Of a stretch of DNA of 64,000 bases, positions 1 to 64,000 are shown piece after piece. Within the stretch, counting starts at the first letter, position 1. The number at the start of each line of letters is the position of its first letter. Under the pieces are notes generated by a model. It was given only the letters and a program-made list of their open reading frames with translations, was not told the origin of the DNA and searched no databases. Source of the stretch: Aureivirga marina (GTDB taxonomy: Bacteria > Bacteroidota > Bacteroidia > Flavobacteriales > Flavobacteriaceae); contig NZ_JADPIB010000004.1 of assembly GCF_015767265.1 (NCBI RefSeq), forward strand, positions 186,001 to 250,000, read 5' to 3'. Position numbers and translations under genes: made by a program.

Positions 1-59
1 TTTTTTTCATAAAATTAAACTTAAATCATTGTAAAAATAATACCCAAAAAGAAAAGAAA

Positions 60-1010
60 TCATGCTTTCTCAAATAAAATTTCTCCAGTTTTATTATTAA
101 AAACCATTTGTTGTACTGTAATTCCCATTTGTACATCAGGATTTTTCAATATAGAAATACAATCTTCTAGATTTTCAGGAGATTTTTGATTTAATAATTC
201 ATTTGTTTTGTTATATCTTCCACATGAAGTTTCTTGTAATAAATTATGCGATAAATTCGTGTTTTCTAACTTTTTATAATCGTTTGTTACAATAATGTGA
301 TTTTCTTCAGGTTTTCGAATTTCTGCTCTTTTTGGAGTTCGTTCAATTACAATTTTTTCTTCTGAATTTGTTCCTGAAAGAAGTAATAAGCAATCACAAA
401 TGATTGTTGTATTTCTCAATAATTCTTCCGCTTCAGAAAAAGAATTACAATTTGTAAGAACATCTCGAAGTAGAAATGTAATTGGTTTTGCAATTTCTGG
501 AGAATCCTTACTTAAAACTGCATTTAATGTTATAGAAAATCGGTTAGCTTTAATTCCAGATAAAACTCCAATAAATCCAACCCAACCAATAGATTTGAAT
601 ATAGTTTCTCCATTTTTTTGAAACTCAAAAACTCTAGAATGTTTACTTAATAAATCATTTTCTGTATGCCAGTCTAAATTTCTAGCATGAAAAACTGTAT
701 CATTATTTTCCACAGCAAAAGCAGTACAACCAAAATAAAACTTTAAAATATCATAATATAAGTTTGCAATTAAAATTTCATTTTCTGTGAATTTTGTAAA
801 ACTTGCAATTGAAGAGATTTCTTCTAAATACTCTGAAGAAATAATAGTTTTTTTATAAGAATCAATTTCATCAAATAAAAATTCAGCTCCAGTAAAATCA
901 GCTAAATAACATTCGATTAAATCTTCAATTTCTTGTTTGTATTTTTCTAGAAATAACCATCTTTCATTTGCTGGTAAATCTAGATTTATTATTAAATTTT
1001 CTTTTTCCAT
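60..1010 (-). CDS. Acid ceramidase/NAAA-like Ntn hydrolase
   Basis: 316 residues, probably a choloylglycine/acid-ceramidase-type N-terminal-nucleophile hydrolase that cleaves a linear amide bond. What is seen: the block FYFGCTAFAV places Cys95 as the candidate nucleophile, followed by FHARNLDW with Arg110 and Asp113. This Cys, Arg, +3 Asp spacing is that of N-acylethanolamine acid amidase and acid ceramidase, and VTNDY near residue 243 can supply the conserved Asn. In the family, autocleavage just before the Cys exposes the nucleophile, so residues 1-94 would form a small subunit. There is no signal peptide, so it looks cytoplasmic, unlike the lysosomal homologues. It is the last gene of a three-gene minus-strand unit, starting 8 bases after the DUF4291 stop. 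The substrate is unknown. Confidence 0.72.
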   Translation of the reverse strand: MEKENLIINLDLPANERWLFLEKYKQEIEDLIECYLADFTGAEFLFDEIDSYKKTIISSEYLEEISSIASFTKFTENEILIANLYYDILKFYFGCTAFAVENNDTVFHARNLDWHTENDLLSKHSRVFEFQKNGETIFKSIGWVGFIGVLSGIKANRFSITLNAVLSKDSPEIAKPITFLLRDVLTNCNSFSEAEELLRNTTIICDCLLLLSGTNSEEKIVIERTPKRAEIRKPEENHIIVTNDYKKLENTNLSHNLLQETSCGRYNKTNELLNQKSPENLEDCISILKNPDVQMGITVQQMVFNNKTGEILFEKA

Positions 1011-1018
1011 TTTTTTAA

Positions 1019-1642
1019 TTAAATATCCATTCCAATTTGTTTTGCAATTGCTTCTTCATTTTCAAATTTTAAAACACGCTCAATAGGAACATTTGGATTT
1101 TGTTTTTGTAGACTTTCTTTTTTAACGAATTCTGTAATATCATAAATTGAAACAATCCATTCTTCATTGAATTTTTTTAAAATTTCTCCTTTTAAACCTA
1201 GCTGAATTGCTTTTCTTTCTAACTTCTCTCCAGTAGGTGAGTGGTCAGGATCCCATTGTAAGCGAACAGTTGAATTTAATAATTTTTCTTTCCAATTTTC
1301 TTGTGTTCCAAATATTTTTTCATCATAACTTGATTTTACAGCTTGTAAAAGAATTTCCTCAAAACCTTTTCGTTTCACTTTCAAGGCTAGTATTCGCTCT
1401 TGATTAGGTTTGTTAGCCCATCCAGAACGATACATCATCCACATAAAATTAGGCTTAATCCAAGTCATTCTCGAAAAGGAATAATGATTCCCTCCAAACT
1501 TTTGATTGGCTACAGCATAATTTGCAATTTTTTTATTGAAAGCTTGATAAACAGTGATAGATTCTTTATCAAACTCTCCAATGATATATTTTCCTTTTTT
1601 TGGTAAAATGTTTTGTTGTACTTGATATTTTTCAATTTTCAT
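1019..1642 (-). CDS. DUF4291 family protein
   Basis: 207 residues matching the DUF4291 family by its characteristic blocks: VYQAFNKKIANYAV near the N-terminus, then RMTWIKPNFMWMMYRSGW, then WDPDHSPTGEKLERKAIQLG. The function is not established. From memory the family has been placed among ADP-ribosyltransferase-fold proteins, but I cannot confirm that here. The ATG lies inside the 3' end of the upstream sirtuin gene, an 11-base overlap in another frame that implies translational coupling and a constant ratio of the two products. No signal peptide or membrane segment. Pairing with an NAD+-consuming sirtuin makes an NAD+-linked role plausible, but that is inference. Confidence 0.75.
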   Translation of the reverse strand: MKIEKYQVQQNILPKKGKYIIGEFDKESITVYQAFNKKIANYAVANQKFGGNHYSFSRMTWIKPNFMWMMYRSGWANKPNQERILALKVKRKGFEEILLQAVKSSYDEKIFGTQENWKEKLLNSTVRLQWDPDHSPTGEKLERKAIQLGLKGEILKKFNEEWIVSIYDITEFVKKESLQKQNPNVPIERVLKFENEEAIAKQIGMDI

Positions 1643-2468
1643 ATTTAATTTTTTTAATAATTGAAAGTACTTTTTCTAAAGCTTCAGTACTGGTTTCTCT
1701 GGTTTCATATCCATTAGGATAATCGTTTAAAAAATAAGAATATTCACTTTCAGAAATATTTATGTCAATTATAGGTTGATTAAAATAACTTACTCTATTT
1801 ATAAAATGTCCAGGAATAAAAGTAGATCCAGAAGTTCCGATAACAAATAACATTGAAGAATTATCAGCAATTTCTGTGACTGTGTGAAATTTATAATATT
1901 TTTCATTATAAGTTTCATCAAACCAAAGTACATGAGGTCTTAAATATTCTCCACATTTTGGACATTCTAACAATTTTTCTTCATCTAAAGAAATAGTACT
2001 TTCACGTGTTTTATCTTCCATTTTAGGAAAAGAATAAAGTGTGTCAGAACATTCATCTCCACAACGAGCATAATCTAAATCACCATGAACTAAATAAGTT
2101 CTTTTTGTTGAATTTCCTGCTTTTTTATGTAAACTATCTACATTTTGCGAAACCAAAGCAAACTGATTACCAAGTAAATCTTCAATTTCTTTTAAAATTA
2201 AATGTCCACGATTCGGTTCAGCTTTTCTACAAATAGTTTTACGAAATAAAAACCATTTCCAAACTTCAATCGCATTTAAATTAAACATTCGGAAAGTTCC
2301 GATTTCTGGTCCTTTGTAGTTTTCTGAACCAATTTTCCAATAGCCTTCTTTTCCTCTAAAAGTTGGAATTCCACTTTCAACACTTAAACCTGCTCCGACT
2401 AAAAACGTAATGTATTTTCCTGAAAGAATTGCTTTTTCAAGTTCTTTTTCAAATTTTTTCCAATTCAT
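1632..2468 (-). CDS. Sir2-family NAD+-dependent protein deacylase
   Basis: 278-residue sirtuin. The NAD+-binding GAGLSVESGIPTFRG (residues 25-39), the QNVDSLH box (108-114), candidate catalytic His128 in YLVHGD, a zinc ribbon with Cys136, Cys140, Cys169 and Cys172, and a distal GTSGSTF nucleotide-binding loop are all visible. Sirtuins use NAD+ to remove acyl groups from lysine, and some ADP-ribosylate proteins or hydrolyse NAD+ in phage defence. The size and full zinc site suggest a deacylase-type enzyme. It heads the operon sir2-DUF4291-Ntn hydrolase. An efficient terminator separates it from the SulP gene upstream, so it needs its own promoter in the roughly 30 bases between terminator and ATG; I could not identify one there. 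Confidence 0.9.
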   Translation of the reverse strand: MNWKKFEKELEKAILSGKYITFLVGAGLSVESGIPTFRGKEGYWKIGSENYKGPEIGTFRMFNLNAIEVWKWFLFRKTICRKAEPNRGHLILKEIEDLLGNQFALVSQNVDSLHKKAGNSTKRTYLVHGDLDYARCGDECSDTLYSFPKMEDKTRESTISLDEEKLLECPKCGEYLRPHVLWFDETYNEKYYKFHTVTEIADNSSMLFVIGTSGSTFIPGHFINRVSYFNQPIIDINISESEYSYFLNDYPNGYETRETSTEALEKVLSIIKKIKYEN

Positions 2469-2492
2469 TTTATTTTTTTGCTAAAATAAAAA

Positions 2493-2521
2493 AAAGAGAT
2501 CACAATTTATGTGATCTCTTT
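2493..2521 (-). terminator. Rho-independent terminator of the SulP gene
   Basis: A 12-bp perfect stem (AAAGAGATCACA / TGTGATCTCTTT) with a short loop lies just after the SulP stop on the minus strand and runs into a T tract. Confidence 0.85.
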
Positions 2522-2557
2522 AGCATTTCATAAAAAAATAATATAACGAATCTTGTC

Positions 2558-4090
2558 TTATAACATTTTCAGTGTGTCTTTAAAAACTTCCGTGTAACAC
2601 TTAGGATTGTCAATAACTCCAACTCCTGAAATTACTTTTACACGAATATTTTTTTGAATAGATTTTTGTGCGAAATCTTCAAGAATTTCAATAATGTCAT
2701 GATCCAAATAAACTGTATTTCTAACATCTAATTCTAACGAAGAATTTTCAGGAACTCTATCTAATTCTTTTAAAATTGCACCTTTATTGAAGAAAGTTAC
2801 TTCTTCTGCTAAAGTCATTTTCATTACGTTATCACTAACATTTTCTTCATGTAAAAAATGTGAGTTTTGGTAAGATTTTAAAAGAACAACTAAAACTCCA
2901 ACAGCTAATCCTAATCCAATTCCGATTAATAAATCAGCAAATACGATACCTCCAACTGTTACAGCGAATGGTAAAGATTGTTTCCAACCTAATTTATACA
3001 TGGTAACAAATAAAGCAGGTTTTGCTAATTTATATCCTACAATTAATAATACTGCGGCTAATACAGAAAGAGGAATTTTATTTAATAATGTTGGAATAAT
3101 TACAACAGAAATTAATAAGAAGAATCCGTGCATGATAGCTGACATTTTACTTCTACCTCCAGATTGGATGTTTGCAGATGAACGAACGATTACCTGTGTA
3201 ATAGGTAAACCTCCAATTAATCCTGAAATCATATTTCCAGCTCCTTGCGCAAATAACTCTCTATTTGTTGGTGTTACATTTTTATGAGGATCTAATTTAT
3301 CCGTAGCTTCTACACATAAAAGTGTTTCTAAACTCGCCACTAATGCCATTGTAAAGGCAACTAACCAAATTTCTGAATTTCCAATTGCAGCAAAATTTGG
3401 GAAACTAAATTGTCCAATAAATGAATCAAAACTATCTGGAACTGGAACTTCTACTAATTGATTTGCTGCGATTCCAATAGAAGAACCATCTGTGAAAGTA
3501 AAGAATAAAATACCTAACACAACAGCAACAATTGGTCCTTGAATAACTGTAAATATTTTACCTTTTTTAGATAAAACACTACTCCATAAAAGTAAAATTG
3601 CAAGACCAACTACACCAATTATAACAGAACCCATTTGAATTCCTTCACCAATAGAAGCAAATTCACCATAAGTTTTATAACCAAAGAAGATAGGAATTTG
3701 TTTTTTGATAATGATAATACCAATACCAGTTAACATTCCTTTTATCACAGAAGACGGGAAGTAATATCCAATGACACCCGCTTTTAATATCGCAAATAAA
3801 ATTTGAATTGCTCCAGCAAGAACTACTGCAACCAAGAAGTTTTCAAAACTTCCTAAAGATACAATTGCAGAAAGAACAATAGCTGCAAGTCCAGCTGCTG
3901 GACCACTAACTCCAATTTTAGAACCACTTATAGCTCCAACTACAATACCACCAATAATTCCAGAGATTAACCCAGAGAAAAGTGGAGCACCACTAGCCAA
4001 AGCAATCCCTAAACACAAAGGTAGGGCAACGAAGAATACTACAATACTTGCAGGTAAATCGCTTTTAAAAGTTGAAAAGATGTTCCTCAT
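2558..4090 (-). CDS. SulP-family inorganic anion transporter
   Basis: 510 residues with about 10-12 hydrophobic segments, then a cytoplasmic STAS-like domain from about residue 425. It begins DLPASIVVFFVALPLCLGIA, the typical SulP first-helix signature, and SKIGVSGPAAGLAAIV is the conserved segment with the anion-site motif. SulP proteins carry sulfate, bicarbonate or other anions, often with Na+ or H+. Many bacterial SulP genes of this type sit beside a carbonic anhydrase gene, implying bicarbonate transport; no carbonic anhydrase is next to this one, so the substrate stays open. It is monocistronic, with its own promoter upstream and a strong terminator downstream. Confidence 0.88.
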   Translation of the reverse strand: MRNIFSTFKSDLPASIVVFFVALPLCLGIALASGAPLFSGLISGIIGGIVVGAISGSKIGVSGPAAGLAAIVLSAIVSLGSFENFLVAVVLAGAIQILFAILKAGVIGYYFPSSVIKGMLTGIGIIIIKKQIPIFFGYKTYGEFASIGEGIQMGSVIIGVVGLAILLLWSSVLSKKGKIFTVIQGPIVAVVLGILFFTFTDGSSIGIAANQLVEVPVPDSFDSFIGQFSFPNFAAIGNSEIWLVAFTMALVASLETLLCVEATDKLDPHKNVTPTNRELFAQGAGNMISGLIGGLPITQVIVRSSANIQSGGRSKMSAIMHGFFLLISVVIIPTLLNKIPLSVLAAVLLIVGYKLAKPALFVTMYKLGWKQSLPFAVTVGGIVFADLLIGIGLGLAVGVLVVLLKSYQNSHFLHEENVSDNVMKMTLAEEVTFFNKGAILKELDRVPENSSLELDVRNTVYLDHDIIEILEDFAQKSIQKNIRVKVISGVGVIDNPKCYTEVFKDTLKML

Positions 4091-4116
4091 ATTCTAAAAA
4101 AATTTATTTTTCCGAG

Positions 4117-4145
4117 CAAATATAATAGAAAAAAAACAAAAACAA
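4117..4145 (-). promoter_or_regulatory. Promoter of the SulP gene
   Basis: On the minus strand TTG (4143-4145), an 18-base spacer and TATATTTG (4117-4124) match the Bacteroidota TTG / TAnnTTTG promoter. The start codon lies about 27 bases downstream. Confidence 0.65.
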
Positions 4146-4768
4146 TAGTATTACTATTATTGATTTATGTAAAACTTTTATTTTGTGGCGTTTTACTACA
4201 AAATTTTAATTCAAAATTACATTGTCAGAGTGCGTATTTATTGAGGTTGTAAATTATTTAGAAGTAGTTTATTTAAATTCATTAAAATTAATTTTAACAA
4301 AAAAATAACAGTCTGATTGTCTGAAAGTGAAGGCTTTTTAAAGAAAAATTTAAAAAATTGGCATAAAAATATATTTCTAATGGAAAATTATAATTAAAAA
4401 AAAGCGATGATTGAAAAAAGTGTAAAAGAACTGTTTGAATAAAATTAAAAATAGATTAAAAAATAATTAGTCACCATAAAAATTATATCAATGAATGAAC
4501 AAATTTTGGAATGAAAAAGAAATTTAATTTAAATAAGAGAATTATTTTAAAAAATGAGGTATGTTTTTAATTGCTAATAATTTATATTTTGTTAAGAAAA
4601 TATTTTATTTCTTTTGCAATTTGGTGATTATACTGAATAATTAATAGTATCCTTCTTTAAAAGATATAGTTCATTTAAAAATTTAAGAACTAAATTGTTT
4701 TTTAATAGAAATAGAAATCGTTTTTTTGTAAATTAGAATTTATTTAACACCAAATTTACAGCTAGAAT
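4146..4768. other. Intergenic region without recognisable gene
   Basis: About 620 bases of very A+T-rich DNA between the divergent SulP and xerD genes. Stops occur in all frames, and I saw no tRNA-like fold, clear repeat or convincing small gene. It must hold the xerD promoter, but no exact TAnnTTTG box stands out near the start. Confidence 0.5.
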
Positions 4769-5677
4769 ATGAAATGGGAAAATGCTTTATTGGAATATAA
4801 ATTATATTTAAAATTAGAAAGAGGTTTATCAAAAAACTCAATTGAAAGTTATGAAAATGATTTATCAAAACTGATTTCTTATATCAATGATAATGAAATT
4901 GAAAAAACGCCAATAAATATAGAAGCTGAAACCATTACTACTTTTATTCATGAAATTTCTGAAATTATCAACCCAAGATCACAAGCAAGAATGCTTTCTG
5001 CATTTCGAAGTTTTTTTGAGTTTTTAATTTATGAAGAATATCGCTCTAATAATCCAACAGATACCATAGATACGCCGAAAATTGGAAGAAAATTACCAGA
5101 TACACTTTCAATTGAGGAAATCGATGCAATCATACAAGCGATTGATTTATCACATCCACAAGGAGAACGAAATTTAGTGATAATTGAACTTTTATATAGT
5201 TGTGGTTTACGTGTAAGTGAATTGATTACATTGCGTTTATCTGATTTGTTTTTTGAGGAAGGATTTATCCGAGTTGTTGGAAAAGGAGATAAGCAACGTT
5301 TTATTCCAATAAATGAAGGAACACAACATTTGATTTTAGAGTATATCAAAAATTCTCGTTCAAAAATTAAAATCAATGATGCTTTTTCAGATACTTTATT
5401 TTTAAATAGAAGAGGAAAACAATTGACGAGAAATATGATTTTTATAATCATTAAAGATGCTGCAAAAGCTGCTGGAGTTACGAAGAAAATTAGTCCGCAT
5501 ACTTTCCGTCATTCATTTGCGACACATCTTTTAGAAGGTGGAGCAGATTTGCGTTCAATTCAACAACTTTTAGGACATGAAAGTATTACTACAACAGAAA
5601 TTTATATGCATTTAGATCAGAAATTCTTGAAAAATGTATTAACAAAATTTCATCCAAGAAGTACTGAGGAAGTGTAG
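4769..5677 (+). CDS. xerD: Site-specific tyrosine recombinase XerD
   Basis: 302 residues, the usual length for Xer recombinases. An N-terminal SAM-like core-binding domain (1-90, LEYKLYLKLERGLSKNSIESY) is followed by the catalytic domain. The catalytic set is visible: Arg in SCGLRVSELITL, Lys in VGKGDKQRFIP, HTFRHSFATHLLEGG supplying His and Arg, LLGHESITTTEIYMHLD with the last His and the nucleophile Tyr. Xer proteins resolve chromosome dimers at dif near the terminus with FtsK. The lone gene, lack of adjacent integrase partners or attachment sites, and match to the standard chromosomal length argue for the housekeeping enzyme, not a phage integrase. XerC versus XerD cannot be settled from one paralogue. 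Confidence 0.88.
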   Translation: MKWENALLEYKLYLKLERGLSKNSIESYENDLSKLISYINDNEIEKTPINIEAETITTFIHEISEIINPRSQARMLSAFRSFFEFLIYEEYRSNNPTDTIDTPKIGRKLPDTLSIEEIDAIIQAIDLSHPQGERNLVIIELLYSCGLRVSELITLRLSDLFFEEGFIRVVGKGDKQRFIPINEGTQHLILEYIKNSRSKIKINDAFSDTLFLNRRGKQLTRNMIFIIIKDAAKAAGVTKKISPHTFRHSFATHLLEGGADLRSIQQLLGHESITTTEIYMHLDQKFLKNVLTKFHPRSTEEV

Positions 5678-5777
5678 AAACAACATTTTTACCTATTTTA
5701 TTTTTATCGTATTCACTATTTATTTTTTTAAATTAATAGTAAATATTATTTAATTTTAGCAAAAACCAAATTAAAAT

Positions 5778-7670
5778 ATGAATACGATTACAACTGCACA
5801 ACAATATGTTGATGTTTATAATAAAAGTGTAAAATCTCCTGAAGTGTTTTGGGCAGAAATTGCAGAAGATTTTTATTGGCATCAAAAATGGGATACTGTA
5901 TTAGAATGGGATTTTCGTAAGCCAGAAATAAAATGGTTTCAAGGAGGGAAATTAAATATCTCAGAAAACTGTTTGGATAGACAATTAGAAAAAAATGCAG
6001 ATAAAATTGCTTTTTATTGGGAACCAAACAATCCTTTTGAAGAAAGTCGAACACTTACTTACAAAGAACTACATGAAGAAGTTTGTAAATTTTCAAATGT
6101 TTTAAAGAAAAATAACATTAAAAAAGGAGATAAAGTTTGTATTTATATGCCAATGCTTCCAGAATTAGCAATTGCAATGTTAGCTTGTGCTAGAATTGGA
6201 GCTGTTCATTCCATAGTTTTTGCCGGATTCTCTTCGGAAGCTTTAGCTACAAGAATTAACGATGCAAGTTGTAAAATGTTGATTACAGCAGACGGAAGTT
6301 ATAGAGGTACAAAGAAAATAGAATTAAAAGAAATTTGTGATGTCGCTTTAGATAAATGTGAAACAATTGATACGATGATTGTATTTAATCGAACTTCTGA
6401 AGAAACAAAAATGCAAAATGGAAGAGATGTTTGGTGGCATGAAGAAATGCAAAATATTTCTTCTGATTGTCCTGCAGAATCAATGGATGCTGAAGATATG
6501 TTATTTATTCTTTATACATCTGGTTCTACAGGAAAACCAAAAGGAATGGTGCATACAACGGCTGGATATATGATTTATACAAATTATACATTCCGAAATG
6601 TTTTTCAATATAAACCAGAAGATATTTATTGGTGTACAGCAGATATTGGTTGGATTACAGGACACTCTTATATTGTGTACGGACCTTTATCAAATGGAGC
6701 AACTTCTGTAATGTTTGAAGGAATTCCATCTTTTCCAGATTATGGAAGATTTTGGCAAATTGTGGAAAAATATAAAGTAAATCAATTTTATACAGCACCT
6801 ACAGCAATTCGTTCCCTTGCAAAGCAACCTGTTTCTTTTATTAATAATCATGATATTTCTTCTTTAAAAGTTTTAGGAACTGTTGGAGAACCAATTAATG
6901 AAGAGGCTTGGCATTGGTATGATGAAAACGTTGGAAAAGGAAAATGTCCGATTGTAGATACTTGGTGGCAAACAGAAACAGGAGGAATGATGATTAGTTC
7001 TTTGGCTGGAGTTACTTCACAAAAACCAACATATGCAACATTGCCTTTACCTGGAGTACAACCTGTTTTAATTGATGAAAAAGGAAAAGAAATTCACGAA
7101 AATCCAGCAGAAGGAAAATTAGCAATAAAATTTCCATGGCCTTCTATAGCAAGAACGATTTATGGAAATCATGAAAGGTATAAAAAAGTATATTTTTCAG
7201 CTTATGAGAACTATTATTTTACTGGTGATGGAGCTTATAGAGATGAAAATGGAAATTACAGAATTACAGGACGAGTTGATGATGTAATAATTGTTTCTGG
7301 ACATAATCTTGGTACTGCACCAATAGAAAATGCGATTAACGAACATAAATTTGTGGTAGAAAGTGCAATTGTTGGGTATCCACATGATATAAAAGGAACA
7401 GCGATGTATGCTTTTGTAACGCTTTATGATAAAGAAAATAAAAGTGAAGAATTAAAGAAAGAAATAAATAAAATGATTGCTGAAAAAATTGGAGCAATTG
7501 CAAAATGTGATAAAATTCAATTTGTTCGAAGTTTGCCAAAAACAAGATCAGGAAAAATTATGCGTCGTATTTTACGAAAAATTGCATGTAATGAAATGAG
7601 CAATCTTGGAGATGTTTCTACATTATTGAATCCAGATGTAGTGGAAGAAATCATTGAAAATAGAATTTAG
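5778..7670 (+). CDS. acs: Acetyl-CoA synthetase
   Basis: 630-residue AMP-forming acetyl-CoA synthetase, which activates acetate with ATP and CoA through acetyl-AMP. Visible landmarks are the N-terminal ACAS region (VFWAEIAEDFYWHQKW), the phosphate-binding YTSGSTGKPKG loop at 246-256, DTWWQTETGG (the acetyl-specific A5 motif), YFTGDGAYRDENG with the hinge region, and the C-terminal PKTRSGKIMRRILRKIA, whose lysine before IMRR is the known acetylation site in Acs. The two tryptophans of WWQTETGG limit the acyl pocket, supporting acetate over longer acids. It is separated by 100 bases from xerD and about 280 from mutS2, so probably a single-gene unit. Confidence 0.95.
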   Translation: MNTITTAQQYVDVYNKSVKSPEVFWAEIAEDFYWHQKWDTVLEWDFRKPEIKWFQGGKLNISENCLDRQLEKNADKIAFYWEPNNPFEESRTLTYKELHEEVCKFSNVLKKNNIKKGDKVCIYMPMLPELAIAMLACARIGAVHSIVFAGFSSEALATRINDASCKMLITADGSYRGTKKIELKEICDVALDKCETIDTMIVFNRTSEETKMQNGRDVWWHEEMQNISSDCPAESMDAEDMLFILYTSGSTGKPKGMVHTTAGYMIYTNYTFRNVFQYKPEDIYWCTADIGWITGHSYIVYGPLSNGATSVMFEGIPSFPDYGRFWQIVEKYKVNQFYTAPTAIRSLAKQPVSFINNHDISSLKVLGTVGEPINEEAWHWYDENVGKGKCPIVDTWWQTETGGMMISSLAGVTSQKPTYATLPLPGVQPVLIDEKGKEIHENPAEGKLAIKFPWPSIARTIYGNHERYKKVYFSAYENYYFTGDGAYRDENGNYRITGRVDDVIIVSGHNLGTAPIENAINEHKFVVESAIVGYPHDIKGTAMYAFVTLYDKENKSEELKKEINKMIAEKIGAIAKCDKIQFVRSLPKTRSGKIMRRILRKIACNEMSNLGDVSTLLNPDVVEEIIENRI

Positions 7671-7860
7671 ACTATTTATTTATAAAATAAGACTAAAGAA
7701 AGCATTTAATTTATAAAACAACACTAAGAGAACAGAATAAAGCTTAGAAAATACAAGGAAAAATCTATTTTTGGATTTAAGTTAATTTAAGGTTTTAAAC
7801 AGCTTAGCTGAGGATTTTCAGTTTAATGTTTAGTATTGATTTATTAAAAGTTTTTTTGAA

Positions 7861-7892
7861 AAAGACCAAATTTTCGCAATTGGTCTTTTTTT
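7861..7892 (+). terminator. Terminator between acs and mutS2
   Basis: AAAGACCAA pairs with TTGGTCTTT around a short loop and is followed by a run of T. It lies about 190 bases after acs. Confidence 0.75.
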
Positions 7893-7915
7893 TATGGAAT
7901 TTAAAGAAATTGAAT

Positions 7916-7923
7916 TAATTTTG
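7916..7923 (+). promoter_or_regulatory. Probable -7 element of mutS2
   Basis: TAATTTTG fits TAnnTTTG exactly and sits 29 bases before the ATG. No well-spaced TTG is visible upstream, so this is a partial match. Confidence 0.4.
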
Positions 7924-7952
7924 CTTTCTTTCAAAAATGATGAAATAAGGAA

Positions 7953-10160
7953 ATGAGTTATATTTCAAACAAAACCCTAAACGATTTAGAATTTTCAACT
8001 GTTTTAGAACAAATAGCTGAATTTACCCAAACAGATTTGGGAAAAGCTGCTGTTGCTGAAATTAAGCCAATTGAAAATGTTTCTTTATTAAAAGAAGAAT
8101 TATTTAAAGTAAATGAATATGTTTCTTCTTTTGTAAATGAAAATAGAATTCCGAATCATTACTTTGATGATTTAGCGAAGGAATTTCAATTGCTTGGAAT
8201 TGAAAACAGTTATTTAGATGCAGAATCGTTTTTAAAAATTGCAAACAATACAAAAACAGTTCAAGAACTGTTGAAATTCTTTAGAAAGTTTAAAGAATAC
8301 TACCCAACATTAGCAAAAGAAATTGATGCGATTTCTTTTGAAAAAGAAATTATTACAGAAATTGAAAAAGTTGTTACGAATTTTGGAGAAATAGATGAAA
8401 AAGCCTCTTTACAATTAAAAACAATTAGAAGAGGAATTGCGGAAGTGAGAGGGAAAATTTCCGTTTCGTTTAACCGTGTGATGAGTAGCTGTATGAGTAA
8501 TGGATATTTAGATGATATTCGTGAAACAGTAATCGATAATCAGCGAGTTTTAGCTGTTTTGGCAATGTATCGTAAGAAAGTGAAAGGAACATTTTTAGGA
8601 AGTTCTAAATCTGGAGGAATTGCTTATATTGCGCCACAAGCTACACAACAATTAAACAGAGAATTACAAAATCTTTTATTTGAAGAACGTCAAGAAATTA
8701 TTCGAATTTTAAAAGAATTAACGAATACAATTCGACCTTTTCAGCATATTTTAGAAGAACATCAAGATTATTTGACAATGCTAGATACAATTAGTGCAAA
8801 AGCTAATTATGCAGTAAAAATCAATGCTTGTTTACCTAAAATTGCATCAGAAAAAAAGATTTATTTACGAGATGCATATCATCCAATTCTTTATGTAAAT
8901 AATAAAGAGAAAGGAATTGAAACTATTTCGCAAACCTTGGAATTGAATGAAAAACAACAAATTATTGTGATTTCAGGTCCAAATGCTGGAGGGAAAAGTA
9001 TCACTTTAAAAACAATTGGTTTATTACAAGTCATGTTACAAAGTGCAATTTTAATTCCAGTTCATGAACGAAGTGAAGTTTCTATTTTTGATACAATTTT
9101 GACAGATATTGGAGATAATCAGTCGATAGAATATCAGCTTTCAACATATAGTTATCGATTGAAAAACATGCGAAATTTCTTACGTAAATGTAATGATAAT
9201 ACGTTATTTTTAATTGATGAGTTTGGAACAGGTTCTGATCCAGAACTTGGTGGAGCTTTGGCAGAAATTTTCTTAGAGGAATTTTATGAGAAAAATGCTT
9301 ATGGAATAATCACAACACATTATTCTAATTTAAAAGTTCTTGCTGGAGAATTAGAAAATGTTTCCAATGCAAATATGCAATTTGATGAAAAAACGTTACA
9401 GCCGAAATTTAAATTATTTGTTGGACAAGCAGGAAGTTCGTTTACTTTTGAAGTTGCACAGAAAAATGGAATTCCATACTCTTTAATTAATAGAGCAAAA
9501 AAGAGAGTGGAGAAAAGTAAAGTTCGTCTGGATAAAACTATTTCAAAGTTGCAAGCAGAACGAATGAAATTACAGAAAACTTCGGATCATTTAGAGCAAC
9601 AAAAATCAAAAGCAATAGAGCAAACCGATAATCTGACAGATAAGCAGCAAAAAATTCAGCATAAATTGGAAAGTTTCCAAGAATTGTATGATAACAATCA
9701 AAAGATGCTGAACATGGGTAGAAAGGTGAATGATATTGCGAATAAATTCTTTCAAACAAAGAATAAAAAGCAAATGATTGCGGAGTTTACGAAATGGATG
9801 GCGATTGAACAATCGAAACATATTGCAAAAAATCCTCCTGTTCCGAAGCAAGAAAAGAAAAAAGTAAAACAAGAAAAGAAGGAGCAAGAGAAGAAAATGA
9901 AAGTTGTAGAGAAGGAAGTTTTGAAGAAAATTGAAGTTGTTCGAGAAGAAAAGAAAGAACAAGCAAAAGTGGAAGCAAAACGAAAATCTTCTTACATTTT
10001 TAAATTAAAAGATACAGTTCGATTGATAGATAGTAGAGCTTGTGGAACTATTGAAAAAATTGAAAAGAATAAAGTGACAATCAATTATGGAATGTTTACA
10101 ACTTCTGCAAAATTAGATCAGATAGAATTAGTGAATTCTTATAAAGAGAAAAAGAAATAA
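7953..10160 (+). CDS. mutS2: MutS2-family ATPase lacking the Smr domain
   Basis: 735 residues. The order is a MutS-like core/lever domain (about 1-300), the ATPase with Walker A GPNAGGKS (342-349), Walker B FLIDEFGTGSDPELGG, and TTHYSNLK, then a long Lys/Glu/Gln coiled-coil and linker (about 520-680) and a small C-terminal KOW/Tudor-like end (KLKDTVRLIDSRACGTIEKI). MutS2 proteins act on branched DNA, and in Bacillus on collided ribosomes. The usual C-terminal Smr endonuclease domain (HGxR, LDLHG) is absent, which I believe is common in Bacteroidota, so the protein would depend on a separate nuclease or have another role. The N-terminal mismatch-recognition domain of MutS is also absent. Confidence 0.9.
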   Translation: MSYISNKTLNDLEFSTVLEQIAEFTQTDLGKAAVAEIKPIENVSLLKEELFKVNEYVSSFVNENRIPNHYFDDLAKEFQLLGIENSYLDAESFLKIANNTKTVQELLKFFRKFKEYYPTLAKEIDAISFEKEIITEIEKVVTNFGEIDEKASLQLKTIRRGIAEVRGKISVSFNRVMSSCMSNGYLDDIRETVIDNQRVLAVLAMYRKKVKGTFLGSSKSGGIAYIAPQATQQLNRELQNLLFEERQEIIRILKELTNTIRPFQHILEEHQDYLTMLDTISAKANYAVKINACLPKIASEKKIYLRDAYHPILYVNNKEKGIETISQTLELNEKQQIIVISGPNAGGKSITLKTIGLLQVMLQSAILIPVHERSEVSIFDTILTDIGDNQSIEYQLSTYSYRLKNMRNFLRKCNDNTLFLIDEFGTGSDPELGGALAEIFLEEFYEKNAYGIITTHYSNLKVLAGELENVSNANMQFDEKTLQPKFKLFVGQAGSSFTFEVAQKNGIPYSLINRAKKRVEKSKVRLDKTISKLQAERMKLQKTSDHLEQQKSKAIEQTDNLTDKQQKIQHKLESFQELYDNNQKMLNMGRKVNDIANKFFQTKNKKQMIAEFTKWMAIEQSKHIAKNPPVPKQEKKKVKQEKKEQEKKMKVVEKEVLKKIEVVREEKKEQAKVEAKRKSSYIFKLKDTVRLIDSRACGTIEKIEKNKVTINYGMFTTSAKLDQIELVNSYKEKKK

Positions 10161-10192
10161 GAAAAAAGAAAATTCTTTTAAACTCATAAATT

Positions 10193-10222
10193 AAAGCCAG
10201 ATTTGCGAATCTGGCTTTTTTG
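10193..10222 (+). terminator. Terminator of mutS2
   Basis: AAAGCCAGATT / AATCTGGCTTT with a short loop and a following T run, about 30 bases after the stop. Confidence 0.88.
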
Positions 10223-10310
10223 TTTTTATAAAATATTGATTTTTAAGATGAAAAAAATCATCCTGAATATATTATTAACAAAAAAAGTAGGTGAAATATT
10301 ATAAAAATAT

Positions 10311-10318
10311 TAATTTTG
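10311..10318 (+). promoter_or_regulatory. Probable -7 element of the OmpA-family gene
   Basis: TAATTTTG is an exact TAnnTTTG match 26 bases before the ATG; the -33 element is not clear. Confidence 0.4.
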
Positions 10319-10344
10319 ACCAAATTTTTTTTAGGGAATAGTTT

Positions 10345-11439
10345 ATGAAAAATAATAGTGTCAGCAAATTTATACTGTTTGTTTTTTTAATAATTCAAAC
10401 CAATTTAATTAGTCAGAATTTAGTAATAAATCCAAGCTTTGAAGAAAATCTTAAATGTCCAGATACATTGGGGATATTTGAAAATTCATTAAAAAGTTGG
10501 TCAAATCCAACAGAAGGAACAACGGATTATTTCCATAAATGTAGTGAAATGATGAGTATTCCAGAAAATTATAATGGAAATCAAGATTCAAAATTTGGAG
10601 ATTCTTATGCAGGGATTTTTGTGTATGCACCACATAATTACAGAGAATACATACAAGGTGAATTAGGGCAACAATTAGAAAAAGGAAAAAAATATAAAAT
10701 TTCGTTTAATATCAGTCTGGCTGAGGTTTCAAAGTTTGCATTGAAAAGGATTGGAGTTTTACTTACAGATCAACATGTGAAGATTCATACTTTTGAAGAA
10801 ATTACAAAAGATAGTTTGATGCAGAAAATAGGAAGAAATTGGCAATATAAACCAATTCAGAGTAAACGATATTTTAATGATAAAAAGAATTGGCAAGAGT
10901 TGACAGTTGAGTTTGAATCAAATGGAATGGAAAATTATATAACAATTGGAAACTTTGAGAATAACTATACGCATAAAGCAATTGTAAGTTCAGATTATAC
11001 GAAGAAAAATGTGTCTTATTATTATATAGATAATATTTCAGTGGAGGAAATTATTGAAAAAATTAAAGAAGAGAAAAAAGAATTCACTCCAGAAATTGGA
11101 AAAGAATATGTTTTTAAGCATGTGTTATTTCATCATGATAAATGGGATTTGGTTGAAAAATCGATTGTTGAATTAAATCAATTATATGATTTTTTGACAA
11201 ATTTTCCAGAAACGAGAATAGTAATAGAAGGACATACGGATAATACAGGTTCAAATGAACATAATCAAAAACTTTCAATGAATAGAGCAAAAGCAGTTAC
11301 AGAGTATTTGATTAAAATGGGGATAGAAGCAAAGCGAATTGAATACAATGGATATGGAAGTACGCAACCTGTTTCAGAAAATAAAACTGTAGAAGGAAGA
11401 AAGTTAAATAGAAGAGTTACGTATAAAATATTAAAGTAA
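10345..11439 (+). CDS. OmpA-family outer-membrane protein
   Basis: 364 residues with an N-terminal signal peptide (hydrophobic to about residue 24, ending LISQN). Residues 25-235 begin NLVINPSFEENLKCPD, a carbohydrate-binding-like jelly-roll module frequent in Bacteroidota surface proteins. Residues 250-364 form an OmpA/MotB peptidoglycan-binding domain: VIEGHTDNTGSNEHNQKLS and NRAKAVTEYLIKMG, ending YGSTQPVSENKTVEGRKLNRRV. The predicted role is a periplasmic or outer-membrane protein tied to peptidoglycan through the conserved Asp and Arg. No beta-barrel region is obvious, so it is probably soluble or attached rather than a porin. It precedes the Fn3 surface protein but a 270-base gap makes co-transcription uncertain. 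Confidence 0.8.
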   Translation: MKNNSVSKFILFVFLIIQTNLISQNLVINPSFEENLKCPDTLGIFENSLKSWSNPTEGTTDYFHKCSEMMSIPENYNGNQDSKFGDSYAGIFVYAPHNYREYIQGELGQQLEKGKKYKISFNISLAEVSKFALKRIGVLLTDQHVKIHTFEEITKDSLMQKIGRNWQYKPIQSKRYFNDKKNWQELTVEFESNGMENYITIGNFENNYTHKAIVSSDYTKKNVSYYYIDNISVEEIIEKIKEEKKEFTPEIGKEYVFKHVLFHHDKWDLVEKSIVELNQLYDFLTNFPETRIVIEGHTDNTGSNEHNQKLSMNRAKAVTEYLIKMGIEAKRIEYNGYGSTQPVSENKTVEGRKLNRRVTYKILK

Positions 11440-11712
11440 ATTAACCTAAAATGTTAAAAAAATACATTTTATGTGTTAAAATAATTTATAAAATCAGTTT
11501 ATATTTACCGTATTATAATTTTATTTATATAAAATGTATTTAGGCAATAATAAAATATTTAAGTTTTAGTACATATTTATATTTATTTGTTAATAAATAG
11601 TGTTTAAATAAAGTTTTTGTGTAAAAGTTAACATAAAATTAAGATTTATGTTAAAAATAAAATTATTTTATATATTTTTCATCCGATTTTAACCTTTAAT
11701 TTAAACTCGCAT

Positions 11713-14700
11713 ATGAAAAAAATTACTTTTTTATTTTTTTTCATGCTTGCTTCGTTAATGAGTGCGCAAGTAAGTATTGGAAATGGGGAGATTACTACGC
11801 AAAATCTTCCAATTAATCCATTTTATGGATACAACTACTCTCAATCAATTTATCTTGCTTCGGAGATAAATGCTTCAGGTGATATTACAGCAGTGAAATA
11901 TTATGTGAAGCCTGGGACGGCATTAGATGACTCTATTGCATGGGAAGTGTTTATTGGACACACAACTAAATCTTCTTTTGAAAATGATGAAGATTGGATT
12001 GCTGTTACGGATGACATGAAAAAGTTTGAAGGTGACATAACATTAGAAAATGATATTGTTACAATTACTTTTACATCTCCATTTACTTATAATGGAACTG
12101 ATAATTTATTCGTAGCTGTAAATGAAGGAACACCTTCATGGGATTCTAGTGGAGATGATTTTTATACAACTGCAATTTCTGGAGATAGAAGTATCTACGA
12201 AAGAAATGATTCAGAAAATCAAGATGAATTAAATCCACCAACTGCAGATGGTACAGTTGCTTATATTCCAAACATTACATTTGAAGGAATTCAGCAAGCT
12301 TGTCCTTTTCCAACAGATGTTGTTGTAAGTAATATTACAAATAATTCAGCGGATGTTACTTGGACAACAGGAGGAGCTACAGCTTGGGAAGTATTAGTAT
12401 TAGAAGCAACTGCTGATGCACCAGAAATGGATGCTACAGGGTTTATGGAAGTTACTGATGCTACATCTTATACAGCAATGACTTTAAATGAAAACACAGA
12501 GTATATTGTATATGTAAGAGATAATTGTGGTGGAGAAAAAAGTTCTTGGACTGCTTCAATTGCATTTACAACATTATTTAACTGTCCAGTTTCTACAGAT
12601 ATCGTAATTAACGATATTACATTAACTGAAGCAGAAGCTTCTTGGACAACAGGGGGAGCAACTTCATGGAAAGTTTTAATCCAAGATGCAAGTTTGGATG
12701 CGCCTACAGATGATGCTACAGGATTTACTTTAGTTGAAAATACACCTAATTATTTATTTACATCACTTAATCCAGCTGCTGCATATATTGTTTATGTAAA
12801 AGATGTTTGTGATGGAGGTTTAGGAGAAAGTTTTTGGGCTGCTTCTGAAGTTTTCAATACACCTTGTGATACTTTTACAGTAGATGCTGATAATAGTTAT
12901 ACTTATGGATTTGAAGATGATCAAGAAAATTGTTGGGAATACACTAATGAAGGAACAGGAAATGATTGGAGTTTTACAACTACAGCTTCATATGTTTCAG
13001 AAGGAGAGAAAGCATTAAGATATGGATATAGTTCATCAAATGCGGCAAATGTTTGGGCTTACACTAGAGGATTAAACTTAACTGCTGGAGATGTAATCGA
13101 AGTAACATTTGATTATAGAGTAAGAAGTGCTACTTATTCAGAAAAATTAAAAGTAACTGTTGGAACAGAAAAAACAGTTGCTTCACAAGCAACAACATTA
13201 TGGGATAACAATGGAGGGGATAGCATTGATAATATAGAATTTGAACAAGGAGTAATGACATATACAGTTCCTACTACAGATACTTATTATTTTGCATTTA
13301 ATTGTTATTCTGATGCAAATAAATGGGATGTTTATATTGATAATGTATCAGTTCATATCGCACCATCTTGTTTAAAGCCTTCTGATGTGACTGTAGATAA
13401 TGTAACAAATGATACAGCTGATGTTACTTGGACAACAGGAGGAGCAACAGATTGGCAAGTTTTAGTTTTAGAAGCTACGGCAGAAGAACCAACAGGAGAT
13501 GCAACAGGATTTGAAGATGTTACTGGAACAGCAGAACATACAGTATCAGGATTAAATGAAAATACTGAATATGTTGTTTATGTAAGAGATAATTGTGGTT
13601 CAGAACAAAGTTTTTGGGAAGTTTCGGAAACTTTCACAACATTATATAACTGTCCAGTTTCTACAGAAGTTGAAGTTTCAAATATTACAGAAACTACAGC
13701 AGATATTTCTTGGACAACAGGAGGAGCTACATCTTGGAAAGTATTAATTCAAGAAGCTAGTTTAGATGCTCCAGCTGCTGATGCAACAGGATTTGATACA
13801 GTAGATACAACACCAACTTTTAATGCAACTTCATTAATTTCGGCTACTTCTTATAGTGTTTATATTAAAGATGTTTGTGAAGGTGAATTAGGAGAAAGCT
13901 TTTGGACAGAAGCAGTAACATTCTCTACACAATGTGATGCTTTCACTGTAGATATGGATAATGCTTATGGATATAGTTTTGAAGAAGACGAAGCAGAATG
14001 TTGGACTTTCACAAATGAAGGTACTGGAAATGATTGGAATTATTATTCACTTGCTGCTTATGTTTCTGACGGATTAAGATCTTTAAGATATAATTATAGT
14101 TTCTCTGATGCTGCAAATGCTTGGGCTTATTCTAGAGCTTTAGAGTTAACAGCAGGAGATGTAATTGAAGTAAAATTTGATTATAGAGTAAGAAGTGCGA
14201 CTTATGGTGAAAAACTAAAAGTAACTATTGGAAATGAAATGTCAGTTGCTGCTCAAACAAATACTTTATGGGATAATAATGGTGCTGATGAATTAGTTAA
14301 TGTAGAATTTGAAGAAGGTATAGCTTCTTACACAGTTGCAGAATCAGGTACTTATTATGTTGCTTTTAATTGTTATTCTGACGCAGGTCAATGGGATTTA
14401 TACGTGGATAATGTATCTGTTACTGTTACAGGACAAGAAGAAGTATGTAATGTTCCAACTGGAGTTATAGCTGAAAATATTACAGAAACAACAGCAGATA
14501 TTTCTTGGACAACAGGAGGAGCAACTTCTTGGGAAGTTATTGTTGTAGAATCTTCTGCTACAATGCCAGAGTCTGGAGAAGTTGTAGATGTTGCAACTTA
14601 TAATGCAACTGCATTAACTGCAAATACAGAATACAAAGTTTATGTAAGAGATATTTGTGATGCGGATAATGATCTTGTGAGTGAATGGACAGAAATGTAT

Positions 14701-15258
14701 ACTTTCATGACATTAGATGAAGCAACTGTAGATTGTAATGTTCCAACTGGAGTTGACGCTTCAAATATCACAGAAACTACAGCAGATATTACTTGGACAA
14801 CAGGTGGAGCAACTTCTTGGGAAATTATTGTTGTAGAATCTTCTGCTACAATGCCAGAATCAGGAGAGACAGTTGATGCAACAACATATAATGCTACTTC
14901 ATTAACAGCTAATACTATTTATAATGTTTATGTAAGAGATATTTGTGATGCGGATAATGATATTGTAAGTGAGTGGACAGAAGTTTATTCGTTTACTACT
15001 GCAGAAATTGGAATTGCTGAAAATGTAATTGAAGGTTTAAAAGTTTATCCAAATCCATCTAAAGATATTGTGTTTATTACATCTAAAGAAGAAATTACTA
15101 CTGTTGAGGTTTATAATACTTTAGGACAAGTAGTGATGAAAAATACTGTGAATTCGACTAACTTTAAGTTAGATTTATATAATTTATCTCAAGGTTCTTA
15201 TACTTTAAAACTTACTACAGATTCAACTGTAGCAAGTCATAGAATCATGAAAAATTAA
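11713..15258 (+). CDS. Fibronectin type III T9SS-secreted surface protein
   Basis: 1181 residues with signal peptide (1-18, ends LMSAQ). An N-terminal beta domain (20-195) is followed by two Fn3 domains (197-289, 290-384), a jelly-roll/MAM-like domain (385-552), two more Fn3 domains (553-645, 646-740), a second jelly-roll copy (741-910), two Fn3 domains (911-1006, 1007-1100) and a type A T9SS sorting domain (1105-1181: LKVYPNPSKD, LGQVVMKN, GSYTLKLTT). The Fn3-Fn3-jelly-roll block is duplicated: WTTGGATSWKVLIQ and FDYRVRSATY recur. T9SS would export it and attach or release it at the cell surface; no catalytic motif is visible, so adhesion or matrix binding is likely. A terminator follows, so it is probably a single-gene unit. 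Confidence 0.85.
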   Translation: MKKITFLFFFMLASLMSAQVSIGNGEITTQNLPINPFYGYNYSQSIYLASEINASGDITAVKYYVKPGTALDDSIAWEVFIGHTTKSSFENDEDWIAVTDDMKKFEGDITLENDIVTITFTSPFTYNGTDNLFVAVNEGTPSWDSSGDDFYTTAISGDRSIYERNDSENQDELNPPTADGTVAYIPNITFEGIQQACPFPTDVVVSNITNNSADVTWTTGGATAWEVLVLEATADAPEMDATGFMEVTDATSYTAMTLNENTEYIVYVRDNCGGEKSSWTASIAFTTLFNCPVSTDIVINDITLTEAEASWTTGGATSWKVLIQDASLDAPTDDATGFTLVENTPNYLFTSLNPAAAYIVYVKDVCDGGLGESFWAASEVFNTPCDTFTVDADNSYTYGFEDDQENCWEYTNEGTGNDWSFTTTASYVSEGEKALRYGYSSSNAANVWAYTRGLNLTAGDVIEVTFDYRVRSATYSEKLKVTVGTEKTVASQATTLWDNNGGDSIDNIEFEQGVMTYTVPTTDTYYFAFNCYSDANKWDVYIDNVSVHIAPSCLKPSDVTVDNVTNDTADVTWTTGGATDWQVLVLEATAEEPTGDATGFEDVTGTAEHTVSGLNENTEYVVYVRDNCGSEQSFWEVSETFTTLYNCPVSTEVEVSNITETTADISWTTGGATSWKVLIQEASLDAPAADATGFDTVDTTPTFNATSLISATSYSVYIKDVCEGELGESFWTEAVTFSTQCDAFTVDMDNAYGYSFEEDEAECWTFTNEGTGNDWNYYSLAAYVSDGLRSLRYNYSFSDAANAWAYSRALELTAGDVIEVKFDYRVRSATYGEKLKVTIGNEMSVAAQTNTLWDNNGADELVNVEFEEGIASYTVAESGTYYVAFNCYSDAGQWDLYVDNVSVTVTGQEEVCNVPTGVIAENITETTADISWTTGGATSWEVIVVESSATMPESGEVVDVATYNATALTANTEYKVYVRDICDADNDLVSEWTEMYTFMTLDEATVDCNVPTGVDASNITETTADITWTTGGATSWEIIVVESSATMPESGETVDATTYNATSLTANTIYNVYVRDICDADNDIVSEWTEVYSFTTAEIGIAENVIEGLKVYPNPSKDIVFITSKEEITTVEVYNTLGQVVMKNTVNSTNFKLDLYNLSQGSYTLKLTTDSTVASHRIMKN

Positions 15259-15280
15259 TTATTGAATTATTATTTTTTTG

Positions 15281-15312
15281 AAGGTTGTCTTTAATTAGAC
15301 AACCTTTTTTTA
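15281..15312 (+). terminator. Terminator of the Fn3 surface-protein gene
   Basis: Stem AAGGTTGTCT / AGACAACCTT with a six-base loop and a following T run. Confidence 0.9.
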
Positions 15313-15374
15313 TTTTTTAAGATTTATCCTTTTGATAATTTGTAACTTAAATAAGAACTATTTTAATTTAAGTT

Positions 15375-16343
15375 ATGAAATTTTTCTACATTTTATTTAT
15401 CATTTTTTTTTCTTTAAAAACTTTTTCTCAGGAGGTTTCAAAAATTGATTGTCATTTACATTTTTTAGATTTCACACAACAAACTGTAGGTTTTCCTAAA
15501 ATAGTAGAAGCAATGGATTCTGCAAATGTGGAAAAAGCAATTGTTTTTGGAATGCCAATTGTAAAAATGTGGGCAGAAAATGATGTAATTCAACCAGAGT
15601 ATTATCTTGATACAGATGCAAGAGCTTATTATTATTCAGCAACAGATTATATTTTAGCAGAACATTTATTAAAACAAAAAAAAGAAATTCAAGATCGATT
15701 TTTTCCGTTTATTTCAGGAATAAATCCTTTAGACCAAAATAGTGTAAATCAAATTGAAATATTGCTAAATATTTATCCAAATTTTTGGAAAGGAATAGGT
15801 GAAATTATGCTTCGTCATGATGATTTAACAGGATATATTTATGGTGAATTTCCAAGAGCAAATCATCCAGCAATGATGAAAATTTATCAATTGGCTGCAA
15901 ACCATAATTTACCAATTATTATTCATCATAATATTAGTTCGGTATATAATTCAAAATCTATTTATGTTAATGAATTAAAAGAGGTTTTAAAATTAAATCC
16001 AAATACAAAATTTATTTGGGCACATGCAGGAATTTCAAGAAGAATTGAAGTTGAAAATCATGAAGAAATATTAGAAAAGCTTTTAGTTGAATATCCTAAT
16101 TTGCATGTAGATATTTCTTGGGTGATTTTTGATGAAATTATTTCAGAAAATCTAGAAGATTGGGTGAAGATCATCGAAAAATTTCCAAATCGATTTGTAA
16201 TTGGTTCTGATGTATTAGGAAATCATAAGAATTATAAAGAGGAAATTGAGAAATTTGATGTTTTATTAAAAAATTTAAGTGAAAAAACAAGAAGAAAAGT
16301 AGCAAGAGAAAATATTTTAGAAATAATAAATGAAAAAGATTAA
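15375..16343 (+). CDS. Secreted amidohydrolase-family metal hydrolase
   Basis: 322 residues, with an N-terminal hydrophobic signal segment (FFYILFIIFFSLKTFSQ) and then an amidohydrolase-superfamily TIM barrel. Metal-ligand signatures are IDCHLHF (the H-x-H of strand 1), IIIHHNIS, FIWAHAGIS and FVIGSDVLGNH with the terminal Asp. The length and order fit COG2159-type amidohydrolases/decarboxylases. Substrate is unknown; the signal peptide implies periplasmic action. The next gene follows after 12 bases, so the two are probably cotranscribed. Confidence 0.75.
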   Translation: MKFFYILFIIFFSLKTFSQEVSKIDCHLHFLDFTQQTVGFPKIVEAMDSANVEKAIVFGMPIVKMWAENDVIQPEYYLDTDARAYYYSATDYILAEHLLKQKKEIQDRFFPFISGINPLDQNSVNQIEILLNIYPNFWKGIGEIMLRHDDLTGYIYGEFPRANHPAMMKIYQLAANHNLPIIIHHNISSVYNSKSIYVNELKEVLKLNPNTKFIWAHAGISRRIEVENHEEILEKLLVEYPNLHVDISWVIFDEIISENLEDWVKIIEKFPNRFVIGSDVLGNHKNYKEEIEKFDVLLKNLSEKTRRKVARENILEIINEKD

Positions 16344-16355
16344 TAAAATAATGCT

Positions 16356-16715
16356 ATGAATACACTAAGAAAATATTATTTAAAAACGTATTGCAATAAA
16401 AATTCTAAAATTTTAAGAATTAAATCTGATAATAATAAATATTATATATTAGGTCATTTTTTAGATTATTGGAATGATGTAAAGGAGGTTCAGGAAGAAA
16501 TTATTCCTTTATTGAAGAGTATAATAGAAGAAAATAGTATGGAAGAAGAATTAGAATCAGATATACTAGGTTTTATTTTATTTAAAAAAGAAAAAACTAT
16601 TTTTTATGGAAATACAGTTGGAGATTTAGACTTAGAAATTTCTACAAATGATTTCAATAAAATAATTTTTAGTTGGATTCAATTATTAGATGAAAGTAGA
16701 AATCATACTTTGTAG
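16356..16715 (+). CDS. Hypothetical 119-residue protein
   Basis: I do not recognise a family. The product is cytoplasmic, rich in Glu, Lys, Ile and Asn, with alternating predicted strands and helices (YYILGHFLDYWNDVKEVQEEIIPLLKSII, then FILFKKEKTIFYGNTVGDLDLEIS and a C-terminal helix IIFSWIQLLDE). Such small acidic alpha/beta proteins include immunity proteins, but no diagnostic motif is present. It lies 12 bases after the amidohydrolase and is followed by a terminator, so it appears to end that transcript. Confidence 0.55.
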   Translation: MNTLRKYYLKTYCNKNSKILRIKSDNNKYYILGHFLDYWNDVKEVQEEIIPLLKSIIEENSMEEELESDILGFILFKKEKTIFYGNTVGDLDLEISTNDFNKIIFSWIQLLDESRNHTL

Positions 16716-16804
16716 GATTAAAAATCCCAATTACCGCCAAATATAACTAATTAAGTACTCCATCGAACTTTTAATTCGTGGTATATTAGCTATTCAAAAG
16801 AACA

Positions 16805-16838
16805 AAACCAGTAATTTTAGTTAATTGCTGGTTTTTAA
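16805..16838 (+). terminator. Terminator after the 119-residue gene
   Basis: AACCAGTAATT pairs imperfectly with AATTGCTGGTT around a small loop, followed by T-rich sequence. Confidence 0.75.
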
Positions 16839-16859
16839 TTAATAATTATTCTCTTATTT

Positions 16860-17060
16860 TTGAATAAAAAAATAAATTATTTGCATTCTTATAATCAGAA
16901 TAAACATAAAGAAATTGATAGTATATTGGAACCAAAAAGTCTAAGTGAAGAAAGTAAAAAAGAGTCAGAAAAAGAATCAAATCAGGAAAATTCTTTTCGA
17001 GAAGTGTTTAAAGAAATTTTATTATTGGTGGAGATTATAACGGAATTTCTTTCAGTTTGA
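16860..17060 (+). CDS. Possible small hypothetical gene (TTG start)
   Basis: A 66-residue reading frame opening with TTG. The protein would be highly charged (EESKKESEKESNQENS) with a C-terminal amphipathic helix (FREVFKEILLLVEIITEF). No family is recognised. The sequence after the stop also has a coding look in short pieces, so this may be part of a decayed gene. Low confidence because of the non-ATG start and lack of any known relative. Confidence 0.25.
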   Translation: MNKKINYLHSYNQNKHKEIDSILEPKSLSEESKKESEKESNQENSFREVFKEILLLVEIITEFLSV

Positions 17061-17239
17061 GCATTTTATATAAATCCTTTGAAAATTGGAAAATATACGG
17101 TTATAATTTTAAGTTTGATATAGAGATGCTGTTGTAATAACTAAATACAAATTAGTGTGAAAGAAGAAAATTTCCTTTTATAAGATGAAACCGAAGTTCA
17201 AGATTATATTTACATAATAGTTTTGGTAAAAGAAAATTT

Positions 17240-17359
17240 ATGAAAATCTTTAGGAGCTTCCTCGTATCTATTCAGATACGAGGTGTGTTTTCAATATCTT
17301 TTGGCTCCATGTCTTTTCAAAAGGATGCTAACGCAATCCCTAAGCCAGAAAAAAAATAA
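17240..17359 (+). CDS. Possible 39-residue peptide gene
   Basis: An ATG-started frame of 39 codons with an N-terminal basic-hydrophobic stretch (MKIFRSFLVSIQIRGVF) and a hydrophilic tail (MSFQKDANAIPKPEKK). The tail is less A+T-biased than its surroundings and looks protein-like. The frame spans a perfect 10-bp hairpin at 17260-17283. It could be a short secreted peptide, the end of a decayed gene or chance. Confidence 0.3.
   Translation: MKIFRSFLVSIQIRGVFSISFGSMSFQKDANAIPKPEKK
17260..17283. repeat. Perfect inverted repeat (hairpin)
   Basis: CCTCGTATCT (17260-17269), loop ATTC, AGATACGAGG (17274-17283). The stem is G+C-richer than its surroundings. There is no T run directly after it, so it is not a typical terminator. 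Confidence 0.7.
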
Positions 17360-17375
17360 TATTTTAAGTCAAGCA

Positions 17376-17696
17376 TTATAAAGGTTCATCCTGTACAAGA
17401 ATATTATATATTTTACCTTCTGAATTTACAAAATACATTTCCTTTCTTGTAAAAAGTTGATCTCTCCATACGCCAGATGCATTTCCTGAAACATCTTTTT
17501 GTTTGGTAATACGCTTTGAATAAACTAATATTTTTCCGCCTTGACCATCATCATCTGTCCAATCTGGAGCTCCTTTTTTTTGAATTAATTCTGTTTTTAC
17601 TTTTCCTTGCCATTGTTCTGTTAATAAGGATTGTGACGATTTACAACTTGTAAATGAAATTACTATTAATAGTAATGCAATTTTTAAATATTTCAT
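17376..17696 (-). CDS. Small lipoprotein, unknown function
   Basis: About 106 residues if started at the internal ATG giving MKYLKIALLLIVISFTSCKS; a longer frame begins seven codons upstream but would spoil the signal peptide. The lipobox ends at Cys of FTSC, so the mature protein is lipid-anchored. The remainder (WQGKVKTELIQKKGAPDWTDDDGQGGKILVYSK and later YFVNSEGKIYNILVQ) has the layout of small BamE/SmpA-like lipoproteins that read out a short beta sheet, but the match is weak. It lies alone on the minus strand. Confidence 0.6.
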   Translation of the reverse strand: MKYLKIALLLIVISFTSCKSSQSLLTEQWQGKVKTELIQKKGAPDWTDDDGQGGKILVYSKRITKQKDVSGNASGVWRDQLFTRKEMYFVNSEGKIYNILVQDEPL

Positions 17697-17717
17697 AGAA
17701 TTGTTTAATATAATCAA

Positions 17718-18351
17718 GGTGCAAATTTATATAAAAATACATATATTAACATGATAATAATACATAAAATAATAAATTAACATGAAAAAATATTTAAATA
17801 AGTTTATTTTGGTAATATATTTTAATTAAATGTGTTTAATTTATCTGTTTTTGCTAAAAAAGAGATAAGCAAACAATTAAAACCAATAATTATTTATTAT
17901 TGTTAGTTTTTTAAATAATTCTTCTTCTATTTTTAAACTAAAAAAAGATGTTATTTTATGGAGAATACATACGTGAATGACTCTAAAATTTAAATTAAAC
18001 TCAGATTCTTTTAAAAAAGAAGTTCGGGAAATTAAGGGTACTTACTTTGGAGAATGACAAATTTGATAACCAAAATAAAATAGTAAATCTCACTTTAAAA
18101 AAGACGATTACTATCTTATTTTAATAAAATTTATAGTTTTTATTAATAATTGAATAATCAGAAATTTTCTTATTGTTAGAAACTGTTAAAAAATGTAAGT
18201 AGAATTCTTCATTTTTTTAAAATAATTATGATTTTATAAATTTAACACGATAATCTTCGGTTAATTTAGAGTTTTGAATTGCAAATAGTTATGCTTGCAT
18301 TATAGATGTTTTGTAACTTTACATTATGATAGAAATAAAATATTAGAGGTT
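17718..18351. other. Intergenic region without convincing gene
   Basis: About 630 bases, very A+T-rich, between the divergent lipoprotein gene and the first small secreted-peptide gene. All frames are broken by stops. The upstream control region of the peptide gene lies at its right end: TTG at 18295-18297 and TAACTTTA, one base off the -7 consensus. Confidence 0.45.
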
Positions 18352-18621
18352 ATGAAATATGTATTATTGCTAGTTTCTTTTTTTATGTTTGCTAGTTTCA
18401 CAAATGCAGATAATGAAAATGAGAACAGAAAAAAAAGCAGTCCTGATAAAGAGGCTGCAAGTGGCTTTGTAAAATGTTACAAAGGAAACGATTTGTTATG
18501 GTCATTCCAATTTAGTAGTAGAGAAACACGAGACATTTTTATCACTAGATGTTACGATCAAGGTGGAAGTCCGAGTGTAACTACAACTGGAAGAATTACA
18601 ACTACAACAACAGCAAAATAA
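18352..18621 (+). CDS. Small secreted protein, paralogue 1
   Basis: 89 residues from the ATG that yields MKYVLLLVSFFMFASFTNAD, a clear signal peptide; a longer frame upstream lacks one. The mature part is short: GFVKCYKGNDLLWSFQFSSRETRDIFITRCYDQGGSPSV followed by a Thr-rich tail. The two cysteines could form a disulfide. It shares the signal peptide, GFV(K/N)C block, aromatic middle and C-DQG-P-V ending with the gene at 18915, so the pair arose by tandem duplication. No known family recognised. A terminator follows. Confidence 0.6.
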   Translation: MKYVLLLVSFFMFASFTNADNENENRKKSSPDKEAASGFVKCYKGNDLLWSFQFSSRETRDIFITRCYDQGGSPSVTTTGRITTTTTAK

Positions 18622-18637
18622 TGATTACATATTAAGG

Positions 18638-18678
18638 AAATGGTCTGATTTTAAATGGTATAATTAGACCATTTTTTA
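18638..18678 (+). terminator. Terminator after small secreted protein 1
   Basis: AAATGGTCT and AGACCATTT form a 9-bp stem around a long A+T-rich loop, then a T run. Confidence 0.65.
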
Positions 18679-18914
18679 TGTTTTTTAACGAAAAAGAGAA
18701 TTTTAATTATTTCTGCATAATAAACTGTTTTTCTGTAATTTAAATTTAAAATTCAGAACTTTTTTAATAAATATTTTCCATAGTTTTTAGAATTAAAAGA
18801 ATTTGCATGATAATTAATCGTTAATCCAATTTAAAAATTCGTTTTTCTATAAAATTGTTAATTACTTTGAAAACAATAGGTTGGAAGAAGTTTGAAATTT
18901 TAATTGGTTCGGTT

Positions 18915-19157
18915 ATGAAATATGTATTGGTAATTTGTTCTTTTTTTCTCTTCACCAGTTTTAGTGAAAAAGAGAAAAAAATAGAAAATGTTGTAGAACC
19001 TTCTAATGTAGGTTTTGTTAATTGTAAAGAGAAAAATAAAAATAATGTTGTTTGGTCAAAAGTTTTCTCTGATAAAACAACAGAAGATTTATTTGTTCGA
19101 GAATGCTTGGATCAAGGGAGAGATCCAAAAGTAGTTTATGTTTATTCAAAAAAATAA
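18915..19157 (+). CDS. Small secreted protein, paralogue 2
   Basis: 80 residues from the ATG that gives MKYVLVICSFFLFTSFSEKE, a signal peptide nearly identical in plan to the preceding paralogue. The mature portion carries VGFVNCKEKNKNNVVWSKVF and ends LFVRECLDQGRDPKVVYVYS, again with two cysteines about 40 residues apart. The copies have diverged in the middle, so the duplication is not recent. The function is unknown; secreted, possibly periplasmic. It ends at a terminator shared with the convergent imelysin operon. Confidence 0.6.
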   Translation: MKYVLVICSFFLFTSFSEKEKKIENVVEPSNVGFVNCKEKNKNNVVWSKVFSDKTTEDLFVRECLDQGRDPKVVYVYSKK

Positions 19158-19160
19158 AAG

Positions 19161-19197
19161 AAAAAAGCGGAATTTTAAAATGAAATTCCGCTTTTTA
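19161..19197. terminator. Bidirectional terminator
   Basis: AAAAAGCGGAATTT / AAATTCCGCTTTTT, a 14-bp stem with A and T tracts on both sides, between the convergent small secreted gene and the imelysin operon. Confidence 0.9.
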
Positions 19198-19229
19198 ATT
19201 GTATAAATAATAATTAATTGTTGTTCAAA

Positions 19230-20321
19230 TTAATCTCCATCTGTATCATTAAATGTAACTGTAGTTTTTGTTGCTGCAGCCATATCAATTTTTACAACTA
19301 AAAGTAAATCTTTAATCTTTTGAATTAGCGTATTTACTTTGGTATCTCCATTTTCTATTGCAGAATTTAATGAGGAAATCTCATTTGCAGCTGTTTTACA
19401 AGCTTCAAATTTTTCATTGATTTCAGAAACTAAATCACTTTCATTCAACACAATTAAATAATCATCAAATCCTTTTTGATTTCCAGAAGAAAAATTTCCA
19501 TTAAATAATTGCTGTGTTGCTTCCAATTCTTTCAAAATAATTTCCTTAGAATAATCGCTATAGAATGCTTCTGTTTCTGCTAATCCTTGAAACGGCTTTT
19601 CTAATTTTGTGATTTTAATTACTTCTAAAGTTGTAATAATATTATTAATTAATTGACCTTGCATACTTGTAACTCCAGTATCATTATTTTGAATGAAATC
19701 ATTCTGATAAGCAAGCCATTTTTCTTTAATTGTAGCAAAAGTGTTTTTCAATTCTAAAACAACTTCTTTTAAATATAAAATTCTTCTATCCGCATTTTCA
19801 GCTATTGTAAAATCATTTAATAAATCAACATTATTTTTATTAAAAATTAAATATTCGATTCCTGTAAATCCAATGATATAAGAACCTAAGCTTTTGATAA
19901 AAGCATTATCAATTGTTTCAGTTCCATTAATTTTTTCTTCAATTAAATCTTTATTTGCAGGAGGGAAGTGGATATTATAATATAAAAATGTTGTTCCAAT
20001 TTGAGAAATATTATACACTTGCATTTGCTTCCAATCAGCAATTGATTTTTTCCATTGATTTTGAATGTTTACCAAGTTTTCTTCTGTTTTTTCATTAGAA
20101 AAACTATTAACAGAATTCTCTAAATCATTTAAATCATTTTGAATTGTATTTAAAGAAATTGTAATATTATTTTCAAAAACATTGGTTAGAATTTCTTTTC
20201 TTTCTTGCGTTAAAAGTGATTCTTGTGAAGGAGAATCATCCTCGTCATTACAGCTTATAATTGTAAAAGCAAAAATTCCAAGAATTGTAAAAAATATTTT
20301 AGAGATATGTGTTATTTTCAT
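19230..20321 (-). CDS. Imelysin-family lipoprotein with altered GxHxxE motif
   Basis: 363 residues with a lipoprotein signal (FAFTIISCNDEDD). It has the helical imelysin (peptidase M75/ICMP-like) plan: WKKSIADWKQMQVYNISQIG and later IIGFTGIEYLIFNKNN, where other imelysins have GxHxxE. Here the His is Thr (GFTGIE) while the Glu is kept, so metal binding at that site may be lost or altered. Such proteins are iron-regulated and linked to iron or haem handling. It is the last gene of the operon, starting one base after the di-haem gene's stop, which implies coupled translation. Confidence 0.82.
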   Translation of the reverse strand: MKITHISKIFFTILGIFAFTIISCNDEDDSPSQESLLTQERKEILTNVFENNITISLNTIQNDLNDLENSVNSFSNEKTEENLVNIQNQWKKSIADWKQMQVYNISQIGTTFLYYNIHFPPANKDLIEEKINGTETIDNAFIKSLGSYIIGFTGIEYLIFNKNNVDLLNDFTIAENADRRILYLKEVVLELKNTFATIKEKWLAYQNDFIQNNDTGVTSMQGQLINNIITTLEVIKITKLEKPFQGLAETEAFYSDYSKEIILKELEATQQLFNGNFSSGNQKGFDDYLIVLNESDLVSEINEKFEACKTAANEISSLNSAIENGDTKVNTLIQKIKDLLLVVKIDMAAATKTTVTFNDTDGD

Positions 20322-20322
20322 T

Positions 20323-21729
20323 TTATAATGAATTAATAAATTTTAAAACTTGTTCTCTTTCTTCTTCTGTAAAATTCATAAACTTTTGCTTAGAATTTTC
20401 AGCTTCTCCACCATGCCATAAAATAGCTTCTTCTACATTTCTTGCACGTCCATCATGTAAAAGATTTGTGTGCTTATTTACAGTTTCAATTAAACCAATT
20501 CCCCAAAGTGGTTGCGTACGCCACTCATTTCCAGTTGCATCAAAATCAGGTCTATTATCCGCTAATTCATCTCCCATATCATGTAATAATAAATCTGTAT
20601 ATGGACGAATTGTTTGATTTGCTAATGCTTCAATCGAATGGTTTCCTGTTTGAAATTTAGCAATATGACAAGCTGTACAATTTGCAGTTTTAAATAATTC
20701 CTTTCCAGCTAAAACATCCTGATCTTCCCAATTTCTTCTTGCAGGAACAGCTAAAGTACTTGCATAAATTACAGTTGAAACTAAATCGTCATTTGGTATT
20801 TCAGGAGTTCCTCCGTTTGGAATTTCATCACAATCTACTCCAGGAGGGCAATTTTCATTTGGAAATAAATAAGAGGTAATTCCCATATCTCCATTATAAG
20901 CTCCTGCAACTTGTTGTAATAAACTAGGTTGGTTCGATTTCCATCCAAAACGACCAAGTTTCATACTTTGACTTTCAATATCCCAAACGCTATTTGCTTT
21001 TCCTGAAACTCCGTCTCCATCAGCATCTGTTAGATCAACATTTGCTAAAATAGTAGCTTCTGGAATTGCTTCTAAAAGTCCAAGTCCAATCATTTGATTT
21101 CCAACTCTTGGAGACATCATTACATTATCTGAAATTTCTCCATATAATAAGTTGGTTAATGTATAATTAGGTTTTCTTAATGTAACACTTTTTCCATCAG
21201 GATACGTTACTACTTTGTTTTCATATGTAATTTCAATTCCACCTTCAGTTTCTAAATGGAAAGTGGATTGATCTTGTAATTGTCCTCCATAATTTGGTTC
21301 AGCTAAAGGACCTCCATGTGCATCAACACCAGGAACACTTAATCGAATTAATAATCCATGATTTAACTCTCCATTATGCAAAGGAGATCTTCCACGTCCA
21401 TCTTTAAAATGACATGTAGAACAAGATCTTGCATTAAATAAAGGACCAACTCCATCTCTTGCAGTTGTTGAAGCAGGAGCAATTACCCAATTTTGATTAA
21501 ATAATGAATTTCCAACGAAAAAATCCGTATCTAAATCTGAATTTAAATTTTGAGCAATTTTACCAAAAGCATTTACAGAAGTATCAAATACTGTTGTAGC
21601 ACCTCCAGAAAGTTCTTCTCCTTGTTCAGCAGTATATTTAGGAGAGTTAGAATCATCATCTGAGCAACTTAAAAATGAAAGTATAGTAGTTAGTAGTAGT
21701 AGTTTTCCAGTTTTAAAATAGTGTTGCAT
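20323..21729 (-). CDS. Di-haem c-type oxidoreductase (DUF1111 family) lipoprotein
   Basis: 468 residues with lipobox LSFLSCSDDD. Two haem c attachment motifs are visible, CSTCHFKDGRG near residue 104 and CTACHI near 350. The intervening GNQMIGLGLLEAIPEATI and the late LLHDGRARNVEEAILWHGGEA are standard for the DUF1111 di-haem family, often annotated as thiol oxidoreductase or peroxidase-like. Haems would be attached in the periplasm, so the lipoprotein faces the periplasm or cell surface. It lies between two imelysin genes, a common Bacteroidota arrangement, suggesting that redox chemistry is coupled to iron acquisition. The exact substrate is unknown. Confidence 0.88.
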   Translation of the reverse strand: MQHYFKTGKLLLLTTILSFLSCSDDDSNSPKYTAEQGEELSGGATTVFDTSVNAFGKIAQNLNSDLDTDFFVGNSLFNQNWVIAPASTTARDGVGPLFNARSCSTCHFKDGRGRSPLHNGELNHGLLIRLSVPGVDAHGGPLAEPNYGGQLQDQSTFHLETEGGIEITYENKVVTYPDGKSVTLRKPNYTLTNLLYGEISDNVMMSPRVGNQMIGLGLLEAIPEATILANVDLTDADGDGVSGKANSVWDIESQSMKLGRFGWKSNQPSLLQQVAGAYNGDMGITSYLFPNENCPPGVDCDEIPNGGTPEIPNDDLVSTVIYASTLAVPARRNWEDQDVLAGKELFKTANCTACHIAKFQTGNHSIEALANQTIRPYTDLLLHDMGDELADNRPDFDATGNEWRTQPLWGIGLIETVNKHTNLLHDGRARNVEEAILWHGGEAENSKQKFMNFTEEEREQVLKFINSL

Positions 21730-21772
21730 AATTATTTGTCTAAAGTTTGGTTTGTTTGTTGAAATAAATAGG

Positions 21773-21802
21773 AAAAAGCCGTAACAGTAGTACGGCTTTT
21801 TT
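21773..21802 (-). terminator. Hairpin between imelysin 1 and di-haem gene
   Basis: AAAAGCCGTA / TACGGCTTTT with a seven-base loop, flanked by a T run on the minus strand. It lies after the first gene of the operon, so it could end or attenuate transcription and set a higher level for the first gene. Confidence 0.75.
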
Positions 21803-21827
21803 CTAGCAAATTTCTATATAAATATAA

Positions 21828-22940
21828 TTATTCTTTAAAAGCATTTTGTACAGCTGTCAATTGATCACCTAAAGCTTTTAATTTATCAATTGCTAATTGA
21901 ACTTTTGCATTTTCAGTAGGAGCTTCACTTGAAATTGCATAATCAAATGGCTCTGGTAATGCTGCAATTGCAGCATCAGTTTCTGAAATTAAAGTTTGAA
22001 TTTCAGCAGCTAAAGTAGGCTTCAGTTGGTTGATTAAATTATATAATGAACCACCATTAATTGATTCATAACTTCCATAATAAACATTTTTAATTCCTTG
22101 ATAATTTAATTTAATGTCATTATGTGTATTATCACTAAAGCAAGAATGTTCTTCCTCTTGATCATGTTGAGATAAAGCATTTGACATTCTTTCTCCAGCT
22201 AATTCTGATTTAGAAAGCTCTGCAATTGCTCCAGTTATATTATCGATTGCTGTATCTTTGTCCATTGAAATAAAAGTAGTTCTATAAGCTCCACCTTCTT
22301 TCCATTCATCTAACATTAATTGTAAATGATCAATGATTAAATCTGCACAAATTTCTAAATATTGTCTTCTTCTTTGCTCCACATCACCTGTTCCTACAAA
22401 ATCAGTATAAGGCCTTTGTCCAGGAATTTTTGCTGATGGTGCGGTGCTATCACTTCCCCATAATAAATATTCTATTGCATGATAACCGATACTAATATTT
22501 TTTTCATTACCAGCTTCATTTAAACCTTCTAAATAAGATTTACTTAAATTATCCGTTGTTGCAATGATATTATCAATATAACTCTCATCTAATGGCCAAG
22601 CATTTAACAATCCTTCTGGCCCATCAGCATCATCAATTGGTCCTTCTGCGAAACGAAAAGCTTCTGTTTGTCCATAAGGATCACGAGAATCTAACCAAGC
22701 TTGTTTAGCTGTTTCCATAGTTGCAGCTGATGGGTTTGCTGTAAAAGCTTCAATTGCAACTTTTAATTCTTTTGCTTTTGTATGTGAATCAAGATAATTT
22801 GTATAAACTACATTAGCATAATTAACAATTACTTGGTCTTTTGTAACTGTTGTTGAGTTGTTATCATCGTCTGATGAACATCCAATTACTGCTGTCATTA
22901 ACATTGCAGCTAGAGATACGCGAATAATATTTTTTTTCAT
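21828..22940 (-). CDS. Imelysin-family iron-regulated lipoprotein
   Basis: 370 residues with lipoprotein signal MTAVIGCSSDDD. The family motif GYHAIEYLLWGSD is intact (G-x-H-x-x-E), and EHSCFSDNTHNDI supplies the second conserved site; EAFRFAEGPIDDADGPEG marks the N-terminal half. Imelysins bind a metal and are induced under iron limitation in several bacteria. It leads the operon and carries the best promoter in this part of the window; the 98-base gap with a hairpin before the di-haem gene suggests partial uncoupling. Confidence 0.9.
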   Translation of the reverse strand: MKKNIIRVSLAAMLMTAVIGCSSDDDNNSTTVTKDQVIVNYANVVYTNYLDSHTKAKELKVAIEAFTANPSAATMETAKQAWLDSRDPYGQTEAFRFAEGPIDDADGPEGLLNAWPLDESYIDNIIATTDNLSKSYLEGLNEAGNEKNISIGYHAIEYLLWGSDSTAPSAKIPGQRPYTDFVGTGDVEQRRRQYLEICADLIIDHLQLMLDEWKEGGAYRTTFISMDKDTAIDNITGAIAELSKSELAGERMSNALSQHDQEEEHSCFSDNTHNDIKLNYQGIKNVYYGSYESINGGSLYNLINQLKPTLAAEIQTLISETDAAIAALPEPFDYAISSEAPTENAKVQLAIDKLKALGDQLTAVQNAFKE

Positions 22941-22976
22941 GAAATGTTTTTATTAAGACTAATTCTAAATTTGAAG

Positions 22977-23007
22977 CAAATGTAAAATGAATCTAAATAA
23001 AAAGCAA
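22977..23007 (-). promoter_or_regulatory. Promoter of the imelysin operon
   Basis: On the minus strand TTG (23005-23007), a 20-base spacer and TACATTTG (22977-22984) match the Bacteroidota consensus exactly. The predicted transcript starts about 30 bases before the ATG. Confidence 0.75.
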
Positions 23008-23019
23008 TATTTATTTAGA
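22992..23019. promoter_or_regulatory. Palindromic operator candidate
   Basis: TCTAAATAAA (22992-23001) and TTTATTTAGA (23010-23019) form a perfect 10-bp inverted repeat with an eight-base spacer, overlapping the -33 TTG. Position and the operon's content suggest an iron-responsive repressor such as Fur, but the sequence is not a textbook Fur box. Confidence 0.55.
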
Positions 23020-23041
23020 ATAATTTAAAATAAAGAAAAAT

Positions 23042-23078
23042 AAAAATGGGAAATCGATGAAGATTTCCCATTTTTTTA
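23042..23078 (-). terminator. Terminator of the M42 peptidase gene
   Basis: AAAAATGGGAAATC / GATTTCCCATTTTT with a six-base loop, just past the stop on the minus strand. Confidence 0.9.
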
Positions 23079-23111
23079 AGATTAAAGTATTTTTAACTTT
23101 TTGTAAATCAA

Positions 23112-24200
23112 TTATTTGAAATAGCTAAAAGTTTCTCCTGATTCAATTTTTTGAAGTGATTTATAAATTAATTTAATCACATTTTCTACATCTTCTTTGC
23201 GAACCATCTCAACAGTTGTGTGCATATAACGTAATGCTAAAGAGATTAAAGCAGAAGGAACTCCACCATTACTATAAGCAAAAGCATCTGTATCTGTTCC
23301 TGTAAATCTAGAAGAAGCTAATCTTTGGAAAGGAATTTCATTTTCTTCCGCAGTTTCAATAATTAACTCACGTAAATTATTTTGAACAGCTGGTGCATAA
23401 GAAATCACTGGTCCATCTCCACTTTTTGTTTCTCCTTCTGTTTTCTTATCAATCATTGGAGTAGTAGTATCATGACAAACATCTGTTACAATCGCTACAT
23501 TTGGTTTGATTGTTTCTGTAATCATCTCAGCTCCACGTAAACCAATTTCTTCTTGTACAGAATTTGTAATATATAATCCAAAAGGAAGTTTTATATTGTT
23601 CTCTTTTAATAAACGAGCAACTTCCGCAATCATAAATCCTCCAATTCTATTATCTAAAGCTCTACAAACAAAGTTTTTCTCATTTAAAACAAAGAATTCA
23701 TCTGGATAAGTGATTACACAACCTACATGAATTCCTAAAGCTTCCACTTCTTCTTTTGATGTACATCCAACATCAACAAAAATATTATCTAATTTTGGAG
23801 CTTCTTCTTTTCCACCTTTTCTTGTATGAATTGCTGGCCAACCGAAAATTCCTTTTACAATTCCTTTTTTAGTATGAATATTTACTCTTTTTGATGGCGC
23901 AATTTGATGATCACTTCCTCCATTTCTAATTACATAAATTAATCCTTCTGGAGTAATATAATTTACATACCAAGAAATTTCATCAGAATGTCCTTCGATA
24001 ACAACTTTAAAATCTGCTTCAGGATTGATAACTCCAACAGCAGTTCCGTAAGTATCCGTAATAAAAGTATCAACATAAGGCTCTAAATATTCCATCCAAA
24101 TTTTTTGCCCTTCACTTTCATATCCTGTAGGAGAAGCGTTATTTAAATATTTCTCTAAAAACGCGATTGATTTTTCATTCAATATTGATTCTGTACTCAT
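23112..24200 (-). CDS. M42-family aminopeptidase
   Basis: 362-residue M42 metallopeptidase, the usual length. Metal ligands and catalytic residues are in VVIEGHSDEISW (His and Asp), ALDNRIGGFM (bridging Asp), VQEEIGLRGAEM (Glu-Glu), VTDVCHDTT (Asp) and LALRYMHTTVEMV (final His). These enzymes are cytosolic di-zinc or di-cobalt aminopeptidases that form tetrahedral 12-mers and trim peptides. There is no signal peptide. It is a single-gene unit with its own promoter box and a strong terminator. Confidence 0.93.
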   Translation of the reverse strand: MSTESILNEKSIAFLEKYLNNASPTGYESEGQKIWMEYLEPYVDTFITDTYGTAVGVINPEADFKVVIEGHSDEISWYVNYITPEGLIYVIRNGGSDHQIAPSKRVNIHTKKGIVKGIFGWPAIHTRKGGKEEAPKLDNIFVDVGCTSKEEVEALGIHVGCVITYPDEFFVLNEKNFVCRALDNRIGGFMIAEVARLLKENNIKLPFGLYITNSVQEEIGLRGAEMITETIKPNVAIVTDVCHDTTTPMIDKKTEGETKSGDGPVISYAPAVQNNLRELIIETAEENEIPFQRLASSRFTGTDTDAFAYSNGGVPSALISLALRYMHTTVEMVRKEDVENVIKLIYKSLQKIESGETFSYFK

Positions 24201-24221
24201 ATTTTGTCTTGTCGTTTTTTA

Positions 24222-24229
24222 CAAAAGTA
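24222..24229 (-). promoter_or_regulatory. Probable -7 element of the M42 gene
   Basis: TACTTTTG on the minus strand matches TAnnTTTG and lies about 22 bases before the ATG. A TTG at the right distance is not evident. Confidence 0.45.
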
Positions 24230-24344
24230 AGGAATGTTTTTTGGAATTTTAGATTAAATCTTTTCCATTAAATTATAATTTCTTTAGCGCAAAATCACAA
24301 TACTTTTTTCTAGCTTTAAGTAGCTAAATAGAGAATGTGTGAAT

Positions 24345-25562
24345 ATGAAGAAATCATTAGAGAGTTTAGTAGCTTTTTCTAAAAGTATAAGCGAATTACA
24401 AAATAACGATGAATTTTTAAAAGCTTTTTCCGAAGATACTGGATATTCTATCCATAATATTAAAAAAAGAGAAATTCAATCTTCTGCTGCTTTTATGAAT
24501 TATAAAATTGAAGAAATCCAAAAAAAAGTTGCTTCTGATAAAAAGTTTTATTTCAAAGAAAATAAACACATCCACAAAGTTTTTTGTTTACTTCCAGGAA
24601 ATGCCGCTCTTTACGCTTTTTGTGCAAAAGTTTTGGTGCCTTCCATTATTTGTGATGTTTCTTTGCATATTTCTTTTCCGTCAAGATTACGAAAATCTAA
24701 AGATTTTTTAGTGCCGATTTTCCAAAAACATTTACCAAATATTGAAATTATTGAAGCTAAAAATAAAACGGAAATGTTTCATCATGTCATTAATGAATCG
24801 GATATTGATACTGTAATCGTTTTCGCTTCTGATGTTTGGATTAGTGAATATATTGGTGAATTTATTGAAACGAAAAAGCGTTTAATTTTTGAAGGACCTG
24901 GAAATGATCCTTGTGTCGTTTTTGAAAATTATGATCAAAAAGGTGTAAAAGATATTGTCCAAGCTTGTTTAAACAATTATGGACAATCTTGTTCGAGTTT
25001 GAAAAGAGTTTATGTGAAAGAAGATATTCATGATGCATTTGTTTATGAATTAATTAATCAAATTGATAAGCATTTAAAAGAACACCCAAATGCAAATAAT
25101 TCTATTTTTTCTCCAATTGTTTTTGATAAAATAAATTATCAAATCACCGAAGCAAAAGGAAAAGGAGCAAAGGTTGTTTATGGTGATGCAGCCATTGAAA
25201 ATTCTAAATTTAATCCGACAATTCTTTTAAGTCCAAATCATACAACTTTAGTCTTGGAAGAAAATTTTTATCCTGTGATTCCTGTCGTAAAGTTTAAAGA
25301 TGAAAAACATGTAGAAACGTTGATTTTTGAATCTAATTATGGTTTAAATTGTTCTATTTATGGTGATTATTCAAAAGATTTTTTAGAATTGATGAAAAAT
25401 AATCATAAAAGTGTTTTTAAAGATTCTACGATTGTTAATGATGAAAATCATCATGAAATTACAAAACTTGGAGGTTATAGAAGATCAGGTTATATTTTAG
25501 AAGACGGAATTAAAAAACATGGTTCTTTCTATCTTGAAGACTTAATTTTTAGAGATAAATAG
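24345..25562 (+). CDS. Short aldehyde-dehydrogenase-superfamily protein
   Basis: 405 residues from the ATG chosen here (a GTG two codons upstream is an alternative). The aldehyde dehydrogenase fold is visible: GNAALYAFCAKVLVPSI in the nucleotide-binding part, FEGPGNDPCVVFEN at the ELGG-type position, and NNYGQSCSSLKRVYV with candidate catalytic Cys216. The C-terminal half (NPTILLSPNHTTLVLEENFYPVIPV) is also typical. Usual members have about 480 residues; this one is about 75 shorter, mainly at the N-terminus, so the nucleotide site may be modified. No neighbour points to its aldehyde. The 3' end overlaps the convergent DUF2809 gene by 34 bases. Confidence 0.72.
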   Translation: MKKSLESLVAFSKSISELQNNDEFLKAFSEDTGYSIHNIKKREIQSSAAFMNYKIEEIQKKVASDKKFYFKENKHIHKVFCLLPGNAALYAFCAKVLVPSIICDVSLHISFPSRLRKSKDFLVPIFQKHLPNIEIIEAKNKTEMFHHVINESDIDTVIVFASDVWISEYIGEFIETKKRLIFEGPGNDPCVVFENYDQKGVKDIVQACLNNYGQSCSSLKRVYVKEDIHDAFVYELINQIDKHLKEHPNANNSIFSPIVFDKINYQITEAKGKGAKVVYGDAAIENSKFNPTILLSPNHTTLVLEENFYPVIPVVKFKDEKHVETLIFESNYGLNCSIYGDYSKDFLELMKNNHKSVFKDSTIVNDENHHEITKLGGYRRSGYILEDGIKKHGSFYLEDLIFRDK

Positions 25563-25930
25563 TTTCTATCCAAAAAGAAAATAAAGCAAATTCCAATTGT
25601 ATAAAGTAATAAATCTGACCAAAGAAAACCTTGTCCTAGAATTAAACTACCAATTCTTGTTTGACGAATTTCTACAATCCATGTTGCTTTATATAATTGG
25701 AATAATTCTATAAAAAAACAAAAGAATAAACTTCCTAAAAAAGCAGTTTTTAAAGATTTTTCAACAAGTATAAAACGTATTCCAAAATAAATTAATACAG
25801 CATAAAGTGCATCACCAAAATAAGTAATTACAAACATAGGCATAAAAGACATTCTAGAAGAAAGTCCAAGAAAAATAGTGAAAACTGCTAAAATGAAATA
25901 AAAAATTCTATTTCTAATTTGTATTTTCAT
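25529..25930 (-). CDS. DUF2809 membrane protein
   Basis: 133 residues, four predicted membrane helices. The DUF2809 pattern is clear: an Arg-rich start (IRNRIFYFILAVF), LGLSSRMSF, YFGDALYAVLIYF, FFIELFQLYKATWI and GQGFLWSDLLLYTIGI. Function unknown; the conserved polar residues inside the membrane (GDALY, ELFQL, WSDLL) resemble small VanZ-like or enzyme-type membrane proteins. It converges with and overlaps the aldehyde-dehydrogenase-like gene tail-to-tail. Confidence 0.8.
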   Translation of the reverse strand: MKIQIRNRIFYFILAVFTIFLGLSSRMSFMPMFVITYFGDALYAVLIYFGIRFILVEKSLKTAFLGSLFFCFFIELFQLYKATWIVEIRQTRIGSLILGQGFLWSDLLLYTIGICFIFFLDRNYLSLKIKSSR

Positions 25931-25951
25931 AGCTTAATATTTAAATAAAAA

Positions 25952-25983
25952 TTTCCCTTCCTTAATCAAATAAAGAAGGGAAA
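25952..25983 (-). terminator. Terminator of the DUF2891 gene
   Basis: TTTCCCTTC / GAAGGGAAA with a 14-base loop, followed on the minus strand by a T run. Confidence 0.75.
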
Positions 25984-25989
25984 AAGTTT

Positions 25990-27132
25990 TTAATTCTGTT
26001 GTTGCAAAGCATAAATCGCAAAAGTTCCTAACCAATGTGAACCTTCATAAGAATCACCAGTTAAATTCGGAAGCGAATAATTGATATGTTCATTTGTTAA
26101 AGTATTTAAATGCTCAAATTTTGGTGAAGTTTTCGCAATTTGGTAAAAACACCAAGCTCGACTGAAATTTAATCCATCTAAATGAACTAAATGTCCATCC
26201 GTTCTATCTGTTACAATTCCTGGTTTTAAATCAAAATTTGGATTACTTAATTCTGGTAGAAAATTATTTACCCAAGTTAAAAACTCTTGTTGCGGTAAAA
26301 TTTTCGCCATTAAATTTGCTTCTTCCAAACAAGGAGAAAGAAAATCAGTTCCACTTGGTTCCCAACCAATCGGGCAATTTTCATCATTCAAATAAAAATC
26401 TTTAGCTCTTTTTTCAATTACTTTTTTCAGACTTTCATTGTTTGTAGTTTTTGCATAATCATAAGTTAAACTTAAACCGAAAGCCGTATTCGAATGTGTA
26501 CCAACACGAACGGGATAATTTAATTTTGGTAAAAATTCCTCATACCTTTTTGCAATAATTTCTTCTAAGGGTTTTAAGTTTTTAGAAAGCTCTTTACCTA
26601 AAGGATCATTCCAAGTTTGCAATTCTTCTGCAAGTTTTAAAAGCCAAGCCCAACCATAAGTTCTTTCATAAGATTTGTTATATGGTTTGTTGAAATAAGC
26701 AACTTCAGCGGTAATATTTTCCGGACTAATTCTTTCTTTTAATTTTTGCTTAATTTCCTCTTTATTTTCTATTTCAGGAAATGTTTTTAAAAGTGAAACT
26801 AACGACCAATGCCCATGAACAGCAGAATGCCAATCAAAACAACCATAAAAAGCAGGATGTAATTCTTTAGGACTTTGAATATCTTCTGAGCTATTTACAA
26901 CTTGACTTGGTTTGTTCGGATATTCCGTTTCAATACAATGTAGTGGAAGTTCTGATAAACGAATTGCTTCCTCTAAAGTTAACTTTGGAACTTTTACCTT
27001 TTTTTGAATTTTCTTTTCTATTGTATTTTCTGTTTCGATTTTTACATCTTTTGGTGGATTTTGATCACAACTTAAAATAATTGTAGTAAAAATCACTAAA
27101 ATTGCTATGTTTTGTACTTTCATTTGGGTCAA
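25990..27132 (-). CDS. DUF2891 lipoprotein
   Basis: 380 residues with a lipoprotein signal (FTTIILSCDQNPP). The body matches DUF2891: LHCIETEYPNKPSQV, HPAFYGCFDWHSAVHGHW, YGWAWLLKLAEEL, VGTHSNTAFGLSLTYDYAK and a C-terminal GDSYEGSHWLGTFA. The helical-repeat layout with many conserved His, Trp and Asp resembles alpha/alpha toroid glycoside-active enzymes, but no function is established. It lies 79 bases downstream of the giant adhesin gene on the same strand, with its own terminator, so it could share that transcript. Confidence 0.82.
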   Translation of the reverse strand: MTQMKVQNIAILVIFTTIILSCDQNPPKDVKIETENTIEKKIQKKVKVPKLTLEEAIRLSELPLHCIETEYPNKPSQVVNSSEDIQSPKELHPAFYGCFDWHSAVHGHWSLVSLLKTFPEIENKEEIKQKLKERISPENITAEVAYFNKPYNKSYERTYGWAWLLKLAEELQTWNDPLGKELSKNLKPLEEIIAKRYEEFLPKLNYPVRVGTHSNTAFGLSLTYDYAKTTNNESLKKVIEKRAKDFYLNDENCPIGWEPSGTDFLSPCLEEANLMAKILPQQEFLTWVNNFLPELSNPNFDLKPGIVTDRTDGHLVHLDGLNFSRAWCFYQIAKTSPKFEHLNTLTNEHINYSLPNLTGDSYEGSHWLGTFAIYALQQQN

Positions 27133-27211
27133 ATTTTCCGAAAAATAAGCAAATTATTTGAAAAAAAAACTCTCACAAATGGAGAGGTTCAAACAGTAAT
27201 GAATCTAAATA

Positions 27212-30200
27212 TCATCGTCGAATTAAACTAAAATGTCCTTTTTTAGTAATTGTTTTTTCATTTAGATTTTTAATTTCAAGTATAAACCAATAATCAGTTG
27301 AAGGAAGTTCTGTTCCATTTTTTGTTCCATTCCAACCATCAGAATTTTGATTCAAAACTTCAATAATTTTTCCATATCGATCAAAAATTGTGATTGTAAT
27401 ATTTTTTATGTTTTCTGCACCATGTAAATGCCAAGTATCATGAATTCCATCATTATTTGGAGTAAAATAGGATGGGAAATTAAGGAACGTAATCTCTTTT
27501 CTAATTTCTCCACAACCATGAATATCTTGAATAATTAAATCGAAAACACCATCTGGACAATTCTCAAAAATCCCAGTTGTGTTCCAAGAAATTCCTTCAT
27601 CAATCGAAAATTGATATTCTCCTATTCCTAAAGTCGAAATATCAATTATTAAAGTATTTTCTTCTTCATTTTGTAAATATCCGATTTGTTGTATTGTATT
27701 TTCTGAAATTTCAGCTAATTCTGATAAAGAAATATCTACAGTATGTGTAGCGAAACATTCTAGATTTGAAATATAATTTATTGCTTCTACAGTATAAACT
27801 CCTTCTGAATTGATTTCTAGGAATTCATTTTCTGTTTCATAAATTGTTCCATTAGGAAGTGTCCATTTATACATGTAATTTCCATTTGGATTGTCAATTG
27901 TAAGAATGTTTTCTTCTAAATTTTTACAAAAAGTAAAATTTTCTGCAATTTCAAAAGAAGGAGTTTCTTCAACAATAATTTCAAAAGAAGTAATTTTTTT
28001 ACATAGATTTTCATTTTCAATAGAAACCCAAATTAAAGTGTTTCCACTTTCTAATTCTGTAAAGTTTTCAATTTTATTTTCTTGATTATTTACATCATTT
28101 TCAGTGAAATAATAATTAAAGACTAGATTTTCTTCTGAAGTGATTTCTTCATTTTTTTCTTCCAAATTAAAAATTCCAATTCCATTCATTCCACAAGTAA
28201 AAAGAGGTGAGATAGTTTCATTTATTTCAGGATTAGAAGCAACTTTTAAAATAATTTCTTTAATAGAAGAACATTGTGATTCTAGGTTTTTTGCTTTGAT
28301 AAAAATACTTGTTTCTGGATTATTTGTGATTGTAATCGGATTTACAATATTTGGAAAATCATTTTCTGCGTCTGTTTGAGAGAAGAAATAGTTTACTTCT
28401 AAATTAGAGAAATTGCTTTCAGAAATAAAAATAGAAGTTAATTCTTGTAACGAAATATTTTCTATAATTCCGTCTGAATTATCTTCACAAAAAGTATAAG
28501 TTTCTATATTATTAAAATTTGGAATTGGCTCAACAATTAATTCAATAGAAAAAGAAATCGCACAATTTTGATCAGCTAAATTATTTATTATCGTAGCATA
28601 AATTGTTTTTGAACTTGAAATATAATTTTCAGGAGATTCAATAGCATTATTTTGCAATTCAGCATCTTCTAAATTTTCATGAAAAGTAACAGAAATTCCG
28701 TTTTGTTGATTTGTAAATTCAGGAATATAACTTTCAAGATTAAATAGAGAAAATCCATCAAAATCATCATCACAAACTACGATAGAATTAAATTCAAAAT
28801 TCGGTTTTGGCAAAGGTTCTACAACTAAAGTCAAAGTAGAAATATCAAAACAACCTGTTGTAACATTTTCAACTCGAACATAAATTTCTTGTGAATTTAC
28901 CGTGTAATTTATATAATTTTCTTCTAAAGATTCAATGTTGTTTTCTGCATTTTCTTCGGTTAAATGAAAACTAACAATCGTTCCCAATTGACCATTTAAA
29001 ATTTGATTTTCTGTAGATTCTAAATCGAAAAAAGCAAAACCATCATAATCATCATCACAAACTTTGATAGGTGGAAGTAAAGTCGCATTTGGTTTTTGTT
29101 CAATTAAAATTTCAAAGCTAGAAATGATAAAACAATTATTTTCATTTTCTAGGCGAATCCAAATTGTTTGCGTGTTGGGAATTGTGTTTAAAAAAGGCGT
29201 TTCTAAATCGATATTTAATTCTTTATTAGTTGCATTTTCTTCGGTTAAATACATAGAAACTTCCAAATTTGGATACATTTCCAAAATGCTTTCTTTTTTT
29301 GAGTTTAAATTGAAAAAAGCAAAACCATCTTGATCTTCTTCACATAAAATTTCATCAGAGATAATAATGTTTTCAGGAATTTCTGTGATAATTAATTCTA
29401 AAGGTTTTATAATAAAACAACTTGTATTTTGATTTTCAATTCGTGTAAATATTATTTGAGAAACGGAAAAATAAGATTCATCGATAGAAATTGGAAGTTC
29501 ATTATTTTCTGCATTTTGAAAAGTAATATGATAAGAAATTTCATATTCTTCTTGCAAATTATAAAGTTCTGAAACTTCATTTAAATCAAAATGTGCATTT
29601 CCATCATAATCATCATCACAAGCAGAAAATTGCTCGATATTTTCTACATCTGGAAGTGGATTTACAACCAAATCTAAAATCACATAAGAAAAACAACCAT
29701 TTTCATTTGTTACAACCGCATAAACAGCTTGCGTTCCTTGCGTTAAATTTGTATATGGATTTAATTTATCGATAATTGGTCCTTCATAAGAATTTTCATG
29801 GTATGTTACAATTCCTGTTGTTCCATTCAAAATTTCCGCATCTTTTTCATACAAATAAAAAGAATTTACAAATCCATTTGTTTCATCACCATCCAATGCA
29901 TTATCACAAATTTCATAAGAACTAGGTTGTTGTAAAATTGGTGTTTCTTCTACAAACAATTCAATTGGTTTTATAAAAGGACATTCATTTTCATTCTCCA
30001 TTCGAATCCAAATTGTCTGTGGATTTAGATTGTTTACAAAATTTTCGGGATTGGAAATCCAGCCACTATTTTGTGAATTTCCTTGAATTGCAGCATTTTC
30101 TGTAAAATAATATTTAAAATTTCCAATAGCATTTGATTCTAAAATTGTTAAATCAAAAATTGAAAAACCATTTGGATTTTCATCATCGCAAATAGACAAA

Positions 30201-33200
30201 GAATCAGGAAGTAACATTTCAGGTGAAGATTCAGCAATTAATTCTAATGAAACAACAGTAAAACAACCAGAAATTAAATTTTCAACACGAGCAAAAATAA
30301 TTTGTGAATTTGCATCAATGTTTATATAATTTTCTGGATTTTGAATATGATTATTTGGGTTTGGATTTATTTCATTTGCATCATTGAATTCTACAAAATA
30401 TTTTATTTCAAAATCACCTAAAGCAGTATAAATTTCTGTGTTTTTTAAAGTTAAATTGAAAGAGGTAAATCCATCATTATTTACATCACATGAATAAAGA
30501 GGTATTGGTGTATTTGCAGAAATTGTATTAATAAAAATCTGGAAACTAAATCTTTTGATACAACCATTTTGAAAAATAGCTTCTACAAAAATTTCTTGAT
30601 TGTTTATTCCAATAAAATTCTCTGGAGAATCAATGATTTCTGTAAAATTTTCATCAGTAAAATATTGAATATTTGTTTGATTTGAGTCCGAAATTATTTC
30701 ATTTTGAATTGTTAAATCAATGTTTTGATTACTGCAATTTTCTATATTTTCAAGAGTATTTATAGATTCGGAATTAATGATTAATAAAACTGAAGTTGTT
30801 GAAAAACAGCCTTCCGAATTTTCCAATTTCACAAAAATTTCTTGCCCTTGAAATCCTTGATAATTAGATAAATTATTTATAGAATTAGCGAAATTTTGAT
30901 CTTCAAAATAAGTGATGAAAATTTCTGGATTTTGTGTGAATTGAAAACTTAATTCAGATAAATTAAAATATCCAGTTTCATCATAGGTATTACATGTTGA
31001 AAACTCAGATACTGAATTAAAATCTACATTGTTATTCAAAGAAAACTCGATTTCCATTGTATTTTCACAACCGTTAGAATCTGTCGCTAAAACATATACA
31101 ATTTGATTTGTTGTGATTGTATAATTTCCTGTGATTTCATTTGTAAAACTTGCATCTGAAAAATATTGAATTGACACAGAAGCATCGTTTGTAATTTGAG
31201 AATTCAGCGAATTTAAATCGAAAATTTCTTGATTATTTCCATCGTTATCACAAAGAGAAATCGGTGAAATTGGATTTAAATTTAATGTAGGATTTAAAGA
31301 AAATTCAATTTCCATTGTGTTTTCACATCCATTAGAATCTGTTGCTAAAACATATACAATTTGATTTCCTGAAATCGAATAATTTCCTGAAATTTCATTT
31401 GTAAAACTTGCATCTGAAAAATACTGAATTGAAACAGAAGCGTCATTTGTAATTTGAGAATTAAGCGAATTTAAATCGAAATTTTCTTGATTATTTCCAT
31501 CGTTATCGCAAAGAGAAATTGGAGCGATTGGATTTAAATTTAATGTAGGATTTAAAGAAAATTCAATTTGCATTGTGTTTTCACATCCATTAGAATCTGT
31601 TGTTAAAACATATACAATTTGATTTGTTGTGATTGTATAATTTCCTGGGATTTCATTTGTAAAAGAAATATCCGAAAAATATTGAATTGAAACAGAAGCG
31701 TCATTTGTAATTTGAGAATTCAGCGAATTTAAATCGAAAACTTCTTGATTGTTTCCATCGTTATCACAAAGAGAAATTGGAGAAATTGGATTTAAGTTTA
31801 ATGTAGGATTTAAAGAAAATTCAATTTGCATTGTGTTTTCACATCCATTAGAATCTGTTGCTAAAACATATACAATTTGATTTGCTGTAATTATATAATT
31901 TCCTGTGATTTCATTTAAAAAAGAAATATCAGAAAAATATTGAATCGACACAGAAGCATCGTTTGTGATTTGAGAGTTCAATGAATTTAAATCGAAAATT
32001 TCTTGATTATTTCCATCATTATCGCATAGAGAAATTGGCGAAATTGGATTTAAATTTAATGTAGGATTTAAAGAAAATTCAATTTGCATTGTGTTTTCAC
32101 ATCCATTAGAATCTGTCGCTAAAACATATACAATTTGATTTCCAGTTATTGTATAATTTCCTGGGATTTCATTTGTAAAACTTGCATCTGAAAAATATTG
32201 AATCGACACAGAAGCATCATTTGTGATTTGAGAATTCAGTGAATTTAAATCGAAGTTTTCTTGATTATTTCCATCGTTATCACAAAGAGAAATTGGGGCA
32301 ATTGGATTTAAGTTTAACTCAGAATTTAAAGAAAATTCAATCTCCATTGTGTTCTCACATCCATTAGAATCTGTTGCTAAAACATATACAATTTGATTTG
32401 TTGTGATTGTATAATCTCCTGTGATTTCATTTAAAAAAGAAATATCCGAAAAATACTGAATCGAAACAGAAGCATCATTTGTAATTTGAGAATTCAGCGA
32501 ATTTAAATCGAAGTTTTCTTGATTATTTCCATCATTATCACAAAGAAAAATCGGTGAAATTGGATTTAAGTTTAACTCAGAATTTAAAGAAAACTCGATT
32601 TCCATTGTATTTTCACAACCGTTAGAATCTGTCGCTAAAACATATACAATTTGATTTTCTGAAATCGAATAGTTTCCTGAAATTTCATTTGTAAAACTTG
32701 CATCCGAAAAATATTGAATTGAAACAGAAGCATCATTTGTAATTTGAGAATTCAGTGAATTTAAATCGAAAACTTCTAGATTATTTCCATCGTTATCACA
32801 AAGAGAAATCGGTGAAATTGGATTTAGATTTAATATAGGATTTAAAGAAAATTCAATCTCCATCGTGTTTTCACATCCATTAGAATCTGTCGCTAAAACA
32901 TAAACAGTTTGATTTGTTGTAATCGAATAATTTCCTGTGATTTCATTTGTAAAACTTGCATCCGAAAAATATTGAATTGAAACAGAAGTATCATTTGTAA
33001 TTTGAGAATTCAGCGAATTTAAATTGAAGTTTTCTTGATTATTTCCATCATTATCACAAAGAGAAATTGGGGCAATTGGATTTAAGTTTAACTCAGAATT
33101 TAAAGAAAATTCAATCTCCATCGTGTTTTCACATCCATTAGAATCTGTTGCTAAAACATATACAATTTGATTTGTTGTGATTGTATAATTTCCTGTGAAT

Positions 33201-35887
33201 TCATTTAAAAAAGAAATATCAGAAAAATATTGAATTGAAACAGAAGTATCATTTGTAATTTGAGAATTCAGTGAATTTAAATTGAAGTTTTCTTGATTAT
33301 TTCCATCATTATCACAAAGAGAAATTGGGGCAATTGGATTTAAGTTTAACTCAGAATTTAAAGAAAATTCAATTTGCATTGTATTTTCACATCCATTAGA
33401 ATCTGTTGCTAAAACATATACAATTTGATTTGTTGTGATTGTATAATTTCCTGTGATTTCATTTGTAAAACTTGCGTCAGAAAAATATTGAATCGACACA
33501 GAAGCATCATTTGTAATTTGAGAATTCAGTGAATTTAAATCGAAAGCTTCTTGATTATTTCCATCGTTATCACATAGGTAAATAGGCAAAATTGGATTTA
33601 AATATAACTCAGAATTTAAAGAAAATTCAATTTGCATTGTGTTTTCACATCCATTAGAATCTGTTGCTAAAACATATACAATTTGATTTGCTGTAATTAT
33701 ATAATTTCCTAAAATCTCATTTGTAAAACTTGCATCAGAAAAATATTGAATCGAAACAGAAGCGTCATTTGTAATTTGAGAATTCAGCGAATTTAAATCG
33801 AAAACTTCTTGATTATTTCCATCATTATCACAAAGAGAAATTGGAGCGATTGGATTTAAATTTAATATAGAATTTAAAGAAAATTCAATTTCCATTGTGT
33901 TTTCACAACCATTAGAATCTGTCGCTAAAACATATACAATTTGATTTGTTGTAATCAAATAATTTCCAGGAATTTCAATTATAAAACTTGAATTAAAAAA
34001 ATACTGAATCGACACAGAAGCATCGTTTGTAATTTGAGAATTCAGTGAATTTAAATCGAAAATTTCTTGATTATTTCCATCATTATCACAAAGAGAAATG
34101 GGAGCGATTTGATTTAAGTTTAATTCAGAATTTAAAGAAAATTCAATTTCTGAAGTGTTTTCACATCCATTAGAATCTGTTGCTAAAACATACACAATTT
34201 GATTTGTTGTGATTGTATAATTTCCTGTGATTTCATTTGTAAAACTTGCATCTGAAAAATATTGAATTGAAACAGAAGCGTCATTTGTAATTTGAGAATT
34301 CAATGAGTCTAAATCGAAAACTTCTTGATTGTTTCCATCGTTATCACAAAGAGAAATTGGGGCAATTGGATTTAAGTTTAACTCAGAATTTAAAGAAAAT
34401 TCAATCTCCATTGTATTTTCACAACCGTTAGAATCCGTTGCTAAAACATACACAATTTGATTTGTTGTAATCGAATAATTTCCTAAAATCTCATTTGTAA
34501 AGCTTGCATCCGAAAAATACTGAATCGACACAGAATTATCGTTTGTGATTTGAGAATTCAATGAATTTAAATCGAAGTTTTCTTGATTATTTCCATCATT
34601 ATCACACAGAGAAATCGGCGTAATTGGATTTAAGTTTAATTCAGAATTTAAAGAAAACTCGATTTCCATTGTATTTTCACAACCGTTAGAATCTGTTGCT
34701 AAAACATATACAATTTGATTTGTTGTAATCAAATAATTCCCAGAAATTTCATTTGTAAAACTTGAATTAGAAAAATATTGAATTGAAACAGAAGCGTCAT
34801 TTGTAATTTGAGAATTCAACGAATTAATATCGAAAATTTCTTGATTGTTTCCATCATTATCACATAGAGAAATTGGTGAAATTGGATTTAAATTAGGAAT
34901 TTCATGAACAGCTAATATCAAAAGAAGTGTTGAATGACAGCCATATTGATTTTCTACTTTTATAAAAACATTTGTATTATTTGAAGCTACATAAGTCGTC
35001 AAATTAGAAATTTCAGAAGTAAGATTTATATCTTCATAAAAAGATAAAATGAAAGTACCAGCGGTGATGTTGGTTAAATTAAAAGTTTCCACACCATCTC
35101 CATCATCATCACAAGCATGAACAGTAACAGAGCCATTTATTGTTGGCGGAGGAATAACATTTAAATAGAAATAACCTGTTGCTTCACAAACATATTCATT
35201 GATAATTTTCATATAAATAATTTGAGAATGTGTTCCAACAAAAGCAGTTGGATTCGTAATTTCATTTGTTAAAGCAGCATCCGTATAATATTTAATGATT
35301 GGATTTGGATCTATGGTAACAGCATTATTTACTGTTAAATCGAAAGTTGCTGTTCCACTTCCGTTTTCTTCACATTCAATTAAATTTACTGGAATTGAAA
35401 TTGTATTATTATTGATTACTTCTAGAGAAAGTGTGTAAACAGCCCAAAGATTTGGATTAGTTATATCATGAATTCGAATATAAATAATTGCATTTCCAGA
35501 AGTATATAAATCAGGTAATTCATTCGTTTGATTTATGGCATCTGTGTTTGTAGGATAATAATCATAATGATAATTTGGATTTGTCTCTACAAGAGATTGA
35601 AAAATTCCTAGATTAAAAGTATAAATTCCATCATATGGAATATCATCGCAAATTCCATAATTAAAATCTGCTGTATTTGTAATTGTAGGAGTGAAGTTTA
35701 CAATTTTATTTTCTAGATTAAGTTTTGGTGCATTAAAATAATTAATGTTTTGATTTTTATCCAGTTTTATAACTGGATTTTGTGTGACAATTTCTTTTTG
35801 AGAAACATAACTTTCAACTTGAATTTGTGCAAAGAGATGTTGAAATATACATAGGAAAAAGTATCCAAAGATATATTTTGTTTTCAT
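27212..35887 (-). CDS. Giant repeat adhesin with T9SS type B sorting domain
   Basis: 2891 residues. Signal peptide to about residue 20 (FLCIFQHLFAQ). The body is built of related beta-rich modules of 80-90 residues, each with a Cys-Asp-x-Asp-Gly block (CDDDGDGVETFNLT, CDNDGNNQE, CDDDYDGFAFFDL) and a C-terminal Asn-Gly-Cys-type strand. Residues about 329-1620 are fifteen near-identical 86-residue copies; modules before and after are diverged. The Asp/Asn-rich blocks look suited to bind calcium, which is inference. The C-terminus (FPSYFTPNNDGIHDTWHL, IFDRYGKIIEV, WNGTKNG) is the gliding-motility type B sorting domain. It probably makes a long surface filament for adhesion or gliding. It follows the LRR adhesin, separated by a hairpin. 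Confidence 0.88.
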   Translation of the reverse strand: MKTKYIFGYFFLCIFQHLFAQIQVESYVSQKEIVTQNPVIKLDKNQNINYFNAPKLNLENKIVNFTPTITNTADFNYGICDDIPYDGIYTFNLGIFQSLVETNPNYHYDYYPTNTDAINQTNELPDLYTSGNAIIYIRIHDITNPNLWAVYTLSLEVINNNTISIPVNLIECEENGSGTATFDLTVNNAVTIDPNPIIKYYTDAALTNEITNPTAFVGTHSQIIYMKIINEYVCEATGYFYLNVIPPPTINGSVTVHACDDDGDGVETFNLTNITAGTFILSFYEDINLTSEISNLTTYVASNNTNVFIKVENQYGCHSTLLLILAVHEIPNLNPISPISLCDNDGNNQEIFDINSLNSQITNDASVSIQYFSNSSFTNEISGNYLITTNQIVYVLATDSNGCENTMEIEFSLNSELNLNPITPISLCDNDGNNQENFDLNSLNSQITNDNSVSIQYFSDASFTNEILGNYSITTNQIVYVLATDSNGCENTMEIEFSLNSELNLNPIAPISLCDNDGNNQEVFDLDSLNSQITNDASVSIQYFSDASFTNEITGNYTITTNQIVYVLATDSNGCENTSEIEFSLNSELNLNQIAPISLCDNDGNNQEIFDLNSLNSQITNDASVSIQYFFNSSFIIEIPGNYLITTNQIVYVLATDSNGCENTMEIEFSLNSILNLNPIAPISLCDNDGNNQEVFDLNSLNSQITNDASVSIQYFSDASFTNEILGNYIITANQIVYVLATDSNGCENTMQIEFSLNSELYLNPILPIYLCDNDGNNQEAFDLNSLNSQITNDASVSIQYFSDASFTNEITGNYTITTNQIVYVLATDSNGCENTMQIEFSLNSELNLNPIAPISLCDNDGNNQENFNLNSLNSQITNDTSVSIQYFSDISFLNEFTGNYTITTNQIVYVLATDSNGCENTMEIEFSLNSELNLNPIAPISLCDNDGNNQENFNLNSLNSQITNDTSVSIQYFSDASFTNEITGNYSITTNQTVYVLATDSNGCENTMEIEFSLNPILNLNPISPISLCDNDGNNLEVFDLNSLNSQITNDASVSIQYFSDASFTNEISGNYSISENQIVYVLATDSNGCENTMEIEFSLNSELNLNPISPIFLCDNDGNNQENFDLNSLNSQITNDASVSIQYFSDISFLNEITGDYTITTNQIVYVLATDSNGCENTMEIEFSLNSELNLNPIAPISLCDNDGNNQENFDLNSLNSQITNDASVSIQYFSDASFTNEIPGNYTITGNQIVYVLATDSNGCENTMQIEFSLNPTLNLNPISPISLCDNDGNNQEIFDLNSLNSQITNDASVSIQYFSDISFLNEITGNYIITANQIVYVLATDSNGCENTMQIEFSLNPTLNLNPISPISLCDNDGNNQEVFDLNSLNSQITNDASVSIQYFSDISFTNEIPGNYTITTNQIVYVLTTDSNGCENTMQIEFSLNPTLNLNPIAPISLCDNDGNNQENFDLNSLNSQITNDASVSIQYFSDASFTNEISGNYSISGNQIVYVLATDSNGCENTMEIEFSLNPTLNLNPISPISLCDNDGNNQEIFDLNSLNSQITNDASVSIQYFSDASFTNEITGNYTITTNQIVYVLATDSNGCENTMEIEFSLNNNVDFNSVSEFSTCNTYDETGYFNLSELSFQFTQNPEIFITYFEDQNFANSINNLSNYQGFQGQEIFVKLENSEGCFSTTSVLLIINSESINTLENIENCSNQNIDLTIQNEIISDSNQTNIQYFTDENFTEIIDSPENFIGINNQEIFVEAIFQNGCIKRFSFQIFINTISANTPIPLYSCDVNNDGFTSFNLTLKNTEIYTALGDFEIKYFVEFNDANEINPNPNNHIQNPENYINIDANSQIIFARVENLISGCFTVVSLELIAESSPEMLLPDSLSICDDENPNGFSIFDLTILESNAIGNFKYYFTENAAIQGNSQNSGWISNPENFVNNLNPQTIWIRMENENECPFIKPIELFVEETPILQQPSSYEICDNALDGDETNGFVNSFYLYEKDAEILNGTTGIVTYHENSYEGPIIDKLNPYTNLTQGTQAVYAVVTNENGCFSYVILDLVVNPLPDVENIEQFSACDDDYDGNAHFDLNEVSELYNLQEEYEISYHITFQNAENNELPISIDESYFSVSQIIFTRIENQNTSCFIIKPLELIITEIPENIIISDEILCEEDQDGFAFFNLNSKKESILEMYPNLEVSMYLTEENATNKELNIDLETPFLNTIPNTQTIWIRLENENNCFIISSFEILIEQKPNATLLPPIKVCDDDYDGFAFFDLESTENQILNGQLGTIVSFHLTEENAENNIESLEENYINYTVNSQEIYVRVENVTTGCFDISTLTLVVEPLPKPNFEFNSIVVCDDDFDGFSLFNLESYIPEFTNQQNGISVTFHENLEDAELQNNAIESPENYISSSKTIYATIINNLADQNCAISFSIELIVEPIPNFNNIETYTFCEDNSDGIIENISLQELTSIFISESNFSNLEVNYFFSQTDAENDFPNIVNPITITNNPETSIFIKAKNLESQCSSIKEIILKVASNPEINETISPLFTCGMNGIGIFNLEEKNEEITSEENLVFNYYFTENDVNNQENKIENFTELESGNTLIWVSIENENLCKKITSFEIIVEETPSFEIAENFTFCKNLEENILTIDNPNGNYMYKWTLPNGTIYETENEFLEINSEGVYTVEAINYISNLECFATHTVDISLSELAEISENTIQQIGYLQNEEENTLIIDISTLGIGEYQFSIDEGISWNTTGIFENCPDGVFDLIIQDIHGCGEIRKEITFLNFPSYFTPNNDGIHDTWHLHGAENIKNITITIFDRYGKIIEVLNQNSDGWNGTKNGTELPSTDYWFILEIKNLNEKTITKKGHFSLIRR
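31020..34900 (-). repeat. Fifteen tandem 258-bp repeats inside the giant adhesin gene
   Basis: Each unit encodes 86 residues with invariant blocks LCDNDGNNQE, LNSQITND, SVSIQYF, QIVYVLATDSNGCEN and EIEFSL. Differences between units are scattered and mix between copies (for example NSELNLNPIAPIS versus NPTLNLNPISPIS), a pattern of repeated unequal exchange or gene conversion. Confidence 0.95.
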
Positions 35888-35898
35888 AATTTTTTAGA

Positions 35899-35930
35899 AA
35901 AACTCTTTCCAAGAAGACTGAAAAGAGTTT
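35899..35930 (-). terminator. Hairpin between the two adhesin genes
   Basis: AAACTCTTT and AAAAGAGTTT pair around a loop of about 12 bases in the 53-base gap. It may end part of the transcription from the LRR gene. Confidence 0.55.
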
Positions 35931-35940
35931 GTATTTTTAA

Positions 35941-38900
35941 TTAGTAAATAGACAGTTTTTTAATTGTAGATTTTTTATCAGAAAAGATTTTTATAAAGTA
36001 AATTCCTTTACTAAAGTTTGAAATATCAATCTTTTTAGTGTCATTTATTTTGTCTTTTAAAACAATTTTTCCAGTTTGATTATAAATAACTATTTCATCT
36101 AAGTTTAATTCACTTTTTATAGAAATAAAATGAGTTGCTGGATTTGGATATATAGAAATTTGAGAATCAAAAAGTTCTTCATTAACTTCCAAAGTAGCAG
36201 AAACATGAAGAATTTTTGTGCAAGAATTTTCATTTCCAAAAGAATCAATAATTGTAAACGAAATAGAATGGTAACCTAAAGGAAGAATTGTTCCTGGACT
36301 TGGATTTTGTAAAATTGTATAATCTTCACAAGCATTTAAAATAGAAATAGTAGAAGTAAGGTTTTCTAAAGAATAAAATCCTGATTGAGCCAAAACAGTT
36401 TTAGTTGAACCACAAACTAAAAGTGGCGGAATTGTATCAATTAATTCTATATCGAAAGAAAAAGAGCTTTCATTTCCAGAAGAATCAGAAAAAGTAATGG
36501 TGATATTCGTGTTTTCAAAAATTTCTGTTCCTGCTTCTATATTTTGTGAAATGATAATTTCAGAATCACAATTATCAAAAGCTTCAAAGTCATAAGTTGT
36601 AAAATCTGGAATGATATAACTACAATTTTCTTCTAAATCAATCAATTGATTTTCTATTGGATTGCTAAAAATAGGTGCTTCTGTATCTTGGATAATTACA
36701 GTTTGAGTTGTGGAAGAAATATTTCCGCTTGTATCTTCAAAAGTCCAAATAACTTCATGTATTCCTGGTGTTGTGAAAGTTAAATTTTCTGTATTTGGTA
36801 GAGTGATGATTAAATTAGAACAAAGATCTGTTGCATTTGGAACTTCAGAAATTGTAAATTCACATTCAGCATAAATAATTGGAATTTCTGGTGGAATTGG
36901 AGGTTCTGTATCTGAAAGAATGATGGTTTGGTTTGCAGAAGAAATGTTTCCACTTGAATCTTCAAAAATCCAAGTAACATGATTTGTTCCAGATTGTAAA
37001 ACTTGTGAATTTTCCATTGTTCCAATAATAATTCCATCACAATTATCCGTTGTAGTAACTTCAGGAATTGAATTACATTCTACTGAAATAGTTTCCAAAA
37101 CAGGAATTTCAGGTTTCGTTGTGTCTTGTAAAATAATTTGTTGAATTGCTTGTGAACTATTTCCACTTTCATCTGTGAAATTCCAAGTTATTGTATAATT
37201 TCCGACTTCAGAAAAGTTTGGATTATCAGTTGTTGTTCCTATTATTTCACCAGAACAAGAATCTATTGTTGTTGGACTTGAAATTGAATAATCTTCACCG
37301 CATTCTAAGTAAATAATTTCCAAACCAGGAACTTCAGGTTTCATTGTATCTTGTAAAATAATTTGTTGAATTGCTTGTGAATTATTTCCATTTTCATCTG
37401 TAAAATTCCATGTAATTGTATAGTTTCCTACTTCAGAAAAGTTTGGGTTATCAGTTGTTGTTCCTATTATTTCACCAGAACAAAGATCTATTGTTGTTGG
37501 ACTTAAAATTGAATAATCTTCACCGCATTCTAAGTAAATAGTTTCTAAAACAGGAATTTCAGGTTCCATTGTATCTTGTAAAATAATTTGTTGAATTGCT
37601 TGCGAGCTATTTCCACTTTCATCTGTGAAACTCCAAGTAATCGTATAATTTCCGATTTCAGAAAAATTAATATTATCTGTTGTTATACCTGTTATTTCAC
37701 CAAAACAAGAATCAGTAGTTGTTGGATTTAAAATAGAAAAATCTTCACCGCATTCTAAGTAAATAGTTTCTAAAGTTGGCGTTTCAGGATTTGTAATATC
37801 TTCTAAAATTAGTTGAATTTCGATTCTATCAGAAGTACAATCTTCAAGTGAATTGGTGATTTCAACAAAATAATTTTGATTTTCTAAAACATGATTTTGA
37901 TCTAAAGAAGTTGTTGTGCTTTCATTTAAAAACCATTGAATCGTTTCATTTTCTGCTAAAGTAAGTTCTAAGTCATTTAAAATAGTATTTGGACAAACTG
38001 TTATGTTTTCAGGTAAAATAGAAGATATTTCACAATTATTTCCTTCACAATCATTTTTTATTGCAAGTTCAGAATTACAATTTTCTAAATTTTCAGAAAG
38101 AGTAACAGAACCAATAAAATTTTCATTGTTTATTATATGACAGATTCCTGTACAATCTTCTAAATCATCATTATCTGTAAGACTAATATCAAAATCTAAA
38201 CTCTGAATATTTTCCAATCCATTCAGATTCGTTAATCCATTCAAATTCCATAAAGTAAGGCGTGTTTCTACAGTTGTTAAGGATGAAAGAGCCGAAATAT
38301 CAGATAAATTAGCACTTAAATAAATATAAATTCTACCAACAGAAGTTAAATTATTAATCCCATTTAAAGAAACAGCATTTGTTGCACTTAATTGTAATTC
38401 ATGTGTAATAGATGTTAAAGATTCAAAACCTGTTAAATCTTGAATTAAATAGTTTTGAACAATAAATAAATTCTCCGTAATAGTTTCCAGATTATGAAGA
38501 CCATGGAAATTAGGTAAAGCATCATTATTATAAAAGTATACATTTCCTAATTTTGTTATGTTTTCAAGAGAAGCAATACTATTTAAAGCTATATTATTTT
38601 TAATTCTCAAGTTTTTTCCTATTATAGATAAATTATCAAGTCCTATTAGATTTTCTAAAGAATTATTTGCTTCAATCTCAATACTATCTTCAATTTCCGT
38701 AAGACTTGATAGATGTTCAATAGTTTCTAAATTATCATTTCCAATAATTCTGAAATCTGATTTAACAAAAGTAATGTTTTCCAAACCTTCTAAAGTTTGA
38801 AGTGCATTATTCTTATATACAGTTAAAAAACCATTTGCGATATCAAGTTGGTTTAAACCAACTAAATTTACCAAAGCATGATTTTTAGAAATATTAATAG

Positions 38901-39882
38901 AACCTCCAACTTCCGTAAGATTAGCAAAAGAATCTAAAGTACTCAAAATAGGATTATCAATAACATTAAAATGTTTTTTGATAGAAGTAATATTTTGAAT
39001 TCCAGATATATTTTCCAAAATTTCATTTGATTGAATTATCAAATCTCCATTAACAACTGTCAAACCTTCAAGACCTTCCAAAGAAGTCAAAGAGCTATTT
39101 CCTCTTATTTCTACATGATTATCTACATGTTTTAAATTGGAAAGTGCATAAATATTCGTAAGATTATCATTATTTTCAATAATTAAATCATGAAAAGTAA
39201 TATAAGTTGTAGGAGGATTTCCAATGATTTCAAGATTGTTTAATCCTTCCAAATTTATTAAAGAATCATTATTATCTATTTCTAATTTACTTTTTATATG
39301 TGTTAAATTTTGTAAACCATTTAAATTACTTAGAATTGGATTATCTCTAATAGAAACAACAGATTTAACAACGTTCGAAATATTTGAAATTCCATCGATA
39401 TTTTCTAAGAGTTCATTTTCAGTTAAATAAATACTTCCCAAAGAAGTTGTTACAGAAGATAATTCGTCAATATTTGTAATAAAATCATTATTGTGAAGCT
39501 GTAATTGACCTTCAATTTCTGTTAGATTTTGTAAACCATTTAGAGAAGTTACAGAAGTGTGTCTAAGATGAAAAGAATTAACACCTGTAAGATTTTCCAA
39601 ATCTTGTAAACTCGTTAGATTAGGAGTTTTTACAATACTAATTCTATAAATATAAGTCAGATTTGAAAGTCCAGCTAAGTTTGTGATAGAATCGCTAATT
39701 GTAGAATCATTTCCGATTTTTAAATAATTATAATTTAAGCTTGTACAGTTTGGATAATCAATGATAAAATTATCAATATCTTCTTGAGTTAGTAGTTCAA
39801 TCGTTCCATTTGGACATTGTCCAAAAGATGTAAGTTGAAAAAGATTTACTAAAAGAAAAAATAAAATATATTTTTTTTGCAT
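35941..39882 (-). CDS. Leucine-rich-repeat T9SS surface protein
   Basis: 1313 residues if started at the ATG giving MQKKYILFFLLVNLFQLTSFGQ; a GTG start 33 bases upstream would precede this signal peptide and is unlikely. Residues about 25-610 are receptor-L/LRR-like repeats (NLTSLQDLENLTGV, NLNGLQNLTHIKSKLEIDNND, SLTSLEGLEGLTVVNGDLIIQSN). Then come HYR-like domains including three near-identical copies of about 80 residues (YLECGEDYS, GTTTDNPNFSEVGNYTITW, SSQAIQQIILQDT), and a type A T9SS sorting domain (ISIYPNPATHFISI, NQTGKIVL, GIYFIKIFS). The predicted role is a surface-exposed binding protein exported by T9SS, cotranscribed at least partly with the giant adhesin. Confidence 0.87.
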   Translation of the reverse strand: MQKKYILFFLLVNLFQLTSFGQCPNGTIELLTQEDIDNFIIDYPNCTSLNYNYLKIGNDSTISDSITNLAGLSNLTYIYRISIVKTPNLTSLQDLENLTGVNSFHLRHTSVTSLNGLQNLTEIEGQLQLHNNDFITNIDELSSVTTSLGSIYLTENELLENIDGISNISNVVKSVVSIRDNPILSNLNGLQNLTHIKSKLEIDNNDSLINLEGLNNLEIIGNPPTTYITFHDLIIENNDNLTNIYALSNLKHVDNHVEIRGNSSLTSLEGLEGLTVVNGDLIIQSNEILENISGIQNITSIKKHFNVIDNPILSTLDSFANLTEVGGSINISKNHALVNLVGLNQLDIANGFLTVYKNNALQTLEGLENITFVKSDFRIIGNDNLETIEHLSSLTEIEDSIEIEANNSLENLIGLDNLSIIGKNLRIKNNIALNSIASLENITKLGNVYFYNNDALPNFHGLHNLETITENLFIVQNYLIQDLTGFESLTSITHELQLSATNAVSLNGINNLTSVGRIYIYLSANLSDISALSSLTTVETRLTLWNLNGLTNLNGLENIQSLDFDISLTDNDDLEDCTGICHIINNENFIGSVTLSENLENCNSELAIKNDCEGNNCEISSILPENITVCPNTILNDLELTLAENETIQWFLNESTTTSLDQNHVLENQNYFVEITNSLEDCTSDRIEIQLILEDITNPETPTLETIYLECGEDFSILNPTTTDSCFGEITGITTDNINFSEIGNYTITWSFTDESGNSSQAIQQIILQDTMEPEIPVLETIYLECGEDYSILSPTTIDLCSGEIIGTTTDNPNFSEVGNYTITWNFTDENGNNSQAIQQIILQDTMKPEVPGLEIIYLECGEDYSISSPTTIDSCSGEIIGTTTDNPNFSEVGNYTITWNFTDESGNSSQAIQQIILQDTTKPEIPVLETISVECNSIPEVTTTDNCDGIIIGTMENSQVLQSGTNHVTWIFEDSSGNISSANQTIILSDTEPPIPPEIPIIYAECEFTISEVPNATDLCSNLIITLPNTENLTFTTPGIHEVIWTFEDTSGNISSTTQTVIIQDTEAPIFSNPIENQLIDLEENCSYIIPDFTTYDFEAFDNCDSEIIISQNIEAGTEIFENTNITITFSDSSGNESSFSFDIELIDTIPPLLVCGSTKTVLAQSGFYSLENLTSTISILNACEDYTILQNPSPGTILPLGYHSISFTIIDSFGNENSCTKILHVSATLEVNEELFDSQISIYPNPATHFISIKSELNLDEIVIYNQTGKIVLKDKINDTKKIDISNFSKGIYFIKIFSDKKSTIKKLSIY

Positions 39883-39916
39883 GACTAAAGAGTTGTTTTC
39901 TTTTAATTGATTCACA

Positions 39917-39967
39917 CAAATATATTTGGAATGTAAAAGGTATTTATCCCTGTTTTTTGGGGTATTT
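39917..39967 (-). promoter_or_regulatory. Promoter and possible operator of the LRR surface protein
   Basis: TATATTTG on the minus strand (39917-39924) is an exact -7 match about 35 bases before the ATG. Upstream, GGTATTT occurs twice on the plus strand (39939 and 39961), spaced 22 bases, next to TATCCCTG. Two copies at two helical turns suggest a dimeric activator site. Confidence 0.5.
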
Positions 39968-40050
39968 TAAATCTTTTAATATTTATTTTGTAATCTGATT
40001 ATCAGTAATTTAGTAAATTTATACGTTGTTTAGTTCTAAAATTTGTTATT

Positions 40051-41004
40051 ATGAAAACTTTAATTAGAATTTACTGGTTAGTTTTCATTTTTATTATTTC
40101 TATTTCATGTGATAATAATGATGATGAAAGCATAATTACAACTCCACCAAACTTACCAGGAATCTTTTCTACAACTTCTTATGTAACTGGATATCTTGAT
40201 ACGGATAATTATAATAATTTAACTTGTTTTTACTTACAATCGGATACAACGAAATCACCTTTTAATCATCTAATTTTATTTGCAGCAAATATTGCTTATG
40301 ATGCAACGACTGAGAAAGCAACAATTTATGTAAAGCCAGAACTTCAAGAGATTTTGGATAATACGGATGATTTAAATTATATAAAATCTAAAGGAATTAA
40401 AATCTCTGTTGCATTTCTTGGACATCATGAAAATGCAGGTTGGTCTTGTTTTTCTAGCCCTGAAGAAGCAGAAGATTTCGCAGATCAATTACAAGAATTT
40501 GTGACAAAATATAATTTAGATGGAATTTCTATCGATGATGAATATAGTGGTTGTAGTAGAATTTATGATGATTCTGTTGTACAAGTTTCTTATTTTATTA
40601 AGCAAAAAATGCCTGATAAACTTTTAACTTTTGCTATGACTTTAAATGATTACGATCTAAAAGGGAGCTATGAAGGACAAACCATGGCAGATATTTTAGA
40701 TTATGCTTTTGATGCAACTTATGTAGAAGGAGATGCAAATTCAACACGTGAAAATATTCAATATTATATGGAGCCTCCTTATAATTTTCCTGCATCAAAA
40801 CTTTCTGTTGGGTTGGATGCTTCGCTTTCTCCAGGAGGTTCTGCTGGTGGAGTAGAAGTAGCTAAAGAATTGAAGAGATTAGGTGCGCAAGGACCTGTGT
40901 TTTTTGGGAAAGCTTCTTATGCTCCTGATTATACAGAGCCTATTTTGGAAGCCTATATTGATGAAGATGTTGGAGTAAAACCTAACTGTATTATTTTAAA
41001 TTAG
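40051..41004 (+). CDS. GH18 endo-beta-N-acetylglucosaminidase-like lipoprotein
   Basis: 317 residues with lipobox IISISCDNND. The fold is the GH18 TIM barrel: GIKISVAFLGHHENAGWSCF, the catalytic strand LDGISIDDEY (Asp157 to Glu164), ILDYAFDATYVEG and FPASKLSVGLDAS. In GH18 enzymes such as Endo H and Endo F the DGxDxDxE motif supplies the Asp/Glu that act through an oxazolinium intermediate. Here the second Asp is Ser160, but Asp162 and the acid Glu164 are present, so activity is plausible. It probably cleaves chitobiose cores of N-glycans or related N-acetylglucosamine polymers at the cell surface. No susC/susD neighbours. Confidence 0.8.
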   Translation: MKTLIRIYWLVFIFIISISCDNNDDESIITTPPNLPGIFSTTSYVTGYLDTDNYNNLTCFYLQSDTTKSPFNHLILFAANIAYDATTEKATIYVKPELQEILDNTDDLNYIKSKGIKISVAFLGHHENAGWSCFSSPEEAEDFADQLQEFVTKYNLDGISIDDEYSGCSRIYDDSVVQVSYFIKQKMPDKLLTFAMTLNDYDLKGSYEGQTMADILDYAFDATYVEGDANSTRENIQYYMEPPYNFPASKLSVGLDASLSPGGSAGGVEVAKELKRLGAQGPVFFGKASYAPDYTEPILEAYIDEDVGVKPNCIILN

Positions 41005-41332
41005 TTTAATAGTCTTTTATTTAATAAAGTTGTTTAAAAATTTAATTGACCTATTTTTTTAATCGTAAAAATCAAGAAATTTGAAAAAAATAGACGAGAA
41101 ACTGTTTAAGCGGTAGCGAGTTTTTTGAGTCTTTTTCAAATTTTAGAGATTTTAGATTTAAAAAATAAAGTCTTGATTTTTTTGATTCGTTTTTTTATCA
41201 AGAAAAAAATGAATAATGCAAAATATTAAAATTCAGCAGAGTTTTTTAAATAACTTCAATTTTATATTTAGAGAAATTCTATACCTTTTTAAAATATCAG
41301 ATAACAAAGCAAAACTGAAAAATGTAAAACAG
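41005..41332. other. Intergenic region containing a folded element
   Basis: 330 bases between the GH18 and DUF423 genes. Two perfect nested stems are visible: AAAAATCAAGA (41067-41077) with TCTTGATTTTT (41171-41181), and AAATTTGAAAAA (41077-41088) with TTTTTCAAATTT (41132-41143). They share one base, so at most 11 pairs each can form together. They enclose a G+C-richer core (around GCGGTAGCGAG). No gene is seen; this could be a small structured RNA or a miniature inverted-repeat element. Confidence 0.5.
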
Positions 41333-41340
41333 TATCTTTG
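41333..41340 (+). promoter_or_regulatory. Probable -7 element of the DUF423 gene
   Basis: TATCTTTG matches TAnnTTTG exactly 17 bases before the ATG; the -33 position has no TTG. Confidence 0.45.
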
Positions 41341-41357
41341 TTTCTTAAAACTATAAA

Positions 41358-41741
41358 ATGAAAGAAACAATAATTTTAATTGCTGGAATTTTCGGAGCAT
41401 TATCCGTGATTTTCGGTGCTTTTGGAGCACATGCTTTAAAGAAAGTAATGTCTGTAGAATCTTTACAAAGTTTTGAAACTGGCGTAAAATATCAAATGTA
41501 TCATACTATTGTATTAGTAATTTGTGGCTTCTTTTTTTCTTTTGAAGATCCTATGGAAAAATACATTGTTTGGAGTTTTATTCTTGGAATTATTCTATTT
41601 TCTGGAAGTATTTACGGTTTAACCTTATCTTCCATTAAAGGAAAAAAACTTCGTTTTCTTGGTCCAATCACGCCACTTGGTGGATTATGTTTTATCATCG
41701 GTTGGCTTTTACTTGCTTTTTATGGCTATTCTTTAGCTTAA
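41358..41741 (+). CDS. DUF423 membrane protein
   Basis: 127 residues with four membrane helices, matching DUF423 throughout: FGALSVIFGAFGAHALKK, SLQSFETGVKYQMYHTIVL, LFSGSIYGLTL and GPITPLGGLCFIIGWLLL. The family is widespread and its function is unknown. The small intergenic distance to a strong bidirectional terminator downstream suggests a monocistronic transcript. Confidence 0.92.
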   Translation: MKETIILIAGIFGALSVIFGAFGAHALKKVMSVESLQSFETGVKYQMYHTIVLVICGFFFSFEDPMEKYIVWSFILGIILFSGSIYGLTLSSIKGKKLRFLGPITPLGGLCFIIGWLLLAFYGYSLA

Positions 41742-41753
41742 GGATAAAAAATC

Positions 41754-41784
41754 AAAACCCTTCTATTTTCTAGAAGGGTTTTTT
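41754..41784. terminator. Bidirectional terminator
   Basis: AAAACCCTTCTA / TAGAAGGGTTTT with a five-base loop and T tract, between convergent DUF423 and DUF559 genes. Confidence 0.9.
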
Positions 41785-41791
41785 GTTAGAA

Positions 41792-42145
41792 CTACTTGTT
41801 TTTAACTGATTCGATTATTTTACTTAATACTTGTTCGGTGTTTTCGAATATTAAGTTATTTTCTAATCGTATAGTTCTGATTCCAATTTGTTTTAATAAC
41901 TTTTCTTTAATTGTTTCTTTCTCTTTAGAAGTTACATTTTGTTGTGTTCCTAAAATTTCAATAGCAATTTGTTTTTCTGGACAATAAAAATCAAGAATTA
42001 CATTAAAAATGCTGTGTTTTCGTCTGAATTTGTAATCTGCTAATTGTTTTTTTTGTAATAATTTCCAAAGAAAATTTTCCGCAGAAGTGCAATTTTGTAA
42101 TAGCTCTTTTAATTCCGCTTTTCTTAAAAGGGGTTTCTTTTTCAT
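41792..42145 (-). CDS. DUF559 protein with altered nuclease motif
   Basis: 117 residues in the DUF559 family, which has a PD-(D/E)xK-like endonuclease fold related to Vsr. Conserved blocks: LLQNCTSAENFLWKLL, YKFRRKHSIFNVILDFYCPEKQIAIEI, GIRTIRLEN. Where active members read E-L/I-D-G-x-x-H, this one reads IEILGTQQN, so both the Asp and the His are changed. The first Asp (ILDFYC) and Glu remain. It is likely to be catalytically weak or inactive, unlike the intact copy at 43460. Single gene on the minus strand. Confidence 0.78.
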   Translation of the reverse strand: MKKKPLLRKAELKELLQNCTSAENFLWKLLQKKQLADYKFRRKHSIFNVILDFYCPEKQIAIEILGTQQNVTSKEKETIKEKLLKQIGIRTIRLENNLIFENTEQVLSKIIESVKNK

Positions 42146-42165
42146 AAGGGAGAATAAATTTAAAA

Positions 42166-42201
42166 ACTATCCTTAAACTTAAAATAAAGAATAAGGATAG
42201 T
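42166..42201 (-). terminator. Terminator of the frameshifted gene
   Basis: ACTATCCTTA / TAAGGATAGT (10-bp stem, loop of about 16), with a T-rich tail on the minus strand. Confidence 0.75.
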
Positions 42202-42230
42202 CAGGTTAAAATAAAGGCTAAATGAAGAAA

Positions 42231-42889
42231 TTAGCTTAAAACGATCTTTCCAAGCGATTCCAATAGTTGTGGACGATCTTCTAAAGAGATTTTTGCTATT
42301 GCAAAGAATTCGCTCATCCAATCATCGATTTTTTCGAATGCTTGATTTTTAAGTTTTGTTGCGTCTTGGGATTCTCCTTTTCTTTATAATATAATTCACG
42401 TGCATTTTCTACCTCAACAATTAACAAGGTTGTCATATTTAAATCTTCTACAGTTATTTGCAAGGCAGCAAGCTTCGTTTGTATTTGAGTATCATTAATA
42501 GCAGTAGTATAAAACTGTTTTAGAAGTTCTAACCATTTGATATAAACTCTTGAAATTGCACTTGAGAGTCCCAGTTTTTCTAGAGTTATTGGATCTTTTC
42601 TAAAAACTACTTTTGCTTTTTTTCTATGTAAAGCATAAATCGTGTGTAATGTGTTTTTCTTTTGTTCGAAATTGGTATAAGCTTCAGATGTTTCTATATC
42701 TTCTTGTTGATTGAAACGAAAAGCTTGCTCTGTTTCTTCTAAAATCGACTTTCCTTCTTGAATCTTTTCACTATTATAACCTAATTCTGCTAAAGAGGTT
42801 GCAATTTGTTCTTGAGTAAGTGCATTATTTAGTGCCAATTTATATTGTACTAAAGTTTCTGCCTGTGTTTGTCTTGATCTTAAGCTCAT
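42231..42889 (-). pseudogene. Hypothetical gene broken by a one-base frameshift
   Basis: The minus frame from 42889 encodes 191 residues and ends out of phase at 42314 with the odd tail KIKHSKKSMIG. Adding one A to the A4 run of GAAAAGG near 42382 restores a frame that reads GESQDATKLKNQAFEKID and then DDWMSEFFAIAKISLEDRPQ and LLESLGKIVLS, to a stop at 42231. That tail has the conserved-looking acidic-helical pattern of a small cytoplasmic protein found, to my knowledge, in many Bacteroidota. The whole would have about 218 residues, mostly helical. This is either a real mutation or an assembly error in a homopolymer. Function unknown. Confidence 0.7.
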
Positions 42890-42967
42890 TTTTTAAATTT
42901 TATTATTATTTAAACAATTTTAGATAAGTTATTTATCTCTTTTTCCAGTGTTTTTCAATTTTTATAG

Positions 42968-43261
42968 TCTGCATTTACATAAAACAGGTCTACATTTGCA
43001 TAAAACAGGTCTGCATTTGCATAAAACAAGTCTGCATTTGTATAAAACAGGTCTGCATTTACATAAAACAGGTCTACATTTGCATAAAACAGGTCTGCAT
43101 TTGCATAAAACAAGTCTGCATTTGTATAAAACAGGTCTGCATTTGCATAAAATAGGTCTACATTTGCATAAAACAGGTCTGCATTTGCATAAAACAAGTC
43201 TGCATTTGTATAAAACAAGTCTGCATTTGTATAAAACAGGTCTGCATTTGCATAAAATAGT
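42968..43261. repeat. Array of fourteen 21-bp tandem repeats
   Basis: Units of the form TCTGCATTTGCATAAAACAGG run without gaps for 14 copies. Four variants recur in fixed order (unit A with TTTACA, B with TCTACA, C ending AAG, D with TTTGTA) as two full 84-bp higher-order copies plus a variant third. Each unit contains the near-palindrome TGCATTTGCA. Two of six frames stay open because 21 is a multiple of three (the repeated LHLHKTG and DLFYANA heptapeptides), but both need non-ATG starts, so I do not call it coding. Confidence 0.92.
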
Positions 43262-43418
43262 TTTATTTGTATTTCAAACTTCTAAAAGAATATTCTATTT
43301 CTTAAAATTATTGTTGATTTGTCAATTTTTTTATTACTCTTTCATTATTAGCGATTTAAATATAGTGAAAAAATGTTATGATTTGGTGGTTTTTCATTTT
43401 TTTTTGATTAAATAATTT

Positions 43419-43451
43419 CCCTCCTTATGTAAGGAGGGGTAAGGGGTGGTT
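43419..43451. repeat. Left inverted hairpin repeat flanking the DUF559 gene
   Basis: CCCTCCTT-ATGT-AAGGAGGGG followed by TAAGGGGTGGTT. This is nearly the reverse complement of the copy at 43858-43891. Confidence 0.85.
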
Positions 43452-43459
43452 AGAATTTA

Positions 43460-43828
43460 TTATAATTCTTCTAATGTATTTAATATTATTTCTAAAACTT
43501 CAGTTGTATATTCAAAAACTAACTTATTTTCAAATCTGACTGTTGTTATTCCTATTTCTTTTAAAATATTATCTCTTTCCTTATCTTGAATTAAGCCATC
43601 AAGTGTATAATGAAAATTACCATCTAATTCTATGACAAGTTTTTTCAATGGACAATAAAAATCAACTATATAATTGAAAATACTATGTTGTCTTCGGAAT
43701 TTATATCCATTTAATTGTCTTCCTTTTAAATGTTTCCATAGATGAGCTTCAGCAGGTGTAGCATTATTTCTTAGCTTTTTTCGGTGTTCAATTAATTCTT
43801 TTTTATTATGAATAATTAACTTTTTCAT
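43460..43828 (-). CDS. DUF559 endonuclease-like protein, intact motif
   Basis: 122 residues. The family blocks are all present: KLRNNATPAEAHLWKHLKG, LNGYKFRRQHSIFNYIVDFYCP, KLVIELDGNFH (the E-x-D-G-x-x-H nuclease motif is complete) and GITTVRFEN. DUF559 proteins have a Vsr/PD-(D/E)xK-like fold and probably cut DNA. The gene starts close to one hairpin repeat and ends close to the other, so it is precisely bracketed (see findings). Its predicted catalytic set contrasts with the altered copy at 41792. Confidence 0.85.
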   Translation of the reverse strand: MKKLIIHNKKELIEHRKKLRNNATPAEAHLWKHLKGRQLNGYKFRRQHSIFNYIVDFYCPLKKLVIELDGNFHYTLDGLIQDKERDNILKEIGITTVRFENKLVFEYTTEVLEIILNTLEEL

Positions 43829-43857
43829 TTGATTTTTGTTTAAATATAATATTTTTT

Positions 43858-43891
43858 AACCACCCCCAACCCCTCCTTTTTTTAGGAGGGG
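43858..43891. repeat. Right inverted hairpin repeat flanking the DUF559 gene
   Basis: AACCACCCCCAACCCCTCCT, a short T loop and AGGAGGGG. It mirrors the left copy at 43419-43451: 18 of 20 bases of the first part are complementary to the left copy. Confidence 0.85.
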
Positions 43892-43948
43892 AGTTTTTAT
43901 TTAGTTTGAATGTTTTAATTTTACATTTAGATAATAAAACAGTATAAA

Positions 43949-45469
43949 TTGAAAGATAATCCAACCCCACTAAACCAAATTTTCTTCGGACCTCCAGGAA
44001 CAGGAAAAACATACAAAACTATTACGGAGGCGATACGAATTATTGAACCATCTTTTTTTAAAGAAGAAAAGTTTGAAAATGATAGAGAATCTTTGAAGCA
44101 ACGATTTGATCATTATGTTTCAGAAGGAAATATTGTATTTACAACTTTTCATCAAAGTATGGATTATACTGATTTTATGGAAGGAATAAAACCTTCTGTA
44201 GATGATAATGGAAATATTATTTATGAAGTAAAAGATGGGATATTTAAATCGATTTGTAACCAAGCAAAAGAAATTAAATCTTCTGAGAAATTAAACCATT
44301 GGGAACAACGAAAGTTTTATAAAATGTCTTTAGGAGGAAAACCAAATCCGGAGATTCATGAATGGTGTTTGGAGAATAATTATATCGCACTAGGTTATGG
44401 TGGGAAAAATGATTTGTCATCGCTACTTGGTTTGGATGCTCGAAAGACAAAAGAGAAGTTTTATGAATTAAATCAAGATTTAGAAGACGAATCAAATTAT
44501 CATTGGAAAGCAACGGAACTTTTTTTAGGAATGGAAGAAGGTGATGTTGTTGTGGTTTCTAAAGGAAATCATATTATTGATGCGATTGGAATTGTTGATG
44601 GAGATTATGAATATAAAACGGATGAAGAGATTCGCTATTTTCATTATCGAAAAGTAAAGTGGATTGCAAAAGATTTAGATGTTAGTCCAGAAAGGTTTTT
44701 ACACAAAAAAATTTCACAGCAAACAATTTATAAACTAAAAAAAGAGAGCATCAAGTTTAAAGCTTTTCAGCAGTTGACAGATTCGGGAGAGAATGTAACT
44801 GAAAAGTATGTTTTAATAATTGATGAAATTAATCGTGGAAATGTTTCTGAGATTTTTGGTGAATTAATCACATTAATAGAAGATGATAAACGTCTTGGGA
44901 ATTCGGAAGCTTTAAAGATTACATTGCCTTATAGTAAAAAGGTTTTCGGTGTTCCTAACAATCTTCATATTATTGGAACAATGAACACAGCAGATAGAAG
45001 TGTGGAAGCGTTGGATTCTGCTTTGCGAAGACGTTTTAGTTTTAAAGAAATTGCTCCAAAATCATCACTTTTAAAAAAGAAAATAATTGTGGGAATTTCT
45101 TTAGAAGAACTTTTAGAAATAATTAATAATAGAATTGAAGTTTTATTAGATAGTGATCATAAAATTGGACATAGTTATTTCTTTTCTGTAGAGAATTTAG
45201 AAGATTTAAAAGCTGTTTTTCAGAATAAAATAATTCCTTTATTACAAGAATATTTCTTTGGAGATTATGCCAAAATTGGATTAGTTTTAGGAGAGAATTT
45301 TGTTTCTAAAAAAGAAAATAATCATTCTGTTTTTGCCAACTTTGAAGACGATGAACATCATTATTCTGATAAAAAAATATATCAGATTGCTAAAGTGGAT
45401 TCTATGAATGTTGCTGAGTTTCAAAATGCTGTTGAATCTTTATTAAATAAAGTTTTAGTTGAAAACTAA
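43949..45469 (+). CDS. mcrB: McrB-like AAA+ restriction subunit with inserted domain
   Basis: 506 residues; TTG start at 43949 because no ATG lies between the preceding in-frame stop and Walker A. Walker A GPPGTGKT at 14-21, Walker B VLIIDEINRGN (Asp292, Glu293) and the McrB signature MNTADRS (345-351) with ALRRRFSF identify the McrB GTPase lineage. About 160 residues (roughly 115-275: FYKMSLGGKPN, NNYIALGYGG, EGDVVVVSKGNHIIDAIGIV) are inserted between Walker A and B and look like a PUA/EVE-type nucleic-acid-base reader. There is no N-terminal DNA-binding domain, so the insert is the likely target recogniser. The gene overlaps mcrC by 11 bases. Confidence 0.88.
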   Translation: MKDNPTPLNQIFFGPPGTGKTYKTITEAIRIIEPSFFKEEKFENDRESLKQRFDHYVSEGNIVFTTFHQSMDYTDFMEGIKPSVDDNGNIIYEVKDGIFKSICNQAKEIKSSEKLNHWEQRKFYKMSLGGKPNPEIHEWCLENNYIALGYGGKNDLSSLLGLDARKTKEKFYELNQDLEDESNYHWKATELFLGMEEGDVVVVSKGNHIIDAIGIVDGDYEYKTDEEIRYFHYRKVKWIAKDLDVSPERFLHKKISQQTIYKLKKESIKFKAFQQLTDSGENVTEKYVLIIDEINRGNVSEIFGELITLIEDDKRLGNSEALKITLPYSKKVFGVPNNLHIIGTMNTADRSVEALDSALRRRFSFKEIAPKSSLLKKKIIVGISLEELLEIINNRIEVLLDSDHKIGHSYFFSVENLEDLKAVFQNKIIPLLQEYFFGDYAKIGLVLGENFVSKKENNHSVFANFEDDEHHYSDKKIYQIAKVDSMNVAEFQNAVESLLNKVLVEN

Positions 45470-46700
45470 TAAGATAATCACAGTTTATGAACATGAAAAA
45501 TTGTTTGTTCATAAAGGAAAGAAGCAGTTAGATCCAAATCTGTATAAAGAATTAGTGCAAATTTATGGAGATGAATCTGTTCCATATTTTTCATTGTTGC
45601 ATAATGGTGTAAAATTCAATTCTTATGTTGGTGTTTTGCAAATTGGAAATACAACGATTGAAATTTTACCAAAAATGGATCAAATTCATGGAGAAGATTT
45701 TTGGCGAAATAAACTAATTGAAATGTTACAATATGTTGGTGTTTTTAATATTAAAGCACCGACAAATGCTTCGTTAAAATTGAAAAAGAATTCGATTTTA
45801 GAATTATACATTTCTTATTTTATTCAAGAAATTGAATATTTGTTACATTGTGGTTTAGTGAAAAAATATCGTAAGGAAGTTAAAAATTCCAAAGCTTTAA
45901 AAGGGAAATTATTACTTTCTAAACAACTTCAGAAAAACTCTATTCACAAGGAAAAGTTTTTAGTTTCTCATGCTGTATATGATACGAAACATGAAATTCA
46001 TGCTATTTTGTATCAAGCATTATTTTTAATTCAAAATTTGAATTTAGAAAGTGTACACGGAAAAGTAAAGCGAATTTTATTAGAGTTTCCAGAATTTCCT
46101 AAAACGAAAATTACGGAAAAAACATTTGCGAATATTATTTTAGATAGAAAAACAAAAGTGTATGAAAATGTTCTTCAGATTGCAAAAATGTTGTTGTTGA
46201 ATTTACATCCAGATATTCGAAATGGTGGAAATGATGTTTTAGCAATCATGTTTGATATGAATATGCTTTGGGAGAAATTTATTTTCAAAGTTTTAAAGAA
46301 TCATCTTTCTAAAACACATGAAGTGATTGCACAAGATTCAAAAAAGTTTTGGAAATCGGAAAAGAGAACAACTTCTACAATGCAACCAGATATTTTAATA
46401 AAAGGAAAAAGTGGTGAACTTTCGATTGTCTTGGATACAAAATGGAAAAATACAATGAATTCGCCTTTGTCTGTACATGATTTACGACAAATGTTTGTAT
46501 ATAAGCATTTTTATAAAGCAGAAAAAGTTGCATTAATTTTTCCACATATTGTAAGTGAAATTGATAAAGGACATTTTTTTCATCCAAAAGAAGAAATTGG
46601 AAAAGAATCCTGTGATTTAATCTATATAAACTTACAGGAAAAAGGAAATATCTCGATGCTTGAAAATCATGAAAAGTTGCTTCATTATATTAAAAATTAG
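45459..46700 (+). CDS. mcrC: McrC-like nuclease subunit
   Basis: 413 residues from a TTG that overlaps the 3' end of mcrB, giving coupled translation. The N-terminal half (VGVLQIGNTTIEILPKMD, LIEMLQYVGVFNI) is the McrC part that binds the McrB ring. The C-terminal PD-(D/E)xK nuclease has Asp311 in MQPDIL and VLDTKWK with Asp326 and Lys328. In the family McrC stimulates GTP hydrolysis and cuts DNA after translocation by McrB. Together these form a type IV-like restriction system against modified DNA. No methyltransferase is seen near it, as expected for that type. Confidence 0.9.
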   Translation: MKTNKIITVYEHEKLFVHKGKKQLDPNLYKELVQIYGDESVPYFSLLHNGVKFNSYVGVLQIGNTTIEILPKMDQIHGEDFWRNKLIEMLQYVGVFNIKAPTNASLKLKKNSILELYISYFIQEIEYLLHCGLVKKYRKEVKNSKALKGKLLLSKQLQKNSIHKEKFLVSHAVYDTKHEIHAILYQALFLIQNLNLESVHGKVKRILLEFPEFPKTKITEKTFANIILDRKTKVYENVLQIAKMLLLNLHPDIRNGGNDVLAIMFDMNMLWEKFIFKVLKNHLSKTHEVIAQDSKKFWKSEKRTTSTMQPDILIKGKSGELSIVLDTKWKNTMNSPLSVHDLRQMFVYKHFYKAEKVALIFPHIVSEIDKGHFFHPKEEIGKESCDLIYINLQEKGNISMLENHEKLLHYIKN

Positions 46701-46853
46701 ATAACAATATTTTTAGATTAAAAATGTATAATTAATAATATTTGCAATTTTTAATTAAAGTAAATTGTGAATTTTAATAAAAAGAAAGATATTTGTAGTC
46801 GAAAATTTAAAAGATTTCTTTTAAATAAAAATTGTTAATTAAAAAAAATAAAA

Positions 46854-48482
46854 ATGAAACAGTTAAAGAAATTGAAGTTTCTAGGAGTAATCCTAGTGGG
46901 AATTAGTATGCTATTTTTGACCTCGTGTTCAAGTACTCCAGAAAATATTAAAGTGATTCCAAAAGATGCAGATGTTGTATCTGTGGTAGATGTTTTATCT
47001 CTTGCAAAAAAAGGAAAAGTACATGAAATGCAAGAATTTAATTTCTATAAAACTTTAAGTAAAGAAATTCAAAATGATAATTCACAACCTTCTAAAGTTC
47101 TTCAAGAAATGCTTGAAAATCCGTTGAGTTCAGGAGTGAAATTGACAGGTGATTTGGTAATGTTTACAAAAATAATATCTAGATATAATTATGTTTTTGC
47201 TTCAATTGAATTGTCAAATGGAAAATCTTTTGGTTCTTTTATAGAGAAAGTTTTTAAGGATAGTGATAAAGAATATGTTTTAAAGAAAGAAGATAATTAC
47301 ACTTACATTTTATTTAATGATATGTTTGCAATAAGTTGGGATGATGATAAAGCAGTTTTTATGGTACAACCGATATTTTCTGATTCTGAAAAATTTATTG
47401 CAGAAATTGGAAATCTTTATAATAAATCAGAAACGGAGTCAATTACAAAAAATGAAAAGTTCAATAATTTCTATGAAGATAGAAAAGATATAAGTGTTTG
47501 GATTTCTTCAAATTTATATATGGATTCAAGAGAATTTAAATCTTTCCAACGAGAATTTAATTTAGATTTTTCAGATAATTATTCTGCTTATTTTGTTGAT
47601 TTTAAAGATGGAGAAATTGCAGTTTCTACAAAGTCATATTTAAACAAAGAACTTGAACAAAAAATAAATGAGTTGAAGTTTACAGATAATAAAATGAATG
47701 CTGATTTGTTGAAGTTTTTACCAGAAAATGAATATTTTTTAGCAAGTACAAGTATAAATCCTATGGCAATTTATAACTTTTTAAGTTCTGGAGGGAAAAT
47801 GCAAGAAATAAATAAAACATTCAAAAAAGAATTAGGATTTGAGATTCAAAATATTTTTGAAGAGCTAAACGGAAACATTGTTTTCGGAATTTCTGATTTT
47901 AAAAAAATAAAATATTCTTATAAGCCTTATTATTCAGAAACCGAAAGAGAAAAAGAAGAAACTCTACCAATAATTGGATTGGCTTTTGAAATAAATGGGA
48001 ATAAAATTATTAAAGAATTATTGGATAAAGATTCTAAAAATATTTTTGTAAATAAAGGAGATTATTATGAGTTTAAATTCGATGGAAAAGTACCAGCGTA
48101 TTTTGCATTTGATGAGAAGTTTGCATTTTTTACAAATGATTTAACAAGTATTAAAGCTTTCAAAAATGGAGGATTTCCTTCAAATAGTTTAGATGATTCA
48201 ACTTTAGCAAAAGGAATAAAAAATAATTGTTCTTTTGCCTTTTTAAATTTAAATTTTGATGAATATCCAGAAGATTTACAAAATGAAGTTGGTGTAAATC
48301 GTGATTCAAAATTAAAAATTGGTGTAGATATTTGGAATTCTATTATGAAAGATGTTGAATTCAAACAAAAAGATGCATTTAACGGAGAAATGATTATTAA
48401 ATTAAACAAAAATGAAAACAATAGTTTATATACAATAATCAAAACAATTGATGATAATTATAACGAAATTACATCTTTATAA
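46854..48482 (+). CDS. DUF4836 lipoprotein
   Basis: 542 residues with lipoprotein signal (SMLFLTSCSSTPE). The family is recognisable from IPKDADVVSVVDVLSLAKKG, DLVMFTKIISRYNYVFASIEL, LKFLPENEYFLASTSINP and NCSFAFLNLNFDEYPED. DUF4836 is common in Bacteroidota and its function is unknown. The ABC ATPase gene starts 8 bases after the stop, and the permease follows at 2 bases, so the lipoprotein is likely to be a partner or client of that transporter. Confidence 0.85.
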   Translation: MKQLKKLKFLGVILVGISMLFLTSCSSTPENIKVIPKDADVVSVVDVLSLAKKGKVHEMQEFNFYKTLSKEIQNDNSQPSKVLQEMLENPLSSGVKLTGDLVMFTKIISRYNYVFASIELSNGKSFGSFIEKVFKDSDKEYVLKKEDNYTYILFNDMFAISWDDDKAVFMVQPIFSDSEKFIAEIGNLYNKSETESITKNEKFNNFYEDRKDISVWISSNLYMDSREFKSFQREFNLDFSDNYSAYFVDFKDGEIAVSTKSYLNKELEQKINELKFTDNKMNADLLKFLPENEYFLASTSINPMAIYNFLSSGGKMQEINKTFKKELGFEIQNIFEELNGNIVFGISDFKKIKYSYKPYYSETEREKEETLPIIGLAFEINGNKIIKELLDKDSKNIFVNKGDYYEFKFDGKVPAYFAFDEKFAFFTNDLTSIKAFKNGGFPSNSLDDSTLAKGIKNNCSFAFLNLNFDEYPEDLQNEVGVNRDSKLKIGVDIWNSIMKDVEFKQKDAFNGEMIIKLNKNENNSLYTIIKTIDDNYNEITSL

Positions 48483-48490
48483 TTCTTGAA

Positions 48491-49123
48491 ATGCAAATTG
48501 AATTAAAAAATATAAAACCACAATATATGTCAGAAGCTGAGGTAAAAGCTTCTGACATTTATCTTCAAAAAAGTGTGGTTTTTGAAAAAAGGAAAAAATA
48601 TTTAATTAAAGCAAATTCAGGAAATGGTAAAACTTCAATTTTGAATTTTATTTATGGAAGTAATTTAAAATTTGATGGAGAAATTTTTTATAATAAAGAA
48701 CGTAAAGAAAAAGAAGTTTTTACATACAGAAAGGAACATATTAGTTATGTTTTTCAAGATTTTAAATTGTTTCCTAGTTTAACTTTATTGGAAAATATTC
48801 AATTAAAAAATCGATTGACAAATTATAAAACAGAAGAAGAAATAATTGCATTAATTAATCGTGTACAGCTTGGAGAAAAGAAAAATGACTTGCTAGAAAA
48901 ATTTTCTTTAGGACAAAAACAACGAGTTGCAATTATTCGAGCGCTTTGTCAACCGTTTGACTTTTTATTATTGGATGAACCTTTTAGTCATTTAGATAAT
49001 GAAAATATTGAAATTTTGATTTCGATTCTTAAGGAAGAACTAGAAAAACAGCAAGCTAGTTTATTGATGACTTCATTGGGAACTGTTTCTTGTTTTGAAT
49101 TTGATCGTGTTTTAAATCTTTAA
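48491..49123 (+). CDS. ABC transporter ATPase
   Basis: 210 residues, the length of LolD/MacB-type ATPases. Walker A reads ANSGNGKTSILNFIYG, where the first Gly is Ala. The Q-loop is SYVFQDFKLFPSLTLLENI, the signature is FSLGQKQRVAIIRAL (altered from LSGGQ), Walker B is FLLLDEPFSHLD; the switch His is replaced by SLGTVSC or lies elsewhere. Such ATPases power mechanotransmission or lipoprotein release with an FtsX-like permease. The altered Walker A first residue and missing switch His may mean modified turnover. It lies between DUF4836 and the permease in one operon. Confidence 0.85.
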   Translation: MQIELKNIKPQYMSEAEVKASDIYLQKSVVFEKRKKYLIKANSGNGKTSILNFIYGSNLKFDGEIFYNKERKEKEVFTYRKEHISYVFQDFKLFPSLTLLENIQLKNRLTNYKTEEEIIALINRVQLGEKKNDLLEKFSLGQKQRVAIIRALCQPFDFLLLDEPFSHLDNENIEILISILKEELEKQQASLLMTSLGTVSCFEFDRVLNL

Positions 49124-49125
49124 TT

Positions 49126-50307
49126 ATGCTTTTAAAACTTCAAAAAAAAACACTGATAAAATCTCAAATTATCGGTTATGCTTTTACTTTATTAATTGGA
49201 ATGTCTATTCTTTTGACAGTTTTTCAATTGTATATAGATGTAAATCCGCTTTTGACAGAACAAACGGATATTTTTAAAAAGCAATCAGCGATTATCAGTA
49301 AAAAAATATCTCTTTTTAAAACTTTAAATAAAGAGAAGATTTACTTTAAAGAAAAAGAAATTGAAGAGCTAAAAAAACTTGATTTTATTGAGAATGTTTC
49401 CGTGTTTCAAAATACAAATTTTAAAGTACAAGCTTTTACAAGCGGATCGAGTAATTTTCCAATGTTTCAAACAGATTTGTTTTTTGAAAGTATTCCAGAT
49501 ATTTATTTAGATATCAATCCAGAAGAGTGGAAATGGAATGCGTCAGAAAATTTTATTCCAATTATAATTCCAGAAAATTATTTAAATCTATATAATTTTG
49601 GCTTTGCAGAAAGTCAGGGTTTACCAGTTCTATCTAAGAATACGATTTCAAATTTGACTTTTAATTTACAGATTACAGGGAATTATACTTCTCAGAATTT
49701 TAAAAGTAGAATTGTTGGATTTTCAAGTAAAATAAATTCGATTTTAGTTCCAAATGATTTTTTGATTTGGGCAAATAAAAAATTCTCCGATTCCAATAAT
49801 TCAAATAAAATAAATCGAGTTTTATTGGAATTTAACAAACCAGCAGACGAACAGATTTTAAACTTTTTCAAATCTAAGGATTATGAGATTAATAAAGAAA
49901 AACTGGAATTTAGTAAATTGTTTTTCTTTTTTAAATCAGCGATCATTTTTGTGTTTATAATTTCTTTAATAATCGTGATTTTATCCATTGCATTTATCTT
50001 TTTGAGTTTAAATTTAATTATTCAGAGAAACAAAGAAATGTTATTGAATTTAGCTAATATTGGTTATACATATCAACAAATTGCAAAGTTTTACCAAATT
50101 ATGATAAGCGTTGTAACTGTTTTTGTTTTGTTTTTTGCAGGAATTTTAAGTACAACTTTTAGAAATATGTATTTAGTAAAGATTTCCGAATTATTAAATT
50201 TTAAAAGGCAAGAGAATTTTATATTTATTGGAATGTTTTTGGTTTTAATTTTATTATTAGGAATTTATAATACAATCATTATTAGGAAAATTAAAAAGGT
50301 TGTTTAA
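49126..50307 (+). CDS. FtsX/MacB-like ABC permease
   Basis: 393 residues with four membrane segments: one near the N-terminus (FTLLIGMSILLTVFQL), then a large periplasmic domain of about 215 residues, then three C-terminal helices (IIFVFIISLIIVILSIAFIF, IMISVVTVFVLFFAGIL, FIFIGMFLVLILLLGIY). This 1+3 plan with an extracellular domain is typical of FtsX/LolC/MacB proteins. It starts two bases after the ATPase. The set looks dedicated to the neighbouring lipoprotein, possibly for envelope handling. Confidence 0.78.
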   Translation: MLLKLQKKTLIKSQIIGYAFTLLIGMSILLTVFQLYIDVNPLLTEQTDIFKKQSAIISKKISLFKTLNKEKIYFKEKEIEELKKLDFIENVSVFQNTNFKVQAFTSGSSNFPMFQTDLFFESIPDIYLDINPEEWKWNASENFIPIIIPENYLNLYNFGFAESQGLPVLSKNTISNLTFNLQITGNYTSQNFKSRIVGFSSKINSILVPNDFLIWANKKFSDSNNSNKINRVLLEFNKPADEQILNFFKSKDYEINKEKLEFSKLFFFFKSAIIFVFIISLIIVILSIAFIFLSLNLIIQRNKEMLLNLANIGYTYQQIAKFYQIMISVVTVFVLFFAGILSTTFRNMYLVKISELLNFKRQENFIFIGMFLVLILLLGIYNTIIIRKIKKVV

Positions 50308-50424
50308 ATACTAGAAAAATTCAATGTTTTAGTCGAAATTTGATTGTTTCTAAATAGAAGTAAATCAAAGAGGAAATTGTTAGCAATAATTATATTTTCC
50401 GACAAAAAACAAAACTAGATTTAT

Positions 50425-51258
50425 ATGGCCATTCAAGAAATAAAAACATATACTTACCAAAATAAATTTACATTACAAGTTGTGCAATTTGAGAAAGCAT
50501 GTGTTGTTCATAAACCAACACAAGTGGATGCTTATTCAATTTATTGGATTAAAGAAGGAAAAGGAACGTATCAAATCGATTTTGAAAGCTATGATTTTGA
50601 TGGAGGAGTTTTATTTTTTCTTTCTCCTGGACAAATTTTTACTGTGGAATCTGAGAAAATAAAGGAAGCGTATCAATTGACATTTAATCCAGATTTTTAT
50701 TGTATTCAAACACATGATGCAGAAATTGCTTGTAATGGAGTTTTGTTTAATAATATTTATGAATCTCCTTTTGTAAAACCTTGTAAAAAAGATGTTTTAA
50801 AATTAGATTTTATTGTAGAGAATTTAATGGAAGAATTTTCTAATTCAAATACAGCAAAATATGATATGTTACAATCTTATTTAAAACAATTTATTATTCT
50901 TTCTGTACGAATTAAAAAAGAGAATCATATTGTAAAAGATGATAATGAAACAAAACTATTTAAAGATTTTAGTCTTTTAGTGGAGCAGAATTTTAGAAAT
51001 TTACATAGTGTAACAGAATATGCAAATCGACTTGGACTTTCTCCGAAATCTATTACGAAGCATTTTCAGAAACTCGGAACGACGACACCAAGTGATTATA
51101 TTAAAAATAGAATTGTTTTAGAAGCAAAACGACAACTTTTATATTCGGATGCTACAATTAAACATATAGCATTTGATTTAGGATTTAATGATCCAGCATA
51201 TTTCTCAAGATTTTTTACAAAAGCTGTTGGGAAATCTCCTGTACAGTTTCGAAAATAG
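50425..51258 (+). CDS. AraC-family transcriptional regulator
   Basis: 277 residues. The N-terminal part (1-165) is a cupin-like sensor (VDAYSIYWIKEGKGTYQIDF, DGGVLFFLSPGQIFTVES). The C-terminal two-HTH DNA-binding domain (about 175-277) has TEYANRLGLSPKSITKHFQK and HIAFDLGFNDPAYFSRFFTKAVGKSPVQFRK, the AraC signature. The ligand is unknown. The zinc-ribbon and cupredoxin genes lie directly downstream on the same strand, preceded by a GTCCA direct repeat that could be its target. Confidence 0.9.
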   Translation: MAIQEIKTYTYQNKFTLQVVQFEKACVVHKPTQVDAYSIYWIKEGKGTYQIDFESYDFDGGVLFFLSPGQIFTVESEKIKEAYQLTFNPDFYCIQTHDAEIACNGVLFNNIYESPFVKPCKKDVLKLDFIVENLMEEFSNSNTAKYDMLQSYLKQFIILSVRIKKENHIVKDDNETKLFKDFSLLVEQNFRNLHSVTEYANRLGLSPKSITKHFQKLGTTTPSDYIKNRIVLEAKRQLLYSDATIKHIAFDLGFNDPAYFSRFFTKAVGKSPVQFRK

Positions 51259-51284
51259 TTATTGAAATAAAATGATAAGATATA

Positions 51285-51312
51285 TCCTCTCTTTTTTAAA
51301 GGGAGGTTTTTT
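51285..51312 (+). terminator. Terminator of the AraC-family gene
   Basis: CCTCTCTTT / AAAGGGAGG with one mismatch and a T run after it. Confidence 0.7.
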
Positions 51313-51392
51313 GTTTTAAAAGAGGATATTTTTCGCTTTTAAATTAAAAATGAAGGATGATTTATAGCAAAAATCCACCAAAAACTTCACCA

Positions 51393-51458
51393 GTCCAAAC
51401 CTTAGGAACTTTTGTCCATTTTTTAGCACTCCTAACTGTCGCATCTTTGTAATGTAAA
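51393..51458 (+). promoter_or_regulatory. Direct repeat and promoter before the zinc-ribbon gene
   Basis: GTCCA occurs at 51393-51397 and 51414-51418, 21 bases apart, the spacing expected of an AraC-family dimer. CATCTTTG downstream is one base off TAnnTTTG and lies about 25 bases before the ATG at 51475. Confidence 0.45.
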
Positions 51459-51474
51459 ACAAAAACAATGAATT

Positions 51475-51600
51475 ATGAAAGATAAAGAAACAAATAATAT
51501 AGAGTGTTCAAAATGTGGAACCACCTATGAATCTGGAAAAGAATGTCCAAATTGTTGGGGATATCAAGAGTACGGAAACGAAACAAATGAAAAAAAGTAG
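51475..51600 (+). CDS. 41-residue zinc-ribbon protein
   Basis: A 41-residue frame with ATG, too small for ordinary gene lists. It holds two Cys pairs, CSKCGTTYESG and CPNCWGYQEYGNE, a minimal rubredoxin/zinc-ribbon fold. The NCWGYQEY tail is a pattern I have seen in small Flavobacteriaceae proteins. It may be an iron or zinc protein acting as an electron carrier or a regulator's partner. It sits between the AraC gene and the cupredoxin-like gene. Confidence 0.75.
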   Translation: MKDKETNNIECSKCGTTYESGKECPNCWGYQEYGNETNEKK

Positions 51601-51629
51601 AGAGTTTAAATAATTTATAATTATAGTAA

Positions 51630-51657
51630 TTCCCTTCTTTATTTATGGAGGAGGGAA
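51630..51657. repeat. Imperfect hairpin between zinc-ribbon and cupredoxin-like genes
   Basis: TTCCCTTCTT pairs imperfectly with GGAGGAGGGAA, followed by a T run (ACTTTTTC). Resembles a weak terminator. Confidence 0.45.
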
Positions 51658-51707
51658 CTTTTTCTAAATCAATTAATCTAATAATAAATAATTCAAAACA
51701 ATTTAAG

Positions 51708-52070
51708 ATGAAAAAATTTTTAGCAATTTTAGTAATGGTATTAGGTTTTACTTTTACTGCACAAGCACAAAAAGCTAAAAAAGTAGCTTTAGAACAAACA
51801 AAAGGAGAGTTTACACAAAAGAGTTTGACACTTTCAGAAGGAACGTATGTTTTTGAAATTGAAAATGCAGGTGTAGGACATGATGTAGGATTTGTTTTAG
51901 CTCCAAAAGGAAAAACTTCTGAAAAACATCATATTAAAAATGCATATGTTACTTCTTTAGTAAAGAATAATAAGAAATCAAAGTCTAAAAAAGTTACATT
52001 AACTAAAGGTGAATATGTTTATTTCTGTCCACTAAATCCAACTCCTCAGTATACCCTGATAGTGGAATAA
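51708..52070 (+). CDS. Secreted cupredoxin-like protein
   Basis: 120 residues from the ATG giving MKKFLAILVMVLGFTFTAQAQ, a signal peptide with AQA cleavage; a longer upstream frame is not needed. The mature part is a small beta sandwich with NAGVGHDVGFVLAP (His ligand candidate) and EYVYFCPLNPTPQYTLIVE (Cys ligand candidate). True plastocyanin-type proteins have a second His and usually a Met after the Cys; here PLNPTPQY follows and neither is present, so a blue copper site would be atypical or absent. The HHIKNAYV block may supply other ligands. Periplasmic location is predicted. Confidence 0.7.
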   Translation: MKKFLAILVMVLGFTFTAQAQKAKKVALEQTKGEFTQKSLTLSEGTYVFEIENAGVGHDVGFVLAPKGKTSEKHHIKNAYVTSLVKNNKKSKSKKVTLTKGEYVYFCPLNPTPQYTLIVE

Positions 52071-52094
52071 GTTTATAATGATTATTAATGGGGG

Positions 52095-52121
52095 AACCTC
52101 GCTTTGTAGCGAGGTTTTTTT
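52095..52121 (+). terminator. Terminator of the cupredoxin-like gene
   Basis: AACCTCGCT, loop TTGT, AGCGAGGTT and then a T run. Confidence 0.92.
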
Positions 52122-52183
52122 GTTTTGTAAACATAAAAATTGCAAGAATAAAAGAAGAAGTAACACTTTTCAATTTTACTTTA

Positions 52184-52191
52184 TAGTTTTG
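52184..52191 (+). promoter_or_regulatory. Probable -7 element of sbcD
   Basis: TAGTTTTG fits TAnnTTTG and lies about 62 bases before the ATG. No TTG at the expected distance. Confidence 0.35.
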
Positions 52192-52253
52192 TGAAATAAA
52201 ATGATTTTCTCAATTAATTTTAATAAATTCAGATAATCAAAAATCAATTTCAC

Positions 52254-53456
52254 ATGAAACTATTACACACTTCTGATTGGCATTTAGGACATCGGCTTCA
52301 TGAGCAATCACAATATGAAGAACAGAAGCTTTTTTTGGATTGGTTATTAGAAGAAATAGAAAAACAGCAAATAGATATTTTATTAATAGCTGGAGATATT
52401 TATGATACAGGTGTTCCTGCAACACAAAGTCAGAAGCTGTATTACGATTTTTTAATTTCACTTCGTAAAACAAATTGCAAGGAAGTTTTTATTATTGGAG
52501 GAAATCACGATGCTCCAGGAACTTTAAATGCACCAAGAGCTTTGTTAGAAGCATTGCAAATTCATGTGGTTGGAAAAGCAAACGAAGATGTAGAAAAAGA
52601 AGTTTTTATTGCGGAAAAAGAAGATGAAAAAGTAATTATTGCTGCTGTTCCTTATTTAAGAGACCAAGATATTCGTAAAGCTGTTGCTGGTGAAACATTT
52701 GATCAAATTGGAGATCGTTATAAAAAAGCATTGATGAATCATTATCAAAAAGTAGCAGATTATTGTGATTCTATAAATAAAGAGAACGTTCCAGTAATTG
52801 CAATGGGACATTTGTTTGCAATTGGAGGAACAACTTCAGAAAGTGAGCAAAGTATTTATATTGGAAATTTAGGAGATATTGGTTCTGGAGATTTTTCAAA
52901 ATCATTCGATTATATTGCTTTAGGACATCTACATAAACCACAAAAAATTGATAAAAATGAAAAAATTCGGTATTCAGGTTCCCCAAATATTTTAAGTTTT
53001 AGTGAAATTGGTTATACGAAAAAAGTATTGGTGTTAGAATCCTCAAAACATACTATTGAAAAAGTAGAAGAAGTTGAAATTCCTGAATTTCGAAAAGTAG
53101 TTCGAGTAAAAGGTGATGCTTTAGAATGTATTTCAAAATTGCAAAAAATAGAATCAAACAATTTTGGTTTACAACCTTGGGCTGAGGTGATTTTAAAAGA
53201 TAAAGAACATACGAAATTTGGAGAAATTCAAAAAGAAATTAAAGATTTTCCTGTGGAAGTTTTAAAAGTTAGTTATGAAAGAGAACAAAAATTGGCTGGT
53301 TTGGAGCAATTAATTGAAACTTCAAAGCATGTAAAAGATTTATCTCCGATGGAAGTTTTTAAACTGAAATGTAAAGAGCAAAATTTTGATTTAGAAGAAA
53401 ATCAAGAAGTATTTGATGCTTTCAGCGAAGTATTGGGAATTGCTCGAGGAGAATAA
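52254..53456 (+). CDS. sbcD: Exonuclease SbcD (Mre11 homologue)
   Basis: 400 residues. The Mn2+ phosphoesterase motifs are all visible: TSDWHLGHRLHE (D-x-H), LIAGDIYDTG (G-D-x-x-D), GGNHDAPGTL (G-N-H-D), MGHLFAIGG and LGHLHKPQKI (G-H-x-H). SbcD is the nuclease subunit of SbcCD, cleaving hairpins, palindromes and protein-blocked ends. The sbcC gene follows after 54 bases on the same strand, as usual. The C-terminal part (from about 330) is the SbcC-binding/capping domain. Confidence 0.95.
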   Translation: MKLLHTSDWHLGHRLHEQSQYEEQKLFLDWLLEEIEKQQIDILLIAGDIYDTGVPATQSQKLYYDFLISLRKTNCKEVFIIGGNHDAPGTLNAPRALLEALQIHVVGKANEDVEKEVFIAEKEDEKVIIAAVPYLRDQDIRKAVAGETFDQIGDRYKKALMNHYQKVADYCDSINKENVPVIAMGHLFAIGGTTSESEQSIYIGNLGDIGSGDFSKSFDYIALGHLHKPQKIDKNEKIRYSGSPNILSFSEIGYTKKVLVLESSKHTIEKVEEVEIPEFRKVVRVKGDALECISKLQKIESNNFGLQPWAEVILKDKEHTKFGEIQKEIKDFPVEVLKVSYEREQKLAGLEQLIETSKHVKDLSPMEVFKLKCKEQNFDLEENQEVFDAFSEVLGIARGE

Positions 53457-53510
53457 TATTTTTAAAATTGTTGAGAATTAAAATTAAAACAGAAACAAAA
53501 AGTCATTAGA

Positions 53511-56500
53511 ATGAAAATCCTAAAAATTACGCTTCAAAATATAAATTCATTAAAATCCGAAACACCGATAGAAATAGATTTTACAAAAGATCCTTTTTTA
53601 GATACAGGATTGTTCGCAATTACTGGTTCTACAGGAGCTGGAAAAACAACAATTTTAGATGCGATTACGATTGCAATGTATCATCAAGTTGCTCGTTTTC
53701 GTGGAAATTCATCGATAAATCGTTTGGAACCTGTGGTGAGTTATGGAGCAACAGAAGCTTCTTCAGCTGTTTTATTTGAATGTAAAAATGTAATTTATGA
53801 AGCTTTTTGGGGAATTCGTTTGGCTTCGAGTTCTGGGAAAATTTTAGCTACTCCGAAAGAGCAAGTTCGACTTAAAAATGTAACAAAAGAAAAAATAATT
53901 GCAGAAAAAAAGACAGAATTTAAAAAGGAAATAGAAGAAATTACACAATTAAATTTTGATCAATTTTTACGTTCAGTTTTATTAGCTCAAGGAGAATTTG
54001 CAGCGTTTTTATCTGCGAAAAAAGGAGATAAAGCTGCTTTGTTGGAACAAATTGCAGGAGAGGAAATTTATAAGAAAATCGGGGAAGCAATTAATTCGAA
54101 ATTATATTCAGAAAGGAAGAAATTAGAAGCTTTACAAGCAAAAATTAATAGCGATGATTTGCTTTCGGATGAACAAAGAGAAGCATTGAGAAAAGAAGAA
54201 AAAGAAATTGATATTCAAGAGAAAGATTTAATTAAAGAAATTGAAAGAAATTCGACTTTTTTACAATGGTTTGAAAAGCAAAAAGTTTTACAGAAGAAAG
54301 AAGTTGAAATTGCATTTGAAAAAGAACATTTAAAGAAGCAAAAAGAAGTAAATAAATACGATTTAGAATTATTAGAAAAAGACAAACTTGCAAATCCTTT
54401 TAAAGAAAATTTAGAAAAAATTCAGCGAGGAAATCAGCAAATAAATGAGAAGAAAATAAAAGCAAAAATATTGCTTCCTGCATTAGAAACTTTGGAAAAA
54501 GAAGTAGAGAAATTAAAAAAAGAAAATAAAAATGCAGAAGAAACTGTTTTAAAACAAGAAAAGAAAATCCAAGATTGGCAACCGAAATTAGAGAAAATAT
54601 CTTCTTTAGATAGTCAAATAGAAATTGGCAAAAAGCAGTTTTTAGAAAAGAATGAAAAATTGAAAAGAATTACAGAAGAATTAGAAAAAAATAAAGAAGA
54701 ATTAGAGAAAAAACGATTCGAAATAAAGAAAAATAAAGAGAAAGAAGATGATTTGAATATTTATATATTAAATCATAAATATCTTGAAGAAGTTTCTGAA
54801 CAATGGACAGATTTTCATGCGAAATTAATGCTGAGAAAAACAAAATTTGAATCTTTTCTAGAGATGAAATTAGAGCATTTTTCGAAAGAAAGAAAATTGA
54901 ATGAAACAGAAGAAAAATTACAAATAAAAGAGAAAGTTTTAGAGGAATTAATGAAAGAAAAAGAGACTTTAGAAAAAGAAGTTTCAGAATTAATTTCTGT
55001 ATTAGAAGAGAAAAATGTAAAAAAAATACGAGCAAAAAAAGATAAAAAACAACAAGAATTAGAAGTTTGGAAAGAGATGAATTCTTTTTCGGATAATTTT
55101 GTGAAGTTACATCATGAAAAAAATCAATTAACCCAAAAAAAGAAACAACTTAATCCAGAAATTTCACAAATAAAAGAAGAAAATACGCGATTAGAAAAGC
55201 AAGTTTTTCAAGCAAAAAAATCGTATGAAGATCAGGAAAAAATATATTTGTTAGAGCAAAAAATTAAGAGTTTTGAAGAAGAAAGAAAGAAATTGCAAGT
55301 TGGAGAACCTTGTGGTTTGTGTGGATCTTTGGAACATCCATTTGTGAAAACGTATGAAACATTAGAAATTTCAGAATCAGCGAAAGAATTGCAACATCGA
55401 AAAATAATTTTTGAAGCTTTGCAAAAAGAAAAAGAACAGAATTCATTGCTTTTAGCAAAAGAAGAAGAATCGATGAAAAACCTTTTAAATCAACTGGATT
55501 CTGTGATGAAAGAAATGGAAGATATTGTGTTTAAAACTTCTAAATTTAAATTAGAATTTTCTGTTTCTGAACATCAAAAAATAGTGAGAGAAGTTGAAGA
55601 AAGAAGAGAAGAGTTAGAGCTGTTTCAGAAGCAAATAATCGATTTAGAACGATTTGAAATTTCTAAAGAAGAAAAGCAAAAAGAATTATTAGAGAAGCAA
55701 AAAGAATTTTCGAATGTAGATAAAGAAATTGCAAGTTTAAAAACTGAAAAAGAAAGTTTAAAAAAAGCAGTTCAAGAAGTTTTTACTAAAAAAGAAAAAC
55801 AAATTCATGAAATTCATGAGATGACGAATGATTTACAACATGGATTTTCACAGTTTAAATGGCAAGTTCCAGAAATTGAAGATTCACCAAAATTTATAGA
55901 AGCAAAAGAAACTTTATTAAAAGAATTTGAAAAAACTGAAAAAGAGCTTTCCAAATTGAAACATGTTTTGGAAGGTTTCGAGAAAGATGTGGTTTTTTTA
56001 GAAAAAAATGACAAAAAATTATCTTTAGAAAAAGAAGAAAGAACAAAAGAAATAGAAAGTTTACGAGAAAAATATGGAAAGATAAAAGAAGAAAGAATTT
56101 CTATTTTGCCATTGCGAGAAACGACTGAAATCAAGCGTAAAGAATTACAGGATATTTTAGAGAATTTGCAAAATTTAAAGAAGCAAATTGAAATAAGATT
56201 ACAAAAATCAGAGAAAGAATTTCATCAGAAAACAAAAGAAAAAGAACTTTTACATTCGGAGTTAGAAAACTTAGAATTGGAAATTAAAAAAGAAAGAAAA
56301 ACTTTAGAATTATTATTAGAAAAAAGTGAATTTCCTTCTTTTGAAACTTTAGAAAAATCTGTTTTAACAAATGGAAAAAGAAAAGATTTAGAAGAAATTC
56401 AAAAGAAATTTAGAGAAAAAGAAGTTGAGATTCAAACATTAGAAAAAGAACAAAAAGTTGCTTTAGAGAAATTAGAAAAAGAGAAAAAGTTTGAAAAAAC

Positions 56501-57173
56501 AGAAGAAGAATTACAATCAGAACTTCGAGAAAATCAAAGATTTTTTAAAGAAATTCATTCTAAAAAAGGAGAGATAAAACAGAAATTTGCAAATCATGAT
56601 AAAGTAAAACAGCGAAATGAAAAAACATTTGAACAGATAGAAATTCAAGAGAAAGAATTGAAACGTTGGATGAAATTGATTGATTTATTAGGAGGATCTA
56701 AAGATGCGTTTAATACATATGTTCAGCGATTAACATTACAGAATTTGATACAATTGGCAAATGTTCATTTAGCGAAATTAAATCCGAGATATTCTTTAAA
56801 AATGCCTGAGAAATATGGAAAAGGAGAAGAATTAAATTTCCAATTAATAGATCATTATCAAACAGATGAAATGCGTTTGGTAGATACTTCTAGTGGAGGA
56901 GAAAAATTCCTAATTAGTTTGGCTTTAGCATTAGGATTATCTGATTTGTCTAGTAAAAATGTAACGATTGGTTCGTTGTTTATAGATGAAGGATTTGGAA
57001 CTTTGGATAACAATACATTGGAAACAGTTTTAGCAACTTTAGAGACATTGCAAGCGCAAGGAAAAATGATTGGTGTGATTTCACATGTAGAAAGTTTGAA
57101 AGAGCGAATTCCGACACAAATTCAAGTACAAAAGAAAAGTAATGGTGTAAGTGAAGTTTTAGTTGTTGGATAA
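53511..57173 (+). CDS. sbcC: Exonuclease SbcC (Rad50 homologue)
   Basis: 1220 residues. The N-terminal ATPase half has Walker A GSTGAGKTTILDAI, and the C-terminal half has the signature SSGGEKFLISLALALGL and Walker B SLFIDEGFGTLD. Between them are two long coiled coils of Glu, Lys and Leu flanking the zinc hook at Cys601-Gly-Leu-Cys604 (GEPCGLCGSLEHPF). The hook would dimerise two SbcC arms. The extremely Glu/Lys-rich, low-complexity coil has no breaks in frame. With SbcD it forms the ATP-dependent DNA end-processing complex. Confidence 0.95.
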   Translation: MKILKITLQNINSLKSETPIEIDFTKDPFLDTGLFAITGSTGAGKTTILDAITIAMYHQVARFRGNSSINRLEPVVSYGATEASSAVLFECKNVIYEAFWGIRLASSSGKILATPKEQVRLKNVTKEKIIAEKKTEFKKEIEEITQLNFDQFLRSVLLAQGEFAAFLSAKKGDKAALLEQIAGEEIYKKIGEAINSKLYSERKKLEALQAKINSDDLLSDEQREALRKEEKEIDIQEKDLIKEIERNSTFLQWFEKQKVLQKKEVEIAFEKEHLKKQKEVNKYDLELLEKDKLANPFKENLEKIQRGNQQINEKKIKAKILLPALETLEKEVEKLKKENKNAEETVLKQEKKIQDWQPKLEKISSLDSQIEIGKKQFLEKNEKLKRITEELEKNKEELEKKRFEIKKNKEKEDDLNIYILNHKYLEEVSEQWTDFHAKLMLRKTKFESFLEMKLEHFSKERKLNETEEKLQIKEKVLEELMKEKETLEKEVSELISVLEEKNVKKIRAKKDKKQQELEVWKEMNSFSDNFVKLHHEKNQLTQKKKQLNPEISQIKEENTRLEKQVFQAKKSYEDQEKIYLLEQKIKSFEEERKKLQVGEPCGLCGSLEHPFVKTYETLEISESAKELQHRKIIFEALQKEKEQNSLLLAKEEESMKNLLNQLDSVMKEMEDIVFKTSKFKLEFSVSEHQKIVREVEERREELELFQKQIIDLERFEISKEEKQKELLEKQKEFSNVDKEIASLKTEKESLKKAVQEVFTKKEKQIHEIHEMTNDLQHGFSQFKWQVPEIEDSPKFIEAKETLLKEFEKTEKELSKLKHVLEGFEKDVVFLEKNDKKLSLEKEERTKEIESLREKYGKIKEERISILPLRETTEIKRKELQDILENLQNLKKQIEIRLQKSEKEFHQKTKEKELLHSELENLELEIKKERKTLELLLEKSEFPSFETLEKSVLTNGKRKDLEEIQKKFREKEVEIQTLEKEQKVALEKLEKEKKFEKTEEELQSELRENQRFFKEIHSKKGEIKQKFANHDKVKQRNEKTFEQIEIQEKELKRWMKLIDLLGGSKDAFNTYVQRLTLQNLIQLANVHLAKLNPRYSLKMPEKYGKGEELNFQLIDHYQTDEMRLVDTSSGGEKFLISLALALGLSDLSSKNVTIGSLFIDEGFGTLDNNTLETVLATLETLQAQGKMIGVISHVESLKERIPTQIQVQKKSNGVSEVLVVG

Positions 57174-57212
57174 TTTTTCAGGATAATTTTTTGTTTCTAA
57201 ATATATAAACCT

Positions 57213-57239
57213 GTTTTATTGTTTTAAAAAACAATAAAA
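57213..57239. terminator. Possible terminator after sbcC
   Basis: TTTTATTGTT and AACAATAAAA pair around a short loop; A+T-only stem with little T tail, so weak. Confidence 0.4.
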
Positions 57240-57244
57240 AAGAT

Positions 57245-57925
57245 ATGAAAATAAGATTATTAGTAAACCTATTTTTTATAACAACCTTCACTTTTGGTCA
57301 AAAAATACAAGATGATTCTTATTTAGATGAAGCGTTTTTTAAATTTAAAAATTCATTAGTACAAAGTATCATCGATAAAGATAAAGTAGCGTTTTCAACA
57401 CATTTGGCAGAGAAAGTTTATACACCAAAAGATTTATGTGATTCGCCAATTTGTAGAAAAGAAGAGGTGATGAATTATTTTTTTTCAGAAGGAGATGACA
57501 CTTTTTGGAAAGAATTGTTAATGCTTTTTAGATTTGGATTTTTAAGACAAAAGTCTGAATATAGTACGATAATAGAAAAGGTTGATGAAAACATAGTTTT
57601 TAAAGCTCCAAGTTTTACGAAGAATTTAGATATAGAAAATGAATTATTGATATTAGGAGAAAATGTAAATATTCGAAGTAAGCCAAGTTTAAATTCAAAT
57701 ATTATAAAAACGGTTTCTTATGAAATTTTTAAATGTGATTGTGGACTAGGAAAACCAATCACAACAAAAGATAATATCGTTTGGATTGAAATAAAATTAG
57801 GAAATGGCAAAGTTGGATATGTTGCAGAAAAATTCACATCATCTTATTATTTAAAGGAAATTGAGATTGGAAAAATAAATGGAGAATGGAAAATTGTTGC
57901 AATTGTTGAACCTTGGGGATGTTAA
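57245..57925 (+). CDS. Secreted SH3-domain protein
   Basis: 226 residues with signal peptide (VNLFFITTFTFGQ). Residues 25-130 form a helical part with CDSPICRKEEVMNYF. Residues 135-205 are a bacterial SH3_3 domain: ELLILGENVNIRSKPSLNSNIIKTV, then IVWIEIKLGNGKVGYVAEKF. Such domains bind peptidoglycan peptides or other wall parts. A C-terminal strand ends WKIVAIVEPWGC. It is only 15 bases before the next gene, so both probably share a transcript. Confidence 0.75.
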   Translation: MKIRLLVNLFFITTFTFGQKIQDDSYLDEAFFKFKNSLVQSIIDKDKVAFSTHLAEKVYTPKDLCDSPICRKEEVMNYFFSEGDDTFWKELLMLFRFGFLRQKSEYSTIIEKVDENIVFKAPSFTKNLDIENELLILGENVNIRSKPSLNSNIIKTVSYEIFKCDCGLGKPITTKDNIVWIEIKLGNGKVGYVAEKFTSSYYLKEIEIGKINGEWKIVAIVEPWGC

Positions 57926-57940
57926 AAAAGAAATTAAATT

Positions 57941-58588
57941 ATGGAATTAGGAACAAGAGAAAAGTTATTATTATTGAAAATTCAAGCAAACAAACGAAAT
58001 TATTATAGTTCATTTAAAGTTTTAGAAAGAACACTTTTGCTTTTTGAAGTTTTAGAAATGTTTCGAGATAAAGAATTCGTTTTAGAACAAAAAAGAATTA
58101 CAGCAGGGAAATTTATTTCAGAAAATGCTAGGAAAAAAATCTTTTTTGAAATGGTGAAAAATGCTACTAGAAAAAGAAAATTATATAGTTGGGTAGAACG
58201 ATTTTATCGAAAGAAAAATCAATATGTTGAAAAGAGTTTACAAATTTTAGAGAGAGAAAAAATTATAAAAATTGAAAAAGCAAAAATATTGAATTTATTT
58301 CCTTCTAAAAAAATAGAATTATTGAAACCAAATGTGAAAATTCAATTAGTAAATTCTTTAGAAAATATAATAGTAAATGGGAAAGTTTCAGATAAAGAAA
58401 CCATTTTGCTTTTGAGAGAATTGGATAATAAATTTTATTATCAAGTTGCTTTTGAAGCGAAAGATTGGAGAGAAAGATCAAAACTTAGAAAGCAAAATCG
58501 AAAAATGTTGAAAAAAATCACGATGGAACCTTATGAAAAGGTTGTAAATGATTTGTCACTTCATTTGAGTTATAACGGTTTTGCATAA
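57941..58588 (+). CDS. GPP34 (GOLPH3)-like protein
   Basis: 215 residues, basic and helical. The order of features resembles the GPP34 family: TREKLLLLKIQ at the start, a middle helix LLLFEVLEMFRDKEFV, KKIFFEMVKNATRKRKLYSWVERF, VEKSLQILEREKIIKI, LFPSKKIELLKPN and KETILLLRELDN. In eukaryotes GPP34 proteins bind phosphatidylinositol-4-phosphate at the Golgi; bacterial roles are unknown. This is a pattern match, not a strong motif. It follows the SH3 protein by 15 bases. Confidence 0.55.
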   Translation: MELGTREKLLLLKIQANKRNYYSSFKVLERTLLLFEVLEMFRDKEFVLEQKRITAGKFISENARKKIFFEMVKNATRKRKLYSWVERFYRKKNQYVEKSLQILEREKIIKIEKAKILNLFPSKKIELLKPNVKIQLVNSLENIIVNGKVSDKETILLLRELDNKFYYQVAFEAKDWRERSKLRKQNRKMLKKITMEPYEKVVNDLSLHLSYNGFA

Positions 58589-58607
58589 TCTTTTTTTTTA
58601 TCAAAAA

Positions 58608-58646
58608 ATCAAGAATTATTTAAGAATATTTGAAGCATATTCTTGA
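58608..58646. promoter_or_regulatory. Overlapping inverted repeats upstream of topB
   Basis: TCAAGAAT (58608-58615) with ATTCTTGA (58639-58646), and AAGAATAT (58622-58629) with ATATTCTT (58637-58644). The right arms overlap the topB -33 TTG, so these could be an operator or a terminator of the preceding gene. Confidence 0.45.
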
Positions 58647-58673
58647 ATAAAAAACAGCGAATTCCTACTTTTG
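58643..58673 (+). promoter_or_regulatory. Promoter of topB
   Basis: TTG (58643-58645), a 20-base spacer and TACTTTTG (58666-58673) match the Bacteroidota consensus exactly. The transcript would start about 20 bases before the ATG. Confidence 0.75.
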
Positions 58674-58699
58674 CATTTACTTAAAAAAGAAAGGAATTT

Positions 58700-60799
58700 A
58701 TGAAAGTATGTATTGCAGAAAAGCCGAGTGTAGCAAAAGAAATAGCGACAATTATTGGAGCTAATACCAGAAGAGATGGATATTTTGAAGGAAATGGATA
58801 TTGTGTAACTTGGACTTTTGGGCATTTATGTACTTTATTTATGCCAGATAATTACAAGCCTCACTGGAAGTTTTGGAATTTAAATACTTTACCGATGCTT
58901 CCAGAGAAGTTTGAGATTAAATTAATTGAAGATTCTGGAGTTGAAAAGCAATTTCAAACAATTAAAAATCTTTTTGCAAAAGCAGAAGTTGTTATAAATT
59001 GTGGCGATGCTGGTCAAGAAGGAGAATTGATTCAGCGTTGGGTTTTAAAACATGCAAATTATTCAGGAAAAGTACAAAGGCTTTGGATTTCTTCTTTGAC
59101 ACCAGAAGCGATTAAAGAAGGTTTCCAGAACTTAAAAGATGCAGAGGATTATGACAATCTTTATTATGCTGGAATGTCCAGAGCGATTGGAGATTGGCTT
59201 CTAGGAATGAATGCGACACGATTGTACACATTAATTTATGGAAGAGATAAAAAAGTGCTTTCTGTAGGACGTGTTCAGACGCCAACTTTAGCAATGTTAG
59301 TTGAAAGATATAAGGAAATTCAAAATTTTGTTCCAAAACCTTATTGGGAATTACAAACTATTTATCGAGAAACTATTTTTAATTGTGAGGAAGGAAAATT
59401 TGAAAAGAAAGAAGAAGGAGAGAAGTTTTTAGAAAAAGTAAAAGATGCACCTTTTGAAGTTACTTCAGTTACAAAGAAAAAAGGTAAAGAACATCCACAA
59501 AAGCTTTTTGATTTAACAGGTTTACAAGTTTATTGTAATACAAAGTTTGGATTTTCTGCGGATAAAACTTTAAAAATCGCACAAAAACTTTATGAGCAAA
59601 AATTAATTACTTACCCGAGAGTAGATACAACTTTTTTACCAAATGATATTTATCCAAAATCTTCTGGAATTTTAGGGAAACTTTCAAAATATGCACATTT
59701 TACAGAAAAGGTTTTAGGAGCTTCTTTACGAAAATCAACTAAAGTTTTTAATGATAAAAAAGTAACAGATCACCATGCGATTATTCCTACAGGATTTGAA
59801 ATGGAATTAGGTTGGGATGAACAAAGAGTTTATGATATTGTTACAAGAAGATTTATTGCTGTTTTTTATCCAGATTGTATTTTTTCAACAACAACTGTTT
59901 TAGGAAAAGTTACTTCGGTTTCTTTTAAAACTACAGGAAAAGAAATTTTAGAAAAAGGTTGGCGTGAAGTGATTTTCCTTCCTAAAAAAGAAAGTGAAGA
60001 ATCAAAAGATGCAAAGAAAAAAGCAGAAGAGGTGATTATGCCTACTTTTGTGAAAGGAGAATCAGGAGAACATAAACCGAATTTTGTAGAAAAGAAAACA
60101 ACAGCTCCGAAAAATTACACAGAAGCTTCTTTATTACGTTCGATGGAAACTGCTGGGAAATTGGTAGAAGATGATGAATTGAAAGATGTTTTAAAAGCAA
60201 ACGGAATTGGTAGACCTTCTACGCGTGCGAACATTATTGAAACACTTTTTAAGCGAAATTATATTACAAGAAATAAGAAAAATATTGTTCCTACATCGAT
60301 GGGAATTCAATTGATTGATACAATTGAAAATCAATTATTGAAATCGGCTGAATTAACTGGACAATGGGAAAAAAAGTTAAAAGAAATTGAGCAAGGAGAA
60401 CATAATGCATCTGTTTTTATAAAAAATATGAAAGGAATGGTTTCGCATTTGGTGGATGAGGTTCGTATGTTACAATCGAAATCGAAAGGAATTACAGAGC
60501 AACCAATTCAACAAAAACAAAAACCCAAAAAAGAAGATAAACCAGAAATTTGTCCAAAATGTAAGAAAGGAAAAATTTTAAAAGGAAAAGAAAATTATGG
60601 TTGCAGTGAATGGAAAAACGGTTGTGAGTTTAGAATTCCTTTTGTGTTTTTTGGAAAAAAGATTTCAGATACACAGTATAAGAAACTAATGAAATCAGGA
60701 AAAACATCTGTATTGAAAGGATTTGTTTTAAACGATGAAAAGTTTGATGGAATTATGACTTTAGATGAAAATGGTTTATTGAATATAGAAAAAGCATAA
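58700..60799 (+). CDS. topB: DNA topoisomerase III
   Basis: 699-residue type IA topoisomerase. Toprim motifs are VCIAEKPSVAKEIATIIGA and GDAGQEGELIQRWV, and the active-site Tyr305 lies in LITYPRVDTTFLP. GMSRAIGDWLLGMNATR and GRVQTPTLAMLVERY are typical. After the core, a C-terminal zinc-ribbon repeat (CPKCKKGKILKGKENYGCSEW, then CEFRIPFVFFGKKIS) is present. Topo III relaxes negative supercoils and decatenates replication intermediates with RecQ-type helicases. It has its own promoter; trmL follows 7 bases after the stop. Confidence 0.95.
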   Translation: MKVCIAEKPSVAKEIATIIGANTRRDGYFEGNGYCVTWTFGHLCTLFMPDNYKPHWKFWNLNTLPMLPEKFEIKLIEDSGVEKQFQTIKNLFAKAEVVINCGDAGQEGELIQRWVLKHANYSGKVQRLWISSLTPEAIKEGFQNLKDAEDYDNLYYAGMSRAIGDWLLGMNATRLYTLIYGRDKKVLSVGRVQTPTLAMLVERYKEIQNFVPKPYWELQTIYRETIFNCEEGKFEKKEEGEKFLEKVKDAPFEVTSVTKKKGKEHPQKLFDLTGLQVYCNTKFGFSADKTLKIAQKLYEQKLITYPRVDTTFLPNDIYPKSSGILGKLSKYAHFTEKVLGASLRKSTKVFNDKKVTDHHAIIPTGFEMELGWDEQRVYDIVTRRFIAVFYPDCIFSTTTVLGKVTSVSFKTTGKEILEKGWREVIFLPKKESEESKDAKKKAEEVIMPTFVKGESGEHKPNFVEKKTTAPKNYTEASLLRSMETAGKLVEDDELKDVLKANGIGRPSTRANIIETLFKRNYITRNKKNIVPTSMGIQLIDTIENQLLKSAELTGQWEKKLKEIEQGEHNASVFIKNMKGMVSHLVDEVRMLQSKSKGITEQPIQQKQKPKKEDKPEICPKCKKGKILKGKENYGCSEWKNGCEFRIPFVFFGKKISDTQYKKLMKSGKTSVLKGFVLNDEKFDGIMTLDENGLLNIEKA

Positions 60800-60806
60800 A
60801 TAGAAT

Positions 60807-61283
60807 ATGGAACAAAAAGAAATGAATTTTAATATTGTATTAGTAGAACCTGAAATTCCAAATAATACAGGGAATATTGGAAGACTTTGCGTTGGAAGTA
60901 ATAGTAAATTACATCTAGTAAAACCATTAGGGTTTGAAATTACAGACAAACGAGTGAAAAGAGCAGGTTTGGATTATTGGGGTGAATTGGAATTACAATA
61001 TCATGACAATTTTGAAGCTTTTTTAAATCAAGTAGAAAATAAAGATAGAATGTTTTTTTTCTCATCAAAAGGAGCAAAAACATATTCTGAATTAGAATTA
61101 CAAAAAGGGGATTGGTTAATATTTGGAAAAGAATCTGTTGGTTTGGGAACTAACATTTTAGAAAAATTTTCTAAACAAACAACGACAATTCCATTTCCTG
61201 GAAAAGTAAGAAGTTTTAATATTTCTAATGCTGTAGCAATGGCTTTGGGAGAAGGTTTAAGACAATTAAATTATACTAAATAA
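60807..61283 (+). CDS. trmL: tRNA (cytidine/uridine-34-2'-O)-methyltransferase TrmL
   Basis: 158-residue SPOUT-class methyltransferase, the usual TrmL length. The knotted fold motifs are VLVEPEIPNNTGNIGRLC at the start, LIFGKESVGLG in the middle and IPFPGKVRSFNISNAVAMALGE at the end. TrmL methylates the wobble ribose of tRNA-Leu isoacceptors. The ATG at 60807 gives a short MEQKE leader; the in-frame ATG at 60822 (MNFNIVLVEPE) is equally plausible. It follows topB by 7 bases, so it is probably translated from the same mRNA. Confidence 0.93.
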   Translation: MEQKEMNFNIVLVEPEIPNNTGNIGRLCVGSNSKLHLVKPLGFEITDKRVKRAGLDYWGELELQYHDNFEAFLNQVENKDRMFFFSSKGAKTYSELELQKGDWLIFGKESVGLGTNILEKFSKQTTTIPFPGKVRSFNISNAVAMALGEGLRQLNYTK

Positions 61284-61348
61284 AAAAGGGAGAAAAAAGA
61301 AGGGGGAATGTATAGATAAAAGGCAAAGTGGGGGTGATTTCTCAGAAA

Positions 61349-61510
61349 TTAATAACCTGTAATTGGTTCATTTCTTACAATTCTTCCAACATAGACAATA
61401 CTAATATTATACTTTTTGGCTAGTTGACGATAATTCAATTTACTTTTTTTGATTTCTCTTTTTTCAATTTCTGTAATTGATTCGTAATTTCTTAAGTTTT
61501 GTTTCTCCAT
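61349..61510 (-). CDS. Small helix-turn-helix protein
   Basis: A 53-residue frame from ATG, too short for ordinary gene lists. The C-terminal half, SKLNYRQLAKKYNISIVYVGRIV, has the spacing of a helix-turn-helix: QLAKKYNIS followed by a recognition helix. The N-terminal half is charged and helical (SITEIEKREIKKS). This may be a small DNA-binding regulator. It lies alone between trmL and the long-chain acyl-CoA synthetase. Confidence 0.55.
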   Translation of the reverse strand: MEKQNLRNYESITEIEKREIKKSKLNYRQLAKKYNISIVYVGRIVRNEPITGY

Positions 61511-61696
61511 AATATTCTTTTTTTAATAGCTTACTTATTTAAAGTTAAAAAAAATATTCCTTTATTCCTCTATCAAATATATATTTTTTGAATACAAAAC
61601 ACTTTTATAAGAAATTATTTTCTATCAAAATACCCAGTTATAGTGATATAATTAACTGAAAGAGAGTATTTAATTGCTTTTGTTTAAAAATAAAAA

Positions 61697-61722
61697 AACC
61701 TGACATTTTTTTTGTCAGGTTT
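61697..61722. terminator. Terminator of the acyl-CoA synthetase gene
   Basis: AACCTGACA / TGTCAGGTT-type stem with A and T tracts on both sides, just past the stop on the minus strand. Confidence 0.88.
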
Positions 61723-61745
61723 TTTTTATTTTGATAGGTTTTTTA

Positions 61746-63524
61746 TTATCTATCATATAATTTGTTATATAAATCTTGGAATTTGCTCAAAATAACAGCT
61801 CTTTTTGGTTTTAGTGTTGGAGTTAATAAACCGTTGTCAATACTCCATACAATTGGTGTCAATTCAATTTTCTTAATTTGCTCCCATTTTCCAAAAAGTT
61901 GATTTCTCTCTTGAATTTCTTGAAAAATTCTGTCTTTAACTTCCAGGTTATTAGCCATTTCTTCAAAAGAATTTCCAATATCCAAATCGTGTCTTCTTGC
62001 CCATTCAAGAACGAATTCAAAATTTGGTTGTACAATTGCAGCTGGCATTTTTTCACCTTCTCCAACTACCAAAATTTGCTCGATAAATCTAGATTGTTTC
62101 ATTTCATTTTCAAGAAGCGCAGGAGAAACATATTTTCCTCCAGAAGTTTTGAAAATTTCTTTTTTACGACCTGTAATTTTTAAGAAACCATCTTTATCAA
62201 TTTCTCCTTTATCACCAGTATGGAAATAACCATTTTTTAAAACCTCAGCAGTTTTTTCAGGATCTTTGTTATAACCAAGCATAACATTTGGTCCTTTTAC
62301 AAGAATTTCACCATCGTCAGCGATTTTCACTTCAACATGTGGAATTGGTTTTCCAACAGTTCCAATTCTAAACATATGATCTTTTACCATATTAACAGAA
62401 ATTACAGGAGAAGTTTCAGTTAAACCATAACCTTCCATAATTGTTAATCCGGCAGCAGTAAAAATTCTAGTTAATCTTGGTTGTAATGGAGCACTTCCAG
62501 AAACCATTGTATTGATTTCTCCACCTAAAGCTTCTCTCCATTTAGAGAAAATTAATTTATTAGCAATTTTAAGTTGTAAATCATATAACTTTCCATTTAC
62601 ATGATAAGGCTCGTATTTTTCTGCAACAGAAATTGCCCAAAAGAAAAGTTGTTTTTTAGGAAAAGAAAGTTGCGCTCCTTTTGCAGTAATTGCATCGTAT
62701 ATTTTTTCCAAAAGTCTAGGAACAACACTCATAAAATGAGGTTTGATTTCCTTTGCATTATCTGCAATTTTATCAATTCCTTCTGCAAAATAAATGGTAG
62801 CACCTTCATATTGGTATAAATAATGGAGCATTCTTTCAAATATATGACATACAGGTAAGAAGCTTAAAACTCTAGTATTTCCTTCTACAAAAGGAAGACG
62901 AGTATGACTGTCTAAAACATTACTTACAATGTTTTTATGAGAAAGCATTACACCTTTTGGAGTTCCTGTAGTTCCAGAAGTATAAATAATTGTTGCTAAA
63001 TCATCTGTATGAACATTTTCTTTTCTTTTTTCAATCTCTGGTTGTAAATTTTCATTTGCTAATCCTAATTCAATTAATTCATTCCAATTATTACAATCAT
63101 CAATTTCTTCAAAAGAATAAACTCCTTTTAAAGTAGGAACATTATGTTTTATTTGATCTACTTTTTCTAATAAATCTTTATCAGATAAAAAACAATATTT
63201 TACTTCTGCATGATTAAAAATATATTCAAAATCATGATGTGAAATAGTTGGATAAATTGGAACGTTTTGCGCACCTGTTTGCAAGATACCAATATCGACG
63301 ATATTCCATTCTGTTCTATTTGTTGTGGAAATGACAGCAATTTTATCGTTTGGTTGTACGCCTAATTTAATTAAAGCTCTACTTATTGCATTTGCTTGAT
63401 AAATATATTCTTCAGTAGAAATTGCGCTCCAAACATGATTTCTCTTCATAACCAAAGACTTAGAAAGGTTGTGTTTTTTAAGTTGGTGATGAGGAAAATC
63501 AAATATCCTTTTTATTTCATTCAT
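61746..63524 (-). CDS. Long-chain fatty-acid-CoA ligase
   Basis: 592-residue AMP-forming acyl-CoA synthetase. P-loop IIYTSGTTGTPKGVMLSHKN, LPVCHIFERM (the linker typical of long-chain enzymes), MEGYGLTETSPVISVN (A5), FHTGDKGEIDKDGFLKITGRKKEIFKTSGGKYVSP (hinge). The order and GRKKEIFKTSGGK block match the FadD/ACSL-type group (AMP-dependent synthetase FAA1-like). It activates fatty acids for beta-oxidation or lipid synthesis. It has its own promoter upstream and terminator downstream. Confidence 0.92.
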   Translation of the reverse strand: MNEIKRIFDFPHHQLKKHNLSKSLVMKRNHVWSAISTEEYIYQANAISRALIKLGVQPNDKIAVISTTNRTEWNIVDIGILQTGAQNVPIYPTISHHDFEYIFNHAEVKYCFLSDKDLLEKVDQIKHNVPTLKGVYSFEEIDDCNNWNELIELGLANENLQPEIEKRKENVHTDDLATIIYTSGTTGTPKGVMLSHKNIVSNVLDSHTRLPFVEGNTRVLSFLPVCHIFERMLHYLYQYEGATIYFAEGIDKIADNAKEIKPHFMSVVPRLLEKIYDAITAKGAQLSFPKKQLFFWAISVAEKYEPYHVNGKLYDLQLKIANKLIFSKWREALGGEINTMVSGSAPLQPRLTRIFTAAGLTIMEGYGLTETSPVISVNMVKDHMFRIGTVGKPIPHVEVKIADDGEILVKGPNVMLGYNKDPEKTAEVLKNGYFHTGDKGEIDKDGFLKITGRKKEIFKTSGGKYVSPALLENEMKQSRFIEQILVVGEGEKMPAAIVQPNFEFVLEWARRHDLDIGNSFEEMANNLEVKDRIFQEIQERNQLFGKWEQIKKIELTPIVWSIDNGLLTPTLKPKRAVILSKFQDLYNKLYDR

Positions 63525-63548
63525 GGTCTATTCTATTTTCAGTAATTG

Positions 63549-63578
63549 CAAAATAGAAAAATAAATACCATTAAACAA
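63549..63578 (-). promoter_or_regulatory. Promoter of the acyl-CoA synthetase gene
   Basis: On the minus strand TTG (63576-63578), a 20-base spacer and TATTTTG (63549-63555). The -7 box lacks one T of TAnnTTTG but spacing is right. Confidence 0.5.
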
Positions 63579-63680
63579 ACAGTGTTTTTTAAATTGTTGG
63601 ATTTTTTAAAGATTTGGGTGAAAATTTATTGTAGTTTTAAATAAAAAGAAATAAAAATAAATTTACAATAGAATTATAAC

Positions 63681-63713
63681 AAAAAAGGAGAACATAAAGC
63701 GATTCTCCTTTTT
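63681..63713 (-). terminator. Terminator of the SDR gene
   Basis: AAAAAAGGAGAA / TTCTCCTTTTTT around a ten-base loop, just after the stop on the minus strand. Confidence 0.85.
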
Positions 63714-63722
63714 TTCATTTTT

Positions 63723-64000
63723 TTATGGTTGTTGTCTTGTTGCTGCAAGCACAATTTCACGAATATTTACATTCTGTGGTTGGCTAAAAGCAAACCAAAT
63801 GGTGTCTGCAACAGTTTCTGGTTTTAAAACTCCACCCATATCTTTTCTCCAAGCTTCATAATCTTCTTTTATTTGTTCCGAAGTTGTATGTGATAATAAT
63901 TCTGTTTCTACTGCTCCAGGAGCAATTGTAATAATTCGAACATTATCATCAGCAGCTTCTTCACGTGCATTTTCTGTTAAACCATGAACAGCAAATTTAG
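63723..64000 (-). CDS. Short-chain dehydrogenase/reductase, 3' end only
   Basis: The last 92 residues of a classical SDR; the 5' part lies beyond the window. It reads KFAVHGLTENAREEAADDNV, then VRIITIAPGAVETELLSHTT (the PG motif after the catalytic Tyr-Lys), then the Rossmann-edge WFAFSQPQNVNIREIVLAAT. This C-terminal pattern is typical of NADP-dependent serine 3-dehydrogenase-like SDRs (YdfG group). The first K seen may be in the active site region, but the YxxxK Tyr is upstream. Terminator follows. Confidence 0.85.
   Translation of the reverse strand, partial: KFAVHGLTENAREEAADDNVRIITIAPGAVETELLSHTTSEQIKEDYEAWRKDMGGVLKPETVADTIWFAFSQPQNVNIREIVLAATRQQP

Follow-up and report, generated by a model that had tools for sequence, protein, structure and literature searches.

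A DUF559 nuclease gene between inverted hairpin ends: comparative evidence for a likely small mobile unit

REP-like repeats are widespread, and to our knowledge they have no established mobiliser other than the RAYT tyrosine transposase. The unit described here, a gene for a DUF559 nuclease enclosed by two hairpin elements, shares with the REP/REPIN and RAYT (TnpA-REP) systems the layout of a small nuclease gene flanked by its own palindromic repeats, together with gene-free copies (23 of 31 cognate), inverted doublets (seen at the DUF559 locus G033:C5) and cognate lineages of enzyme and repeat. It differs from them in its enzyme, which has the Vsr/EDxHD fold and is not a HUH tyrosine transposase; in the feet of its hairpins, which rarely carry GTAG (4/249) or CGTC (10/249; overlapping samples); in the build of its ends, which combine a purine/pyrimidine stem with a second G-rich core; and in the occurrence of units in-frame within genes. 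Since the Y1 HUH transposase and the GTAG/CGTC tag are both unmet, the DUF559 unit works like a REP/RAYT system without being a member of that group.

Outside the DUF559 family, the closest folds are those of Vsr and of the EDxHD homing endonucleases such as I-Bth0305I; the latter have an extended DNA-binding region as part of their definition (PMC3943268), which the DUF559 protein lacks, and the DUF559 element differs further in having structured ends and gene-free copies and in not being bound to introns or to fixed alleles. Rickettsia palindromic elements are palindromic repeats that lie in-frame in protein genes that likely still work (PMC3733652); DUF559 units also lie in-frame in protein genes, but bring with them a nuclease gene fused in-frame. 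With MITEs and insertion sequences the unit shares terminal inverted repeats and the coexistence of autonomous and gene-free copies, yet it has no transposase gene, and no target-site duplication was seen. The protein itself belongs to PF04480, the family of YcjD and VsrA. YcjD is a DUF559 protein; the tie between YcjD and Vsr was made by profile in 2005 (PMC1189080). The Caulobacter DUF559 protein VsrA is a predicted repair nuclease with a proposed role in very-short-patch repair, and the SOS response after methylase loss in Caulobacter depends on it (PMC12907096). The sections of these two papers that bear on YcjD and VsrA make no link to flanking repeats, and the words nuclease, RAYT and DUF are absent from the main text of the RepRanger survey (PMC12306157); in the open-access literature searched (mostly abstracts, with subscription papers and bioRxiv largely outside the search), no paper was found that ties DUF559 to flanking hairpin repeats.

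The window, meaning the whole 64 kb stretch of DNA that was analysed, contains the unit listed in Table 1, and the PF04480 match of its nuclease gene stands well clear of the curated cut-off (E = 1.1e-30; 106.1 bits vs. 20.6). The left hairpin reads CCCTCCTT-ATGT-AAGGAGGG at 43419-43438, followed by G, TAA and GGGGTGGTT (to 43451), with 20 nt between this hairpin and the stop codon of the gene; the right hairpin, read on the minus strand, is CCCCTCCT-AAAAAA-AGGAGGGG (43891-43870), followed by TT and GGGGGTGGTT (to 43858). Both elements have the same build, a pyrimidine 5' arm, a G-rich purine 3' arm, two to three bases and a second G-rich core, and in each the hairpin is on the outside and the second core is turned toward the gene. 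The sequence-only reading had described a DUF559 gene bracketed by mirrored hairpins with 18 of 20 bases matching in the outer part; the arrangement held, with the gene and both hairpins found as placed, and the match is corrected to 19 of 21 bases identical from AGGAGGGGT through GGGGTGGTTA, a segment that comprises hairpin arm and second G-rich core. An inverted-repeat search returned the pair as 57-nt arms, 77% complementary and spaced by 374 nt, and folding of both arms as single-stranded DNA gave z = -2.2 to -2.6 on both strands. Hairpins with a purine 3' arm (at least 7 bases, with GGG) number four in the entire window, and two of these are the ends of the unit.

Table 1. Positions of the DUF559 unit and of the second DUF559 gene, in window coordinates.
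Feature	Position	Strand	Remarks
DUF559 (PF04480) nuclease gene, 122 aa, 369 bp	43460..43828	-	E27, D56, E67, D69, H73 and D82 intact
Left hairpin, 8-bp stem, loop ATGT, G-rich 3' arm GGAGGGG	43419..43439	+	outermost
Second G-rich core GGGGTGGTT of left element	43443..43451	+	side of the gene's 3' end
Right hairpin, 8-bp stem, loop AAAAAA	43870..43891	-	inverted copy of left hairpin, upstream of start codon
Second G-rich core GGGGGTGGTT of right element	43858..43867	-	side of the gene start
Second DUF559 gene (PF04480, 1.1e-21)	41792..42145	-	1.3 kb from the first

The genome from which the window was taken (3.93 Mb in 26 contigs) has two DUF559 matches, and both lie within the window. Around the second gene a hairpin pair was looked for and is absent, and its protein has L, Q and E in place of the family residues D69, H73 and D82; from the lost residues and the missing hairpin pair, it is likely that this gene is a decayed relative. 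The window has a third hairpin with a purine arm (CCCTTCT...AGAAGGG, 41758-41778), which is accompanied by a T-run and located about 13 nt from the stop codon of the decayed gene; it looks like the terminator of the DUF423 gene. Just downstream of the unit, a tandem array at 42966-43260 consists of about 14 copies of a 21-bp, AAACAGGTCTGCATTTGCATA-like repeat, with open frames on both strands. On the other side, McrB-like and McrC genes (43949-46700) begin about 60 bp past the right hairpin, so that the unit immediately precedes a type IV restriction pair.

Hairpins of the same kind recur around DUF559 genes elsewhere. A PF04480 profile search of 397 Flavobacteriaceae genomes found matches in 188, and standalone DUF559 frames no longer than 200 aa were taken down to E 3.2e-32, giving a sample of 60 loci with flanking sequence of up to 4 kb per side; a hairpin was counted if its purine 3' arm had at least 7 bases including GGG. 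By this criterion, 51/60 loci had at least one hairpin within 250 nt of the gene (43 upstream, 36 downstream, 28 on both sides). The 55 upstream and 48 downstream hairpins within this distance correspond to densities of 3.68/kb and 3.20/kb, compared to 0.01-0.08/kb at more than 1 kb from the gene, a drop of 40-fold or more, and 0.006/kb in shuffled sequence of 20 of the 60 loci. Among the nine loci without a detected hairpin, five (L080, L087, L102, L116 and L125) encode proteins that start with M(W/F)(K/R)GA, a branch that is possibly unlinked to hairpins and no longer mobile; in three others (L073, L083 and L113) inspection by eye reveals a hairpin of GGAGG type that lacks the GGG demanded by the criterion, and the remaining one is L072.

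The association extends beyond this family. Among 84,980 species genomes searched at the protein level, at least 566 relatives were found, of which the best 80 were kept and two long frames then dropped; hairpins were found within 250 nt in 33/38 loci from Flavobacteriaceae-named records and in 35/40 other loci, and at least 11 loci are shared between this sample and the 60-locus sample. According to their record titles, the 40 other loci include Pontibacter, Acinetobacter, Nitrospira, Nitrospinae, Chloroflexota, Desulfobacterales, Zixibacteria and candidate phyla; their hairpin densities are 4.26 and 3.20/kb near the gene vs. 0.02-0.36/kb beyond 1 kb, and even in the weakest distance bin of the protein-search sample hairpins are about 9-fold or more rarer beyond 1 kb. 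DUF559 relatives were also found in 37 plasmid records, of which 14 were taken; 10/14 have a hairpin, with 2.7/kb near and 0.37/kb far from the gene, and 11 of the 13 far hairpins belong to a single locus. The four plasmid misses are all cyanobacterial; at the cyanobacterial loci L295 and L297 the same layout is visible by eye, with mixed-base arms that escape the criterion. In phages, a DUF559 relative occurs in 2 of 50,697 records (one, L298, was examined and left out of the counts), and a protein scan of viral contigs found no relative. On a Sphingomonas plasmid, a DUF559 gene with inverted hairpin ends is situated between sufB and sufC (L365, 1977-2387).

An alternative in which the hairpins merely serve a short gene as ordinary intrinsic terminators or insulators is all but excluded. 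In its favor, a terminator scan of the window made 3 calls where 0.2 were expected, all of them inside the two hairpins of the unit, each of which was flagged, and the left hairpin follows the stop codon; a side role in termination is possible for the window hairpins. However, the hairpins are about as frequent upstream of the gene (43/60) as downstream (36/60), and terminators should also be found beyond 1 kb, where these hairpins are scarce. T-runs on either side accompany only 40 of 249 flank hairpins (two overlapping samples), and 210/249 flank hairpins have a second G-rich core at a distance of no more than 50 nt, vs. 145/592 random places. Finally, terminators do not enter leuS or metH along with a gene, and the dispersed copies count against this alternative too. 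The terminator-only reading was rejected on position, density and the rarity of T-runs.

Copies of the hairpin without the gene are also found. The genome of the window contains a single further copy (C21:376060), its hairpin intact and with two mismatches to the core pattern. In 199 genomes of the family, the pattern CCCTTN{0,8}AAGGGAN{0,1}GGTG, which covers only two core classes, was present in 32. DUF559 genes at E <= 0.001 occur in 29 of these 32 genomes vs. 60/167 others (Fisher 5e-9), and at E <= 1e-20 in 23/32 vs. 41/167 (5e-7); all ten genomes with at least three pattern matches have DUF559, eight of them at the strict limit. Three of the 32 repeat-bearing genomes are without a DUF559 match, and 60 of 89 DUF559 genomes are without the pattern. 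The window's own pattern occurs in 8/199 genomes, all eight with DUF559, and a reversed control matches none.

The gene-free copies tend to resemble the DUF559 flanks of the genome that carries them. Genome G094 has 22 pattern matches, and the six copies that were fetched are alike and match the downstream flank of the G094 DUF559 gene. The dispersed copies in G120 likewise match DUF559 flanks, namely those of one of the DUF559 genes present there. In a cognate test, 31 free copies from six genomes and the window's own were compared to DUF559 flanks of 133 genome labels, and 23 of the 31 found their best match in a DUF559 flank of their own genome. Five of the seven genomes agree (G094 6/6, G120 7/8, G033 5/6, G069 4/4, own genome 1/1); the exceptions are G096 (0/4) and G077 (0/2), for each of which one DUF559 flank was sampled. 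Two of the successes, the copy in the window's genome and one in G033, lead the next genome by less than 4 bits. In the sister genome G033, four contigs (L022, L023, L024 and L026) have, close to their start, a near-identical stretch of 60 nt followed by the hairpin, which suggests a longer repeated element that ends in the hairpin.

The ends have a consistent build: a pyrimidine arm, a loop, a purine arm that forms the first G-rich core, a spacer and a second G-rich core; in the long forms the spacer between the cores is itself a hairpin. The sequence class of the core tracks the lineage of the nuclease. For nucleases at least 70% identical in different genomes, the upstream core is shared in 68/106 pairs and the downstream core in 61/97; for nucleases less than 50% identical, the corresponding numbers are 125/2619 and 144/1976. 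Vertical descent contributes to this agreement between core and nuclease. For copies inside one genome, nearly all of them less than 60% identical, cores agree in only 2/15 and 0/7 pairs, and this disagreement, based on few pairs, speaks against an effect of the host. The second stem was evaluated in distinct inserts, sorted by class, as at least five base pairs compared to one shuffle; it is present in 43/49, 44/53, 12/24 and 20/25 inserts of four classes (shuffled 9, 4, 0 and 2) and in 10/16 inserts of a sixth class (shuffled 1), and is weak in a fifth (7/25 vs. 3). Pairing in this stem is kept while the spacer sequence changes; therefore, it is likely that the folded strand is under selection.

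The orientation of the ends varies. In units within leuS and metH the second cores point outward, opposite to the inward cores of the window unit, and at G033:C5 an inverted doublet on each side of the gene has its inner core inward and its outer core outward; as inferred from this locus, the inward form could be the inner half of such a doublet. A crude routine, applied where both sides were readable, found 9 inward, 3 outward and 3 same-way cases in the 40 loci from outside the Flavobacteriaceae-named records, and 1 inward, 4 outward and 6 same-way cases in the 38 Flavobacteriaceae-named loci.

The ends could also be viewed as REP-like repeats or MITEs that are moved by another enzyme, either a RAYT or IS200-type Y1 protein or an unknown transposase, with DUF559 as cargo or neighbor. 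Several observations are compatible with this scenario: some genomes have more pattern matches than DUF559 genes (up to the 22 of G094), the free copies of G096 and G077 are unlike their sampled DUF559 flanks, a Y1_Tnp match is present in 17 of 29 genomes searched, the cutting of REP sequences by Y1 enzymes is an established precedent (PMC8266576), and in Legionella repeated segments are reported to carry a transposase together with a DUF559 gene (PMC12308824). Yet Y1_Tnp is absent in the other 12 genomes searched, including that of the window and the repeat-bearing G120, G129, G176 and G168; none of the Y1 loci fetched (30 of 38 matches) shows such a hairpin; and GTAG stands at the foot of only 4/249 flank hairpins. 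That the core type follows the DUF559 lineage also counts against the cargo scenario, in which no such relationship would be required. Overall, this alternative appears unlikely; RAYT as the mobilizer was rejected on the grounds that Y1_Tnp is missing in several repeat-bearing genomes and that the Y1 loci are bare, a rejection that concerns Y1 enzymes only.

DUF559 units also reside inside other genes. Long-frame DUF559 loci numbered 17 (860-1176 codons), of which 14 were translated: nine are leucyl-tRNA synthetases and five are methionine synthases with the DUF559 unit in-frame. The host frames, which we take to be leuS, metH and hemD, were named from their motifs, and the leuS, metH and hemD-like frames that hold a unit have no stops. 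By reading, 12 of the 17 loci have at least one hairpin near the DUF559 segment; the five without comprise L037 plus four metH loci, and among these five at least L038 has arms that fall below the 7-bp threshold. These frames of about 1100 aa had been considered as "fused DUF559 proteins" that might serve as a negative control, which was rejected when they proved to be in-frame units; as a caveat, the sampling had no clean control set of DUF559 genes without ends. At the start of uroporphyrinogen-III synthase (hemD)-like frames, DUF559 units are found in L041, L055 and L058, and the hairpin is translated as a leader peptide.

In leuS and metH, the site corresponding to the unit is empty in relatives. 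A leuS query matched in 118 of 120 genomes, and the match was split by more than 350 nt in 8, split by 54-120 nt in 5 and unsplit in 105. Between fixed anchors, empty alleles span 99 nt in six of nine measured cases and 111-126 nt in the others, and occupied alleles span 483-702 nt in the six measured of eight; one empty and two occupied loci were left out where both anchors were not shown. The occupied allele of G002 has no visible hairpin ends. The short leuS-loop inserts (G083, G080, G029, G045 and G005) were considered as gene-free copies of the DUF559 element and rejected; four are a different repeat type and one appears unrelated. In-frame insertions of this different repeat, GTCATTCCGAGCGAAGCGAAGGAATC-like or a relative, were seen in the leuS loop at L345, L347, L348, L349 and L341. 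Since the loop holds other palindromic repeats, it is a tolerant site; a few inherited insertions together with a tolerant loop may explain most cases of a leuS site common to many genera. The metH gene of G215 carries two units that are 77% identical including their flanks, with homology that begins at AGCCCCCC and ends at GGGGGGCT. DUF559 occupies a shared metH site in G215, G015 and G402 (the G402 insert was not read). No target-site duplication was seen at the two G215 metH copies, and the leuS sites are blurred by linker drift.

The enzyme is compact. An AlphaFold2 model of the window protein (pLDDT 88) consists of one domain with N-terminal helices; its nearest structure is the DUF559 protein 3hrl (Z 16.3; sequence match E = 3.5e-22), followed by the EDxHD homing endonuclease I-Bth0305I (Z 11.9), Vsr (Z 10.1) and TnsA (6.3). 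The catalytic domain of I-Bth0305I superimposes with an rmsd of 2.5 over 93 residues. Residues E27, D56, E67, D69, H73 and D82 are present in the window protein and invariant in 58/58 aligned proteins; E27, D56, H73 and D82 can tentatively be read as the EDxHD residues, in the absence of a residue-by-residue superposition. The model of the 122-aa protein has no extended DNA-binding region beside the catalytic domain, and PADLOC and NCBIfam returned only weak or sub-cut-off matches for the gene.

This structural kinship raises the possibility that DUF559 is a true homing endonuclease that cuts empty leuS and metH alleles, with the hairpins as by-products or protective ends. The I-Bth0305I fold, closest after the DUF559 structure, and the same-site occupancy (leuS in 8/118 genomes; metH in the three genomes named above) support it. 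On the other hand, the 60 fetched units are free-standing and the annotated plasmid units have differing neighbors, dispersed gene-free copies are unlike allelic homing, the protein has no long DNA-binding region within its 122 aa, and the leuS loop is tolerant, holding other repeats too; the homing scenario is very unlikely. A further alternative is that DUF559 is a host repair or defense nuclease of the Vsr type with conserved regulatory hairpins, the window copy being part of an mcrBC defense cluster. The very-short-patch repair role proposed for VsrA of Caulobacter (PMC12907096) and the adjoining McrB and McrC genes are in its favor; however, the contexts of the units are unrelated (sufB/sufC, hydroxyphenylacetate genes, the interior of leuS and metH), and regulatory hairpins do not need dispersed gene-free copies. 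This scenario, too, is considered very improbable.

On the preferred interpretation, 43419-43891 is probably a small mobile element in its autonomous form, in which the gene for a single-domain nuclease of the Vsr/EDxHD type lies between inverted structured ends. Where the strand becomes single during replication, repair or in transcription bubbles, the end would fold; the DUF559 nuclease would recognize the hairpin and its two G-rich cores and nick or cut beside them; and repair or strand transfer would then copy the segment elsewhere, as a whole unit, a gene-free pair or a single end. For gene-free ends, the nuclease would be supplied in trans. The comparison demonstrates the association, the inverted ends, the insertion into genes, the gene-free copies, the co-inheritance of core and nuclease, and probable selection on the second stem; the same comparison lends good support to mobility, which is likely, with no movement observed. 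Direct action of DUF559 on its own ends is the likeliest step but remains undemonstrated, an inference without binding, cutting or transfer data.

The sequence-only reading had proposed that the gene and its inverted ends form a small mobile unit, which is supported by recurring ends, free copies and the leuS and metH units, and that DUF559 recognizes its own hairpins as RAYT recognizes REP elements, which is supported with binding and cutting inferred only. It had suggested looking for other DUF559 genes with the same ends, which were found (51/60, 33/38, 35/40 and 10/14 plasmid loci), and for hairpin copies without the gene, of which there is one in the window's genome and more in some relatives, mostly matching the DUF559 flanks of their own genome (23/31, with G096 and G077 as exceptions). 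The outcome that would have refuted it, hairpins that are merely ordinary terminators unrelated to DUF559 genes, fails given their rarity beyond 1 kb and the T-runs at only 40/249.

The unit is called a new kind because its enzyme class, its end architecture and its life in essential genes, taken together, match no system found in the literature searched. A bolder reading holds that DUF559 together with pyrimidine-purine-purine (Y-R-R) hairpin ends constitutes a class of bacterial mobile elements that spans many phyla (Bacteroidota, Pseudomonadota including Acinetobacter, Nitrospirota, Chloroflexota, Cyanobacteriota and candidate phyla), that uses a homing-endonuclease-type enzyme on structured DNA, and that gave rise to a large part of the G-rich palindromic repeats these genomes carry, as well as to peptide insertions in proteins such as leucyl-tRNA synthetase and methionine synthase; taken as a single claim, the balance of evidence tips only narrowly in its favor. 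A second and unrelated enzyme with repeats of its own would account for many orphan palindromic repeats; a large and little-characterized nuclease family would gain a function, and a compact nuclease of 122 aa may be able to read DNA structure. The whole units that lie in-frame in leuS and metH would illustrate how a mobile element can cope with residence inside essential enzymes.
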